Below, piece by piece: positions 1 through 40,896 of a DNA stretch of 40,896 bases. The notes under the pieces were generated by a model. It did no database searches and was not told the DNA's origin. It saw nothing but the letters and a program-made list of their open reading frames with translations. The DNA is from Nitrospinota bacterium (lineage in GTDB: Bacteria; Nitrospinota_A; UBA7883). Made by a program: the position numbers and the translations under genes. The stretch lies in assembly GCA_016207925.1 (NCBI GenBank), contig JACQZB010000079.1, positions 1 through 40,896 on the forward strand, given 5' to 3'. Numbering within the stretch: the first letter of the stretch is position 1; each line of letters begins with the position of its first letter.

Positions 1-1005
1 TCGCTCAAGCGCGAGCGCGGCGGCGCGTTGTCGCTGGGCGCGTTGGTGGATCTGGCCGAGGGTATCTCCAACAAGGGCGTGATATACGGCCCCGGATTCG
101 AGAACGACCTGGCGGCGCTGGCCCGCCTTACGCCGTTGGGCCGCGTGTTCGGTTGCGGCATGGAATCGGTCCGCAACGCGCGCAACCCCGTGGCGCTGGC
201 GCGCGCGGCGGGCACATGGAACCTGCGCTACCCGCCGGTGGCGTTCCGCCGGTCAGAATCAATGTCTCCGGGCCGGTGGCTGACCAAGCCGTACCACAGC
301 ATGGGCGGCGCGGGAGTGCTGGACCTCGCCGATCCCGCCGCCGCCTCGGCCACACAGGTGTTCTATCAAAAGTTCGTGCCGGGCATGGCTTCCTCCGCCG
401 CGGCGCTTTCCGACGGCGCCTCGGCCACCGTGGTGGCGGTGTCCACCCAGATCGTGGGCGACGCGGACTTTGGCGCCTCCGGTTTCCGCTTTGTGGGCAA
501 CGTGTATCCCCACCCGTTCGTGGATGAGATGGGCAAACGGGTCACGGACATGGCCGAAGCGCTGACGCTGGAATTTGACCTTAAGGGCCTGTGGGGTTTC
601 GACTTTATTTATGACGGCGAGGTGAACCTGATCGAGATCAACCCGCGCCCTTCGTCCAGCCTGGGCGTTCTGGGCGCCGCCACGCTTACCGACCTTGTGG
701 CGCTGCATGTGGGCGGCTCCACGGGCGACACCTCAAGGCTGTACCTCGACGCCGCCTCCGCCGGAACCTATACCGCGCAAGCGCGCGTGTTCGCCCGGTC
801 CGACGGCGTGTTCACCGGCGCGGAACGCTGGGCGCGGCGCGGCGCGCGCGACATCCCGGAGGACGGAGAAATCATCGCCGCCGGGGCGCCCATCCTCACC
901 CTTACGGCGGTGGATTCCACTTACGCGGGCGTGGTAGCCGCGCTCAAGGATCAGGCCGTCAAGGTGTACGCGGCCATGGAACGCTCCGCCGCTTCCGTGG
1001 CGTAG
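1..1005 (+). CDS. ATP-grasp domain protein (5' partial)
   Basis: The reading frame is open to the window edge, so the true start lies upstream; the first in-window start-like codon (TTG at 28) is probably internal. The C-terminal half has the ATP-grasp layout: a beta-strand run with acidic residues (LKGLWGFDFIYDGEVN) followed by LIEINPRPSSSLG, where the conserved E and N bind Mg-ATP. Such enzymes ligate a carboxylate to an amine or thiol through an acyl-phosphate. The substrate cannot be read from the sequence. The next gene, an alcohol dehydrogenase, starts 7 nt after the stop, so they are probably co-transcribed. ATP-grasp proteins of this general type occur beside C1-transfer (methanopterin) genes, but nothing else here supports that. 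Confidence 0.75.
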   Translation, partial: SLKRERGGALSLGALVDLAEGISNKGVIYGPGFENDLAALARLTPLGRVFGCGMESVRNARNPVALARAAGTWNLRYPPVAFRRSESMSPGRWLTKPYHSMGGAGVLDLADPAAASATQVFYQKFVPGMASSAAALSDGASATVVAVSTQIVGDADFGASGFRFVGNVYPHPFVDEMGKRVTDMAEALTLEFDLKGLWGFDFIYDGEVNLIEINPRPSSSLGVLGAATLTDLVALHVGGSTGDTSRLYLDAASAGTYTAQARVFARSDGVFTGAERWARRGARDIPEDGEIIAAGAPILTLTAVDSTYAGVVAALKDQAVKVYAAMERSAASVA

Positions 1006-1012
1006 CCGCCGC

Positions 1013-2179
1013 ATGAACAATTTCATCTACTACAATCCCACCGCGATACTGTTTGGCCGCGGGCAAGCGGACGCCGTGGGCGAACGCATGGCCCCGCTTG
1101 GCAGAAACATCCTGCTGCTCTCCGGCGGCGCCAGCGCGGAGCGCTCCGGCCTGCTGGATCGCGTACGGGAAAAATTGCGAACGGCGGGCGTGGCGTACAC
1201 GGAACTGCCCGGCGTCAAGCCTAACCCGGTCATCGAAAAAGTCCGCGAAGGCGCGGCCCTGTGCAAGTCAAGGCGCCTGGACGCCGTGCTTTCGGTGGGC
1301 GGCGGCAGCGTGCTGGATTCGGCCAAGGTCATCGCATCCGCCGCGCGGCACGAGGGCGACCCGTGGGAACTGCTGGCGAAAAAAATCAAGCCGGCCAATC
1401 CGCTTCCCGTCGGTTGCGTGCTGACCCTGGCGGCCACAGGGTCGGAGGCCAACGGCAACGCCGTCATCTCCAACCCCGCCACGGCGCAAAAGCTGGCGTG
1501 GTACCATCCGCAAGCCTACCCGCGCTTTTCCATCCTCGACCCGGAGTTGACCTTCACCGTGCCGCGCGAGCATACCGCCTATGGCGCCGTGGACATCATG
1601 GCGCATGTGTTCGAGCAGTATTTCCACGACGTGCAGGCCACACCGTTGCAGGACGGCGTCGCGGAAACCGTCCTGCGGACGGTGGCCGCCACCGCGCCCA
1701 TCGCCATGGCCCGGCCGGATGATTACGCCTCGCGCGCCAACCTGATGTGGGCCTCCACATTGGCGCTCCATGGTGTTGTGGGGGCGGGCGTTGTGGGCGA
1801 CTGGACCTGCCACATGCTTGAACACGAATTGTCCGCCAAGTACGACATCGCCCACGGCGCGGGATTGGCCGTGGTGTATCCCGCCTGGATGGAGTTGATG
1901 GCGCCGCGCAAGCCGGCCCGGTTTCGCCAGTTCGCCGTGAACGCGTGGGGAATTGACCCGCGCGGACGCGATGACTTGGCCGTGGCGCGCGAGGGCGTGG
2001 CGGCTACACGTTCCTTTTTCCGCGATACGCTTGGCGTGGGCGTTCGCTTGTCCGATTACGGCATCGCCCCGGACCGGCTTAACGAAATGGCCCAGGCGGT
2101 GTATGACCTTAAAGGCCCCACCGGCCTTGGCGGCTTGACGCGGGAGGATTTGGAGCGGGTGTACCGGGGGGCGCTGTAG
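1013..2179 (+). CDS. iron-containing alcohol dehydrogenase (YqhD/butanol dehydrogenase-like)
   Basis: This 388-residue protein has the usual length for the group III (iron-dependent) alcohol dehydrogenase family. The N-terminal Rossmann-like part has the nucleotide-binding GGGSVLDSAK motif (about residues 97-106). All four metal ligands are present at D194, H198, H267 and H281, matching the numbering of E. coli YqhD. It opens with NNFIYYNPTAILFG, typical of YqhD/BdhA-type enzymes that reduce aldehydes with NAD(P)H. The cofactor preference and true substrate cannot be told. It follows the ATP-grasp gene with a short gap and ends convergent to the peptide-binding gene, with a hairpin between them. 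Confidence 0.92.
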   Translation: MNNFIYYNPTAILFGRGQADAVGERMAPLGRNILLLSGGASAERSGLLDRVREKLRTAGVAYTELPGVKPNPVIEKVREGAALCKSRRLDAVLSVGGGSVLDSAKVIASAARHEGDPWELLAKKIKPANPLPVGCVLTLAATGSEANGNAVISNPATAQKLAWYHPQAYPRFSILDPELTFTVPREHTAYGAVDIMAHVFEQYFHDVQATPLQDGVAETVLRTVAATAPIAMARPDDYASRANLMWASTLALHGVVGAGVVGDWTCHMLEHELSAKYDIAHGAGLAVVYPAWMELMAPRKPARFRQFAVNAWGIDPRGRDDLAVAREGVAATRSFFRDTLGVGVRLSDYGIAPDRLNEMAQAVYDLKGPTGLGGLTREDLERVYRGAL

Positions 2180-2214
2180 CGCGGTGTTTATCCCTGACCA
2201 CGTTTCGACACAAG

Positions 2215-2238
2215 CCCTCTCTCTCCGGGGGAGAGGGG
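2215..2238. repeat. CT/GA-rich hairpin between convergent genes
   Basis: CCCTCTC (2215-2221) pairs with GAGAGGG (2231-2237) across a 9-nt loop. It lies between two convergent genes and could end transcription from either side, though there is no T-run. The same CCCTC...GAGAGGG layout recurs at 8722-8767 with a second stem, so this may be a shortened copy of an intergenic repeat family. Confidence 0.5.
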
Positions 2239-2316
2239 CGCATGGATTACGCCGCTTGATCGAATTATGTAAAGTCTCCTGGCAAAGGGGCGGCAAAAGG
2301 AGAAAGCGCGCGGTGG

Positions 2317-3978
2317 TTACGGCGCCAAGGCGTTAAGGTGTTCCCCCTTGGGGATCCACCACTTTTCGAAGTTGTAGCCGATGCCCGCAAGGCCCGGTTC
2401 GATCCCGCGCACACGGGCGGAGACGATGGGCAGCGCCTCCGGCACGTACAGGAAGGTGTAGGGCTGATCCTCGGCGAGAATTTCCTGGAACCGGAAATAA
2501 TATTCGCGGCGCTTGTCCTGATCGAACACGCGCCTGCCTTTTTCCAGCAACTCGTCCACTTCGGCGTTTTTATAGGAGACGTGGTTGAGCTGATGCTCGC
2601 CGGTCATCGAGGAGTGCCAGATGATGTACTGGTCCGGGTCCAGGCCCAGCGTCCAGCCCAGGATCAATGCGTCGAAGTCGCGGGTGTTGACGAAGTTGTT
2701 GATGAACGCGCTCCACTCCAGCGGGCGGGCTTTCACCTCGATGCCCACCGCTTTAAGGCGCTGCTGGATGATCTCGGCGGTCTTGGCGCGTTCGGCGTTC
2801 CCCTGGTTGGTGAGAATCTCGAACTCGAACCGCTTGCCGTCCTTGTCGAGTACGCCGTCGTTGTCGCTGTCGCGCCAGCCCGCCTCGGCCAGCAGCTCTT
2901 TGGCGCGGGCGGGATTATATTCGTATTTTTTCACGTGGGGATTGTGCGCCCAATGCCCGGGTTTGAACGGCCCGGTGGCCTCTACCCCCAGCCCCAGCAG
3001 CACGCCGTCAATCACTTCCTTTTTATTGATGGCGTAGCTTATGGCCTGGCGCACGCGCTTATCGGCGAACAGCGGGCGCTTGAGGTTGTAGCCCAGGTAG
3101 GTGTAGGCGTTGGCCAGGTAGCGGTACTTGCGGTACTTCTCCTTGAAGTATTCCGAATCGGTCTGTTTGAGGTGTTGCAGCGGACGCAGGTCCATCATGT
3201 CTATCCCGCCGGACTTCAATTCCAGAAACTGCGTCGCCATGTCAGGGATCACCCTTGTCACGCTCCGTCCGATCCAGGGGCGCCCGTCGTAATAGTCCGG
3301 GTTGGCGCGCAGGGTGATCTGGGACTGCGTTTTCCAGTCCTCGAAAATCCACGGGCCGGTACCCACCGGATTTCGCGCCAGGGGGGATTTGATCAGGTCA
3401 ACGGGTTTTACGTCCTTGAGCAGGTGGCGCGGCAGGCCCGTCATGCCGGAAAGGCGCGCCAAGGCCGGGGCGAACGGCTCGCGGAACGTCACTACAAAGG
3501 TATGGTCATCGGGCGCGACGGCGGAAGCCATTTGCATGAACACGTCCTTGTAACCCGAAGGCACATCCGGGTGGATCATCATCTGGTACTGGTACACCAG
3601 GTCATGCGCGGTGAAGGGGACGCCGTCGTGCCATTTGATGGTGTCGTGCAGGTGGAAGGTAAGGGTCAGGCCGTCGGGCGACACCTCCCAGCGTTTCGCC
3701 GCGCCGGGGATGATGTTCATGTCCTTGTCCACGGTCAGCAGGCTGGCGAACACCGCGTCGCTGATGGCGCCGGAGGAAGCGTCGGACGAGAGGAACGGGA
3801 TCAGGTTGGACGCCTCGCCAATGGTGGCGCCGATAAATACGTCGCCAAAATCGTCCGCCGAAGGCGCGTTTTTGGATTGGCCCGGCGCGGCCGCATTAGG
3901 CGCGGGCGCTGGGGCGCGCTCGCAATTTGTCAGGATGAAAAGAAAGAGAACCGCCAGCGCCGTGCGCGGGCCGGCCAT
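2317..3978 (-). CDS. extracellular peptide/solute-binding protein (SBP_bac_5 family)
   Basis: This 553-residue protein matches the ABC-transporter family 5 substrate-binding proteins (OppA/DppA type). The N-terminus has a hydrophobic stretch ending ILTNC, so it is probably a lipoprotein acylated on Cys19, although Asn at position -1 is atypical for a lipobox. Family signatures include FLSSDASSGAISDAVFASL near the start, DGLTLTFHLHDTIKWHDGVPFTA-like text around residues 105-125 (typical KWHDG core), and RVRQAISYAINKKEV near residue 310. No permease or ATPase gene is nearby. Its ATG overlaps the secG stop by one base (TAATG), so translation is probably coupled to secG. Confidence 0.9.
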   Translation of the reverse strand: MAGPRTALAVLFLFILTNCERAPAPAPNAAAPGQSKNAPSADDFGDVFIGATIGEASNLIPFLSSDASSGAISDAVFASLLTVDKDMNIIPGAAKRWEVSPDGLTLTFHLHDTIKWHDGVPFTAHDLVYQYQMMIHPDVPSGYKDVFMQMASAVAPDDHTFVVTFREPFAPALARLSGMTGLPRHLLKDVKPVDLIKSPLARNPVGTGPWIFEDWKTQSQITLRANPDYYDGRPWIGRSVTRVIPDMATQFLELKSGGIDMMDLRPLQHLKQTDSEYFKEKYRKYRYLANAYTYLGYNLKRPLFADKRVRQAISYAINKKEVIDGVLLGLGVEATGPFKPGHWAHNPHVKKYEYNPARAKELLAEAGWRDSDNDGVLDKDGKRFEFEILTNQGNAERAKTAEIIQQRLKAVGIEVKARPLEWSAFINNFVNTRDFDALILGWTLGLDPDQYIIWHSSMTGEHQLNHVSYKNAEVDELLEKGRRVFDQDKRREYYFRFQEILAEDQPYTFLYVPEALPIVSARVRGIEPGLAGIGYNFEKWWIPKGEHLNALAP

Positions 3979-4373
3979 TACTTCTGTTCCGGCTCGCCGC
4001 CGGGCGCGGTGGTTACGGGACCCAGCGGGCCTTCTTCGGGCGTTGGCGCCGCGGCGGGGCCGCCGGGGGCGGGCGCCTCGGCGGGCGGCAGCGCGGTCGG
4101 CAATTCCACGGACGTATCGGGCGTCACCGTGGCCGTGGGGGCGCCGCTGGAAAGGATCGAAAGCGCGATGGAGGTGATCATGAAAATCACCGCCGCGCCG
4201 GACGTGATCTTGGCCAGCGTGGTCGCCGGGCCGCGCGCGCCGAACAGTGTCTGGCTGGAACCGCCGAACGCGCTGCCCATGGCCGCGCCCTTGGAGCCGC
4301 CCTGCAGCAACACTATGACAATAAGCGCCAGCGCCACCAGTACGTGCAGCGTGATCACCAACGTTTCTACCAT
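3978..4373 (-). CDS. secG: preprotein translocase subunit SecG
   Basis: SecG is the small non-essential subunit of the SecYEG channel that moves proteins across the inner membrane. The protein has two transmembrane helices (about residues 4-22 and 53-72), separated by the characteristic cytoplasmic loop with LLQGGSKGAAMGSAFGG and an SQTLFG segment. At 131 residues it is longer than the E. coli protein because of a Pro/Ala-rich C-terminal tail, which is common in this family. It is the first gene of a two-gene unit with the peptide-binding protein and is divergent from the membrane glycosyltransferase. Confidence 0.93.
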   Translation of the reverse strand: MVETLVITLHVLVALALIVIVLLQGGSKGAAMGSAFGGSSQTLFGARGPATTLAKITSGAAVIFMITSIALSILSSGAPTATVTPDTSVELPTALPPAEAPAPGGPAAAPTPEEGPLGPVTTAPGGEPEQK

Positions 4374-4425
4374 GATCCCTTTCGACCCATCACTTTTTGC
4401 GTAAGTGGGATACTATATACCAAAA

Positions 4426-6234
4426 ATGAACATACGCGCAAGGGGCATGGAACGGATCGCGCCGCTTATGGTGATGGCGCTGGCCGCCGCGCTGCGCCTG
4501 GGACACTTTGCCGGTTCCGGCCACAATCCGCTGCTCCACTACCACACGCTCGACGAAGGCTACTACCTGGGCCTGGCGCGCGCGGTGGTGTCCGGCTACC
4601 TTTTGGGCGAGCCGCGCGTGTTTTTCATGGACCCGCTGTACGGCTACCTGCTGGCGGGGCTGTTCGCGCTGTTCGGGGACGACCTGCTCGCCGTCCGCCT
4701 GTTCCAGATCGCGCTGGACACGGCCAGCGTGGGGTTTATCTATTCCCTTGGCGCGCGGCTGGCCGGCCCCATGGCGGGGTTGGCGGGCGCGTGTTTGTAC
4801 GCGATCCACGGCCCCGCGATTTTTTACACGCTGTTGGCGCTTAAAACCACCGCGACGGTGTTCACGGCGTTGCTCTTCACCCGCGTGGCGCTGTGGGCGG
4901 GAGCGCGCGAGGGCGCATGGCCATGGGCGGCGGCAGGCGTCTTGGGCGGGTTTGCCATGCTGTTGAGCGCCAATATGCTGCTGTTCGCGCCGCTCGGCTG
5001 GCTTGCGTATCTACATGCGGAACGGCCCGCGCTCCGGCGCGCGCTCATCGCGGCGGCGGGGGCGGCGGCGGGTTTGGCGCTGGTGACGGGGATAAGCGCC
5101 GCGCGCAACTATTACGTCAGCGGGCAGCCAGCGCCGCTTAACACCCAATCGGGCAGGCTGCTGTATGCCAGCAACAATCCCGAAAACCTGACGGGAAGGT
5201 ACAATGTCCCCTCGTTCTCCCGCCGCACGCCGGTGGATTCGGAAACCGATTTTCACGCCGAAGCGGAGCGGCGGCTGGGCCGCAAGCTCTCGCCGATGGA
5301 AGCGTCCGCCTACTGGCGGAACGAAACAGCCGCCTTTCTGATGAGCGATCCTGGCGCGGCGGCCACCCTGTTGTGGAGAAAGGTTTTAGGCACAGCGGGG
5401 AATTATGAGTTGCCGGACAACTATTCGGTAAGCCAAGGGCTTGCGTTCTCGGCGGTGGGCAGGGCGCCGCTGCCCGGATTCTGGCTGGCGCTGGCATTGG
5501 GCGCCCCTGGGCTAGTGATCGGGATATGGCGCAACCGGCGCGCGGCGTACCTGTTGATTCCGGTTCTCACGGTGATGGCGACGGTTATTATCTTCTATAC
5601 CTCGTCGCGGTTCCGTATGCCCATGGTTCCCCTGCTTTGCGTTGGCGCGGGGATATTCGCGGCGGCGGCGGTTGATTGGCTCCGCGCGCGAAACTGGCGC
5701 CCTTTGCCGGCATGGGGCGCGGCGGCGCTGGCGCTGGCGGCGGTGTCCCTGTCCGCGCCCGCCCCGCCGTATTCCGCCGACGAGGATTACCAACTGGGCA
5801 TGGCGTACTGGACAGTGGGCGCTTTTACGCAAGCGCGTTCCGTGGCGGACAAGGGAGCGCGTGACTATCCCGGCGATGAACGCTTCGCCGTCATCACAGG
5901 CTTGGCGGCCATGGCCGAATCGAAATGGGATGAGGCCCACGCGCGGTTTGAGGCCTTGGCGCGGCGCGATCCGGGGAACGCTGACGCATGGCACAACCTG
6001 GGGCTTGCGGCGTTGGCCTTGGGAAAGACCCGCGAGGCGATAGCGCCGTTGGAGCGCGCCTGGCGGTTGAACCCCCGTCCGCGTACCCTGTTGGCGTTGG
6101 GGCGCGCCCATGAACAGGCGGGGGACGCTTCACGGGCGGGGGAATACTACCGGCGTTACCTTGAAATGGCCGGGCCGGGCGCCCCGCGGGCCAATGAGGC
6201 GCGTGAAGGTTTAGAGCGCGTGGGGACGAAATAA
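4426..6234 (+). CDS. GT-C (PMT/ArnT-like) membrane glycosyltransferase with C-terminal TPRs
   Basis: The protein is about 600 residues. The N-terminal 430 or so residues form a polytopic membrane domain with about ten hydrophobic helices. It has an early lumenal LDEGYY motif, whose acidic pair fits the catalytic Asp/Glu of lipid-phosphosugar-dependent GT-C enzymes (GT39/GT83 style). The C-terminal 150 residues after the last helix are soluble and contain TPR-like repeats (for example NADAWHNLGLAALALGKTREA). Such proteins transfer sugars to proteins or envelope glycolipids. I chose the ATG at 4426; a GTG at 4405 and an ATG at 4447 are alternatives, and none has a clear ribosome site. It is divergent from secG. 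Confidence 0.78.
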   Translation: MNIRARGMERIAPLMVMALAAALRLGHFAGSGHNPLLHYHTLDEGYYLGLARAVVSGYLLGEPRVFFMDPLYGYLLAGLFALFGDDLLAVRLFQIALDTASVGFIYSLGARLAGPMAGLAGACLYAIHGPAIFYTLLALKTTATVFTALLFTRVALWAGAREGAWPWAAAGVLGGFAMLLSANMLLFAPLGWLAYLHAERPALRRALIAAAGAAAGLALVTGISAARNYYVSGQPAPLNTQSGRLLYASNNPENLTGRYNVPSFSRRTPVDSETDFHAEAERRLGRKLSPMEASAYWRNETAAFLMSDPGAAATLLWRKVLGTAGNYELPDNYSVSQGLAFSAVGRAPLPGFWLALALGAPGLVIGIWRNRRAAYLLIPVLTVMATVIIFYTSSRFRMPMVPLLCVGAGIFAAAAVDWLRARNWRPLPAWGAAALALAAVSLSAPAPPYSADEDYQLGMAYWTVGAFTQARSVADKGARDYPGDERFAVITGLAAMAESKWDEAHARFEALARRDPGNADAWHNLGLAALALGKTREAIAPLERAWRLNPRPRTLLALGRAHEQAGDASRAGEYYRRYLEMAGPGAPRANEAREGLERVGTK

Positions 6235-6258
6235 GGCGGCGGCTGGCCCAAGGGGAGG

Positions 6259-6904
6259 TTATTCGCGCAGGGAAACCAATTGCGCGGCGGGGACGGAAAT
6301 CCCATCGCTCACCAGCGAGTAGCCGGTAGTTGAACATGGAGTTGCGGTGGTTGGCGATATTGAACTGCACCACGCCCACCGCCCTTTCCCCAAAGGCGCA
6401 GCGCCTGGCCCCGGCCAGCGGGGGAAGTTTCACCGAGGCGGGAAGCGGCGCGGCGGCGCCGAGTTGTTGGGTAAGCCAGCGCGAGGCTTCGGTGGGGTCG
6501 GGGGTCGCGAGTTCCGGTGTTTCATGCAGGCGGTGGTTCACCAAGGACATCGCCAGAACTTTTTCCACGGGTGTTTTTTCCGTTTGTCGCGAAAGGTAAA
6601 GGGAACCGCTGGTGGCCGCGACGCCCACCGTAAAAAAGGCCATGGCGGCGATGGCGGACAGTTTCATTATCCGGGCCGCGCGCCGGGCGGGGACACCCGC
6701 CAGCGCGAAGGTATCCAGCGTTTGCGGCGGTTCCACCGCAAGCAGCGCGCCGCGTATTTTTTCATCCAGATCCAGCCGCCGGGAAAGCCGGGCGGAGCAG
6801 GGGGGGCACAACCGCGCGTGGGCCAGCGCTTCGGTGAAGAGCGGATCGGCGCTGTCAGGCGAAGGGGCCAGGTCAAGCGCCGCTCTTAGCCGGTCACATT
6901 CCAT
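6259..6904 (-). pseudogene. anti-sigma factor with zinc-finger N-terminus (apparent frameshift near its 3' end)
   Basis: It begins with a short cytoplasmic domain carrying H29-x3-C33-x2-C36, the ZAS-type zinc site of anti-sigma factors that hold ECF sigma factors. One transmembrane helix follows at about residues 80-103, then a periplasmic domain. The frame as written runs on to 5894, inside the opposite-strand glycosyltransferase gene, which is implausible. Dropping one base near 6325 gives a natural end (GYSLVSDGISVPAAQLVSLRE, stop at 6261-6259). The frameshift may be a sequencing fault or a real loss of the C-terminal sensor part. The gene overlaps the sigma gene by 11 nt, so the pair is translationally coupled. 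Confidence 0.75.
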
Positions 6905-7418
6905 ACCGGCCTCCCTTAAGCGCCCGCAGCGGCTGGGCGGGGGCGGAAAGCTCCTCGCGCAACGCCCGCTTGGCGCGGTGGATACGGCTCATCACCGTGC
7001 CCAGGGGCAGCCCCATGGTCTCGGCGATCTCCTGGTAGCTTTGGCCGGATAGATAGTGCGCCACCAACGGGGCGCGGTATTTGTCGTCAAGCCGCTCCAT
7101 GGCCTTGCGCGCCTGCTCCGGTGTGACGTCATGGGGCCAAAGCCTTTCATCGTCCTGGCCGGATGGGGTGTGCGCGTCGTCAACGTATTCAACGGTCTTG
7201 CGAGCGCGCCGCCATTCGTCCACGAATCCGCGGTACAGGATTGAAAACAGCCACGATTTGGCTTTTTCCGGGTTGCGCAGGGCAGGAAGGGAATCGGCGG
7301 CCTTGACCACCGTGTCCTGAACCATGTCCTCCGCCGCGTCGCGGTCGCCGCATAGATGGAAGGCCATCGCGTACAGGGCGTTGACGTGAGGCAGGATAAA
7401 GCGTTCGACAGGGTTCAT
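6894..7418 (-). CDS. RNA polymerase ECF-type sigma factor
   Basis: The protein is about 174 residues and has the two conserved ECF regions. Region 2 (about residues 10-75) includes AAEDMVQDTVVKA and KAKSWLFSILYRGFVDEWRR, which read the -10 element and bind core polymerase. Region 4 (about 115-165) ends in a helix-turn-helix, YQEIAETMGLPLGTVMSRIHRAKR, which reads the -35. I chose the ATG at 7418; an in-frame GTG at 7427 is possible. It overlaps the anti-sigma gene, the classic ECF regulatory pair. Its own upstream region contains GGAATAAA-N13-CGTCTTAT, a likely autoregulated promoter. Confidence 0.9.
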   Translation of the reverse strand: MNPVERFILPHVNALYAMAFHLCGDRDAAEDMVQDTVVKAADSLPALRNPEKAKSWLFSILYRGFVDEWRRARKTVEYVDDAHTPSGQDDERLWPHDVTPEQARKAMERLDDKYRAPLVAHYLSGQSYQEIAETMGLPLGTVMSRIHRAKRALREELSAPAQPLRALKGGRYGM

Positions 7419-7444
7419 GTCAATCACACACCATCATACATACC

Positions 7445-7473
7445 ATAAGACGCTTCACCTTTCATTTTATTCC
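7445..7473 (-). promoter_or_regulatory. ECF-type promoter of the sigma/anti-sigma operon
   Basis: Reading the minus strand, GGAATAAA (7473-7466) is followed after 13 nt by CGTCTTAT (7452-7445). GGAA-type -35 and CGTC-type -10 elements are typical of ECF sigma targets. The expected start falls about 20 nt before the sigma gene. The same motif with the same spacing occurs on the plus strand at 7531-7559, which makes chance unlikely. Confidence 0.72.
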
Positions 7474-7530
7474 CAATAATGCCTGGCTGGCGGAATTTTT
7501 AGCTTCATTTCCATTTTCTCCGCATTTGAG

Positions 7531-7559
7531 GGAATAAAACGGAAAGGCTTCCGTCTTAT
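7531..7559 (+). promoter_or_regulatory. second, outward-facing ECF-type promoter
   Basis: GGAATAAA at 7531-7538, a 13-nt spacer, then CGTCTTAT at 7552-7559. This copies the elements and spacing of the sigma operon promoter but points the other way, into a stretch with no convincing gene before the 3' end of the opposite-strand nucleotidyltransferase gene. It probably drives a short RNA starting near 7565, in the left arm of the inverted repeat. Confidence 0.65.
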
Positions 7560-7624
7560 ACATGACAAGGGCGTCGCATCCGTCCCCCTGGATGTGTCCT
7601 CCCAACGCGCCCTTGTCATGTAAG
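7555..7624 (+). ncRNA. putative ECF-controlled small RNA / long inverted repeat
   Basis: Fifteen bases at 7559-7573 are the exact reverse complement of 7608-7622. CTTA/TAAG extend the arms past a 2-nt bulge, and an inner CATCC/GGATG stem lies between them. Transcription from the promoter at 7531-7559 would begin within the left arm and give an RNA with a strong 5' hairpin. A leaderless 22-codon reading frame starts at the ATG at 7562 but has no ribosome site and no recognisable motif. I favour a non-coding RNA. A miniature repeat element is the alternative. Confidence 0.4.
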
Positions 7625-7664
7625 CGGTGACCGGAGTCCCCTTCTCCACCCCGCGGCCCGCGAA

Positions 7665-7698
7665 GGGCGCGGACGGCTCGCTGGAGCCTTCCGCGCCC
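7665..7698. terminator. strong GC hairpin after the SpsF-like gene
   Basis: GGGCGCGGA (7665-7673) pairs with TCCGCGCCC (7690-7698). Inside, GGCTC (7675-7679) pairs with GAGCC (7684-7688) over a 4-nt loop, giving a 14-bp stem with one mismatch. It lies 14 nt past the stop of the minus-strand nucleotidyltransferase gene. There is no T-run on either strand, so it is an mRNA-end structure or terminator of uncertain type. Confidence 0.45.
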
Positions 7699-7711
7699 GC
7701 GCGGCGCATCC

Positions 7712-8461
7712 TTATTCATTGCGCCAGTTTTTCTGGACAACGCTCCCGTTCATGGCGCGCAGGTCAGGATCCTTGTCAAGCAACGCCACGGCGGCGCGCG
7801 AATTGAAGTTTTGCCCCATCGCCGCCAGCTTGGCGTAAAGCGCGCGCATCAGCGCCAAATCCTCCCGCGTATCCACCGTCAGGCGGTACGCGGCGCGCCC
7901 CGCCAGCCAGTCCGGCGGCGTGACCATGCGGACCTTGAACCGCTCCGGTTGCGAGTGAATGAACGTTGTGACGTGTTCGCGGAAGCGTGGTTCGACCGCT
8001 TCGGCGTCCGCCAGCCGCAGGGCCGCGGCGCTGGCAACTTCCGCCACCGATCCCAAGGGAGCGCCGCCCGCGCCCACCCAATCGGCCTTTTCGCGGATCA
8101 GTTCGGTGGTCATCATCCCCAGCGTTTCGGGATCCAGCAGCGGATTGTCCGCCGTGGCGCGCACGGCGGCGGCGGCGGGGTACTCGTCGAGCGCGATGAC
8201 AAAACGCCGCAGCACGTCTTCCTCCGGGCCGGTGACGCAGGGTATCCCCAGTGCGCGGGCGTAGCTGACCACCCGCGCGTCCGCCGGATTGGTGGAAGTG
8301 GCGATAACGATACGTTCGATTCCCGGCGTCCGGCGCAGCCGTTCTATTACCCAGCCCAGCAGCGGTTTATCGCCGATAGGCTCGAAGATTTTCCCCGGCA
8401 GGCGGGTGGAAGCCACACGGGCCTGAAGGATGGCTTGCAGGGTGACAGTGGGCGCGCTCAT
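7712..8461 (-). CDS. SpsF-like cytidylyltransferase family protein
   Basis: The 249-residue protein belongs to the CMP-sugar synthetase-like nucleotidyltransferases, subgroup SpsF (spore coat polysaccharide biosynthesis protein F homologues). The N-terminal LQARVASTRLPGKIF is the family's NTP-binding loop (consensus QAR.GSTRLPGK). Other marks are ATSTNPADA, the GPEEDVLRRF segment and the RATADNPLLDPE metal-binding region near residue 105. SpsF proteins activate an acidic or nonulosonic-type sugar with CTP; the exact sugar is not known from sequence. It stands alone between the ECF region and the sucC promoter region. Confidence 0.82.
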   Translation of the reverse strand: MSAPTVTLQAILQARVASTRLPGKIFEPIGDKPLLGWVIERLRRTPGIERIVIATSTNPADARVVSYARALGIPCVTGPEEDVLRRFVIALDEYPAAAAVRATADNPLLDPETLGMMTTELIREKADWVGAGGAPLGSVAEVASAAALRLADAEAVEPRFREHVTTFIHSQPERFKVRMVTPPDWLAGRAAYRLTVDTREDLALMRALYAKLAAMGQNFNSRAAVALLDKDPDLRAMNGSVVQKNWRNE

Positions 8462-8849
8462 GGTTGTTGGATTATAACCCGGTTAGGCGGCGCGCCCTCA
8501 ACCGGGGTCATACGGCATTCTCATGCCACCAGAATGAGCTTGGCAAAAGAGTGACGGTGACAGGTCATCTGTATCATGCCCATGCCGCAAGGCATAAAAC
8601 CAACGCGCTCATCAAACCTACCCAGATCAGGCTAGTGAAGCAGCCGCTCTCTTTCACCGCCTGCCTATGGTACTGGCAGCACGGCACCGCCACGCTCCTA
8701 CAACCCCCTGGGCGCCCTTTGCCCCTCGCCCCTTTTGGAGAGGGTGGCGCGTTTCGCGCCGGGTGAGTGGGATATGAAAACCGTGGTCAGACAGCCATGA
8801 GAAAAAAGTAAAGGGCCGACGCCCCGCCCTGGATTATGTGACCTTTGTT
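8462..8849. other. long intergenic stretch upstream of the sucC promoter
   Basis: I see no convincing gene here. A 100-codon open frame (8464-8766) has no ribosome site and no recognisable domain. There are two small hairpins: CATTCT/AGAATG around 8516-8537, and ATGCC-GCAA-GGCAT around 8582-8595, which has a GNRA-type loop. A structured intergenic repeat lies at 8722-8767. Confidence 0.5.
8722..8767. repeat. two-hairpin intergenic repeat unit
   Basis: A CCCTC...GAGAGGG stem is followed by a perfect GGCGCG-TTT-CGCGCC hairpin (8746-8760) and GGGTGAG. This resembles the widespread proteobacterial intergenic element in which a CCCTCTCC/GGAGAGGG stem is joined to a GCGCG stem. A partial relative lies at 2215-2238. 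Confidence 0.5.
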
Positions 8850-8878
8850 TTGACTCACCTGCGCGCCTGTGTTATAAA
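8850..8878 (+). promoter_or_regulatory. sigma70-type promoter of sucCD-korAB
   Basis: TTGACT (8850-8855), a 17-nt spacer and TATAAA (8873-8878), about 50 nt before the sucC start. Spacing is optimal and both boxes are near consensus, suggesting strong housekeeping expression. Confidence 0.8.
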
Positions 8879-8928
8879 ATGTCCCTTCCAAGGTCAGGGT
8901 CAGGTCGCCCGTTTTGTGAGCGGATGTA

Positions 8929-10101
8929 ATGAAGATACATGAGTATCAGGCCAAGGAGATTTTAAGCAAGTTCGGCGTCGCCGTCCCGCGCGGGCGTGTC
9001 GCCACGGACGCCCACAGTGTCGCCTCCATCGTGGAGGAGTTGGGGCTTCCCGTGGTGGTCAAGGCGCAGATCCACGCCGGGGGCCGCGGCAAGGGGGGCG
9101 GCGTCAAAGTCGCCAAAACGCTGGACGAGGCGCAGTCCGCCTACGCCGCCATTCTCGGCATGAATCTGGTCACCCATCAAACCGGCCCGGAGGGGCGCCT
9201 GGTGCGGACCGTGCTCGTCGAGGAAGGGCTGAACATCGCCAAGGAACTGTATGTGGGCATGGTGCTGGACCGCGAAAAGTCGCGGGTATGCGTCATGGTG
9301 TCGGAGGCGGGCGGCATGGAGATCGAGGAAGTCGCCGCCCACACGCCGGAGAAGATAAAGAAGGAATGGATAGACCCCGCGCTGGGCCTCATGCCCGCGC
9401 AGGCGCGCAAACTGGCCTATTTCCTCAACCTGCCGCCGGAGGCGGTGCGCGAGGCGGTGAAGTTCATCATCAACCTGTATAACGCCTTCGTCGCCAAGGA
9501 CTGTTCGCTGGCGGAGATCAACCCGCTGGCGCTCACCGCGGACAACCGCGTGCTGGCGCTTGACGGCAAAATGAACTTCGACGACAACGCCTTGTTCCGC
9601 CAGCCGGACGTGGTGGCCTGCCGCGACCTGAACGAGGAAGAGACGCTTGAGATCGAGGCCAGCAAGTACAGCCTCAACTACATCAAGCTCGACGGCAACA
9701 TCGGCTGCATGGTCAACGGCGCGGGGCTGGCCATGGCCACCATGGACATCATCAAGCTTTCTGGCGGCGAGCCGGCGAATTTTTTGGATGTCGGCGGCGG
9801 CGCCTCCGAGGAGCAGATCGAGAACGCCTTCCGCATCATCCTGGCGGACAACAACGTCAAGGGCATCTTCATCAATATCTTTGGCGGCATCCTGCGGTGC
9901 GACCGGCTGGCCAACGGCGTGGTGAACGCCGCGCGCAAGATCAACGTGGCCATCCCGGTGGTGATCCGCATGGAAGGCACCAACGTGGACGAGGGCAAGC
10001 GCATCCTGCGCGACAGCGGCTTTAACTTCATCGTGGCCAGCGCGATGCGCGACGGCGCCGAAAAGGCGGTGGCCGCCATCGCCGCGGGCGCGGCGCGGTA
10101 A
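8929..10101 (+). CDS. sucC: succinyl-CoA synthetase (ADP-forming) beta subunit
   Basis: The beta subunit of succinate-CoA ligase interconverts succinyl-CoA and succinate with ATP. At 390 residues it has full family length. It opens with [12 protein letters not shown], the family hallmark, then an ATP-grasp domain (about residues 1-240) with [14 protein letters not shown] and [10 protein letters not shown] (the Mg/ATP site). The C-terminal flavodoxin-like CoA-ligase domain contains [13 protein letters not shown] and [13 protein letters not shown]. It is the first gene of a unit with sucD (10-nt gap) and then korAB. In that setting it may run in the reductive direction, feeding succinyl-CoA to the 2-oxoglutarate synthase. 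Confidence 0.97.
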
Positions 10102-10111
10102 GGGGGCGGCC

Positions 10112-10984
10112 ATGAGCATACTCGTCGGCAAGCATACCCGGCTGATCGTCCAGGGCATCACCGGCAAGGAGGGCGGTTTTCACGCCCGCGGCTGCAAGGA
10201 TTACGGTACCAACCTCGTCGGCGGCGTCACCCCCGGCAAAGAGGGGCAGACCGCCGAGGGCGCCCCGGTGTTCAACACCGTGGAAAAGGCGGTCAAGGAG
10301 ACAGGCGCCAACGCCACCATGATTTTCGTGCCGCCCCCCGCCGCGGCGGATGCCATTTTCGAGGCGTCCGACGCGGGCATTGAGCTTATCGTCTGCATCA
10401 CCGAGGGCATCCCGGTGTTGGATATGGTCAAGATCAAGCGCTACCTGATGGGCCATGGGCGCGGGCGGCTGATCGGCCCCAACTGCCCTGGCGTGATCAC
10501 CCCCGGCCAGGCCAAAATCGGCATCATGCCCGGCCATATCCACATCCCCGGCCCCGTGGGCGTGGTCAGCCGCTCCGGTACGCTGACCTACGAAGTGGTG
10601 GGCCAGCTCACCGCCTTGGGCGTGGGGCAAAGCACCTGCGTGGGCATCGGCGGCGATCCGGTGAACGGCACGGATTTCATTGACACCCTCAAGCTGTTCA
10701 ACGAGGACGCGCAGACCCGGGCGATCTGCATGATCGGTGAAATCGGCGGCGCCGCCGAGGAAGACGCCGCCCGGTTCATCAAGAAGCACGTTAAAAAGCC
10801 GGTCATCGGCTTTATCGCGGGGCAGACGGCCCCGCCCGGGCGGCGCATGGGTCATGCCGGCGCCATCATCTCCGGCGGCAAGGGAACCGCGGGGGAAAAA
10901 ATGAAGATCATGGCCGAATGCGGCGTGATCGTGTGCAAATCCCCGGCGGACCTGGGCGAGACCATCAAAAAGGCGCTTAACTAG
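10112..10984 (+). CDS. sucD: succinyl-CoA synthetase (ADP-forming) alpha subunit
   Basis: The alpha subunit carries the CoA site and the phosphohistidine intermediate. The protein is 290 residues, a normal length. The N-terminal CoA-binding Rossmann domain includes [22 protein letters not shown]-type text and [20 protein letters not shown] lies near residue 125, and the active-site histidine is H248 in [14 protein letters not shown]. It lies 10 nt after sucC, with a G-rich ribosome site in the gap, and 59 nt before korA. Confidence 0.97.
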
Positions 10985-11043
10985 CTCCGGTTTGACGGAC
11001 CCGCCCCGCTCGCGCCGGGGAGGCAGGTAAACCCCAACTGACG

Positions 11044-12786
11044 ATGGAGAATGACGTGGCGCAAAGTAACGATCTGATCATCCGCATCGGCGGCGAAGGT
11101 GGCGAAGGCGTCATCTCCTCCGGCGACATGATCGCGCAGGCGGCGGCGCGGTCGGGGCTGGAGGTGCTCACGTTCAAGACATTCCCCGCGGAAATACGCG
11201 GCGGGTACGCCATGTACCAGACGCGCTTCTCGCACGAGCCGATCCTGTCCGAGGGCACGGGGTTCGACGTGGCCTGCTGCTTCAACCAGGAAGCCCTCGA
11301 CATGAACCGCAAGGCGCTGCGCCAGGGCAACGTGCTGATCTACGATTTTCCCGGCGGCGACATCGCCGGGGAGCAGAACATTCCGGGGATACACTGCTAC
11401 CCCGTCCCCATGACCAAGATTTCCAAGGAAGAGTTGGCCACGCCGCGCTCCAAGAACATGGTGGCGCTCGGCGCCATCGCGGAGTTGTTCTCCATCTCCA
11501 TGACCTCGCTTAAGGAGACGGTGCAGGAGAAGTTCGGCAAGAAAGGCGCCGAGGTGGTGGAGGTCAACTACAAGGCCCTCGACGCGGGCGCCCAGCACGT
11601 CCGCACGAATATCAAAAAGGCCGATCCGTACCAGATGGATCCCGGCACGCCCAAGCAGGACGTGATCATCATCTCCGGCAACGAAGCGGTGGGCCTGGGC
11701 GCGCTGCTGGCCGGGGTGCGCTTCTTCTCCGCCTACCCCATCACTCCCGCCACCGAGGTGGCCATTTTCCTGGCCCGCCACTTGCCCAAGTTCGGCGGCA
11801 ACCTGGTGCAGGCGGAGGATGAAATCGCCTCGCTGGCCAACGTCATCGGCGCCTCCTACGGCGGCGTTAAGGCGATGACCTCCACCTCCGGCCCCGGCCT
11901 GTCGCTGATGCAGGAGCTTATCGGCATGGCCTCGATGATGGAAGTGCCGGTGGTGATCTGCGACGTACAGCGCGGCGGCCCCTCCACCGGCCTGCCCACC
12001 AAGCACGAGCAGAGCGACCTGTTCCTGGCCGCCCACGGCTGCCACGGCGACGCTTCCAAGGTGGTCGTTTCCCCCGAAGGGGTGGAGGACTGCGTGTACC
12101 TGACCGTGGAGGCGTTCAACATCGCCGAGCGGTATCAATTGCCGGTGCTGATCCTCTCCGACGGATCGCTGGGATTCCGCACCAGCTCGATGCGCAAGCC
12201 TGACCCGAAAAAAATCCGCGTGGAAAACCGCGCCACCGTCAGCGGGAACGGCGAAGGGTTCGAGCGTTACGCGCTCACCGCCTCCGGCGTCTCCCCCATG
12301 GCCATCCCCGGCACGCCCGGCTGCGCCTACATCTCCACGGGGCTGGAGCACGCGCCCTCCTCGGCGCCCCGCTACTCCGCGGAGAACCACACCGCCATGC
12401 TCGACAAACGCTTCGGCAAGCTCAAGGACTTGGAGGACTACTTCCCGGCCACGGAAGTTGACCATCAGGAAGGCGCGCAGTTGGGCGTCATCGCCTGGGG
12501 TTCCACCATCGGCACATTGCGCGAGGCGGTGAAAATCGCCCGCGCCGAGGGCGCCAAGGTTTCGGCGCTGTACCCAAAGCTGGTTTGGCCGCTGCCGGTC
12601 AAGGCGCTTAATGCCTTTGGCGCGAAGTATAAAAAGGTGCTTGTGCCGGAGATCAACAAGCAGGGCCAACTGGCCAAACTTATCCAGGGCGAGACGGAGA
12701 TCAGGCCCATCAGCTACACTATCTATGGCGGCCTGCCCTTCTCCCCGCGGCAGATTGCCGACAAAATCAAGGAGGTGTTGAAATGA
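11044..12786 (+). CDS. korA: 2-oxoacid:ferredoxin oxidoreductase, fused gamma-alpha subunit (2-oxoglutarate type)
   Basis: This 580-residue subunit fuses two parts of the oxidoreductase. The N-terminal gamma domain (about residues 5-190) has IRIGGEGGEGVISSGD and FPAEIRGGYAMYQTR. The alpha (pyrimidine-binding) part has NEAVGLGALLAGVRFFSAYPITP and TSTSGPGLSLMQE. A C-terminal domain carries VIAWGSTIGTLREAV. The closest known architecture is the KorA/OorA-type fused subunit of 2-oxoglutarate synthase, which makes 2-oxoglutarate from succinyl-CoA and CO2 or runs in reverse. The sucCD neighbours support that substrate. No separate ferredoxin-like delta subunit is in the window. The korB start overlaps its stop (ATGA). 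Confidence 0.9.
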   Translation: MENDVAQSNDLIIRIGGEGGEGVISSGDMIAQAAARSGLEVLTFKTFPAEIRGGYAMYQTRFSHEPILSEGTGFDVACCFNQEALDMNRKALRQGNVLIYDFPGGDIAGEQNIPGIHCYPVPMTKISKEELATPRSKNMVALGAIAELFSISMTSLKETVQEKFGKKGAEVVEVNYKALDAGAQHVRTNIKKADPYQMDPGTPKQDVIIISGNEAVGLGALLAGVRFFSAYPITPATEVAIFLARHLPKFGGNLVQAEDEIASLANVIGASYGGVKAMTSTSGPGLSLMQELIGMASMMEVPVVICDVQRGGPSTGLPTKHEQSDLFLAAHGCHGDASKVVVSPEGVEDCVYLTVEAFNIAERYQLPVLILSDGSLGFRTSSMRKPDPKKIRVENRATVSGNGEGFERYALTASGVSPMAIPGTPGCAYISTGLEHAPSSAPRYSAENHTAMLDKRFGKLKDLEDYFPATEVDHQEGAQLGVIAWGSTIGTLREAVKIARAEGAKVSALYPKLVWPLPVKALNAFGAKYKKVLVPEINKQGQLAKLIQGETEIRPISYTIYGGLPFSPRQIADKIKEVLK

Positions 12787-13652
12787 CCACCGCCACCGAA
12801 CCGCTTAAGGCGAAAGACTTCAAAAGCACCGTCCCGCCCACCTGGTGCCCGGGCTGCGGCGACTACGGCGTGCTCAATGCGACACTCAAGGCGTTCGCCG
12901 ACATCAAGCTGGACATCAACAACACCGTGCTGGTCTCCGGCATCGGATGCTCGTCGCGCTTCCCCTATTTCGTGAAAACCTACGGGATGCACACCGCCCA
13001 CGGGCGCGTGCTGCCCGTGGCCGCGGGCGTGAAACTGGCCCGGCCCGACCTGCGCGTGGTGGCCTTCGGCGGCGACGGCGACGGGTTCTCCATCGGCGGC
13101 GGCCATGTGCCCCATGTCGTCCGCAAGAATACCGACCTGACCTATATTCTGATGGACAACTCCATCTACGGGCTTACCAAGGGGCAAGCCTCCCCCACTA
13201 GCCAAACGGGCATGGTCACCGTCACCACCCCCTACGGCTTGCCGGATAACCCGGTAAATCCGCTGGCGTATTGCCTTACCTATGGGGCCACCTTCGTGGC
13301 GCAGGCCTATTCCTCCAAGCCCAAGATCGTGGAAGACCTGGTCAAACAGGCGCTCAACCACAAGGGCTTTGCGTTTGTGAACATCATCAGCCCGTGCCCG
13401 ACGTTTAACAAGATCAATACCTTTGACTTCTACAAGGATATGATCGAGGAAATCCCCGCGGATCACGACCCCACCAACCTGCAAGCCGCGCTGGCCATCG
13501 CCCTGCGCGCCAAACAGGGCAAAGTTCCCGTGGGCTTGCTGTACAAAGTGGAGCAGCCCACGCTACTTGATCGCTTGGGTGAAATCCGCAAGAAGGCAAA
13601 AGCTTCGCCGGATTACGACATCAACGTAATTATTGACGATTACCGCCCGTAG
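12783..13652 (+). CDS. korB: 2-oxoacid:ferredoxin oxidoreductase, beta (TPP-binding) subunit
   Basis: The beta subunit holds thiamine diphosphate and an iron-sulfur cluster. It is 289 residues. PTWCPGCGDYGVLNA near residue 20 contains two cluster cysteines, and GIGCSSRFPYF a third. The TPP/Mg motif is GGDGDGFSIGGGHVPH (about residues 96-111) followed by MDNSIYGLTKGQASPTS. A later cysteine lies in ISPCPTFNK. It overlaps korA by 4 nt and is followed by a rho-independent terminator, so it ends the sucCD-korAB unit. A 2-oxoglutarate role is inferred from neighbours; other 2-oxoacids are possible. Confidence 0.92.
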   Translation: MTTATEPLKAKDFKSTVPPTWCPGCGDYGVLNATLKAFADIKLDINNTVLVSGIGCSSRFPYFVKTYGMHTAHGRVLPVAAGVKLARPDLRVVAFGGDGDGFSIGGGHVPHVVRKNTDLTYILMDNSIYGLTKGQASPTSQTGMVTVTTPYGLPDNPVNPLAYCLTYGATFVAQAYSSKPKIVEDLVKQALNHKGFAFVNIISPCPTFNKINTFDFYKDMIEEIPADHDPTNLQAALAIALRAKQGKVPVGLLYKVEQPTLLDRLGEIRKKAKASPDYDINVIIDDYRP

Positions 13653-13672
13653 AGCGTAAAATTACACACCTT

Positions 13673-13711
13673 GCGGCGCGTGGATGCGACAGCCCACGCG
13701 CCGCTTTTATT
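13673..13711 (+). terminator. rho-independent terminator after korB
   Basis: GCGGCGCGTGG (13673-13683) pairs perfectly with CCACGCGCCGC (13694-13704) over a 10-nt loop, followed by TTTTATT. It closes the sucCD-korAB unit and separates it from ndk, whose ribosome site begins just downstream. Confidence 0.88.
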
Positions 13712-13725
13712 GAAAAGGAGACATC

Positions 13726-14139
13726 ATGTCGCGTACATTCGCCATCATCAAGCCGGACGCCGTGGAGCGCAAGCTGACCGGCATCATCATAGACCGCATG
13801 GAGCGCGAGGGGTTGCAAGTCGTGGCGCTCAAGCGCCTTCACATGACCAAAAAGCAGGCCGAAGGGTTTTACGCCGAGCATAAGGCGCGTCCGTTTTTCG
13901 CCTCGTTGACCGGGTACATGGCCAGCGGCCCGTGCTACGTGGCCGCGCTGGAAGGGGAAAACGCCCAGCCGCGCTGGCGCGACATCATGGGCGCCACCAA
14001 TCCCGAACAGGCCGCGCCGGGCACCATACGCAAGGAGTTGGCGGTGGATTTGGAAAAGAACTCCGTCCACGGCTCCGACTCGGAGACCAGCGCCGCGCGC
14101 GAAATCGCCTACTTCTTCAGCGAATTGGAGATTGTATAA
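13726..14139 (+). CDS. ndk: nucleoside-diphosphate kinase
   Basis: Ndk passes the gamma-phosphate from ATP to other nucleoside diphosphates through a phosphohistidine. The 137-residue length is typical. [15 protein letters not shown] opens the protein, [17 protein letters not shown] lies in the middle, and the phospho-accepting His115 sits in NSVHGSDS. A good ribosome site (AAAAGGAG) precedes the ATG. The last 31 nt overlap the 3' end of the convergent anmK gene. Confidence 0.97.
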
Positions 14140-15257
14140 GCGGTTGGGTACGGGGTCAGGTTTCCAAGCCTGACCAGCCCGCGTGAGCCGGTGATGGAGG
14201 ACAAGTCCAGCGCGTCGCCGCGGTGGGCGTGGAACGCAAGCAAGGCCATCAACGCGGATTCGATGACCTTGGCCGGCCAGCCAAGCGCGCCAGACGCCAC
14301 AAGCTCTACCCGCGGGCCGAGCAGGGCCGCAAGCCGTTCCATCAAATAACCATTTTTCGCTCCGCCGCCGCAGACCACCACGCGATCCGTGGATTCGCCG
14401 CGCCGCGCAAGTTTTATGATTTCACCCGCGATGGAGCGGGCGGTAAGTTCCGTGAGCGCCGCCAAGGTATCCGCGTTCCAGCGCCGGGGATTATCCATCC
14501 CCGCCCATTTGAAGAACACTTCGCCAAACATTTCGCGCCCCGTGGATTTTGGCGCCGCGCGGCGGAAGTAAGGATGCGCCAAACAACGGCGCAGCAGCCG
14601 CTCGTCCACTTGGCCCCGGCGCGCCAGGGCGCCGCCCTTGTCATACGCCTTTCCCGCGATGCGTTGTGTGGCAATGTCCATGAGCATGTTGCCCGGCCCC
14701 GTGTCGTATGCGGTGAGTTGGGACAAATACGTCGCGCCCGCGGGGATGTGGGTCAGGTTGGCGATGCCGCCGATGTTGACCACGGTGATGTCTATCTTGC
14801 GCGAGCCGAACATGGGTAGATGGACGATGGGGGCCAGCGGCGCGCCTTGCCCGCCCGCGGCCATGTCCGCGGAGCGAAAGCCGCTCCACACGGGAACGCC
14901 CGTCATCGCGGCGATCACGGCGCCGCTCCCCAGTTGCAACGTGGCGCCGCGCGCGGGGTCGTGCCATACCGTTTGCCCGTGGGAGCCGATGGCGGCGGTG
15001 CGAAGGCCCTTCATCGCCTTTAGCGCCGCGCGTCCAAAGGCGCGCCCGATGTCCACGTCGAGCGCGCACGACTCCGCCGTCCCCGCGCGGCCCTCCGCCG
15101 CCGCAAGGACCCGCGCGCGCAGGGCAGGGGAGTAGCGAAGGGACGCGAAGCGGATCAATTTCAATTCCGGCCCCAAGCGCCCCTGCCCGATGTCCACCAC
15201 CGCGGCGTCCACCGCGTCGGCGGAGGTGCCCGACATCAGCCCCAGGTATAAGGCCAC
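14109..15257 (-). CDS. anmK: anhydro-N-acetylmuramic acid kinase
   Basis: AnmK phosphorylates and opens 1,6-anhydro-N-acetylmuramic acid released during peptidoglycan turnover, giving MurNAc-6-phosphate for recycling. The protein is 382 residues. It starts with the family signature [19 protein letters not shown] (GTG start at 15257, matching the usual N-terminus). It also has [12 protein letters not shown] and [12 protein letters not shown], and a second phosphate-binding loop, [16 protein letters not shown]. The amidohydrolase stop lies 3 nt upstream, so the two are co-transcribed, probably in a wall-recycling unit. It overlaps ndk tail to tail by 31 nt. Confidence 0.95.
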
Positions 15258-15260
15258 CGG

Positions 15261-16445
15261 TCAGCCCCGTTGCCGCTTGAAATCGTTTTTCACGCGCTCC
15301 ATCAAGGCGCGGTCAGTCAACAAGTCATAGGCGGTCAGCGCCACGGCTTTGGTGATCAGCAGCATACGTCCGATCCCCTCGCGGGAGACGACGGCCTTCA
15401 AAAAATTCGTCGAATGATTGATGTCCTCGCGCCCGCCCACGGCGTATTCGGGATGCAGGCAGGGGACTGCCTGGCTTACGTTGCCGATGTCGGAGGAACC
15501 AATTTCCTCTGTCTCGTTGAACCCCTCTTCAGCAAGCCCCAGCGCTTCCATATTGCGCCGGAACGCTTCGCCCATGGGGTAATTGGGATAGAAGGGATCG
15601 TAACTGTGGCCGCGCCGCTTTACCGCAACCGTACAGCCCGCCGAGCGCGCCGCGCCGCGCGCCGCCCGGATCACTTTTTCCGTCAAGTCCGCGAAGTATT
15701 CGCGGGTAAGCGCGCGGACGTAGAACTCCATCACCACCTTATCGGGGATGATGTTGGGCGCGTCGCCGCCGTGGCGAAAGATGCCGTGGACGCGCGCCTG
15801 GTCCTTCATCTGTTGGCGCAGGGCGGAGACGGCGTTGTAGAACGTCACACCCGCGTCCAGCGCGTTCACCCCCTGGTCGGGGAAGGCCGCCGCGTGGCTG
15901 GCCCTGCCGCTGAAGGTGAAAGTGAGCGACGTGACGGCGTACATGCGGTTGATGACCCGCGTTTTATTGCTGGGGTGGGCCATCAAGGCCGCGTCCACTC
16001 CCCGGAACACGCCGTTTTTGATCATCCTGATTTTACCGCCGCCGCCTTCCTCGGCGGGGGTTCCGATAACCATGATTTCGCCCGGCATATCCACGCCGGA
16101 CGCGGCCAGGGCCGCCGCCGCGCCATAGGCGGAGGCGGCGATAAGGTTATGCCCGCAGGCGTGGCCCATGGGCAAGGCGTCGTATTCGGCGATCAGCGCC
16201 ACGCGCGGACCCTTGCCCGCGCCGCGTTTGCGTGCGATGAACGCCGTGGCCAGCCCGCCCGCCGGCGAGGTGATCCGGTAGCCGCTGGCGGCCAGTTTTT
16301 CAACCAGCAGCGCCTTGGCGAAGGTCTCGCGGTAGCCAAGCTCCGGCTTGGCGAAAATCTCCTTGCCCACTTCGGCGACGCCGTCCGCCATGCGGTCCAC
16401 GGCGCGGATGATGACGCGTTTGGCTTCACGTTGGCTTTGGGCCAT
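15261..16445 (-). CDS. M20-family metallo-amidohydrolase (AbgB/hippurate hydrolase-like)
   Basis: This M20D-type zinc peptidase/amidohydrolase is about 394 residues. Metal-site motifs are visible: ALPMGHACGHN (Cys and His ligands), GTPAEEGGGGK (the catalytic and ligand glutamates), and a C-terminal histidine in EDINHSTNF. A central dimerisation domain contains TFSGRASHAAAFPDQG. Members cleave N-acyl amino acids, p-aminobenzoyl-glutamate or similar amides. The ATG at 16445 (MAQSQREAKR) is preferred over a longer frame to 16508, which would overlap the HPr-protein gene. Neighbours suggest peptidoglycan-fragment or amino-acid salvage, but the substrate is not known. Confidence 0.9.
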   Translation of the reverse strand: MAQSQREAKRVIIRAVDRMADGVAEVGKEIFAKPELGYRETFAKALLVEKLAASGYRITSPAGGLATAFIARKRGAGKGPRVALIAEYDALPMGHACGHNLIAASAYGAAAALAASGVDMPGEIMVIGTPAEEGGGGKIRMIKNGVFRGVDAALMAHPSNKTRVINRMYAVTSLTFTFSGRASHAAAFPDQGVNALDAGVTFYNAVSALRQQMKDQARVHGIFRHGGDAPNIIPDKVVMEFYVRALTREYFADLTEKVIRAARGAARSAGCTVAVKRRGHSYDPFYPNYPMGEAFRRNMEALGLAEEGFNETEEIGSSDIGNVSQAVPCLHPEYAVGGREDINHSTNFLKAVVSREGIGRMLLITKAVALTAYDLLTDRALMERVKNDFKRQRG

Positions 16446-16447
16446 GA

Positions 16448-17767
16448 TCACATGTTCCTTAATATGCGCAGGTAGTTTAGGTCCTTGGGTATGTCCTGAT
16501 CCTCGCAATAGTTGTGGTCGGCGAGGATCTTCAGGTCGTCCAGCGTGCGCCGGTCGCCCTCGATTTTCACCGTGCGCGCGCCCTGGTCGGCCAAGGCGCC
16601 GCCCGCCTCCAGAAGCTCCAGCACGGAGCGGCAGTTGTACTTCTTGCCGTCTATCAGCAAAAAGGCGTCGGTGCCGTGCTCCTGCACGATCAGGCTTATA
16701 TAGGTGGCGGGGCGGGCGTGGAACCCCTGCGGCTGGGGCAGCGGCAGCTCGTAGATGATCGGCTCGACGTACATTGTCAGGATGCGTTCGGCCACCTCGT
16801 TGCCCTCCGCGAGGAACCGGCCGATGAAGCCCAAGCCAAAGTCGGTGATGCTGGCGATCAGGTTGATGTCGTCCACCAGATCGGAGACGCGCGATTTGAC
16901 GTCGCTTTTGCGGATCTGGTTTTCGTGACGCTCGTAAAAATGCACCAGCCAGCGCAGCATGTCAAACAGGTGCATGGGAATGGCCGTCAGCCCCCGCAGG
17001 GTGATCATCCAGCCGTTGTTTTTTTCCGTGGTCCCGCCGCGCACATGGGTGTCGTATTCGCTTTGGATGTTGTGCAACTGGCTTTCCAATTCGGCCAGTA
17101 GCGTTTCGTTGAGTTTGCTGGGGATGATTTCGCTTAGCGAGACGGCCTTGAGCTTGCGGTGGAACCGGTGGGTCTTGAAGGACTTGACCACGCGCCGGTA
17201 CGCCTGGGCGATGGCGACGATCCGCTCGGATTCATCCTCAGCTTCCTCCCCCGCGATGGTGTAGGGGAGCCTGGGAGTCACCTTTACCCCCCACTTTTCC
17301 ATGTCCGGCGCGGAGGGCTGGACGCGTATCGCAAGGCGGTCCGTCTCGGCCAAAAGCGCCGTATAGAAGCGAGTGATCGCTTCGGCGAAATAGGTCAAGG
17401 TGGCGGTGGCGCCTTTCTCGAAGTCACGCCGCTTGGTGTCCCGCTCGCCGCCCAGATAGTCGGAATAGCGGTCCAGGACATGGTACAACTGGAAGCCCGC
17501 CAACGAAAAATTCCGCACGCACGCCACCAGTTCGGCGAAAAACAAAAGCCGCAGGTTGGTCCGCGCGCCGTGGTCGTCCAGAAAGCTTTCCAGTTTCTCG
17601 GCCGCCTGCAGCAAGGTGAAGTAGTAGGCCCTGCCCAACAGAACGCCTTGCCCCCCCCGCAGCGCCGAAAGGACGCTGAAGAACTCCTGGCATTCGCGGT
17701 GGACGAGTGGCAGGAAATCATCCTCGTTGATGATGGGGGTAAGCGAACTGCTGCCGTTGGAGGTCAT
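16448..17767 (-). CDS. large helical protein with C-terminal HPr-like phosphocarrier domain
   Basis: This 439-residue protein has two parts. Residues 1 to about 335 are mostly alpha-helical with no family I recognise. Residues 340-425 read as an HPr domain: QPQGFHARPATYISL carries the phospho-acceptor His350, followed by DGKKYNCRSVLELLEAGG and the closing IEGDRRTLDDLKIL. HPr normally accepts phosphate from PTS enzyme I. An HPr fused to a long helical domain suggests a regulator rather than a sugar carrier. It ends 2 nt before the amidohydrolase start. No enzyme I, HPr kinase or sugar permease is in the window. Confidence 0.75.
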   Translation of the reverse strand: MTSNGSSSLTPIINEDDFLPLVHRECQEFFSVLSALRGGQGVLLGRAYYFTLLQAAEKLESFLDDHGARTNLRLLFFAELVACVRNFSLAGFQLYHVLDRYSDYLGGERDTKRRDFEKGATATLTYFAEAITRFYTALLAETDRLAIRVQPSAPDMEKWGVKVTPRLPYTIAGEEAEDESERIVAIAQAYRRVVKSFKTHRFHRKLKAVSLSEIIPSKLNETLLAELESQLHNIQSEYDTHVRGGTTEKNNGWMITLRGLTAIPMHLFDMLRWLVHFYERHENQIRKSDVKSRVSDLVDDINLIASITDFGLGFIGRFLAEGNEVAERILTMYVEPIIYELPLPQPQGFHARPATYISLIVQEHGTDAFLLIDGKKYNCRSVLELLEAGGALADQGARTVKIEGDRRTLDDLKILADHNYCEDQDIPKDLNYLRILRNM

Positions 17768-17806
17768 AGGTGGTGTAGGGGGTGAAAAAACCTGCCCGGC
17801 GGGCGC

Positions 17807-17914
17807 TTATGCGCGGCCAGAGCGGGCTTGGGCATTGCGCCGCGCCGTGCGCCGTTTAAGCGCCACAGCGCGCTGATGCTGTTTACGCTCGTGTTTGCTT
17901 TTGGAACGCGCCAT
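17807..17914 (-). CDS. 35-residue strongly basic protein
   Basis: A short frame on the minus strand encodes MARSKSKHERKQHQRAV..., ending in SGRA. About one third of its residues are Lys or Arg, and the start resembles small ribosome- or RNA-binding proteins. I do not recognise the family. The ATG follows directly after the T-run of a rho-independent terminator, and the stop lies 39 nt before the HPr-protein gene. That odd placement, with no ribosome site, keeps confidence moderate. Confidence 0.5.
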   Translation of the reverse strand: MARSKSKHERKQHQRAVALKRRTARRNAQARSGRA

Positions 17915-17955
17915 AAAAAAACCCTTGGTTACCAATGGTGTATGGTAACCAAGGG
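17915..17955 (-). terminator. rho-independent terminator of the 18.0-18.4 kb gene
   Basis: CCCTTGGTTACCA (17922-17934) and TGGTAACCAAGGG (17943-17955) form a perfect 13-bp stem with an 8-nt loop. On the minus strand it is followed by seven T (17921-17915). It lies 27 nt past the stop of the hypothetical gene and directly before the ATG of the small basic protein. Confidence 0.88.
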
Positions 17956-17982
17956 GTCAAAGGCAAGTCAATACGCCAAAGC

Positions 17983-18375
17983 CTACCAACTAAGGCCGAT
18001 CTTGCGCAGCCACTCCTTTTCGTCGAAGCGCTCGATAACCCATTCCTCGAACGCCGCCTCGGTGGCCGTGATCTCGCGTCCGTCGTAAATCGCCCGGCGG
18101 CCGGGAGCGGCCCCTTGGGAGCGGACCATTCCGTGTTCGGGCTGCGGCAGCGCGCGCGGCGTCTCTATCCGCGTATCCTGTCTCGCGAACATGGTGGCGG
18201 AAAGCTCCAGCAGGTCGTTGACCCGCAAGGCAAGCCCCAACAGCGTGGACGAGTCAATAATCCCGCGTTCTTTCAACTCGGCCAGATGGTTCATCACCGC
18301 CTCGTTGCGCGCCAAAGCGTCCACAATCATCTGCGACAGTTCCCGCAATTCCTTGTCCCTGTCTCTCTGGTCCAT
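17983..18375 (-). CDS. hypothetical protein, about 130 residues
   Basis: I do not recognise a family. The N-terminal two thirds is helical and charged (KELRELSQMIVDALARNEAVMNHL-like heptads), suggesting a coiled coil. The C-terminus, ATEAAFEEWVIERFDEKEWLRKIGLSW, is acidic and aromatic. The ATG at 18375 is preferred over 18390 because a GGAGAGGTGG ribosome site sits just before it. The gene has its own terminator downstream and a large dyad upstream, so it is probably transcribed alone. Confidence 0.7.
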   Translation of the reverse strand: MDQRDRDKELRELSQMIVDALARNEAVMNHLAELKERGIIDSSTLLGLALRVNDLLELSATMFARQDTRIETPRALPQPEHGMVRSQGAAPGRRAIYDGREITATEAAFEEWVIERFDEKEWLRKIGLSW

Positions 18376-18408
18376 GGTCCACCTCTCCATGTGAAGCCAT
18401 TTTATCTA

Positions 18409-18440
18409 AGTTATCGGTTCGTTGCACGAAACCAATAACT
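18409..18440. promoter_or_regulatory. inverted repeat upstream of the hypothetical gene
   Basis: The arms AGTTATCGGTTCGT (18409-18422) and ACGAAACCAATAACT (18426-18440) match with one mismatch and one bulge around a 3-nt loop. An AT-rich -10-like AGATAAAAT on the minus strand lies just downstream. It fits an operator or an attenuating hairpin. Confidence 0.45.
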
Positions 18441-18694
18441 GCTGAATTTAGAAAGCAAGGCTCATGCCATGCCCGCCATTCTGGGTATCCTCCATAATGC
18501 CATGTGTTTCAGTTGGTTTTTACCCATACGGTGTGGCGCCGGAATGGAAAGAATTGTTCTGCATGGAAATTTCGTTCAAAATAAGCGCTCGCCACCGAAA
18601 AAATGTCACTTTTTTAATCATGACCCCGCCCGTGGCCCGCGGGACGGCTACCGCATGTCAATGAGAATTGACGGACACCCCGCGCGGGAATACT
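18441..18694. other. intergenic stretch before the membrane-anchored gene
   Basis: No convincing gene is seen. Short open frames at 18464-18664 and 18469-18723 lack ribosome sites and family features. The stretch probably holds the promoter for the downstream gene and dnaB, but no clear boxes were recognised. Confidence 0.4.
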
Positions 18695-19171
18695 ATGTCG
18701 GAATCGAAAGGGGGACGGGGTAAAGTGGTCAAAATCGTTGCGGGCGTTGTAACGGCGTTGATTCTCGCCGCGGGAGGTTTGGCCGTTTATCTGCTGCGGT
18801 GGACACCCGGACCGGACGCGGCCGTTGTGGAACGGCCCGCCGCGCCAGATACCGGCGATGAAACTCAAGCGGAAGGGAAGGTCGTGCAGGCTAAGCCAGG
18901 CGAGAAGGCCGCCCCCGCCCCGGAGGCGCCCCCCACGGACGAAAAAACCGGCGTCCAGCCCAAGGTGGGGGACACGGTCAAGGCCGAAAAGCCCTACCAC
19001 GAGCTTGATTACGCCGATCCCAAGCAACGGCAGTCGGCACGCGGGCGCGTGGAGAAGGACGAGCAGGCGCGCAAGCAGGAAACCATCGAATTTCTCGGCC
19101 TGCACGACAGAAAGCGCAAGGCCGCCGATGAGCGCCAGCGCGCCATTGACAAATGGCTGGAGAAGCAATGA
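18695..19171 (+). CDS. single-pass membrane protein with charged tail, unknown function
   Basis: The 158-residue protein (ATG at 18695; a TTG at 18668 is less likely) has a short basic N-terminus and one transmembrane helix at about residues 12-35. A Pro/Ala/Glu-rich linker follows, then a highly charged helical end (RKRKAADERQRAIDKWLEKQ). It would be anchored in the inner membrane with the tail outside the cytoplasm. No family is recognised. It lies 45 nt upstream of dnaB and may share its transcript. Confidence 0.65.
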   Translation: MSESKGGRGKVVKIVAGVVTALILAAGGLAVYLLRWTPGPDAAVVERPAAPDTGDETQAEGKVVQAKPGEKAAPAPEAPPTDEKTGVQPKVGDTVKAEKPYHELDYADPKQRQSARGRVEKDEQARKQETIEFLGLHDRKRKAADERQRAIDKWLEKQ

Positions 19172-19216
19172 AGGCCGTTTGGTATAATCAAACTCCCTTG
19201 AACGGTTGATGAACTG

Positions 19217-20623
19217 ATGACCAGACCCGTGGAGACCCTCCGGCCCGCCGTGGCCGACGCCGGGCGCGTGCCCCCGCATAACGTGGAGGTGGAGCGCGCC
19301 GTGCTGGGCGCCATACTGCTGGACAACGAAGCGCTGCCCAAGGCCATGGAAGTCCTCGTGGGGGCCGACGATTTCTACAAGCCCGCCCACCGGATCATCT
19401 ACGAGGCCATGCTGGAGCTGTTCGAAAAGAACGAGCCGGTGGACCTGCTTACGCTCACCGAGGCGCTGCGCGCGCGCAAGACGCTCAACGAGGTGGGCGG
19501 AACGGACTATCTGGCGGAAATGATGGACCTGGTACCCACGGCGGCCAACGTGCGCGTCCACGGCAAGATCGTGCGGGAAAAGTCGGTGCTGCGCAAGCTC
19601 ATCAGCGTCTCCGGCGAGGCGGTGGCCATCGCCTACGAGCAGGCCGAGGACGTGGACACGGTGGTGGACAATATCGAGCGCATGGTGCTGGACATCAGCC
19701 AGCAACGCTCCCGCGGCACGTTCGTGCAGGTCAAGAACGTGCTTAAGAACACCATGAAAACGGTGGAACAACTGTACGACAACAAGCAGTTGATCACCGG
19801 CGTGGCCACCGGTTACCGCGACCTGGACGAAAAAACGGCGGGGCTGCAAAAATCGGATTTGATCATCGTCGCCGGGCGCCCCTCCATGGGCAAGACGGCG
19901 TTCGCCTTCAACGTCATCCAGAACTTCACCAAGCTGGAGGAGGAGGCGATCACGGCGGTGTTCAGCCTGGAAATGAGCGCCGAACAACTGGTGATGCGCA
20001 TGTTGTGCTCCGAGGCCAAGGTTTCCGCCTCCAAGCTGCGCACGGGGCACCTGGCCCACAGCGACTGGCCCAAGCTGACCATGGCCGCCGGCTCGTTGCA
20101 CAAGCGCAATATCTACATTGACGACAGCCCCGCCATGACCGTGCTGGACATCCGCGGCAAGGCGCGCCGCCTGCAGGCCGAACGCGGCAGGCTGGACCTG
20201 GTGGTCATTGACTACCTGCAACTGATAGACTCGCGCGGCAAGGTGGAGTCGCGCGTGCAGGAGGTTTCCGCCATTACCCGCTCGCTCAAGCAACTCGCAA
20301 AGGAACTACACGTGCCGGTGGTGGCGATCTCCCAGTTGTCCCGCCGGGTGGAGGAGCGCACCGGGGCGCATAAGCGTCCGCAGTTGTCCGACTTGCGCGA
20401 GTCCGGCTCCATCGAGCAGGACGCCGACGTGGTGCTGTTCGTGTACCGCGAGGAGTTCTACAACCCCGACAACGTGGATACCCAGGGTTTGGCGGAGATC
20501 ATCATCGGCAAGCAGCGCAACGGCCCTCTGGGCACGGTGCGCCTCACCTTCCTCAAGGACTTCACCCGGTTCGAGGATCACGCTACCCCAGGTGGCTACA
20601 GCGAAGGCGCGGGGGAGTATTGA
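19217..20623 (+). CDS. dnaB: replicative DNA helicase DnaB
   Basis: DnaB is the hexameric 5'-3' helicase that opens the replication fork. The 468-residue protein has the N-terminal domain (about residues 15-115, starting PPHNVEVERAVLGAILLD) and a RecA-like ATPase domain. Walker A is GRPSMGKTAFA with K226, and FSLEMSAEQLVMRM follows. Walker B is LVVIDYLQLI, then SQLSRRVEER and LSDLRESGSIEQDADVV, all hallmarks of DnaB. The length is complete, and no intein is present. Confidence 0.97.
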   Translation: MTRPVETLRPAVADAGRVPPHNVEVERAVLGAILLDNEALPKAMEVLVGADDFYKPAHRIIYEAMLELFEKNEPVDLLTLTEALRARKTLNEVGGTDYLAEMMDLVPTAANVRVHGKIVREKSVLRKLISVSGEAVAIAYEQAEDVDTVVDNIERMVLDISQQRSRGTFVQVKNVLKNTMKTVEQLYDNKQLITGVATGYRDLDEKTAGLQKSDLIIVAGRPSMGKTAFAFNVIQNFTKLEEEAITAVFSLEMSAEQLVMRMLCSEAKVSASKLRTGHLAHSDWPKLTMAAGSLHKRNIYIDDSPAMTVLDIRGKARRLQAERGRLDLVVIDYLQLIDSRGKVESRVQEVSAITRSLKQLAKELHVPVVAISQLSRRVEERTGAHKRPQLSDLRESGSIEQDADVVLFVYREEFYNPDNVDTQGLAEIIIGKQRNGPLGTVRLTFLKDFTRFEDHATPGGYSEGAGEY

Positions 20624-20636
20624 TAGTGTTTGAATT

Positions 20637-21142
20637 TTGGAAGCATTTGCGAAAGTTCTTTCACCCATATTGGTGGTAGTTATTGCTGGAATCGCACGAA
20701 AGTATTTTGAAGAAAGACCAAAGTTAATTTCCTATTTAGTTCATGCCGCTACAGTCCCCTTAAAAAGTGATTCGGGTGGCTTCAATGTGAACAATCACAG
20801 TATTGTGGTTCGCAACGTGGGCAAGAAAGCAGCGCATAATCTTAGAATAGGGCATTTTTTCTCCCAGATTTCAATGTTTATCCCCCGGTTAACTACAAGA
20901 TTGAAATGAATCCACAAGGCTCCAGCGAGATTGTATTCACTGTGCTGGTTCCTAACGAGCAGGTAACAATTTCCTATTTGTATTACCCGCCGTTGCTTTT
21001 TACTGGTGTCAACGCATATACAAAGTCCGACGAAGGGATGGCGAAAATCGTCAACGCGATTCCAACACCTCAACCGCCATGGCCCACGATTTGGGTTGCG
21101 GGGACACTCATGTCCGTTGGCGCGTCAACAGTGTTATACTGA
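20637..21142 (+). pseudogene. membrane-anchored protein of unknown function, split by a T-tract frameshift
   Basis: Two frames join into one protein. The first (20637-20909) has an N-terminal transmembrane helix (LSPILVVVIAGIA), then NHSIVVRNVGKKAAHNLRIGHFF. The second, if one T is added in the T6 run near 20858-20863, continues LPDFNVYPPVNYKIE and MNPQGSSEIVFTVLVP. It ends with another hydrophobic helix at the stop at 21142. The continuity argues for one gene with a missing base: a sequencing error, a decayed gene or ribosomal slippage. It has lower GC than dnaB. The start is uncertain (TTG at 20637). The function is unknown. Confidence 0.6.
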
Positions 21143-21273
21143 GCGATGTTGTTGCTCGTCCGTTTGGTAAAGTGAAGCGCGTAACCTACACATTCTTACC
21201 TTTGGCAAGTTCGTTTCATGGCGTGCTATCATGGAGAGAACGAGGAATCGTGGATAATTGAACGGATCCGGAC

Positions 21274-21474
21274 ATGGCCAAAGTTGATGAAATCAAGGTG
21301 GCTATCGAGTCCTTGCGGGAAACCGAGTATGCCCAATTACGCCAATGGTTCACCGAACGGGATTGGCGCGCGTGGGACGCGCGGGTAGAGGCCGATTCAA
21401 ATTCCGGTAAGCTCGATTTTCTGCGGAAAGAGGCTGTGGCGGAAAAACGGGCCGGCAAGCTCACGGACATATAA
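21274..21474 (+). CDS. small antitoxin-like protein
   Basis: The 66-residue protein (MAKVDEIKVAIESLRETEY, ending EKRAGKLTDI) matches the short acidic antitoxins encoded just before RelE/ParE-superfamily toxins. The WFTERDWRAWDARVEADS and SGKLDFLRKEA segments are typical of that group. Its stop abuts the ATG of the frameshifted toxin at 21475. With the toxin broken it may be an orphan. Confidence 0.68.
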   Translation: MAKVDEIKVAIESLRETEYAQLRQWFTERDWRAWDARVEADSNSGKLDFLRKEAVAEKRAGKLTDI

Positions 21475-22237
21475 ATGCACCGGGCGACGAGCCGTTTCTG
21501 GCGTTGCCTTGAAAAACTTCCCAATCCAGTCCGGCAAACCGCCACGCGCCTTTGAGACGCTTAAGGATAACCCGTATCACCTTTCCTTGAATTTCAAGAA
21601 AACGGGCAAGTTCTGGTCCGCCCGCGCCGGACTTCACTACCGCGCGTTGGCCGTTGAGGATGGGGCCGATTTTGTCTGGGTATGGATAGGAACCCACGAT
21701 GGCGACCTTCGCCATCAACAGGGCGCCTTCCAGCAGGGCGAAGATCGCGCGCGCCTTGCGCGCGGTGTCGCCGGGGGGGATTTCGCCCAGTTGTTGCGCC
21801 CGGTCAAGGGCGGTTTTAAGATAGGCGCAATGCCCGTCGAAAATAGCGTTGAGCGCGGCGCGTAACCGCTCGTCCTGGTGGGCCATTTCCTGCCCCAGGT
21901 TCCCGAAGGGGCAGCCTAAAAACGCGCCGGAGCGTTTTAGCTGGCCGCGTTGTACGGCGGCGATTGTATCTATTATGCGCTGAATCGCCGCAAGCCCTTT
22001 TCCGGCGTCCTGGAGCGCGGGCTCGAATACGCCGGCCTTGGCGTGTTCCCACGAGACGCGGACGGCTTCCAGCGCCAGATCGGTTTTTGAAGGGAAGAAG
22101 TAATAGAAACTTCCCTTTTTAAGGCGAGCGCGGTCGCATAGATCCTCGACGCTGGCGGCTTGGTAGCTGCGCTCCCACAGTAATTCGATGGCGGCGCGCA
22201 CCAGGTTATCCCGCGAGCGGTTTTCGTCCTTGGCCAT
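21461..22237 (-). CDS. TetR/AcrR-family repressor with a replaced C-terminus
   Basis: The N-terminal helix-turn-helix (about residues 5-50) reads NLVRAAIELLWERSYQAASVEDLCDRARLKKGSFYYFF, split here as the usual TetR start and SFYYFF recognition end. The ligand domain includes SGAFLGCPFGNLGQE and a cysteine typical of the redox- or electrophile-sensing subgroup. Up to ALLMAKVA (near 21700) it looks normal. The remaining 75 or so residues are antisense to the toxin and are not TetR sequence, so the native last 10-20 residues are lost. The gene faces away from the AhpD-like gene and probably represses both. Confidence 0.82.
   Translation of the reverse strand: MAKDENRSRDNLVRAAIELLWERSYQAASVEDLCDRARLKKGSFYYFFPSKTDLALEAVRVSWEHAKAGVFEPALQDAGKGLAAIQRIIDTIAAVQRGQLKRSGAFLGCPFGNLGQEMAHQDERLRAALNAIFDGHCAYLKTALDRAQQLGEIPPGDTARKARAIFALLEGALLMAKVAIVGSYPYPDKIGPILNGQRAVVKSGAGGPELARFLEIQGKVIRVILKRLKGAWRFAGLDWEVFQGNARNGSSPGAFICP
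21475..21700 (+). pseudogene. RelE/ParE-family toxin, frameshifted and lacking its C-terminus
   Basis: The start reads MHRATSRFWRCLEKLPNPVRQ and hits a stop at 21553-21555. The remainder continues in another frame as RAFETLKDNPYHLSLNFKKT, then GKFWSARAGLHYRALAVE and WVWIGTHD, the classic core of this toxin group. The family alignment suggests two bases were lost in the CGCGC run near 21545. After GTHD the usual end is missing, because the sequence passes straight into the 3' part of the opposite-strand TetR gene. The toxin is almost certainly inactive as written. Confidence 0.7.
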
Positions 22238-22296
22238 GACGGTTCCTTTCAGGGGACGCTGCGTTGGGCGCGGCGTCCCGGATAAAGTTCATTTTC

Positions 22297-22325
22297 ATTA
22301 TAAGGCAAGTTGACTGACCGGTAAA
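22297..22325 (-). promoter_or_regulatory. promoter of the TetR gene
   Basis: On the minus strand TTTACC (22325-22320), a 17-nt spacer, then TATAAT (22302-22297). The -35 box lies inside one of the two operator-like repeats, fitting autoregulation. Confidence 0.65.
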
Positions 22326-22354
22326 GGATGTGATAGTCTTTACCGAGCGGTCAA
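22310..22354. promoter_or_regulatory. paired TetR operator sites in the divergent promoter region
   Basis: TTGACTGACCGGTAAA (22310-22325) and, inverted, TTTACCGAGCGGTCAA (22339-22354) agree at 13 of 16 positions. The plus-strand promoter TTGACT (22310) with TAGTCT (22334-22339) lies within this block. A repressor bound here would shut off both directions. Confidence 0.65.
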
Positions 22355-22448
22355 CTACTTGCCGGGCCTCCCCCGTGGGGGGCGGCCAGGGCGGCGCCGT
22401 GGATGGCCGCGCATGGTGACACAACGTATTTGATAAGGGAAAAACATC

Positions 22449-22994
22449 ATGGGACTCTTCAAGCAGCACTCCGACTCCACCGCTCCTCAAGGTTCCGCCG
22501 AAGTCCTCGCTAAGGTCAAGGATCGCTACGGGTTCATCCCCAATCTCGCCGCGTTCGTCGCGGAGTCGCCGTTGGCGCTGGATGCCATCATGAATCTCTC
22601 CGGGTTTTTTGACCGATCCTCCCTCACGCCGCAAGAACAGCAAATCGTCCTGCTGACCGTCGCCACGCTCAACGGATGCGATTACTGCAAAACGGCCCAC
22701 ACGGGGCTTGGCCGCATGGCGGGGCTGGAGGCGGGGACGCTCAAGGCGGTCGCCGGGTTCGAGCCGCTGGCCGACGCGAAACTTTCCGCCCTACGCGATT
22801 TCACCCGCGCGCTGGTGGAGGATCGGGGGTGGGTGGGCGATGAAAAGGTGAGCAAATTTCTGAACGCGGGCTATACCAAGGCGCAGGTGTTCGAGGTGGT
22901 CATGGGAGTGGCCCTCAAGACCTTCACCAATTATTGCAACCATTTGGCCGGGGCCAGGCCGAATCCGGAGTTTGTCGCCATGGCCAACAGTTAA
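22449..22994 (+). CDS. AhpD/carboxymuconolactone decarboxylase-family protein
   Basis: The 181-residue protein has the AhpD-like peroxidase motif CDYCKTAH (C-x2-C-x3-H) in NGCDYCKTAHTGLGRMAGL. It sits in an all-helical fold preceded by LTPQEQQIVLLTVA, the family core. Members reduce peroxides or reactive electrophiles through the cysteine pair. The divergent TetR gene and shared operators make it the likely repressor target and suggest induction by an oxidant or electrophile. The physiological substrate is not known. Confidence 0.87.
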   Translation: MGLFKQHSDSTAPQGSAEVLAKVKDRYGFIPNLAAFVAESPLALDAIMNLSGFFDRSSLTPQEQQIVLLTVATLNGCDYCKTAHTGLGRMAGLEAGTLKAVAGFEPLADAKLSALRDFTRALVEDRGWVGDEKVSKFLNAGYTKAQVFEVVMGVALKTFTNYCNHLAGARPNPEFVAMANS

Positions 22995-23016
22995 GAATCC
23001 CGGCTGGAGCTGACCC

Positions 23017-23724
23017 ATGAAAAACAATGGCGCGTCGTTTAAGGGATTCCCGCCCGTGGCGTTTACGTTTTTGGCGGGGCTTGCCCGCCACAATGAAAAG
23101 CCCTGGTTCGAGGCGCAAAGGGAAGTGTATGAGCAGTCCATCGCCGCGCCCGCGCTGCTGTTCGCCGCGGAGTTGGCGGTGGCGTTGCGGCGGGTGGCGC
23201 CAGGGGTGGCGGCGGAGCCGCGGGTCGGCGGATCGGTGTTCCGCATCCACCGGGATACCCGGTTTTCACGGGATAAGTCCCCCTATAAGACGCATGTGGG
23301 CATCCGCCTGCGCGATCCCGCGTCCGCCGGGTCATCGGGGTGCGCGGGGCCGGTGTTTTACGTTGAGTTCGACGCCAAGCGGCTGCGGTTGGGCGTGGGC
23401 GTCAAGGACTTCGAGGCGGGCGCGTTGGCGGCTTTTCGTGAGGCCGTGGCGGTGGGCCGGGCGGATGACATCGAAGCTATGATGAAAAAGGCCGCGTCAT
23501 TGGGGCACGAGATCATTGGCGAAACGTTGGCCAAACCGCCGCGCGGATATTCCGCGGATCGGATTTCTCCCTTGCTTCTGCGAAAGGGGCTGTTCGCGCG
23601 CGAGGAAAAACCGCTGCCGGAACAAATCCATAAGCCGGAGTTCGTGAGGTATTGCGCGCGGTGGTTCACGCCCTACGCGCCGTTGTTCAATGCGCTACGC
23701 CGCATAACCACAAGGGCGCCCTGA
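23017..23724 (+). CDS. DUF2461 family protein
   Basis: The 235-residue protein matches the DUF2461 (TIGR02453) family. It has LAGLARHNEKPWFEAQREVYE near the N-terminus, FRIHRDTRFSRDKSPYKTHVG around residue 75, and a C-terminal GYSADRISPLLLRKGLFA. The family is widespread and its biochemical role is not established. It follows the AhpD-like gene by 22 nt and may be co-transcribed with it. Confidence 0.88.
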   Translation: MKNNGASFKGFPPVAFTFLAGLARHNEKPWFEAQREVYEQSIAAPALLFAAELAVALRRVAPGVAAEPRVGGSVFRIHRDTRFSRDKSPYKTHVGIRLRDPASAGSSGCAGPVFYVEFDAKRLRLGVGVKDFEAGALAAFREAVAVGRADDIEAMMKKAASLGHEIIGETLAKPPRGYSADRISPLLLRKGLFAREEKPLPEQIHKPEFVRYCARWFTPYAPLFNALRRITTRAP

Positions 23725-23799
23725 CCTGCGCGCCGCCACGGCGGCGGGGGGGGGTGATATGGCGTTGTCCACGCGGGCGGGCAGGGGTATGATGAACTC

Positions 23800-25220
23800 A
23801 TGCGATCCGCTATCTATTACACGCTCGTTGTCCTGATCCTGTCGGTCTATGGGGGGCAGGTGTGCCCGTTCATCGCCTCCCTGCATTTCGCCGGGTGGCT
23901 GGCGACGCTGGCGCTGGTGTTCGGGGCCGCGTTCGCCGCGAGAGGCGCGGTGATACGCGTCGCCATGGCGGGGTTGGCGCCCTTCCAGTGGACCGCGCGG
24001 CAATTCACGGCGGACATGGCGCTGTTCATGGCCGCGGGGCTGGCGATCAGCCTGATTGACGCGCTGGTTCATGACTTTCCTTTCGCCTCCGCGTTTAAGG
24101 TGATGATGGGATGCGTGACGCTGGGGTTTTTCGCCTCGGTGGATCTGGCGCTGGAGCGCGAACGCGAGGTGTTCCGCCATTACGCCGCGTCGGGCGAGGA
24201 GCCGCCTGCGCGGGAGCGTGTATTCCCATTGACCACCAAGCTGGCGCTGTTCGCCACGTTCACCGTGATCTCCGTTTCAGGCGTATTCGCGCTGGTGCTC
24301 ACCAGGGACTTCGACCTTCTGTCGGAACTAGGCGCGGAAGGTGCGGGGGTGTACATGCGCGAGGTGCTGGTGGAGCTTATGTTCATCGGCGCGGTGGCGC
24401 TGGCCGCCGTGGTGAACCTGATCCTTTCATTCTCCGCCAACTTAAAGCTGGTCATCGCCAGCGAGAACGGAACGCTTTGGGCCGTGACCAACGGCGATCT
24501 GGCGGTCCGGGCCGTGTCCGCCACCAACGACGAGTTCGGGCAGATGGCCCGCTATACCAACACGATGCTCCGCCAGTTGGCCGCCCGCGCCGAGGAGGTG
24601 GAGAAGACCCAGGACGTGACCATCATGACGCTGGCGTCGCTGGCGGAAACGCGCGACAACGAAACCGGCGCCCATATCCTGCGGACGCAGCGGTATGTCC
24701 GCGCCCTGGCGGAGCATTTGAAGACGCATCCGGAGTTTTCCGGTTTTCTGAACGGCCGGACGGTTGACCTGCTGTATAAATCCGCGCCGCTGCACGACAT
24801 CGGCAAGGTGGGGGTGCCGGACCGCATCCTGCTCAAGCCGGGCAAATTGACGCCGGAAGAATTCGAGGAGATGAAGAAGCATCCGGTGTATGGCTACCAG
24901 TCGCTCCGGCTGGCGGCGGGCATCCTTGGCGGCAGTTCGTTTTTGACCTACGCGGAGGAGATCGCCTATACCCATCACGAAAAATGGGACGGCTCCGGCT
25001 ACCCGCGCGGCTTGGCGGGCGCGGCGATACCATTGTCCGGCAGGCTTATGGCGCTGGCGGACGTCTATGACGCGCTGATCAGCAAGCGGGTGTACAAGGA
25101 CGCCTTCAGCCACGAAAAGGCGCGGGCGATCATCCTGGAGGGACGCGGCGCGCATTTCGACCCGGCCGTGGTGGACGCTTTTATCGCCATCGAGGAGGAG
25201 TTCGTCCGTATCGCCGCCGG
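23800..25220 (+). CDS. membrane-bound HD-GYP domain protein (c-di-GMP phosphodiesterase), 3' end fused to alr remnant
   Basis: The N-terminus has about five transmembrane helices to residue 220, then a HAMP-like segment (AVTNGDLAVRAVSATNDEFG). The HD-GYP phosphodiesterase domain follows, with H332-D333 in HDIGKVGVPD, a HH pair and G400-Y401-P402 in GSGYPRG. All metal and GYP residues are present, so hydrolysis of cyclic di-GMP is likely. After EEEFVRIAA (near 25218) the frame enters alanine-racemase sequence and then shifts into Gly/Arg-rich nonsense to 25608. The native last residues are probably lost at this junction. Confidence 0.85.
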
Positions 25221-26191
25221 ACACGGCGCGCCGGACACAGGTGGCGGCGCTGGCGGTGGGGGTGGTGGAGGAGGCGGCGGAGTTGCGCGCGGCGGGGATC
25301 AAGGGGCGGATCATCGTCCTCGACGGCGTGTTCCCGGAACAGGCGGCGAGCGCCGCATCGCTTACGGTGGAAGCGGTGGCCAGCTCGCTGGAGGAGGTCA
25401 AACGGCTTGCCGCCCGCGCGGGCAAGGGGCGCGCCGCCGTCCATCTGAAAGTGAACACCGGCATGACGCGGCTGGGCGCCGCGCCGGACGAAGCCGTGGA
25501 ATTGTACGAGAGAACCGCGCGGCTCAAACGGGCACGAATCGCCGGAGTGATGACCCATTTCGCCGATTCCGGCAGCGCGGAAGGGCATTTCACCAACCGT
25601 CAGCTTGACCGGTTCGATGATATTCTCGGCGCCCTGCGCGCCCGCGGCCATAACCTGCCGCCCGTCCATGCCGCCAACACCGCCGCCCTGTTCCTGTCGC
25701 CCCGCGCCCGGTACGATCTGGTCCGGCCCGGCATCGGGCTGTTCGGGGTACAGGAGTTCGACGGGCGGGATGCGGGGTTGAAGCCGATCCTGTCGTGGAA
25801 GGCGCGCATCATCCTGACGCGGAAGGTCGGCAAGGGCGAAAGCGTCTCCTACGGGATGCGGTGGAAAAGCCCCGGCGCTCGCGAGGTGGCGGTGGTGATG
25901 GCGGGCTACGCCGACGGATATTCGCGCCAACTTTCCGGCAAGGCGCGCGCTATAATGGGGGGCAAACTCATCCGCCAGATCGGAACCATCTGCATGGACA
26001 ACTGCATGTTCGACGTCACGGGATGCGCCGCGCGCGCGGGGGATGTGGTGACGCTGATCGGCGAAGAAGGGCGCGCCCGCGTCACGGCGGTGGAGCTTGC
26101 CCGGGAATGCGGAACGATAGCCTACGAAGTGTTGTGCGGAATCGGGCGGAGGGTGGAACGGGTGTATGTGAGGGGTGAGCAGTTAAGTTAA
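25221..26191 (+). pseudogene. alr: alanine racemase lacking its N-terminus and PLP lysine
   Basis: From 25241 the frame encodes a clear alanine racemase. It has LKVNTGMTRLG, HAANTAAL, RPGIGLFG, VSYGMRW (with the second catalytic base Tyr), GYADGYSRQL and IGTICMDNCMFDV. The first 60-70 residues are absent, including the VKA(N/D)AYGHG segment whose lysine holds PLP. Only a GHGAPDT relic remains, read in the HD-GYP frame at 25219-25237, with one more shift to reach the racemase frame. As written the enzyme cannot form the PLP Schiff base. A second alr may exist elsewhere, or this may be an assembly collapse. Confidence 0.8.
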
Positions 26192-26223
26192 GCAATGGGG
26201 CTTTAGATTACGGACGCGTTGGC

Positions 26224-27165
26224 ATGAAACGACGAACAGCATCGGGGGGAAGCGGCAAAAGGAATCTGTCGCCGATTTTTTTGGACGGGGCCAATGCCGG
26301 ACTTGCCCAAAATTCTTCGCGCCGCCAAAGAAAATTAATAGCTTTCGGTTGGTATGGCGGGAAGTATAGCCACCTGGAATGGCTCCTGCCGCTTCTGCCT
26401 GAATGCCACCACTATTGTGAGCCTTTTGCAGGCTCCGCCGCCGTGCTTCTTAACCGGCACCCTTCACTGGTTGAGACCTACAATGACATTGATGGCGAGG
26501 TCGTAAACTTTTTCCGAGTGTTAAGAGATAACCCGCAGGAAATTATCAGGGCAATATCACTAACCCCGTTTTCGCGCGAGGAATACCATCAAGCGATTCA
26601 CGGTGGAGCGGAAAGCATAAGTGATGTTGAAAGGGCGAGAAGATTTTATGTCAGGGCCAGGCAAACCCGGACAGGCTTGGCGCAAACAGCGTCGTTAGGA
26701 CGATGGGCGAATTGTAAGAATACAAGCCGGGCGGGAATGTCCGGGGTCGTATCAAGATGGTTGGGAGGCATGGAATCGCTTCAAGCCATCGCCGAACGGT
26801 TAATACGAGTGCAGATAGAGAACAGACCGGCGGTTGATGTAATCAAACTTTACGATAGTCCAGGGACTTTGTTTTACTGCGACCCCCCATATATGCACGC
26901 GACCAGAGGGGATAGCAAAGCATACAAGTACGAATTGAGTGAACCCGAACATCAAGCGCTTGCCGAAGTGTTGAACTCTTGCAGCGGGAAAGTGGCGTTG
27001 TCCGGGTACGATTGCCCACTTATGGATAAGTTGTATCCCGCGAAAAAATGGAAAAAACTGATTAGCGCAGAAAAAACAATCCATTCAACCAAAGGTACGC
27101 GCCGCGAAGTTTTGTGGACTAACTACAGCGCTCAAGTTTTCAAACAGAAAAGCCTGTTCGCCTGA
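26224..27165 (+). CDS. D12-class DNA adenine N6-methyltransferase
   Basis: The 313-residue protein has the D12 (Dam-like) motif order. The AdoMet loop is FGWYGGKYSH (about residue 42), with CEPFAGSAAVLLNRHP and YNDIDGEVVNFFRVLRD next. The catalytic D220-P-P-Y223 sits in YCDPPYMHATR. It methylates adenine N6 in a short target I cannot predict. GC content and codon use are clearly lower than in the flanking genes, suggesting transfer. Its stop overlaps the next ATG by one base, forming a restriction-modification pair. Confidence 0.9.
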   Translation: MKRRTASGGSGKRNLSPIFLDGANAGLAQNSSRRQRKLIAFGWYGGKYSHLEWLLPLLPECHHYCEPFAGSAAVLLNRHPSLVETYNDIDGEVVNFFRVLRDNPQEIIRAISLTPFSREEYHQAIHGGAESISDVERARRFYVRARQTRTGLAQTASLGRWANCKNTSRAGMSGVVSRWLGGMESLQAIAERLIRVQIENRPAVDVIKLYDSPGTLFYCDPPYMHATRGDSKAYKYELSEPEHQALAEVLNSCSGKVALSGYDCPLMDKLYPAKKWKKLISAEKTIHSTKGTRREVLWTNYSAQVFKQKSLFA

Positions 27166-28286
27166 TGAAACTAAAAGGTTTCCTTCAACGGATTTACCGC
27201 AAGGCCGAAGGCCACAAATCGAAATCGTTCCTATCCGATAAGACCATTCAATGGCGAGTTGAATACGTTTGCCGATGCTCAAGCAATCGCGCTGGCGTGA
27301 GGTTGCTCATGGCGTGCCTGCTTGGCCATCTGGACAACCCGAAGGTTGATCCGCGAAAACCGTACACCGAAATAGGTGGCAAAGACTGCTTTTCTGGCCG
27401 AACCTGCGACGAGCGCTATTTGACGCGATTCATTGCGGATCATAGGCTGCCCTGCAATCCGACAACAGCGTTTCTAACTCCTGGGTTGCGTAATATTGAC
27501 AGGCCGCTTACCACTAACATCCAAATTATCGGCAGGCCGCGCGAATTGTATGTTGAAACCCTGCGTTTGCTTGATGATGTGTTTCGAAAACGGGTTAATC
27601 CCGATACGTTGTTATCAGAAATAGTGCGAATTCTGATTCTGATGCGTAACGAGAAGTTGGCGCGCATCGAGTCGCTTCTGGATTCATTGGAACGCGGCAA
27701 GGGATCGTTACCGCTTTCTTCCGAAGCGATTGTCGCTCTGATTGAACAACATCTGGCATGCAAGAACTCGAGCAGATTACCGGCGCTCATAGTCGCTGCG
27801 GCATATCAGGTCGCTGGCGAAAAGCTTGGCGAAAGAGTTTTGCCGCTTAACGCGCATAATGCCGCCGACTTGCAGACCGGTTCATTGGGGGACATTGAGG
27901 TATGCTTGGCGGGCGACGATAATGTGGTTACCGCATATGAAATGAAGATGAAAAAAGTCACTCATGATGACATTGATACAGCTATAAACAAGATCACATC
28001 CGCGAAAACGCCCGTCAATAACTACATTTTCATAACCACGGACGGCATTGATACGGAAGTCGCCGAATACGCTACTAGCTTCTACGAAAGGAGCGGCGGT
28101 GTAGAGATAGCTATTCTTGATTGCGTGGGTTTTCTCCGGCATTTTCTCCATCTATTTCATCGTATCCGGACGGATTTTCTTGATACTTACCAAAAGCTGG
28201 TTCTGGCCGAACCTGATTCGGCGATAAGCCAAACCTTGAAAGAGGCGTTTCTTGTGCTGCGCCAGGCGGCGGAAACCGGCGAATAA
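27165..28286 (+). CDS. type II restriction endonuclease (SacI-like family, tentative)
   Basis: The 373-residue protein follows the methyltransferase with a 1-nt overlap. The segments RKPYTEIGGKDCFSGRTCDERYL, LPCNPTTAFLTPGLRN and IGRPRELY recall the SacI restriction-endonuclease family. A PD-(D/E)xK-like site is present: D243 in GDIEV, then E259-M-K261 in YEMKMKK. Together they support a nuclease cognate to the methyltransferase. The family name is from memory of these motifs and is less certain than the restriction role. Low GC matches its partner. Confidence 0.72.
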   Translation: MKLKGFLQRIYRKAEGHKSKSFLSDKTIQWRVEYVCRCSSNRAGVRLLMACLLGHLDNPKVDPRKPYTEIGGKDCFSGRTCDERYLTRFIADHRLPCNPTTAFLTPGLRNIDRPLTTNIQIIGRPRELYVETLRLLDDVFRKRVNPDTLLSEIVRILILMRNEKLARIESLLDSLERGKGSLPLSSEAIVALIEQHLACKNSSRLPALIVAAAYQVAGEKLGERVLPLNAHNAADLQTGSLGDIEVCLAGDDNVVTAYEMKMKKVTHDDIDTAINKITSAKTPVNNYIFITTDGIDTEVAEYATSFYERSGGVEIAILDCVGFLRHFLHLFHRIRTDFLDTYQKLVLAEPDSAISQTLKEAFLVLRQAAETGE

Positions 28287-28366
28287 GATTCTTGAAAATC
28301 ATGAAGGCGCATATAGTAAAGTCGAATGGATCACTGAAACGGTTATTGCCAAATGAGTGATGAGTC

Positions 28367-29155
28367 ATGGGTGGAGTGATCGCACAACTGGGCGCGTGGG
28401 TCATCTGGCTGGCGGAGGCCACCGGCAAGGGGACGCTGTTCGCCTGGGACATCGGGCGCTGGTTGACGCGCCGGCCCTGGCGGCTGCGCGCCGTGTTCGA
28501 GCAGATGCAGGAGATCGGGTACTATTCCGTGCCGGTGGTGGCCATCACGGCCCTGTCCACCGGCGGCGTGTTGGCGCTGCAAAGCTTCATCGGCTTTAAA
28601 CGTTTCGGCGCGGAGAGCATGGTGGGCACCGTGGTGGCCCTGTCCATGACGCGCGAGCTTGGCCCCGTGCTCACCGGCATCATCGTGGCGGGCCGGGCCG
28701 GCTCGGCCATGGCCGCCGAGCTTGGCACCATGAAGGTGACCGAGCAGATTGACGCGCTCTATACGCTTTCCGCCAACCCTATCAAGTACCTTATCGTACC
28801 GCGCTTCATCGCGGCCACGTTGATGCTGCCGATACTCACCATCGTGTCCGACGGGGTGGGCATATTGGGCGGCGCGGGGATCGGCGTGGGCACACTGGGA
28901 GCCAACCCGGTGGTCTATATGAAAAAAACCTTCGAGTTTCTGGAACTCAACGACATATACTCCGGCCTGTTCAAAAGCATGATATTCGGCATGATCATCG
29001 CCGTGGTCTGCTGCTATCAGGGGTTCATGACGGAAGGGGGCGCGGAGGGGGTGGGCAAGGCCACCACGCGCAGCGTGGTCATCTCCTCGATCATGATCCT
29101 GGTCAGCGACTACGTGCTGACCGCCATTCTTTTCGGCGAAGGGCCGGGCGGGTGA
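28367..29155 (+). CDS. mlaE: ABC transporter permease, MlaE family
   Basis: This is the membrane component of the Mla-type lipid transporter, which moves phospholipids between the inner and outer membranes. The 262-residue protein has a short amphipathic N-terminus and five to six helices. Family signatures are SMTRELGPVLTGIIVAGRAGSA and AAELGTMKVTEQIDAL, then RFIAATLMLPIL. It is followed 3 nt later by mlaF. The start (ATG at 28367) has only a weak ribosome site. Confidence 0.93.
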   Translation: MGGVIAQLGAWVIWLAEATGKGTLFAWDIGRWLTRRPWRLRAVFEQMQEIGYYSVPVVAITALSTGGVLALQSFIGFKRFGAESMVGTVVALSMTRELGPVLTGIIVAGRAGSAMAAELGTMKVTEQIDALYTLSANPIKYLIVPRFIAATLMLPILTIVSDGVGILGGAGIGVGTLGANPVVYMKKTFEFLELNDIYSGLFKSMIFGMIIAVVCCYQGFMTEGGAEGVGKATTRSVVISSIMILVSDYVLTAILFGEGPGG

Positions 29156-29158
29156 CCC

Positions 29159-29947
29159 ATGGCCTCCGAGGTCATCATTGAGCTGGTGGACGTGCACAAG
29201 GCTTTTGGGCCGAAAAAGGTGCTCACCGGCGCCAGCCTTAAAATCCGCCGTGGCGAGAGTATGGTCATCATCGGCGGCAGCGGCACGGGCAAGTCCGTGA
29301 CCATCAAGCACATGATCGGGCTGCTCCGGCCCGACCACGGCCAGGTGTTCGTGGACGGGGTGGACGTGCCCACGCTGTCCGAGGAGGATCTCAACGAGTT
29401 CCGGCGCAAGTTCGGCATGTTGTTCCAGGGGGCGGCGCTGTTTGACTCCTTGACCATCGGCGAGAACGTGGGGTTCGCCCTGCGGGAGCACACCAGCCTT
29501 GCCCGGCGCGACATCGAGCGCATCGTCACCGAAAAGCTGAACCTGGTGGGCCTGTTCAACGTGGAGAACCTCAAGCCCGCGGAGCTTTCCGGCGGCATGA
29601 AAAAACGCGCCGGGCTGGCGCGGGCCATCGCCATGGACCCGGAGATCATCCTGTACGACGAGCCGACCACGGGACTGGACCCCATCATGTGCGACCAGAT
29701 CAACGAGCTGATCGTGGGCTTGCAGAAAAAGATCGGCGCCACGGCGGTGACCATCACCCACGATATGGTATCCACCAACCGCATCGCCGACCGGATCGCC
29801 ATGTTGTATGAGGGCAAGTTCGTGGCGGTGGGGACGCCGGAGGAAGTTTTCGCTTCCACAGTGCCGGAAGTGCGCGAATTCTGCTACATTGGAAAGGTTA
29901 TCCGGGAGACCGAGGGTATCCATAACCGAGACCATGGACAGGCATAG
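29159..29947 (+). CDS. mlaF: ABC transporter ATP-binding protein, MlaF family
   Basis: The ATPase of the Mla transporter is 262 residues. Walker A is GGSGTGKS with K45, the signature is LSGGMKKRAGLARA, Walker B is IILYDEPTTGLDP, and the switch histidine lies in TITHDM. The MKKR form of the signature is typical of MlaF. It lies between mlaE and mlaD with gaps of only 3 and 6 nt, in a three-gene operon. Confidence 0.95.
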   Translation: MASEVIIELVDVHKAFGPKKVLTGASLKIRRGESMVIIGGSGTGKSVTIKHMIGLLRPDHGQVFVDGVDVPTLSEEDLNEFRRKFGMLFQGAALFDSLTIGENVGFALREHTSLARRDIERIVTEKLNLVGLFNVENLKPAELSGGMKKRAGLARAIAMDPEIILYDEPTTGLDPIMCDQINELIVGLQKKIGATAVTITHDMVSTNRIADRIAMLYEGKFVAVGTPEEVFASTVPEVREFCYIGKVIRETEGIHNRDHGQA

Positions 29948-29953
29948 GGAGCC

Positions 29954-31450
29954 ATGAAGGGACTGGCGCCGGAAGTTAAGGTAGGGTTGCTGACGCTGGC
30001 GGCGGGCATCGCCTTGCTGTACATGTCGCTTAAAACCGCCGGTATCGAGTGGTTCGGGACAGGCGAGCGCATGGTGTTCTCCATGAGCTTCAAGTCCGTG
30101 GCGGGGCTGGAACTGCGCTCCAAGGTCAAGCTGTCCGGCGTGGAAATCGGCTATGTGGACGACATCGTGCTGGAGGACAGCCGCGCCCGGCTGGTCATCA
30201 AGCTCACCCGTGAGGCGCCCATCCGCAAGAACGCCACCGGCACCATCCTTACCTCCGGTCTGCTGGGAGAAAAGTATATCGAAATCATCCAGGGCACGCC
30301 CGAACAGCCCTACCTGAAAAACGGCGAAATACTGCTGCGCACCGAGGAGGCCGCCGACATTTCCCAGATGCTCGCCAAGCTTGGCTCCGCGCTGGACGAC
30401 GTGAAGGCCGTCACCAATTCGTTGCGTAACGTGTTCGGCACCATGGAAGGCGAGCAGTCGCTCAAGAACATCCTCACCAACATAGACGTGGCTTCCGGCA
30501 ACATGAAGCTGATCCTGGAGGAGAACCGGGTGGCCCTGCGCGACACTCTGGACAACTTCTCCACCATCTCCTCCTCGTTCGCCAAAAACGCCCCGCAAAT
30601 GGCGGAAAACCTGGAACGCGTCGCCGCCGGGCTGCGCGAGGTCATAGACCAGAACAAGGACAACCTCGCCGCCGGTGTCGCCAACCTCAAGGATATGACC
30701 GGCGAGTTCAACCAGATACTCAAGGAGAACCGGGAAAACCTGCGCGTGACGCTGGCCAACGTGGCCGAGGCCTCCGGCAAGGTGGACGAAGCGTTGAAGT
30801 CCATCCGCAACATGAGTTCCTCGCTGGAGAAAGTCACCGGCAAGATCGAGCGCGGCGAAGGCACCATCGGCAAACTGGTCACCGACGAGCAAGTGTACGA
30901 AAGCCTGAACAAAACGCTGGTGGGCGCGGGCAAATTCCTGGACAAGGCCGGCGACGTGCGTATCGCGGTGGGCGCCCGGGGTGAGTACCGGCCCGAATCG
31001 AAAAATTCCCAAGGCTACTTCACGCTTAAAATCATCCCCCGCGAGGACAAATACTACATGGCGGAAGTCACGGAGGACAAACGCCGCGTGGATTTGACCA
31101 CCACGCGCAACACCTTGAATTCGCTGCTGTACACCATCCTTATCGCCAAGCGCTTTTCCGACGTCACCTTGCGCGGCGGCGTTATCGAGTCCAGCGCGGG
31201 CGTGGGGGCGGACCTTAACCTGTTCGGCGACCGGTTCATCGCCAGCGCGGATTTGTTCAATTGGGACGGGTATGATAAAAACGCGGAATCAGCCCAGCTT
31301 AAGGCTCAGTTACGATGGAACCTGTACCGGTACCTGTACGTGTACGTGGGCGGCGACGAGTTGCTTAATGAGTACTACCGCACCTTCCTGTTGGGCGGCG
31401 GCATCCTGTTCGACGAAGACGACCTGAAGCTGGCTATCGGCCTGATGTAG
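29954..31450 (+). CDS. mlaD: MCE/MlaD-family protein with long helical stalk and barrel-like C-terminus
   Basis: MlaD proteins bind lipids through a hexameric MCE ring. The 498-residue protein has one N-terminal transmembrane helix (residues 10-28), a single MCE domain (about 38-118), and a long heptad-rich helical region to about 335. The last 160 residues are rich in alternating polar/aromatic strands (LNLFGDRFIASADLF, LRWNLYRYLYVYVGGDELL) and read like outer-membrane beta strands. This is much longer than E. coli MlaD and may bridge the periplasm. A good ribosome site (GGGAG) precedes the ATG. No mlaB or mlaC is in the window. Confidence 0.88.
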   Translation: MKGLAPEVKVGLLTLAAGIALLYMSLKTAGIEWFGTGERMVFSMSFKSVAGLELRSKVKLSGVEIGYVDDIVLEDSRARLVIKLTREAPIRKNATGTILTSGLLGEKYIEIIQGTPEQPYLKNGEILLRTEEAADISQMLAKLGSALDDVKAVTNSLRNVFGTMEGEQSLKNILTNIDVASGNMKLILEENRVALRDTLDNFSTISSSFAKNAPQMAENLERVAAGLREVIDQNKDNLAAGVANLKDMTGEFNQILKENRENLRVTLANVAEASGKVDEALKSIRNMSSSLEKVTGKIERGEGTIGKLVTDEQVYESLNKTLVGAGKFLDKAGDVRIAVGARGEYRPESKNSQGYFTLKIIPREDKYYMAEVTEDKRRVDLTTTRNTLNSLLYTILIAKRFSDVTLRGGVIESSAGVGADLNLFGDRFIASADLFNWDGYDKNAESAQLKAQLRWNLYRYLYVYVGGDELLNEYYRTFLLGGGILFDEDDLKLAIGLM

Positions 31451-31458
31451 CGGCCTTG

Positions 31459-31487
31459 TTGACTTTGTTGAAACAAAGGCTTAACCT
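31459..31487 (+). promoter_or_regulatory. promoter with dyad operator before the 95-residue gene
   Basis: TTGACT (31459-31464), a 17-nt spacer and TAACCT (31482-31487). The spacer contains a perfect dyad, CTTTGTT-GA-AACAAAG (31463-31478), overlapping the -35 box. This suggests a dimeric regulator. Confidence 0.5.
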
Positions 31488-31514
31488 TTACCTAGAGAGT
31501 AGAGAGGTGTGGTC

Positions 31515-31802
31515 ATGCCCGTAATCGTGGACGCCAGTATCCAGGGGAAATTGAAACACCCCATAATGGCCAATGTCCTGTCGGACAACCAGAAAGCTGA
31601 TTACGGCCGGCCCGCATCGGGAACTACGGAGGCCACGCAAAAAAACGTTAACCGGTTGAGCCGCGAAAAAGGCATCTTCCCTATTCCGCAACAAGGCAGC
31701 ACCGCCCTTGAGGGGACACAGGTGGCGCTTGAAATGGGGCAGGATATCACCGTTTCCGTCCAACAGCAGTTCAAAGGCCGGAACATTAACGCTTTCGCCT
31801 GA
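31515..31802 (+). CDS. hypothetical 95-residue protein
   Basis: No family is recognised. The protein is polar and without membrane helices or cysteines (MPVIVDASIQGKLKHPIM start, QQQFKGRNINAFA end), with a short repeat-poor, probably partly disordered middle. The ATG at 31515 has a GAGAGGTG ribosome site; a GTG at 31509 is possible. It has its own promoter with a dyad, so it is probably a separately regulated gene. It is convergent with nadC. Confidence 0.6.
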   Translation: MPVIVDASIQGKLKHPIMANVLSDNQKADYGRPASGTTEATQKNVNRLSREKGIFPIPQQGSTALEGTQVALEMGQDITVSVQQQFKGRNINAFA

Positions 31803-31860
31803 ACGCGCTTCGGATTACAATTCCCGCCTTATCGGTTTATCGTCCATTTTCGCCAAGACT

Positions 31861-32718
31861 TTAGCGCGGGCGGACGATTTTTATTTCCACCAGCAACGAC
31901 ACGTCCACCGCCGGGGGCGAATTGGTCAGCGATCCCACTGAGATGAAATCCACCCCCGTCCGCGCATAGGCCCGGATATTGTTCAGGTTCATATTGCCGG
32001 AGGCTTCCGTCTCTGCCTGTCCGGCCACTAAATTGACGCCGCGGCGGACTTGGGGTGGCGTCATGTTGTCGAACATGATCCGGTCCGCCCCGGCCATCAG
32101 CGCTTCCTTGATTTCCCGCTCGCAAGTGGTTTCCACCTCGATCATTATGCCCTTGGGGATCAGGGCGCGGGCGCGGGCCACGGCGGGGCCGATGCCGCCG
32201 GCCACGGCGATGTGGTTCTCCTTGATCAGCGCCATCCCTGACAGGTCGCGCCGGTGGTTCTGGCCGCCCCCCATGCGGACGGAGTACTTATCCAGATCGC
32301 GCCAGCCGGGGATGGTCTTGCGGGTATCCAGGATCACCGCCCCGGTCCCCGCCACGGCGTCCACGAAACGGCGCGTATGCGTGGCCACGGCGGACATGCG
32401 TTGCAGGTAATTGAGCGCCACCCGTTCGGCGGTAAGGATAGCCCGCGCTGGCCCGGTGACCGTGGCGACGACGGCGCCCTTGGGCACGCGCGCGCCGTCG
32501 CGGAACTTAAGGGTCACGCGGACGCGCGGGCTGGCGAGCTTGAAGGTTTGCGCGAATACGCCGCCGCCGCACAGGATAAAATCCTGTTTGGCTATCAGCC
32601 GCGCCCGGCAGACGGCGGAGGCGGGTATGGTGGCGCGGGAAGTGATGTCGCCCCTGGGGGCGTCCTCGCGCAGCGCCGCGCGGATCACGCCGGAGGTGAT
32701 GGGGGCCGTGTCTTTCAT
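31861..32718 (-). CDS. nadC: nicotinate-nucleotide pyrophosphorylase (quinolinate phosphoribosyltransferase)
   Basis: NadC converts quinolinate and PRPP to nicotinate mononucleotide in de novo NAD synthesis. The 285-residue protein has LREDAPRGDITSRATI at the start, ERVALNYLQRMSAVAT, the PRPP/quinolinate segment ILDTRKTIPGWRDLDKYSV, then MALIKENHI, IEVETTCERE and the C-terminal barrel end. The usual GGGxNHR motif is present as GGGQNHRRDL. A family-typical phenylalanine after NHR is replaced, without obvious damage. No other nad genes are nearby. Confidence 0.94.
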   Translation of the reverse strand: MKDTAPITSGVIRAALREDAPRGDITSRATIPASAVCRARLIAKQDFILCGGGVFAQTFKLASPRVRVTLKFRDGARVPKGAVVATVTGPARAILTAERVALNYLQRMSAVATHTRRFVDAVAGTGAVILDTRKTIPGWRDLDKYSVRMGGGQNHRRDLSGMALIKENHIAVAGGIGPAVARARALIPKGIMIEVETTCEREIKEALMAGADRIMFDNMTPPQVRRGVNLVAGQAETEASGNMNLNNIRAYARTGVDFISVGSLTNSPPAVDVSLLVEIKIVRPR

Positions 32719-32794
32719 TCCGGGTGTTCCGTGTTACGATACATGAGTTAACTTTAGCAAACACCGCGCGTATCGCGCCGCAAATCTTTGGATC

Positions 32795-34164
32795 ATGGCC
32801 GTCAACGTAACCTTATGCGTCCCGCCGCAAGGCTATTTCGCCGAGCGCTGGCAGGACTCCTCCATGCCCTCCCTGGGTGTGCTGTACATGGCGGCGGCGC
32901 TGGAGCGCGAGGGTTTTGGCGTCCGCACGATCCCCGCCCAGGTGTTGAAATGGGGCATCGGCGACATCGTGCGCCACGTGGAACGGGAGAAACCGGACAT
33001 CTTCGGCCTGACCATCACCACGGAGAACCGGCTGGAGGCGTTCGACGTGGCGCGCGCGGTCAAACGCGCCCGGCCCCAAACGCTGGTCACCGTGGGGGGG
33101 CCGCATTGCCCCATGTGGACGGCGGCATGGTCTCCGGCGGCCCGCGGTTCAAAATACCCGATCTGGACGCGATTCCGTTTCCCGCGCGGCACCTTGAGGA
33201 CATGGGCCTGTACAACTTTTTCGTGGACGTGCCCGGCAGGGGCCGTCTGCCCGCCGCCAACGTGATGACCAGCCGGGGCTGCCCCTTTGATTGCAACTTC
33301 TGCGCGACGCCGGTCAACTGGGGCCGCAAGGTACGCGGGGCCAGCCCGGAGCGGGTGATCGAGGAGATCGAATCGTTGATGGAACGCTACGGCGTCAAGG
33401 CGATATGGTTCTACGACGACACGCTCAACTACAACCCAAAGCGGCTTGAAACAATCCTCGACATGATGATCGAGCGGCGGCTGGACCTGTCGTGGTTCTG
33501 CGAAATCCGCGTGGACGCCATGGACCGGCCCCTGTTCGACAAGATGGTGGCGGCGGGCATGTTCCACTTCGGGTTCGGGGTGGAAAGCGCCAACGAGCGG
33601 GTCTGCCGCGACATCATCGGCAAGAAGGCCACGCTCCAGCAGGCGCGCGACGTGATCGGGTGGGCAAACGCGATGAACGTCATCGCCAATCCGTTTTTCA
33701 TTTTCAGCCACCCCACGGAAACCTGGGAGGAGGCGCTGGAGACACTGGAATTCGCCGAAAGCCTGAAGGGGCGCGCCATGTGTTCCATGGCGATTTTGCA
33801 TGTGTATCCGTCCACGCGGCTGTGGGACCGCGCTCTGGCGGAAGGCAAAATCCCGCATGATTTCAGTTGGACCACGAAGGACGATCCGCGCGTGGTTGAA
33901 CTGCCGGAGGCGCAGGGGCATATTCCGCTGTACATGGACAAGCTTACCTGGTTCGAATTGTCCACGATCATTTTCCGCTTTTCCCAAAGCGCGCTAAAGG
34001 TGAGCCTGTGGAGCAAGGTGAAGAAGGCGGCGCGCCGGATCACCTCCTGGCGCCGCTTCAAGCAGTACTTCATCATGGGCTTGGCGCTGATGAAGCTCAA
34101 GCTGGGCCATTTCCAGGGCACCAGCGGTTCACCGCCGCGGCATGGCAAAGTCAAGGGTGTATAA
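32795..34164 (+). pseudogene. B12-binding radical SAM enzyme with internal deletion and frameshift
   Basis: The first 107 or so residues (32795 onward) are a cobalamin-binding domain: SMPSLGVLYMAAALEREG and FGLTITTENRLEAFDVA, then VTVGGPH. Near 33105-33130 the frame changes. The second frame carries DLDAIPFPARHLEDM and the radical-SAM cluster C-x4-C-x2-C in RGCPFDCNFCATP, then a full TIM-barrel part to 34164. Relatives have about 55-60 more residues between GGPH and DLDAIPFPAR, so this is a deletion, not only a frameshift. As written it is probably inactive. It starts the glycan/radical-SAM region, divergent from nadC. Confidence 0.78.
34057..34107 (+). repeat. 51-bp repeat, copy 1 (inside the B12-radical SAM gene end)
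   Basis: This stretch encodes FKQYFIMGLALMKLKLG at the end of the radical SAM gene. It recurs at 35406-35456 with 3 differences in 51, all silent. Confidence 0.9.
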
Positions 34165-34191
34165 TACCGTTGTCAATTGGAGGCGATCCCG

Positions 34192-34407
34192 ATGCTTTTT
34201 CATGTGACGTTGACGCCTGCCGAGGATGGATGGGTGGTGGCCGAATGCCCCGCCCTTCCCGGCTGCGTCTCCCAGGGCCGCGACGAAAAGGAAGCGGTTG
34301 AGAACATCAAGGAGGCCATCACGGCATGGCTCTGGGCGGAAGATCAGAAAGCCATGAAGTCCTTACCGGAAAAACCCTGTTCTCCGCAAGTGGTGGTGGC
34401 GGTGTAG
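34192..34407 (+). CDS. hicB: HicB-family antitoxin
   Basis: The 71-residue protein has the HicB fold start (MLFHVTLTPAEDGWVVAECPALPGC), with the family VAECPALPGCVSQG and EAVENIKEAI motifs. It neutralises HicA. GGAGG 9 nt upstream favours the ATG at 34192 over a TTG at 34177. Its short C-terminus lacks an obvious added DNA-binding domain, as in the shorter HicB forms. It is followed 3 nt later by hicA, the reverse of the classical hicA-hicB order but common. Confidence 0.85.
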   Translation: MLFHVTLTPAEDGWVVAECPALPGCVSQGRDEKEAVENIKEAITAWLWAEDQKAMKSLPEKPCSPQVVVAV

Positions 34408-34410
34408 CCA

Positions 34411-34632
34411 GTGGGAAAGCTGGCCAATATTTCCGGCAAACAAGCCGCCAAGGCTTTCCGTAAGGCGGGGTGGCGGGAGATAGGCCAGGTGGGCAGCCAT
34501 CTGGTGATGGTGAAAGACGGCATTAGGGCAAACCTTTCCATTCCACAGCATAAAGAGCTTTCCACCGGAACGCTCCGGTCGCTTATCCGCGCCGCCGGAA
34601 TGACGGTGGATGAATTCTTGAAGCTGTTATAG
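34411..34632 (+). CDS. hicA: HicA-family mRNA interferase toxin
   Basis: The 73-residue protein has a dsRBD-like fold with the catalytic histidine H30 in VGSHLVMVKDG, followed by SIPQHKELSTGTLRSLIRAAGMT, the family ending. HicA cleaves mRNA in the absence of HicB. It starts with GTG at 34411. All expected catalytic features are intact, so this toxin-antitoxin pair may be functional. Confidence 0.87.
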   Translation: MGKLANISGKQAAKAFRKAGWREIGQVGSHLVMVKDGIRANLSIPQHKELSTGTLRSLIRAAGMTVDEFLKLL

Positions 34633-34654
34633 GCGGAAACCTTGCCGGGTTCGC

Positions 34655-34684
34655 TTGTCGTATGCTCCCCGCGCGGCGTATAGT
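34655..34684 (+). promoter_or_regulatory. promoter of the RHH/PIN toxin-antitoxin pair
   Basis: TTGTCG (34655-34660), an 18-nt spacer and TATAGT (34679-34684), with a GGGAGG ribosome site before the ATG at 34721. Confidence 0.55.
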
Positions 34685-34720
34685 AGTGGTAATAATTCAC
34701 ACTGACAGGGAGGCGCGCGC

Positions 34721-34957
34721 ATGGCAATAGCGGTTAAAAGAACCATATCCTTGCCGCCGGACCTCGCCAGGGAGGCGGAGGAAATCGCCCGGATTGAGGG
34801 CAAAACCGTCAGCGGCGTGATTCAGGACGCGCTCCGGGTCTCCCGCGCGGCGCGGTTACGCAAGGAGTTAAAGGGCATCCAGGGGTTCTGGAGCCGCAAG
34901 GCGAAAGAGCGTGGCGTTCTCACCGAAAAGGACCTTGAACGGTACCTGCGCAAGTGA
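34721..34957 (+). CDS. ribbon-helix-helix antitoxin
   Basis: The 78-residue protein starts with a CopG/RHH DNA-binding fold: a strand, KRTISLPPDLAREAEEIA, then helix-turn-helix text GKTVSGVIQDAL. Its charged C-terminus (FWSRKAKERGVLTEKDLERYL) probably wraps the toxin. RHH antitoxins repress their own promoter. Its stop overlaps the GTG of the PIN gene, as in VapBC-like pairs. Confidence 0.8.
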   Translation: MAIAVKRTISLPPDLAREAEEIARIEGKTVSGVIQDALRVSRAARLRKELKGIQGFWSRKAKERGVLTEKDLERYLRK

Positions 34958-35349
34958 GAGTGGTTTTCGATACCAACATATTCGTTTCCGCCCTGACGTT
35001 TCCCGGCGGGCGCGCCAGCGAGGCATTGCTCAAAGTGGTGGCCGGCGATGTGGAGCTGTTGGTGTCCAAAGCGATTATTCATGAGACGCTCGATGTCCTG
35101 GCGCGCAAGTTCGCCCGCGAGACGGAAAAACTGGCGCGGGTCGCCGTGTATCTGGCGGAACTGGGCACGATGGTTCGCCCCATACGGAGGATAACTTTGC
35201 TAACCGACGAACAGGATAATCGCATTCTCGAATGCGCGGTATCCGGCGCGGCTGATGTCATCGTCAGCGGTGATAAGGCTATCTTGAAATTGGGGTCGTA
35301 TCACGGTGTCAGGATCGTGACGTTGAAGGAATTCCTGGAAACCATTTAG
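34954..35349 (+). CDS. PIN-domain toxin (COG1569-type)
   Basis: The 131-residue PIN-domain nuclease has VVFDTNIFVSAL (first catalytic Asp) and a mid-protein acidic site. The C-terminal TDEQDNRILECAVSGAADVIVSGDKAIL carries the remaining catalytic Asp residues. This matches the family of putative toxin PIN proteins paired with RHH antitoxins. It probably cleaves RNA. The start overlaps the antitoxin stop (GTGA). Confidence 0.85.
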   Translation: MRVVFDTNIFVSALTFPGGRASEALLKVVAGDVELLVSKAIIHETLDVLARKFARETEKLARVAVYLAELGTMVRPIRRITLLTDEQDNRILECAVSGAADVIVSGDKAILKLGSYHGVRIVTLKEFLETI

Positions 35350-35405
35350 CGGCATGGTCATGTGTTGGTTCCATAAAGCCTGCGGCGGATCAGCAATTGG
35401 GCCGG

Positions 35406-35456
35406 TTCAAGCAATACTTCATCATGGGTCTGGCGCTGATGAAGCTCAAGCTGGGC
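35406..35456 (+). repeat. 51-bp repeat, copy 2 (remnant of a second radical SAM gene)
   Basis: It encodes the same FKQYFIMGLALMKLKLG as 34057-34107, with 3 silent differences, then VDILF and a stop. Weaker similarity reaches upstream to 35387 (GGATCA). It is the tail of a lost paralogue beyond the toxin-antitoxin block. Confidence 0.88.
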
Positions 35457-35457
35457 G

Positions 35458-35486
35458 TTGATATTTTGTTCTAATTAGATTATAAT
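35458..35486 (+). promoter_or_regulatory. consensus sigma70 promoter of the TcmP/DUF5131 operon
   Basis: TTGATA (35458-35463), a 17-nt spacer and TATAAT (35481-35486), in an AT-rich stretch that begins right where the repeat ends. The leader to the start codon is about 70 nt. Confidence 0.8.
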
Positions 35487-35563
35487 TAAAGCTAATTTCG
35501 CTGTATTTTTGCCTCGGTATCTAACTCGTAGCTGAATTATCTACAATAAGAAGGGCGCTTGTG

Positions 35564-36409
35564 ATGAGCGAGGTTCGCCTAGATGAAATAGGCCCTTGGT
35601 CAGAAGTAAAAATAGAAATAATAAGGAAATACGCATCTGCCTATACACAAATTCTATCCAAGCAGCCAGCTATCAAAAAGTATATTTACATTGATGGTTT
35701 TGCCGGAGCAGGGAAGCATCTAGCGAAGGGCACTGGCGATGAAATCCTAGGAACGCCGCAAGAAGCGTTAAGAATCAACCCGCCTTTCCATGAATATCAC
35801 TTTGTGGATTTGGATAAGAACAAGGCTGAATTACTCGCATCGCTTAAGCACGGTCGTAGCGATGTGTTCGTCTATAAGGAAGACTGCAACAAGGTATTGC
35901 CGGATCAGATATTTCCGAGAGCCAGGTACGAAGATTTTCATCGTGCCTTATGTATTCTTGACCCCTACGGGATGCATCTAAATTGGGAGGTGATGTACAA
36001 GGCGGGTCTATTAAAGTCCATGGATATATTTATCAATTTTCCCATTATGGACATTAATAGGAATGTTCTTAGAAATGATATTAACAAGGTTGCGGATGAT
36101 GACAAGGTTCGGATGACCAGTTTTTGGGGCGATGAGTCTTGGATAGACATCGGGTATCACGCTGGTCAACAAAACCTGTTTGGAGACCCATCCTATTTTC
36201 CAAAGGAGAAAAAACATTTGGTTAATGCGTTTCAGGACCGATTGAAAACCATCGCCGGATTCTCTTATGTACCCGATCCCATGCCGATGCTAAATTCATC
36301 GAACGCGAAAGTGTACTGGCTCTTTTTCGCCTCACAGCAGCAAGTGGCCGGCCACATCATTAACGACATCTTTCGTAAATATCAAACGCCAGAGAATAAG
36401 AAAAGATAA
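35564..36409 (+). CDS. tcmP: three-Cys-motif partner protein TcmP
   Basis: The 281-residue protein matches the TcmP family: WSEVKIEIIRKYASAYTQIL near the start, YIYIDGFAGAGKH around residue 40, FVDLDKNKAELL, and ILDPYGMHLNWEV near 130. The fold resembles an AdoMet-type Rossmann protein (IDGFAGAGKH as a motif I-like loop), but its activity is not established. The family is defined by co-occurrence with three-Cys-motif DUF5131 proteins, as here. The TAA overlaps the next ATG (TAATG). The ATG at 35564 is preferred over a GTG at 35561. Low GC indicates transfer. Confidence 0.85.
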   Translation: MSEVRLDEIGPWSEVKIEIIRKYASAYTQILSKQPAIKKYIYIDGFAGAGKHLAKGTGDEILGTPQEALRINPPFHEYHFVDLDKNKAELLASLKHGRSDVFVYKEDCNKVLPDQIFPRARYEDFHRALCILDPYGMHLNWEVMYKAGLLKSMDIFINFPIMDINRNVLRNDINKVADDDKVRMTSFWGDESWIDIGYHAGQQNLFGDPSYFPKEKKHLVNAFQDRLKTIAGFSYVPDPMPMLNSSNAKVYWLFFASQQQVAGHIINDIFRKYQTPENKKR

Positions 36410-37131
36410 TGCCCGCACGCACAGCGATAGAGTGGACCGAATCCACGTGGAATCCCGTTACTGGCTGCACGAAGATCAGCCCCGGTTGCAAGCATTGTTA
36501 TGCTGAGCGCATGGCGAAAAGACTGAAAGCCATGGGGCAGCATAATTATCGTAATGGTTTTGAGATCACGATCCATGAACATGCCTTGCATGCGCCCATC
36601 AAAATTAAAAAGCCCCAAACCATTTTTGTGAACTCAATGTCGGATTTGTTCCACAACAGGGTTCCCCTGGATTTCATAAAAAATGTTTTCGCTACGATGA
36701 ATCTGACCCCGCATCATTGCTATCAGGTGCTCACCAAGCGTTCGGGCCGCTTGCGGGAATTGAATGCTACCCTTGAATGGGCGCCAAATATTTGGATGGG
36801 GGTCAGCGTGGAAAACGGGGAGTATATTCATCGTATAGATGATTTACGGGAAACGGATGCCCACACTAAATTTCTTTCGATAGAACCTTTGCTAGGGCCG
36901 ATCCCCAACCTTGAATTATCCGGAATAGATTGGGTGATTGTGGGAGGCGAATCAGGGCCCAAGGCTAGGCTCATGGAAAAGTCGTGGGTAACGGGTATTC
37001 GAGATCAATGCGAGAGGGCCAACGTACCCTTCTTTTTCAAGCAATGGGGTGGTGTGAACAAGAAAAAAGCGGGCCGCACTCTTGATGGTAAAATATGGGA
37101 TGCGATGCCCGTGGCGGCATGTATAGCTTGA
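36409..37131 (+). CDS. DUF5131 / phage Gp37-Gp68 family three-Cys-motif protein
   Basis: The 240-residue protein starts ARTAIEWTESTWNPVTGC, with the defining cysteines C-x6-C-x2-C in GCTKISPGCKHCYAERMA. It then has FVNSMSDLFHNRVPLDFI, VLTKRSGRL, GVSVENGEY and a C-terminal VGGESGPKARLM and FFFKQWGG. The cysteines and barrel-like motif order suggest a divergent radical SAM enzyme, but the chemistry is unknown. Members occur in phages and mobile islands. It is coupled to tcmP by a 1-nt overlap, and its stop directly abuts the glycosyltransferase ATG. Confidence 0.85.
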   Translation: MPARTAIEWTESTWNPVTGCTKISPGCKHCYAERMAKRLKAMGQHNYRNGFEITIHEHALHAPIKIKKPQTIFVNSMSDLFHNRVPLDFIKNVFATMNLTPHHCYQVLTKRSGRLRELNATLEWAPNIWMGVSVENGEYIHRIDDLRETDAHTKFLSIEPLLGPIPNLELSGIDWVIVGGESGPKARLMEKSWVTGIRDQCERANVPFFFKQWGGVNKKKAGRTLDGKIWDAMPVAACIA

Positions 37132-38307
37132 ATGCGCCTTCTTCTAATCGCCCCTCAACCCTTCTTCGAGCCGCGCGGCACGCCGATCAACGTGCGCCTG
37201 ATGACCAAGGCGCTTGTCGAACTGGGCCATGACGTGGACCTGGCCGTGTTCCCCCATGGGCAGGAGGTGGACATCCCCGGCGTAACCATTATCCATGCGC
37301 CCAAAATCCCCGGCGTGGGCAAGGCGCCCATCGGCCCCTCGTGGCAAAAGCTGGTGTACGACATCGCGCTGGCCGAAAAAATCCTGCTCCGCCTGCTCAC
37401 GCGCCGCTACGACGTGATCCATGGCGTCGAGGAGGGCGCGTTCATGGCCTGGCTGTTCGCCAGGCTGATCCGCGCCAAGTTCGTGTTCGATATGGACTCG
37501 CACCTAACCGACCAGTTGCGTTACAGCCGGTTCCTTTCCAATCGCGTACTGCTGTGGCTGGCGGAGAAAATGGAGTCCGCCGCCCTGCGATCCGCTGATT
37601 CAGTCATCACCGTGTGCCCCTACTTAACAGACGTGGCGAAGCGATACGCCGATCCTTTGCGTGTGTTCCAGGTGGAGGACATTCCACAGGAGTTCCCGCC
37701 TCCGCCCGCGGGGCATACGCAGGAGTCGTTGCGCGCCGAGTTGGGTATCCCCCACGGCGCCTTGGTGGCGTTGTACACCGGCAACCTGGAAAAGTATCAG
37801 GGAATTGACTTGCTGATGGAGTCCATTCCGGAGGTGATCGCCGGATCGCCCCCGGCGACGGTGTTCGTGATCGTGGGCGGGCCGGCGGCGGCGGTGACGC
37901 ATTACCAGGCGCGGGCGGAGGCGCTGGGGATCGCGCCGCATGTACGCCTCGCCGGGCCGCGCCCCTTGTCCCACATGCCGCTGTATTACGAAATGGCGGA
38001 CATTCTGCTGTCCCCCCGCATGGAGGGGACGAACACGCCGCTTAAAATTTACACTTACCTGGCTACCGGCAAACCCATTGTAGCTACGGCGCTTGCCACC
38101 CATACGCAACTGCTGGCCAGTGACCTGGCCCAGCTTGCCACGCCTGAAAAGGTGGATTATGCCCGCGCCATTTTGTTACTATTAAATGATGCGGAGCGCC
38201 GCCGCGCGCTGGGCGAGGCGGGCAGGCGTTTCGTGGAATCCCGCTACAACTACGATACGTTCCGGCGGAAGATCGGTCAGGCATACGAGCCTTTGGGCCG
38301 CGAGTGA
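37132..38307 (+). CDS. GT4-family glycosyltransferase
   Basis: The 391-residue GT-B fold enzyme has an N-terminal acceptor domain opening RLLLIAPQPFFEPRGTPI and a C-terminal nucleotide-sugar domain. The latter has ALYTGNLEKYQGIDLLMESI, FVIVGG, and SPRMEGTNTPLKIYTYLATGKPIVAT, the GT4 donor-binding signature. It adds a hexose-type sugar to an envelope glycan or lipid. The ATG follows the DUF5131 TGA with no gap and has no ribosome site of its own, so expression probably depends on the upstream operon. Confidence 0.88.
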   Translation: MRLLLIAPQPFFEPRGTPINVRLMTKALVELGHDVDLAVFPHGQEVDIPGVTIIHAPKIPGVGKAPIGPSWQKLVYDIALAEKILLRLLTRRYDVIHGVEEGAFMAWLFARLIRAKFVFDMDSHLTDQLRYSRFLSNRVLLWLAEKMESAALRSADSVITVCPYLTDVAKRYADPLRVFQVEDIPQEFPPPPAGHTQESLRAELGIPHGALVALYTGNLEKYQGIDLLMESIPEVIAGSPPATVFVIVGGPAAAVTHYQARAEALGIAPHVRLAGPRPLSHMPLYYEMADILLSPRMEGTNTPLKIYTYLATGKPIVATALATHTQLLASDLAQLATPEKVDYARAILLLLNDAERRRALGEAGRRFVESRYNYDTFRRKIGQAYEPLGRE

Positions 38308-38327
38308 GCGGCAAGGAAAGCGTCAGG

Positions 38328-38353
38328 GGGGCTTGGGACAAGCCCCTTTTTTT
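38328..38353 (+). terminator. rho-independent terminator abutting a start codon
   Basis: GGGGCTT (38328-38334) pairs with AAGCCCC (38340-38346) over a 5-nt loop, followed by seven T, then directly the ATG at 38354. It ends the glycosyltransferase transcript but leaves the next gene without a visible ribosome site. Confidence 0.8.
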
Positions 38354-39238
38354 ATGAAACTCGGCAAACACCTAATCAACCTCGCGCTGTTCAAGCTGGG
38401 CGCCACGCGCCCATCTTGCGGCCCCTTGAAGGTTCAGTGGGAGATCACCTACCACTGCAACTTAAGGTGCCGCCATTGCCAGATATGGCAAATCCCCGCC
38501 GAGGAGATCAAAAAGAACACGCTCACGCTTGATCAGCAAAAACGCATCCTCGACGATTTGGCGGCGAATGACGTGGGGCATGTGTCGTTCTCCGGCGGCG
38601 AGATGTTTCTGCAGAAGACCGTGTATGAACTCATCGCCCACGCCAAGAGCCTGGGGCTTAAAGTGGGCGGCAACTCCAACGCTTTCCTCATCAACCCGGA
38701 GATCGCGGAGAAAATCGCCCGCAGCGGGCTGGACATGCTCTACGTTTCGCTGGATGGCGACAACGCCGTCACCCACGACGCCATCCGCGGCGTGCCCGGC
38801 GCGTTTGACCACGTATTCGAGGGCGTGGCCAACCTCAAGCGCGCCGCGCCGAATATCGGGACGTTTTTCAACATGACGGTGAACGCCACCAACGTAGGGC
38901 AGATCAACGGCGTGGCCCAGCGCGCCCGCGAGGCCGGCGTGGACGGGTTGACCGTGGAAATCACCAACACCTTTGACAAGTACAGCCCCAACCCGGAGTT
39001 GATCCTCGCGCGCGAGCGATACCCGATCCTGCGCGAGCAGATCCGCGCGTTGATGCGCGGCTACCCGGACCTGCTGCCGCACCAGGAGGACTACTTCGCC
39101 GAGTTCGAAACGTACCTCACCCAGCCGGAGCGCCTGTACGCCTACCGCTGCGCGGCGGGCTACATCACCGCGCAGATACATCCCAATGGCGATTTTTATT
39201 CTTCCGCAAATTATGAACGCGTCGAACCTGTTGGGTAA
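38354..39238 (+). CDS. radical SAM protein with truncated SPASM-like end
   Basis: The 294-residue protein has the radical-SAM cluster C35-x3-C39-x2-C42 in CNLRCRHC, preceded by VQWEITYH. The barrel includes VSFSGGEMFLQ and LYVSLDGDNAVTHDAIRG. The C-terminal YRCAAGYITAQIHPNGDFYSS begins a SPASM-like domain, but the protein stops after NYERVEPVG, without the later cysteines usual for an auxiliary cluster. The reaction is unknown. The end overlaps the next gene's start by 26 nt (39213-39238). Confidence 0.82.
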   Translation: MKLGKHLINLALFKLGATRPSCGPLKVQWEITYHCNLRCRHCQIWQIPAEEIKKNTLTLDQQKRILDDLAANDVGHVSFSGGEMFLQKTVYELIAHAKSLGLKVGGNSNAFLINPEIAEKIARSGLDMLYVSLDGDNAVTHDAIRGVPGAFDHVFEGVANLKRAAPNIGTFFNMTVNATNVGQINGVAQRAREAGVDGLTVEITNTFDKYSPNPELILARERYPILREQIRALMRGYPDLLPHQEDYFAEFETYLTQPERLYAYRCAAGYITAQIHPNGDFYSSANYERVEPVG

Positions 39239-40199
39239 ATATTTCGCCTATCTCAAGCGCGACCTGCGTGTTAATGGGCTTCCCGCGAGGTTATGGATCG
39301 AACCGACGCCTTCGTGCAACTTCAAGTGCGGCCATTGCCCCAACGGCATGGACATGAAGTATCCCACCGGCCTGATGAAGATGGACCTGTTCACTAGCCT
39401 GGTTGACCAACTTGCCGGCGCCGGCGCGGAAGTCAACCTGTTCCACCGGGGCGAGTCGTTGATCCATCCCAGGCTTGCGCTGATGGTGGAGCAATGCGCG
39501 GCGCGGGGATTGAAAACCCGCCTGCACACCAACGCGGGGCTGCTCACGCGCGAGAAATCGCGTGCGCTGATCGCGGCGGGGCTGAATTACATTTCGTTCT
39601 CCGTGGATGGCTATACGCGCGAAGTGTACAACCGCGTGCGCCTCGGCGGCGACTTTGACGAAACCGTGGCCAACATCCGCGACTTTTTGCATATCAAATC
39701 GGAGCATGGCGGCGGAAAACCGTTCAGCGTTGTCCAGGTGATGGAAATCGGCGAGGAGGCGCCCGGCAAGGCGGAGCGGCGGCGCGCGTTCCGCAAGCTG
39801 TTCGAGGGCTTGCCGCTGGACCGTTTTGTGACCCGTACGCCGCACAACTGGGCGGGTGAGGCGGAAAAATTCGGTCATGGCGTCGCGGCCACCGGCCAAC
39901 AGCGTTTTACCCCCTGCACCTTCCTGTGGTATTCGATGACCATATTCTTTGATGGAACCGTGGCGCCGTGCCCGCAGGATTTCTTCGGCAAGATCAACAT
40001 CGGCGACGTGTCCAAAAATACGCTGGCGGAGGTGTGGAACAACGAAGCCATGCGCGAAATGCGCCGCCGGATGAAAGCGCAGGATGTAAAGGGATTGCAT
40101 CCGTGCGCAACGTGCGACATGCTCACCCGCAAAACCTTCATGGGCGTACCGCGCAATTACCTCGTCACTTTTCTTAAGGACAACCTGCTGATACGGTGA
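39213..40199 (+). CDS. radical SAM/SPASM domain protein
   Basis: The 328-residue protein has the radical-SAM motif CNFKCGHCPNG at residues 35-42. The barrel includes VNLFHRGESLIHP and ISFSVDGYTREVYNRVR. The C-terminal SPASM-like part is FTPCTFLWYSM, IFFDGTVAPCPQDF and LHPCATCDML, so auxiliary cluster cysteines are present. The ATG at 39213 (MNASNLLGKYF) is chosen; the longer frame from 39186 overlaps the previous gene more and is unlikely. It is probably part of a glycan- or lipid-modification pathway with its neighbours. Its TGA overlaps the next GTG. Confidence 0.87.
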   Translation: MNASNLLGKYFAYLKRDLRVNGLPARLWIEPTPSCNFKCGHCPNGMDMKYPTGLMKMDLFTSLVDQLAGAGAEVNLFHRGESLIHPRLALMVEQCAARGLKTRLHTNAGLLTREKSRALIAAGLNYISFSVDGYTREVYNRVRLGGDFDETVANIRDFLHIKSEHGGGKPFSVVQVMEIGEEAPGKAERRRAFRKLFEGLPLDRFVTRTPHNWAGEAEKFGHGVAATGQQRFTPCTFLWYSMTIFFDGTVAPCPQDFFGKINIGDVSKNTLAEVWNNEAMREMRRRMKAQDVKGLHPCATCDMLTRKTFMGVPRNYLVTFLKDNLLIR

Positions 40200-40896
40200 G
40201 CGCGTCCGACGATTGCCCCGGCTGCAAAAATAATCGCTCCGCGGACAGCGGGGAGACCTTGGGAAAAATCCGCGCCTCGCAGGGCGAAAACCGCGTTCTG
40301 GTGACCGGCGCCGCCGGATTCACCGGCAAACGGCTGGTGACGGCGCTGGCCGCGCGCGGCTACCGTGCGCGCGCGCTTGTCCGCCATGACAATGACGACG
40401 CGGAACTTAAAGCCGCCCGCGCGCAGATTTACACGGGCGACATCCGCGATCCCAAGGTGGTGGATTGGGCCATGGACGGAGTCACCGGCGTGTACCACCT
40501 CGCCTCCATTGTGCAAAAGGCGGGAATATCAGATCAGGAATTTTGGGATACCCATGTGCGCGCCACGGAACTGCTGCTAGAGGCGGCGCGCAAGTACGGC
40601 GTCCGCAAGATCGTCCATTGTTCCACCATCGGCGTGTTGGGCCACATCGCCCATCCGCCCGCGGATGAAACCGCTCCCTATAACGTCGAGGACATTTACC
40701 AGATCACCAAGGCGGAGGGGGAGAAAAAGGCGCTGGCGTTTTTCCAAGCCACGGGGTTGCCGGTGACGGTGGTCCGCCCCGCGGCGGTGTACGGACCGGG
40801 CGACACGCGGCTGCTGAAGCTGTTCAGGCTGATCGCGCGCGGCAGGTTCTATATTATTGGCGACGGCGCCGCGCTCATCCATCCCGTGTACGTGGA
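40196..40896 (+). CDS. NAD-dependent sugar epimerase/dehydratase (3' partial)
   Basis: The frame is open to the window end. After about 35 residues comes the Rossmann loop VLVTGAAGFTGKRL (GxxGxxG), then GDIRDPKVVDWA, YHLASIVQKAG, and the catalytic YQITK (Y-x3-K). PAAVYGPGDTRLLKL follows. This is an extended short-chain dehydrogenase acting on nucleotide sugars or sterol-like substrates. It starts with GTG overlapping the upstream stop (GTGA). The N-terminal extension has SDDCPGC, an unusual CPxC pair for this family. It may be related to hopanoid- or glycan-associated epimerases. Confidence 0.85.
   Translation, partial: MSASDDCPGCKNNRSADSGETLGKIRASQGENRVLVTGAAGFTGKRLVTALAARGYRARALVRHDNDDAELKAARAQIYTGDIRDPKVVDWAMDGVTGVYHLASIVQKAGISDQEFWDTHVRATELLLEAARKYGVRKIVHCSTIGVLGHIAHPPADETAPYNVEDIYQITKAEGEKKALAFFQATGLPVTVVRPAAVYGPGDTRLLKLFRLIARGRFYIIGDGAALIHPVYV

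What the first reader, a model, noticed from the sequence alone, without database searches (positions are those of the whole stretch)
7445..7559. Twin divergent ECF promoters, one driving an unassigned transcript
GGAATAAA-N13-CGTCTTAT occurs on the minus strand (7473-7445), in front of the ECF sigma gene, and again on the plus strand (7531-7559) with identical boxes and spacing. The plus copy points into a region with no convincing gene, so the sigma factor probably makes a short RNA or tiny peptide as well as itself. That would be an undescribed output of this regulator.
Basis: partly seen in the sequence, partly recalled or inferred. Interest (0 to 1): 0.8.

Follow-up and report, generated by a model that had tools for sequence, protein, structure and literature searches.

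The report
Sigma-factor promoter driving a C-rich-loop sRNA
A bacterial stress-type sigma factor has, next to its own gene, a second copy of its promoter that appears to make a small hairpin RNA with a C-rich loop able to pair with ribosome-binding sites, and three related bacteria carry a similar hairpin behind the same promoter.

Summary
GGAATAAA-N13-CGTCTTAT occurs exactly twice in the window and exactly twice in the 2.67-Mb genome, back to back upstream of an ECF sigma gene. Across 24 genomes of the phylum the core motif occurs only in the four that own this sigma factor, and five of its six copies lie at the sigma locus. The plus copy does not point into empty sequence. At its expected start site (7560) a near-perfect hairpin begins (7560-7621, fold z = -8.0) with the loop UCCCCC and a bulge UCCUCCCAAC. 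In the three relatives with the sigma factor, a C-run hairpin also lies directly behind the ECF promoter, but there it sits in the sigma gene's own 5' leader. In this genome it has its own divergent promoter. The best reading is a sigma-dependent, Hfq-independent trans-acting sRNA that blocks G-rich ribosome-binding sites, functionally like FoxJ/FoxI of Fusobacterium, sX13 and RepG. A tiny peptide is not supported. Transcription, RNA ends and targets are inferred, not shown. Covariation could not be tested, and two of the four hairpins are not unusually stable. This is a new member of a known kind, of moderate interest.

The parts
6894..7418 (-). ECF sigma factor gene (174 aa)
   Evidence: Pfam Sigma70_r2 (1e-12) and Sigma70_r4_2 (5e-17); orthologs of 50-56% identity in G003, G008, G009
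6326..6904 (-). anti-sigma gene, conserved part (one hydrophobic stretch; sensor tail disrupted relative to relatives)
   Evidence: homologous to the 249-253 aa partners of G003, G008, G009 up to residue ~193, then deletion and frameshift
7445..7473 (-). P1: ECF promoter GGAATAAA-N13-CGTCTTAT of the sigma gene
   Evidence: exact match; unique in genome together with P2
7531..7559 (+). P2: identical ECF promoter, divergent, driving the hairpin RNA
   Evidence: exact match; core motif found in the phylum only in genomes with this sigma factor
7560..7621 (+). candidate sRNA, 5' hairpin: 15-bp perfect outer stem, 8-bp inner stem
   Evidence: MFE -35.3 kcal/mol, z -8.0, 0 of 200 shuffles; longest-stemmed C-run hairpin of 80 C-runs in the window, both strands
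7583..7589 (+). UCCCCCU: C-rich apical loop (UCCCCC unpaired), putative seed
   Evidence: unpaired in the fold; same heptamer as sX13 loop 3 and HPnc5490/RepG (PMC3771888)
7597..7606 (+). UCCUCCCAAC: unpaired bulge containing an anti-Shine-Dalgarno-like CCUCC
   Evidence: unpaired in the fold
7665..7698 (+). GC-rich stem-loop, possible 3' boundary of the RNA and/or end of the convergent gene's transcript (no good U-tract)
   Evidence: fold of 7560-7725; weak terminator-like call nearby
7712..8461 (-). convergent cytidylyltransferase gene (KdsB-like); not conserved as a neighbour in the relatives
   Evidence: CTP_transf_3 4.5e-28; ncbifam best hits KDO cytidylyltransferase, below cut-off

Best explanation
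The ECF sigma factor reads two identical promoters: P1 makes its own mRNA, and P2 makes a short non-coding RNA (about 60-150 nt) starting at about 7560. The RNA folds into a stable hairpin that exposes UCCCCC and UCCUCCCAAC. These pair with G-rich ribosome-binding sites of target mRNAs and block translation, without Hfq, giving the sigma factor a repressing arm. In the three relatives a C-run hairpin is the 5' leader of the sigma mRNA itself (released by termination or processing, or acting as a leader-derived sRNA). In this genome it has become a separate divergent gene with its own promoter. Supported by computation: the promoters, their link to the sigma factor, the hairpin in this genome, and C-run hairpins at the same place in the relatives. 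Inferred: transcription, RNA ends, common descent of the hairpins, trans action and targets.
For: Exact twin promoters, unique in the genome. The core motif occurs in the phylum only in the 4 genomes with the sigma factor, 6 hits vs 0 for the reversed control, and 5 of the 6 lie at the sigma locus. A hairpin begins at the expected +1 with z = -8.0. In each of the four sigma loci, the C-run hairpin with the longest stem on either strand of the stretch examined is the one directly behind the ECF promoter. In G008 it ends in a U-run, like a terminator. The hairpin is outside the sigma mRNA in this genome but keeps an identical promoter, which argues for action of the RNA itself. No Hfq was found in 12 genomes of the order, in line with Hfq-independent C-rich-loop sRNAs (PMC3771888, PMC11005410). 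No mobile copy of the hairpin: single copy in the genome.
Against: No expression data. The four hairpins cannot be aligned over the stem, so covariation is untestable. The hairpins of G009 and G003 are not more stable than shuffles (z -1.7). There is no clear terminator behind the hairpin in this genome. The C-run criterion was chosen after seeing the sequences. Targets are only leads: a FadL-type porin coding region with 17 of 20 bases complementary, where a chance match of that quality is expected about 0.2 times per genome; and G9/G11 tracts before two envelope-protein genes in G008.
Confidence: 0.6

Rival explanations
1. Antisense regulator: the P2 transcript runs through the hairpin and silences the convergent KdsB-like gene (7712-8461), linking the sigma factor to lipopolysaccharide synthesis. 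The 5' hairpin only stabilises the RNA.
For: The gene is convergent 90 bp downstream, and there is no strong U-tract terminator in between.
Against: The gene is not a neighbour in the three relatives, whereas a C-run hairpin sits behind the promoter in all of them. A GC-rich stem-loop (7665-7698) lies between.
Confidence: 0.15
2. Cis-acting leader: the hairpin family is an attenuator or protective leader of the sigma mRNA, and the divergent copy in this genome is a relic of a rearrangement.
For: In three relatives the hairpin lies in the leader, 130-200 nt before the sigma start; in G008 it looks like an intrinsic terminator.
Against: In this genome the hairpin is not in the sigma mRNA, yet it keeps an intact promoter with identical boxes and a perfect stem, unlike decaying sequence.
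Confidence: 0.13
3. The plus copy drives a tiny peptide (MTRASHPSPWMCPPNAPLSCKR, 7562-7630).
For: An ATG lies 2 nt downstream of the expected start; leaderless translation is possible.
Against: No Shine-Dalgarno sequence, the frame is buried in a 15-bp stem, no family, no comparable peptide seen in the relatives.
Confidence: 0.04
4. The hairpin is merely the transcription terminator of the convergent KdsB-like gene, and P2 is a fortuitous or bidirectional duplicate of P1.
For: An inverted repeat about 90 bp after the stop codon of a convergent gene.
Against: No U-tract on that strand; another stem (7665-7698) is closer; no convergent gene at the hairpin in the relatives; exact placement at +1 of an identical promoter.
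Confidence: 0.08

Closest known systems
FoxI / FoxJ of Fusobacterium nucleatum (sigmaE-dependent sRNAs; PMC11005410)
   Same: ECF-sigma-dependent sRNAs sharing -35/-10 boxes with the sigma gene's own promoter; cytosine-stretch seed, in FoxJ in a hairpin loop; no Hfq; FoxJ was first taken for a 5' UTR
   Different: FoxJ lies upstream of ylmH, not next to rpoE; no sequence relation could be shown; targets here unknown; here the RNA is divergent from the sigma gene or in its leader
sX13 of Xanthomonas and HPnc5490/RepG of Helicobacter (PMC3771888)
   Same: C-rich hairpin loops; the UCCCCCU heptamer reported for sX13 loop 3 and HPnc5490 is present in the loop here; sX13 acts on G-rich motifs near start codons without Hfq
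   Different: Dependence on an ECF sigma factor is proposed here only; one main hairpin here instead of three loops in sX13
RybB / MicA (Salmonella, PMC1804206) and VrrA (Vibrio, PMC2628432), sigmaE-dependent sRNAs
   Same: Repressing non-coding arm of an envelope-stress ECF sigma factor
   Different: RybB and MicA are Hfq-dependent (from general knowledge) and lie away from rpoE; no C-rich loop seed of this kind; porin targets proven there, only a lead here
Mycobacterial 6C/B11 RNA (NAR 47:4292, cited in PMC8557902; PMC12395582)
   Same: C-rich loops pairing with G-rich mRNA sites, chaperone-independent
   Different: Rfam scan gives no hit here; different structure; sigma dependence not shown for 6C
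Pos19 of Rhodobacter sphaeroides (PMC5036791)
   Same: sRNA directly behind a perfect ECF (RpoE) promoter
   Different: Pos19 is coding, Hfq-dependent and not next to rpoE

Membership tests
ECF (group 4) sigma factor with cognate anti-sigma and autoregulation | Regions sigma2 and sigma4 only; gene followed by a membrane anti-sigma gene | tested here: met
   (Sigma70_r2, r4_2; TIGR02937 above cut-off); overlapping anti-sigma with one hydrophobic stretch, conserved pair in 4 genomes
ECF (group 4) sigma factor with cognate anti-sigma and autoregulation | Own promoter with ECF-type -35 (GGAAT) and -10 (CGTC) boxes | tested here: met
ECF-sigma-dependent sRNA (FoxJ / RybB type) | sRNA promoter shares the boxes of the sigma gene's own promoter | tested here: met
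   16 of 16 box positions identical
ECF-sigma-dependent sRNA (FoxJ / RybB type) | Transcript present only when the sigma factor is active | not testable with these tools
   needs RNA data
ECF-sigma-dependent sRNA (FoxJ / RybB type) | Discrete 3' end (terminator or processing) | tested here: inconclusive
   No clear U-tract in this genome; terminator-like hairpin in G008
ECF-sigma-dependent sRNA (FoxJ / RybB type) | Represses porin or other envelope mRNAs by base pairing | tested here: inconclusive
   Only leads: FadL-type CDS 17/20 complementary; G9 tract before a cox2-like gene in G008
C-rich-loop sRNAs (sX13, RepG, 6C) | Hairpin with exposed C-run in the loop | tested here: met
C-rich-loop sRNAs (sX13, RepG, 6C) | Member of a described Rfam family (6C, sX13 etc.) | tested here: not met
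   No Rfam match at gathering score in the window; none plausible at relaxed thresholds in 7400-7760 and the relatives' loci
C-rich-loop sRNAs (sX13, RepG, 6C) | Works without Hfq | tested here: inconclusive
   Hfq (PF17209) not found in 12 genomes of the order; found in 5 of 14 controls; action itself untested

The most novel reading that the evidence does not exclude
The C-loop RNA, not a protein regulon, is the main output of this sigma factor: in this genome the only promoters of its type are P1 and P2. The gene for the RNA has moved from the sigma gene's 5' leader (relatives) to an autonomous divergent unit, a natural uncoupling that shows how a leader-derived sRNA becomes a stand-alone one, in a phylum for which the papers searched here describe no sRNA.
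Probability: 0.3. Interest if true: 0.65.

Novelty: new member of a known kind. Interest (0 to 1): 0.48.

Why it matters
Sigma-dependent repressing sRNAs are established in Proteobacteria and Fusobacteria. A case in another phylum without Hfq, tied physically to the sigma gene and with the same UCCCCCU seed as unrelated sRNAs, would support the idea that ECF envelope regulators repeatedly acquire a C-rich anti-Shine-Dalgarno RNA as their negative arm. It would also give a clean example of a leader hairpin turning into a separate sRNA gene.

Tried and rejected
Tiny peptide: frame inside the stem, no SD, no family. Rfam families: no match. Mobile hairpin (MITE): single copy in the genome. Larger regulon: sites with 3 mismatches at control level; the one extra relaxed site lies inside a long coding frame. 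More distant sigma homologs (22 genomes of a 385-genome sample, and 36 named contigs): none has the promoter plus C-run hairpin; G054 has the promoter with a G-rich leader instead. Covariation on the four RNAs: not alignable. Target search by complement: one FadL-type coding region and two G-tract RBS candidates in G008, kept as leads only. The 25-bp match at G000:C170 lies between the two promoters, outside both transcripts, and falls in a coding region; taken as chance. Literature search for a C-rich-loop sRNA of an ECF sigma factor encoded beside the sigma gene found none.

Full report
Observation. The motif GGAATAAA-N13-CGTCTTAT is present exactly at 7473-7445 (-) and 7531-7559 (+), and nowhere else in the window with up to three mismatches. 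Over the whole 2.67-Mb genome these are the only two sites with 0-2 mismatches; the nine further 3-mismatch sites are at the level of the reversed control pattern. A shorter core, GGAATA-N14-16-CGTCT, adds a single site inside a long coding frame. The minus copy stands about 27 bp before the start codon of an ECF sigma gene, which overlaps an anti-sigma gene. Apart from the boxes the spacers differ.

Link to the sigma factor. The sigma gene has orthologs (50-56% identity) only in G003, G008 and G009 among 24 genomes of the phylum; other homologs in a sample of 385 genomes are far weaker. Its anti-sigma partner has the same distribution. The core promoter GGAATAA-N13/14-YGTCTTA was searched without mismatches in the same 24 genomes: six hits, all in those four genomes, zero for the reversed control. 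Five of the six lie at the sigma locus (two in G000, one each in G003, G008, G009). The sixth (G008) precedes a gene for a secreted SoxA/TsdA-type cytochrome c. This is strong computational evidence that the motif is the recognition sequence of this sigma factor.

What P2 makes. The expected start is about 7560, six to eight bases after CGTC (general knowledge of ECF promoters). Exactly there begins an inverted repeat that folds as RNA into a hairpin of 62 nt with a 15-bp perfect outer stem, an 8-bp inner stem, the loop UCCCCC (7583-7588) and an unpaired bulge UCCUCCCAAC (7597-7606); energy -35.3 kcal/mol, z = -8.0, no shuffle as stable. Both single-stranded parts are C-rich, and the bulge contains CCUCC, the anti-Shine-Dalgarno core. 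No protein gene follows: the 22-codon frame at 7562 lies in the stem and has no Shine-Dalgarno sequence; the antisense frame 7811-8551 matches nothing; 8464-8766 is a remnant with a DUF4431 hit. Rfam has no match.

Relatives. In G009, G008 and G003 the ECF promoter lies 230-280 bp before the sigma gene and on the same strand, and a C-run hairpin follows: C10 in an 11-bp stem (G009), C9 in a 16-bp stem ending in a U-run (G008), and UAUCCCCCUCGAUUUAU in a 7-bp stem (G003). In each of the four stretches examined (9-41 kb, both strands), the C-run hairpin with the longest stem is the one directly behind this promoter: first of 80, 42, 7 and 11 C-runs. I chose this measure after seeing the sequences, and the hairpins of G009 and G003 are not more stable than shuffles by themselves (z about -1.7). 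The RNAs cannot be aligned over the stem, so covariation is not testable. Common descent of the hairpins is therefore likely but not shown. More distant sigma homologs lack the arrangement.

Mechanism. In the relatives the hairpin could be a cis-acting leader. In this genome it has been separated from the sigma mRNA and yet keeps a promoter identical in all 16 box positions and a perfect stem, so the RNA itself most likely acts in trans. C-rich loops are known to bind G-rich ribosome-binding regions: sX13 needs its C-rich loops and G-rich motifs in its targets and acts without Hfq, and its loop 3 and HPnc5490 share UCCCCCU (PMC3771888), the heptamer found here. FoxJ, dependent on the ECF sigmaE of Fusobacterium, carries its C-stretch seed in a hairpin loop, shares the promoter boxes of rpoE, represses the porin FomA and was first annotated as a 5' UTR (PMC11005410). 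No Hfq gene was found in 12 genomes of this order, while the same search found it in control genomes. I therefore propose an Hfq-independent sRNA forming the repressing arm of this sigma factor. Steps supported by computation: promoters, sigma linkage, hairpin, C-rich loop, position in relatives. Steps inferred: transcription, 3' end, trans action, repression.

Targets. In this genome the only further site with up to three mismatches to the complement of the loop hairpin (20 bases) lies on the sense strand deep inside a FadL/TodX-type outer-membrane protein gene; by my estimate about 0.2 such matches are expected by chance, and both RNAs are folded there, so it is a lead only. In G008, G9 and G11 tracts stand 11 and 17 nt before the start codons of a cox2-like gene and of a likely lipoprotein gene; again leads. 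The anti-sigma gene of this genome has the strong site AAGGGAGG five bases before its start, which the bulge could cover, but any strong Shine-Dalgarno site would do so.

Judgement. As a kind, a sigma-dependent sRNA with a C-rich seed is known. The phylum, the physical link to the sigma gene, and the apparent leader-to-gene relocation are new details. The phylum itself could not be named with these tools.

Noticed in passing
window 6260-6904 (-): The anti-sigma gene matches its relatives only to about residue 193. The next conserved block (GYSLVSD) follows at once in the +1 frame, so about 31 codons are missing with a frameshift; the sensor tail is decayed or the assembly is wrong there.
   Followed up: partly
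window 8464-8766 (+): Gene remnant with a DUF4431 match (E 7e-8, above the curated cut-off) without a convincing start, between the KdsB-like gene and sucC.
   Followed up: partly
window about 8713-8790: Dispersed intergenic repeat: at least 16 further partial copies (76-92% identity) in the genome.
   Followed up: partly
L069 (G008:C176), promoter at about 1501-1527: A further copy of the ECF promoter in G008 drives a secreted SoxA/TsdA-type cytochrome c with CNPC repeats, the only protein-coding candidate regulon member found.
   Followed up: partly
L074 (G054), leader of the sigma homolog: A 41%-identical sigma homolog has a GGAATA-CGTCTTA promoter followed by a hairpin-like leader with a G-rich loop (GGGGAGGGGGAAUGGG), the mirror image of the C-rich loops.
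   Followed up: no
L101 and L127 (G008): G9 and G11 tracts stand at about ribosome-binding distance before a cox2-like gene and a likely lipoprotein gene; possible partners of the C9 loop or phase-variable tracts.
   Followed up: partly

Follow-up and report, generated by a model that had tools for sequence, protein, structure and literature searches.

HPr is among the best-studied small bacterial proteins and is normally a stand-alone protein of about 85–90 amino acids. In FruB (diphosphoryl transfer protein) and DhaM the HPr domain is joined to other domains, the partners being known PTS domains, and PTS domains are also known to switch some transcription factors. Components of the regulatory PTS-Ntr have been tied to cell-envelope metabolism: NPr of E. 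coli acts on LpxD and dephospho-NPr acts on envelope-stress sensitivity (PMC4635465), and EIIA-Ntr of Salmonella binds and inhibits GlmS (PMC5024086). There the control is exerted by separate small proteins, whereas the gene described here belongs to an operon-like cluster with genes for an M20-family amidohydrolase and AnmK, and its control function is inferred.

The DNA analysed, called the window below, is a stretch of 40,896 nucleotides (contig JACQZB010000079.1) from a Nitrospinota bacterium. An initial annotation, made from the letters alone, had described one of its genes as coding for an HPr phosphocarrier domain fused to a long helical region. The encoded protein is a phosphate-relay unit (HPr), forming the C-terminal quarter of 439 amino acids, joined to a helical domain for which the libraries searched hold no recognised family. 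The features of the locus are as follows.

16448..17767, minus strand: fusion gene (helical domain plus HPr domain), 439 amino acids, ATG at 17767 and stop at 16448; orthologues found.
16763..17743, minus strand: N-terminal all-helical domain, residues 9–335 (AlphaFold2 model), without library family or convincing fold match.
16496..16762, minus strand: HPr domain, residues 336–424, from profile matches and predicted fold.
16718..16720, minus strand: codon of H350, the predicted phospho-histidine; H in 50 of 50 relatives.
16625..16627, minus strand: codon of S381, at the position of HPr Ser-46; S in 49 of 50 relatives, C in one.
15261..16445, minus strand: M20-family amidohydrolase (TIGR01891, E 1.1e-60, over the cut-off; PF01546); its ATG lies 2 nt after the stop of the fusion gene.
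14109..15257, minus strand: AnmK, anhydro-N-acetylmuramic acid kinase (up to 370 bits with the AnmK models of NCBIfam); it begins 3 nt downstream of the M20 stop.

Searched alone, the window protein is a weak HPr match, scoring below the cut-off with both Pfam PF00381 (E 0.0031, 18 bits against a cut-off of 23) and NCBIfam TIGR01003 (E 2.9e-6, 27.2 bits against 47.9). Yet the match of the family is not weak, as judged from the members of alignment A3, the family profile and the predicted fold. All 28 members of A3 matched PTS-HPr at E≤1 (best 1.6e-6) and all 28 matched TIGR01003; many fusion orthologues exceed the Pfam HPr cut-off (for example G315, at 30.3 bits), and the profile of the fusion family reached solved HPr structures at 4e-7. 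The predicted structure of the whole protein had a pLDDT of 86.3 and a pTM of 0.83, and the predicted fold of residues 336–424 matched HPr structure 3lfg_B with a Z-score of 11.4 (2.2 Å, 85 residues). The motif GFHARPA, with H350 numbered as in the initial annotation, occupies residues 348–354 and lies with the HPr domain within the last 104 residues. The phospho-acceptor motif His-x-R-P is kept among the full-length relatives aligned, H350 and P353 in 50 of 50 and R352 in 49 of 50. Mean pairwise identity (1225 pairs) was 54% for the HPr domain against 37% for the N-terminal domain, the HPr domain thus being the more conserved. Sequence profiles and the predicted fold both bear out the HPr assignment.

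The fusion has in common with HPr/NPr (PF00381, TIGR01003) the predicted HPr fold, the H-x-R-P motif, the serine at the Ser-46 position and co-occurrence with enzyme I and PtsN; unlike known HPr, it carries a conserved tail after the HPr fold. The Pfam search of the window protein matched PTS-HPr only, with no known PTS partner domain. When the members of A3 were searched against Pfam and NCBIfam, the non-HPr families were each weak and confined to one or two of the 28, and FruB- and DhaM-type proteins were named in weak NCBIfam matches. Like those two, the fusion joins HPr to something else; unlike theirs, its partner consists of helices throughout and matches no library family.

Modelled on their own with AlphaFold2, residues 9–335 were predicted to form helices only (pLDDT 88.9, pTM 0.89), and the helix list, read from the secondary structure of the model, suggests two successive bundles of four long helices each. 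The earlier statement that the first 335 residues match nothing known holds for the libraries searched: Pfam and NCBIfam searches gave no credible family for the N-terminal part of the window protein, a search of solved-structure sequences with the profile of the domain returned nothing beyond histones and other low-scoring matches (best E 0.019), and a fold search against the PDB and viral models gave nothing at E≤0.001. Residues N71, D239, R258, H276, E279, R280 and H281 are invariant in all 50 relatives, and R85, H96, R100 and H266 are kept in 48 or 49 of them. Seven invariant residues mark out this family of helical domains, which is conserved but has no convincing model in the searched copies of Pfam and NCBIfam. 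An internal duplication, suspected from the H-x3-R pattern near residues 96–100 and 276–280, found no support, the profile–profile comparison of the two halves giving a probability of 0.6%.

As to phylogenetic distribution, a check named in the initial annotation, the fusion was found in all 24 sampled genomes of the window's phylum, Nitrospinota, including that of the window itself (2.67 Mb, 90.9% complete, of the same family as G004, Nitrospinaceae bacterium UBA7883). The alignment search of 385 genomes gave a match in 54, many of the weak ones covering the HPr part only and resembling ordinary HPr. Outside Nitrospinota both domains were matched in G028, G176, G315, G236, G095, G365, G287, G258, G197, G147 and G198, and G359 gave an N-terminal domain match only, at a contig end. 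In a second phylum, that of G315, the fusion is present in 62 of 77 genomes and in 29 of the 31 of best quality. Genes split over contigs or pieces were counted as present (G387, G416, G424, G441, G448). The 50 aligned sequences come from 19 of the 24 Nitrospinota genomes, from 23 of the 62 second-phylum genomes that have the fusion, and from eight others; left out were G010 (also from alignments A2 and A3), G359 and a 19-bit second match in G022. Inheritance of the fusion looks largely vertical, since the tree of these 50 sequences holds the two phyla mostly apart; its deepest branching order is uncertain, and long branches group together.

The fusion gene is often translationally coupled to the M20 amidohydrolase gene and, in Nitrospinota, to anmK. 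In 23 of 50 neighbourhoods (17 of 19 in the window's phylum, 6 of 23 in the second) the gene that follows is the M20 gene, and the two frequently overlap by 4 nt; in G008, one of the two exceptions in the window's phylum, the following frame runs into the end of the contig and may be M20 too. AnmK is found in 12 of the 50 neighbourhoods, all of the window's phylum, and PF03702 was matched in the AnmK orthologue of G001. In the second phylum a NUDIX hydrolase is the commonest next gene (12 of 23 neighbourhoods), and the next gene is neither M20 nor AnmK in 16 of 23, with one more cut by a contig end. Genes for LD-carboxypeptidase and Mur ligase (Mpl in G236) lie nearby on the opposite strand in G236, G095 and G365. 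By family name these neighbours have cell-wall recovery functions, and their association with the fusion is no more than suggestive. The M20/AnmK linkage is mostly inherited within two phyla, not independent. The neighbours had been called peptidoglycan-recycling genes; this fits AnmK, two genes downstream, but the intervening gene encodes an M20 amidohydrolase with a putative cell-wall role only.

The locus is, as first described, free of PTS genes, but the genome is not. Its contig C164 carries a cluster rpoN–hpf–ptsN–EIIA-Man–HPr–enzyme I (rpoN, hpf, ptsN and EIIA-Man named by reading the translations), and the fusion lies on another contig, C47; in this the fusion differs from PtsO/NPr of PTS-Ntr, its gene being away from the rpoN–ptsN–enzyme I cluster. 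The enzyme I frame of the window genome is N-terminally incomplete in comparison with the relative L103, with profile positions 27–121 only (about 9400–9620 of L051, G000:C164), and the missing stretch may be an assembly error or a real loss. In the separate HPr of this genome (L051:9608-9874), read by eye, S replaces P after H-A-R and K apparently stands at the Ser-46 position; by these two features the HPr domain of the fusion is the more canonical of the two.

Enzyme I was detected in 32 of 35 fusion genomes, which speaks circumstantially for its acting on the fusion, and not found in G008, G012 and G236 (completeness 87, 98 and 96%). A separate HPr is present in 25 of the 35, namely in the window's organism, 19 others of its phylum and further genomes. 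The other ten (G004, G008, G012, G023, G028, G147, G176, G197, G236, G315) gave none, with the proviso that in 9 of 35 genomes not even the fusion was detected by the Pfam HPr model, so that a separate HPr of strongly diverged sequence might likewise escape it; seven of these ten have enzyme I. In the second phylum enzyme I was found in 71 of 77 genomes and a separate HPr in four. Of the 62 genomes with the fusion, 58 gave no other protein of the HPr family; 55 of these 58 have enzyme I, and three gave no enzyme I match. In the three genomes of this phylum that were read (G315, G028, G176) ptsN adjoins enzyme I with no HPr gene between, and EIIA-Man was not found near enzyme I. The same adjacency is seen in G147, which belongs neither to the second phylum nor to the close relatives of the window's organism. 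In these four genomes and in G023 the gap between ptsN and enzyme I is at most 133 nt, too short to hold an HPr gene. In G197, likewise outside both groups, enzyme I is present, but the 14.5 kb read there contained no ptsN. A hidden HPr in the EIIA-Man/enzyme I gap of G004 (~290 nt) was considered and rejected, the translated frame containing stops and no listed open reading frame reaching 70 amino acids.

While enzyme I, one of the partners proposed for a genome search, was thus found, HPr kinase gave no match in the window genome and nothing convincing in the 23 further genomes of its phylum; a clear HprK is present in 4 of the 35 fusion genomes and in 0 of 24 of the window's phylum. Control by HPr kinase was rejected for this phylum, the PF07475 matches being short (about 43–59 profile positions, 19–28 bits) and not read as kinases; weak matches of this family were given by G001, G002, G003, G005, G007, G019, G023 and G236.

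Taken as a multidomain HPr, the fusion would be phosphorylated at H350 by enzyme I, the phosphate could pass on to PtsN, and the helical domain would serve as an input or output module; we put the probability of this reading at roughly 0.6. That the fusion works as an HPr is best supported by its position as the sole HPr found in genomes with enzyme I, together with the adjacency of ptsN and enzyme I without an HPr gene. By analogy with known PTS biology, PEP-charged enzyme I would phosphorylate H350 of the C-terminal domain, and the phosphoryl group could move on to PtsN (EIIA-Ntr) or EIIA-Man. Where a separate HPr is lacking, the fusion would then form an indispensable link in the middle of the regulatory PTS. 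In the window's organism, whose genome encodes an ordinary HPr, carriage of phosphate does not have to depend on the fusion, which would act there as a second HPr with a dedicated task. The N-terminal helical domain, with its invariant charged residues, would bind a ligand or partner, the binding shifting with the phosphorylation state of H350. This binding would in turn tune the co-transcribed functions, the M20 amidohydrolase and in Nitrospinota also AnmK, and the outcome would be a link between the PEP or energy state and the recovery of cell-wall material. Phosphorylation, phosphotransfer, regulation and the whole role of the N-terminal domain are what we infer from the above, and that the helical domain senses or acts on something tied to cell-wall recovery is speculative.

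The initial annotation had proposed a phosphorylation-controlled regulator, which is possible, but the genome-wide pattern, with no other HPr found in many genomes that have enzyme I, favours in the first place a phosphocarrier that has gained a domain. A terminal PTS-responsive regulator, whose HPr domain receives phosphate from enzyme I or HPr, passes none on and switches the helical domain, appears unlikely. It would agree with the separate HPr of the window's organism and of 19 other genomes of its phylum, with the seven residues of the N-terminal domain invariant in 50 of 50 sequences and with the tight M20/AnmK linkage; however, no other HPr was found in the 58 second-phylum fusion genomes, and where PtsN and enzyme I are adjacent, as in the three genomes read, something should carry phosphate between them.

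That conservation across the family is especially high at H350, R352 and P353, and higher in the HPr domain than in the rest, argues against an enzyme or ligand-binding protein that keeps its HPr-like domain as a mere structural relic or for binding, with phosphorylation unimportant. We consider this quite improbable, even though the gene, with its HPr-family match, persists in the three fusion genomes where enzyme I was not detected, and the invariant charged residues of the N-terminal domain would suit a binding or active site. A polyphosphate-sensing HPr, with the N-terminal region a diverged CHAD domain (polyphosphate-binding, helical), can be given very little credence: both are largely helical and Foldseek ranks CHAD chain 6qva first for each of the two models (probability 0.95 and 0.93), but these rows have E 0.04–0.06, an rmsd of about 18 Å and TM 0.24–0.33, the closer structural alignment covers one part only (Z 8.0 and 6.7, 137 residues) and is no better than with unrelated bundles, and the Pfam search of the window protein gave no CHAD match at E≤1, so that the likeness comes without a significant structural or sequence match.

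Returning to the multidomain HPr, it would resemble PTS-Ntr (NPr–LpxD, EIIA-Ntr–GlmS) in being a regulatory PTS component tied to cell-envelope metabolism. The open-access literature search found no paper describing the fusion; within the libraries and open literature searched, the HPr part is ordinary, and the partner domain and the replacement of a separate HPr are out of the ordinary. As the fusion is the sole HPr found in most fusion-bearing genomes of the second phylum, a relay step that is normally separate has apparently been built into an unstudied protein. The fusion gives a direct genetic handle on the role of the regulatory PTS in Nitrospinota and the second phylum. More tentatively, and with doubt prevailing, a whole lineage might have moved the HPr step into a protein with a new sensor or effector fold, so that all phosphate going from enzyme I to PtsN would pass through a protein that senses or controls cell-wall recovery as well; if true, PEP status and envelope recycling would be linked by a checkpoint within the relay itself.

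Some minor observations concern the region upstream of the fusion gene. An open reading frame of 135 amino acids (17983-18390 of the window, minus strand) gave no Pfam match and by eye resembles a cluster of proteins of 133–152 amino acids in G002, G003, G005 and G008, although automated grouping, which retained a longer, overlapping frame at this place, left the two unjoined. Between it and the fusion gene lies a terminator-like stem of 13 pairs followed by seven T (17955-17922, minus strand); in the terminator scan as a whole, sites were no more numerous than in shuffles. Between this stem and the fusion gene, at about 17808-17915 on the minus strand, a strongly basic frame of about 35 codons was noticed by eye, perhaps a small ribosome-type protein. 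In some Nitrospinota relatives (loci L031, L033, L034, L037, L039) genes for a DnaB-like helicase and alanine racemase, as well as MlaD/MlaE-type genes with an ABC ATPase, are found upstream of or near the fusion gene.
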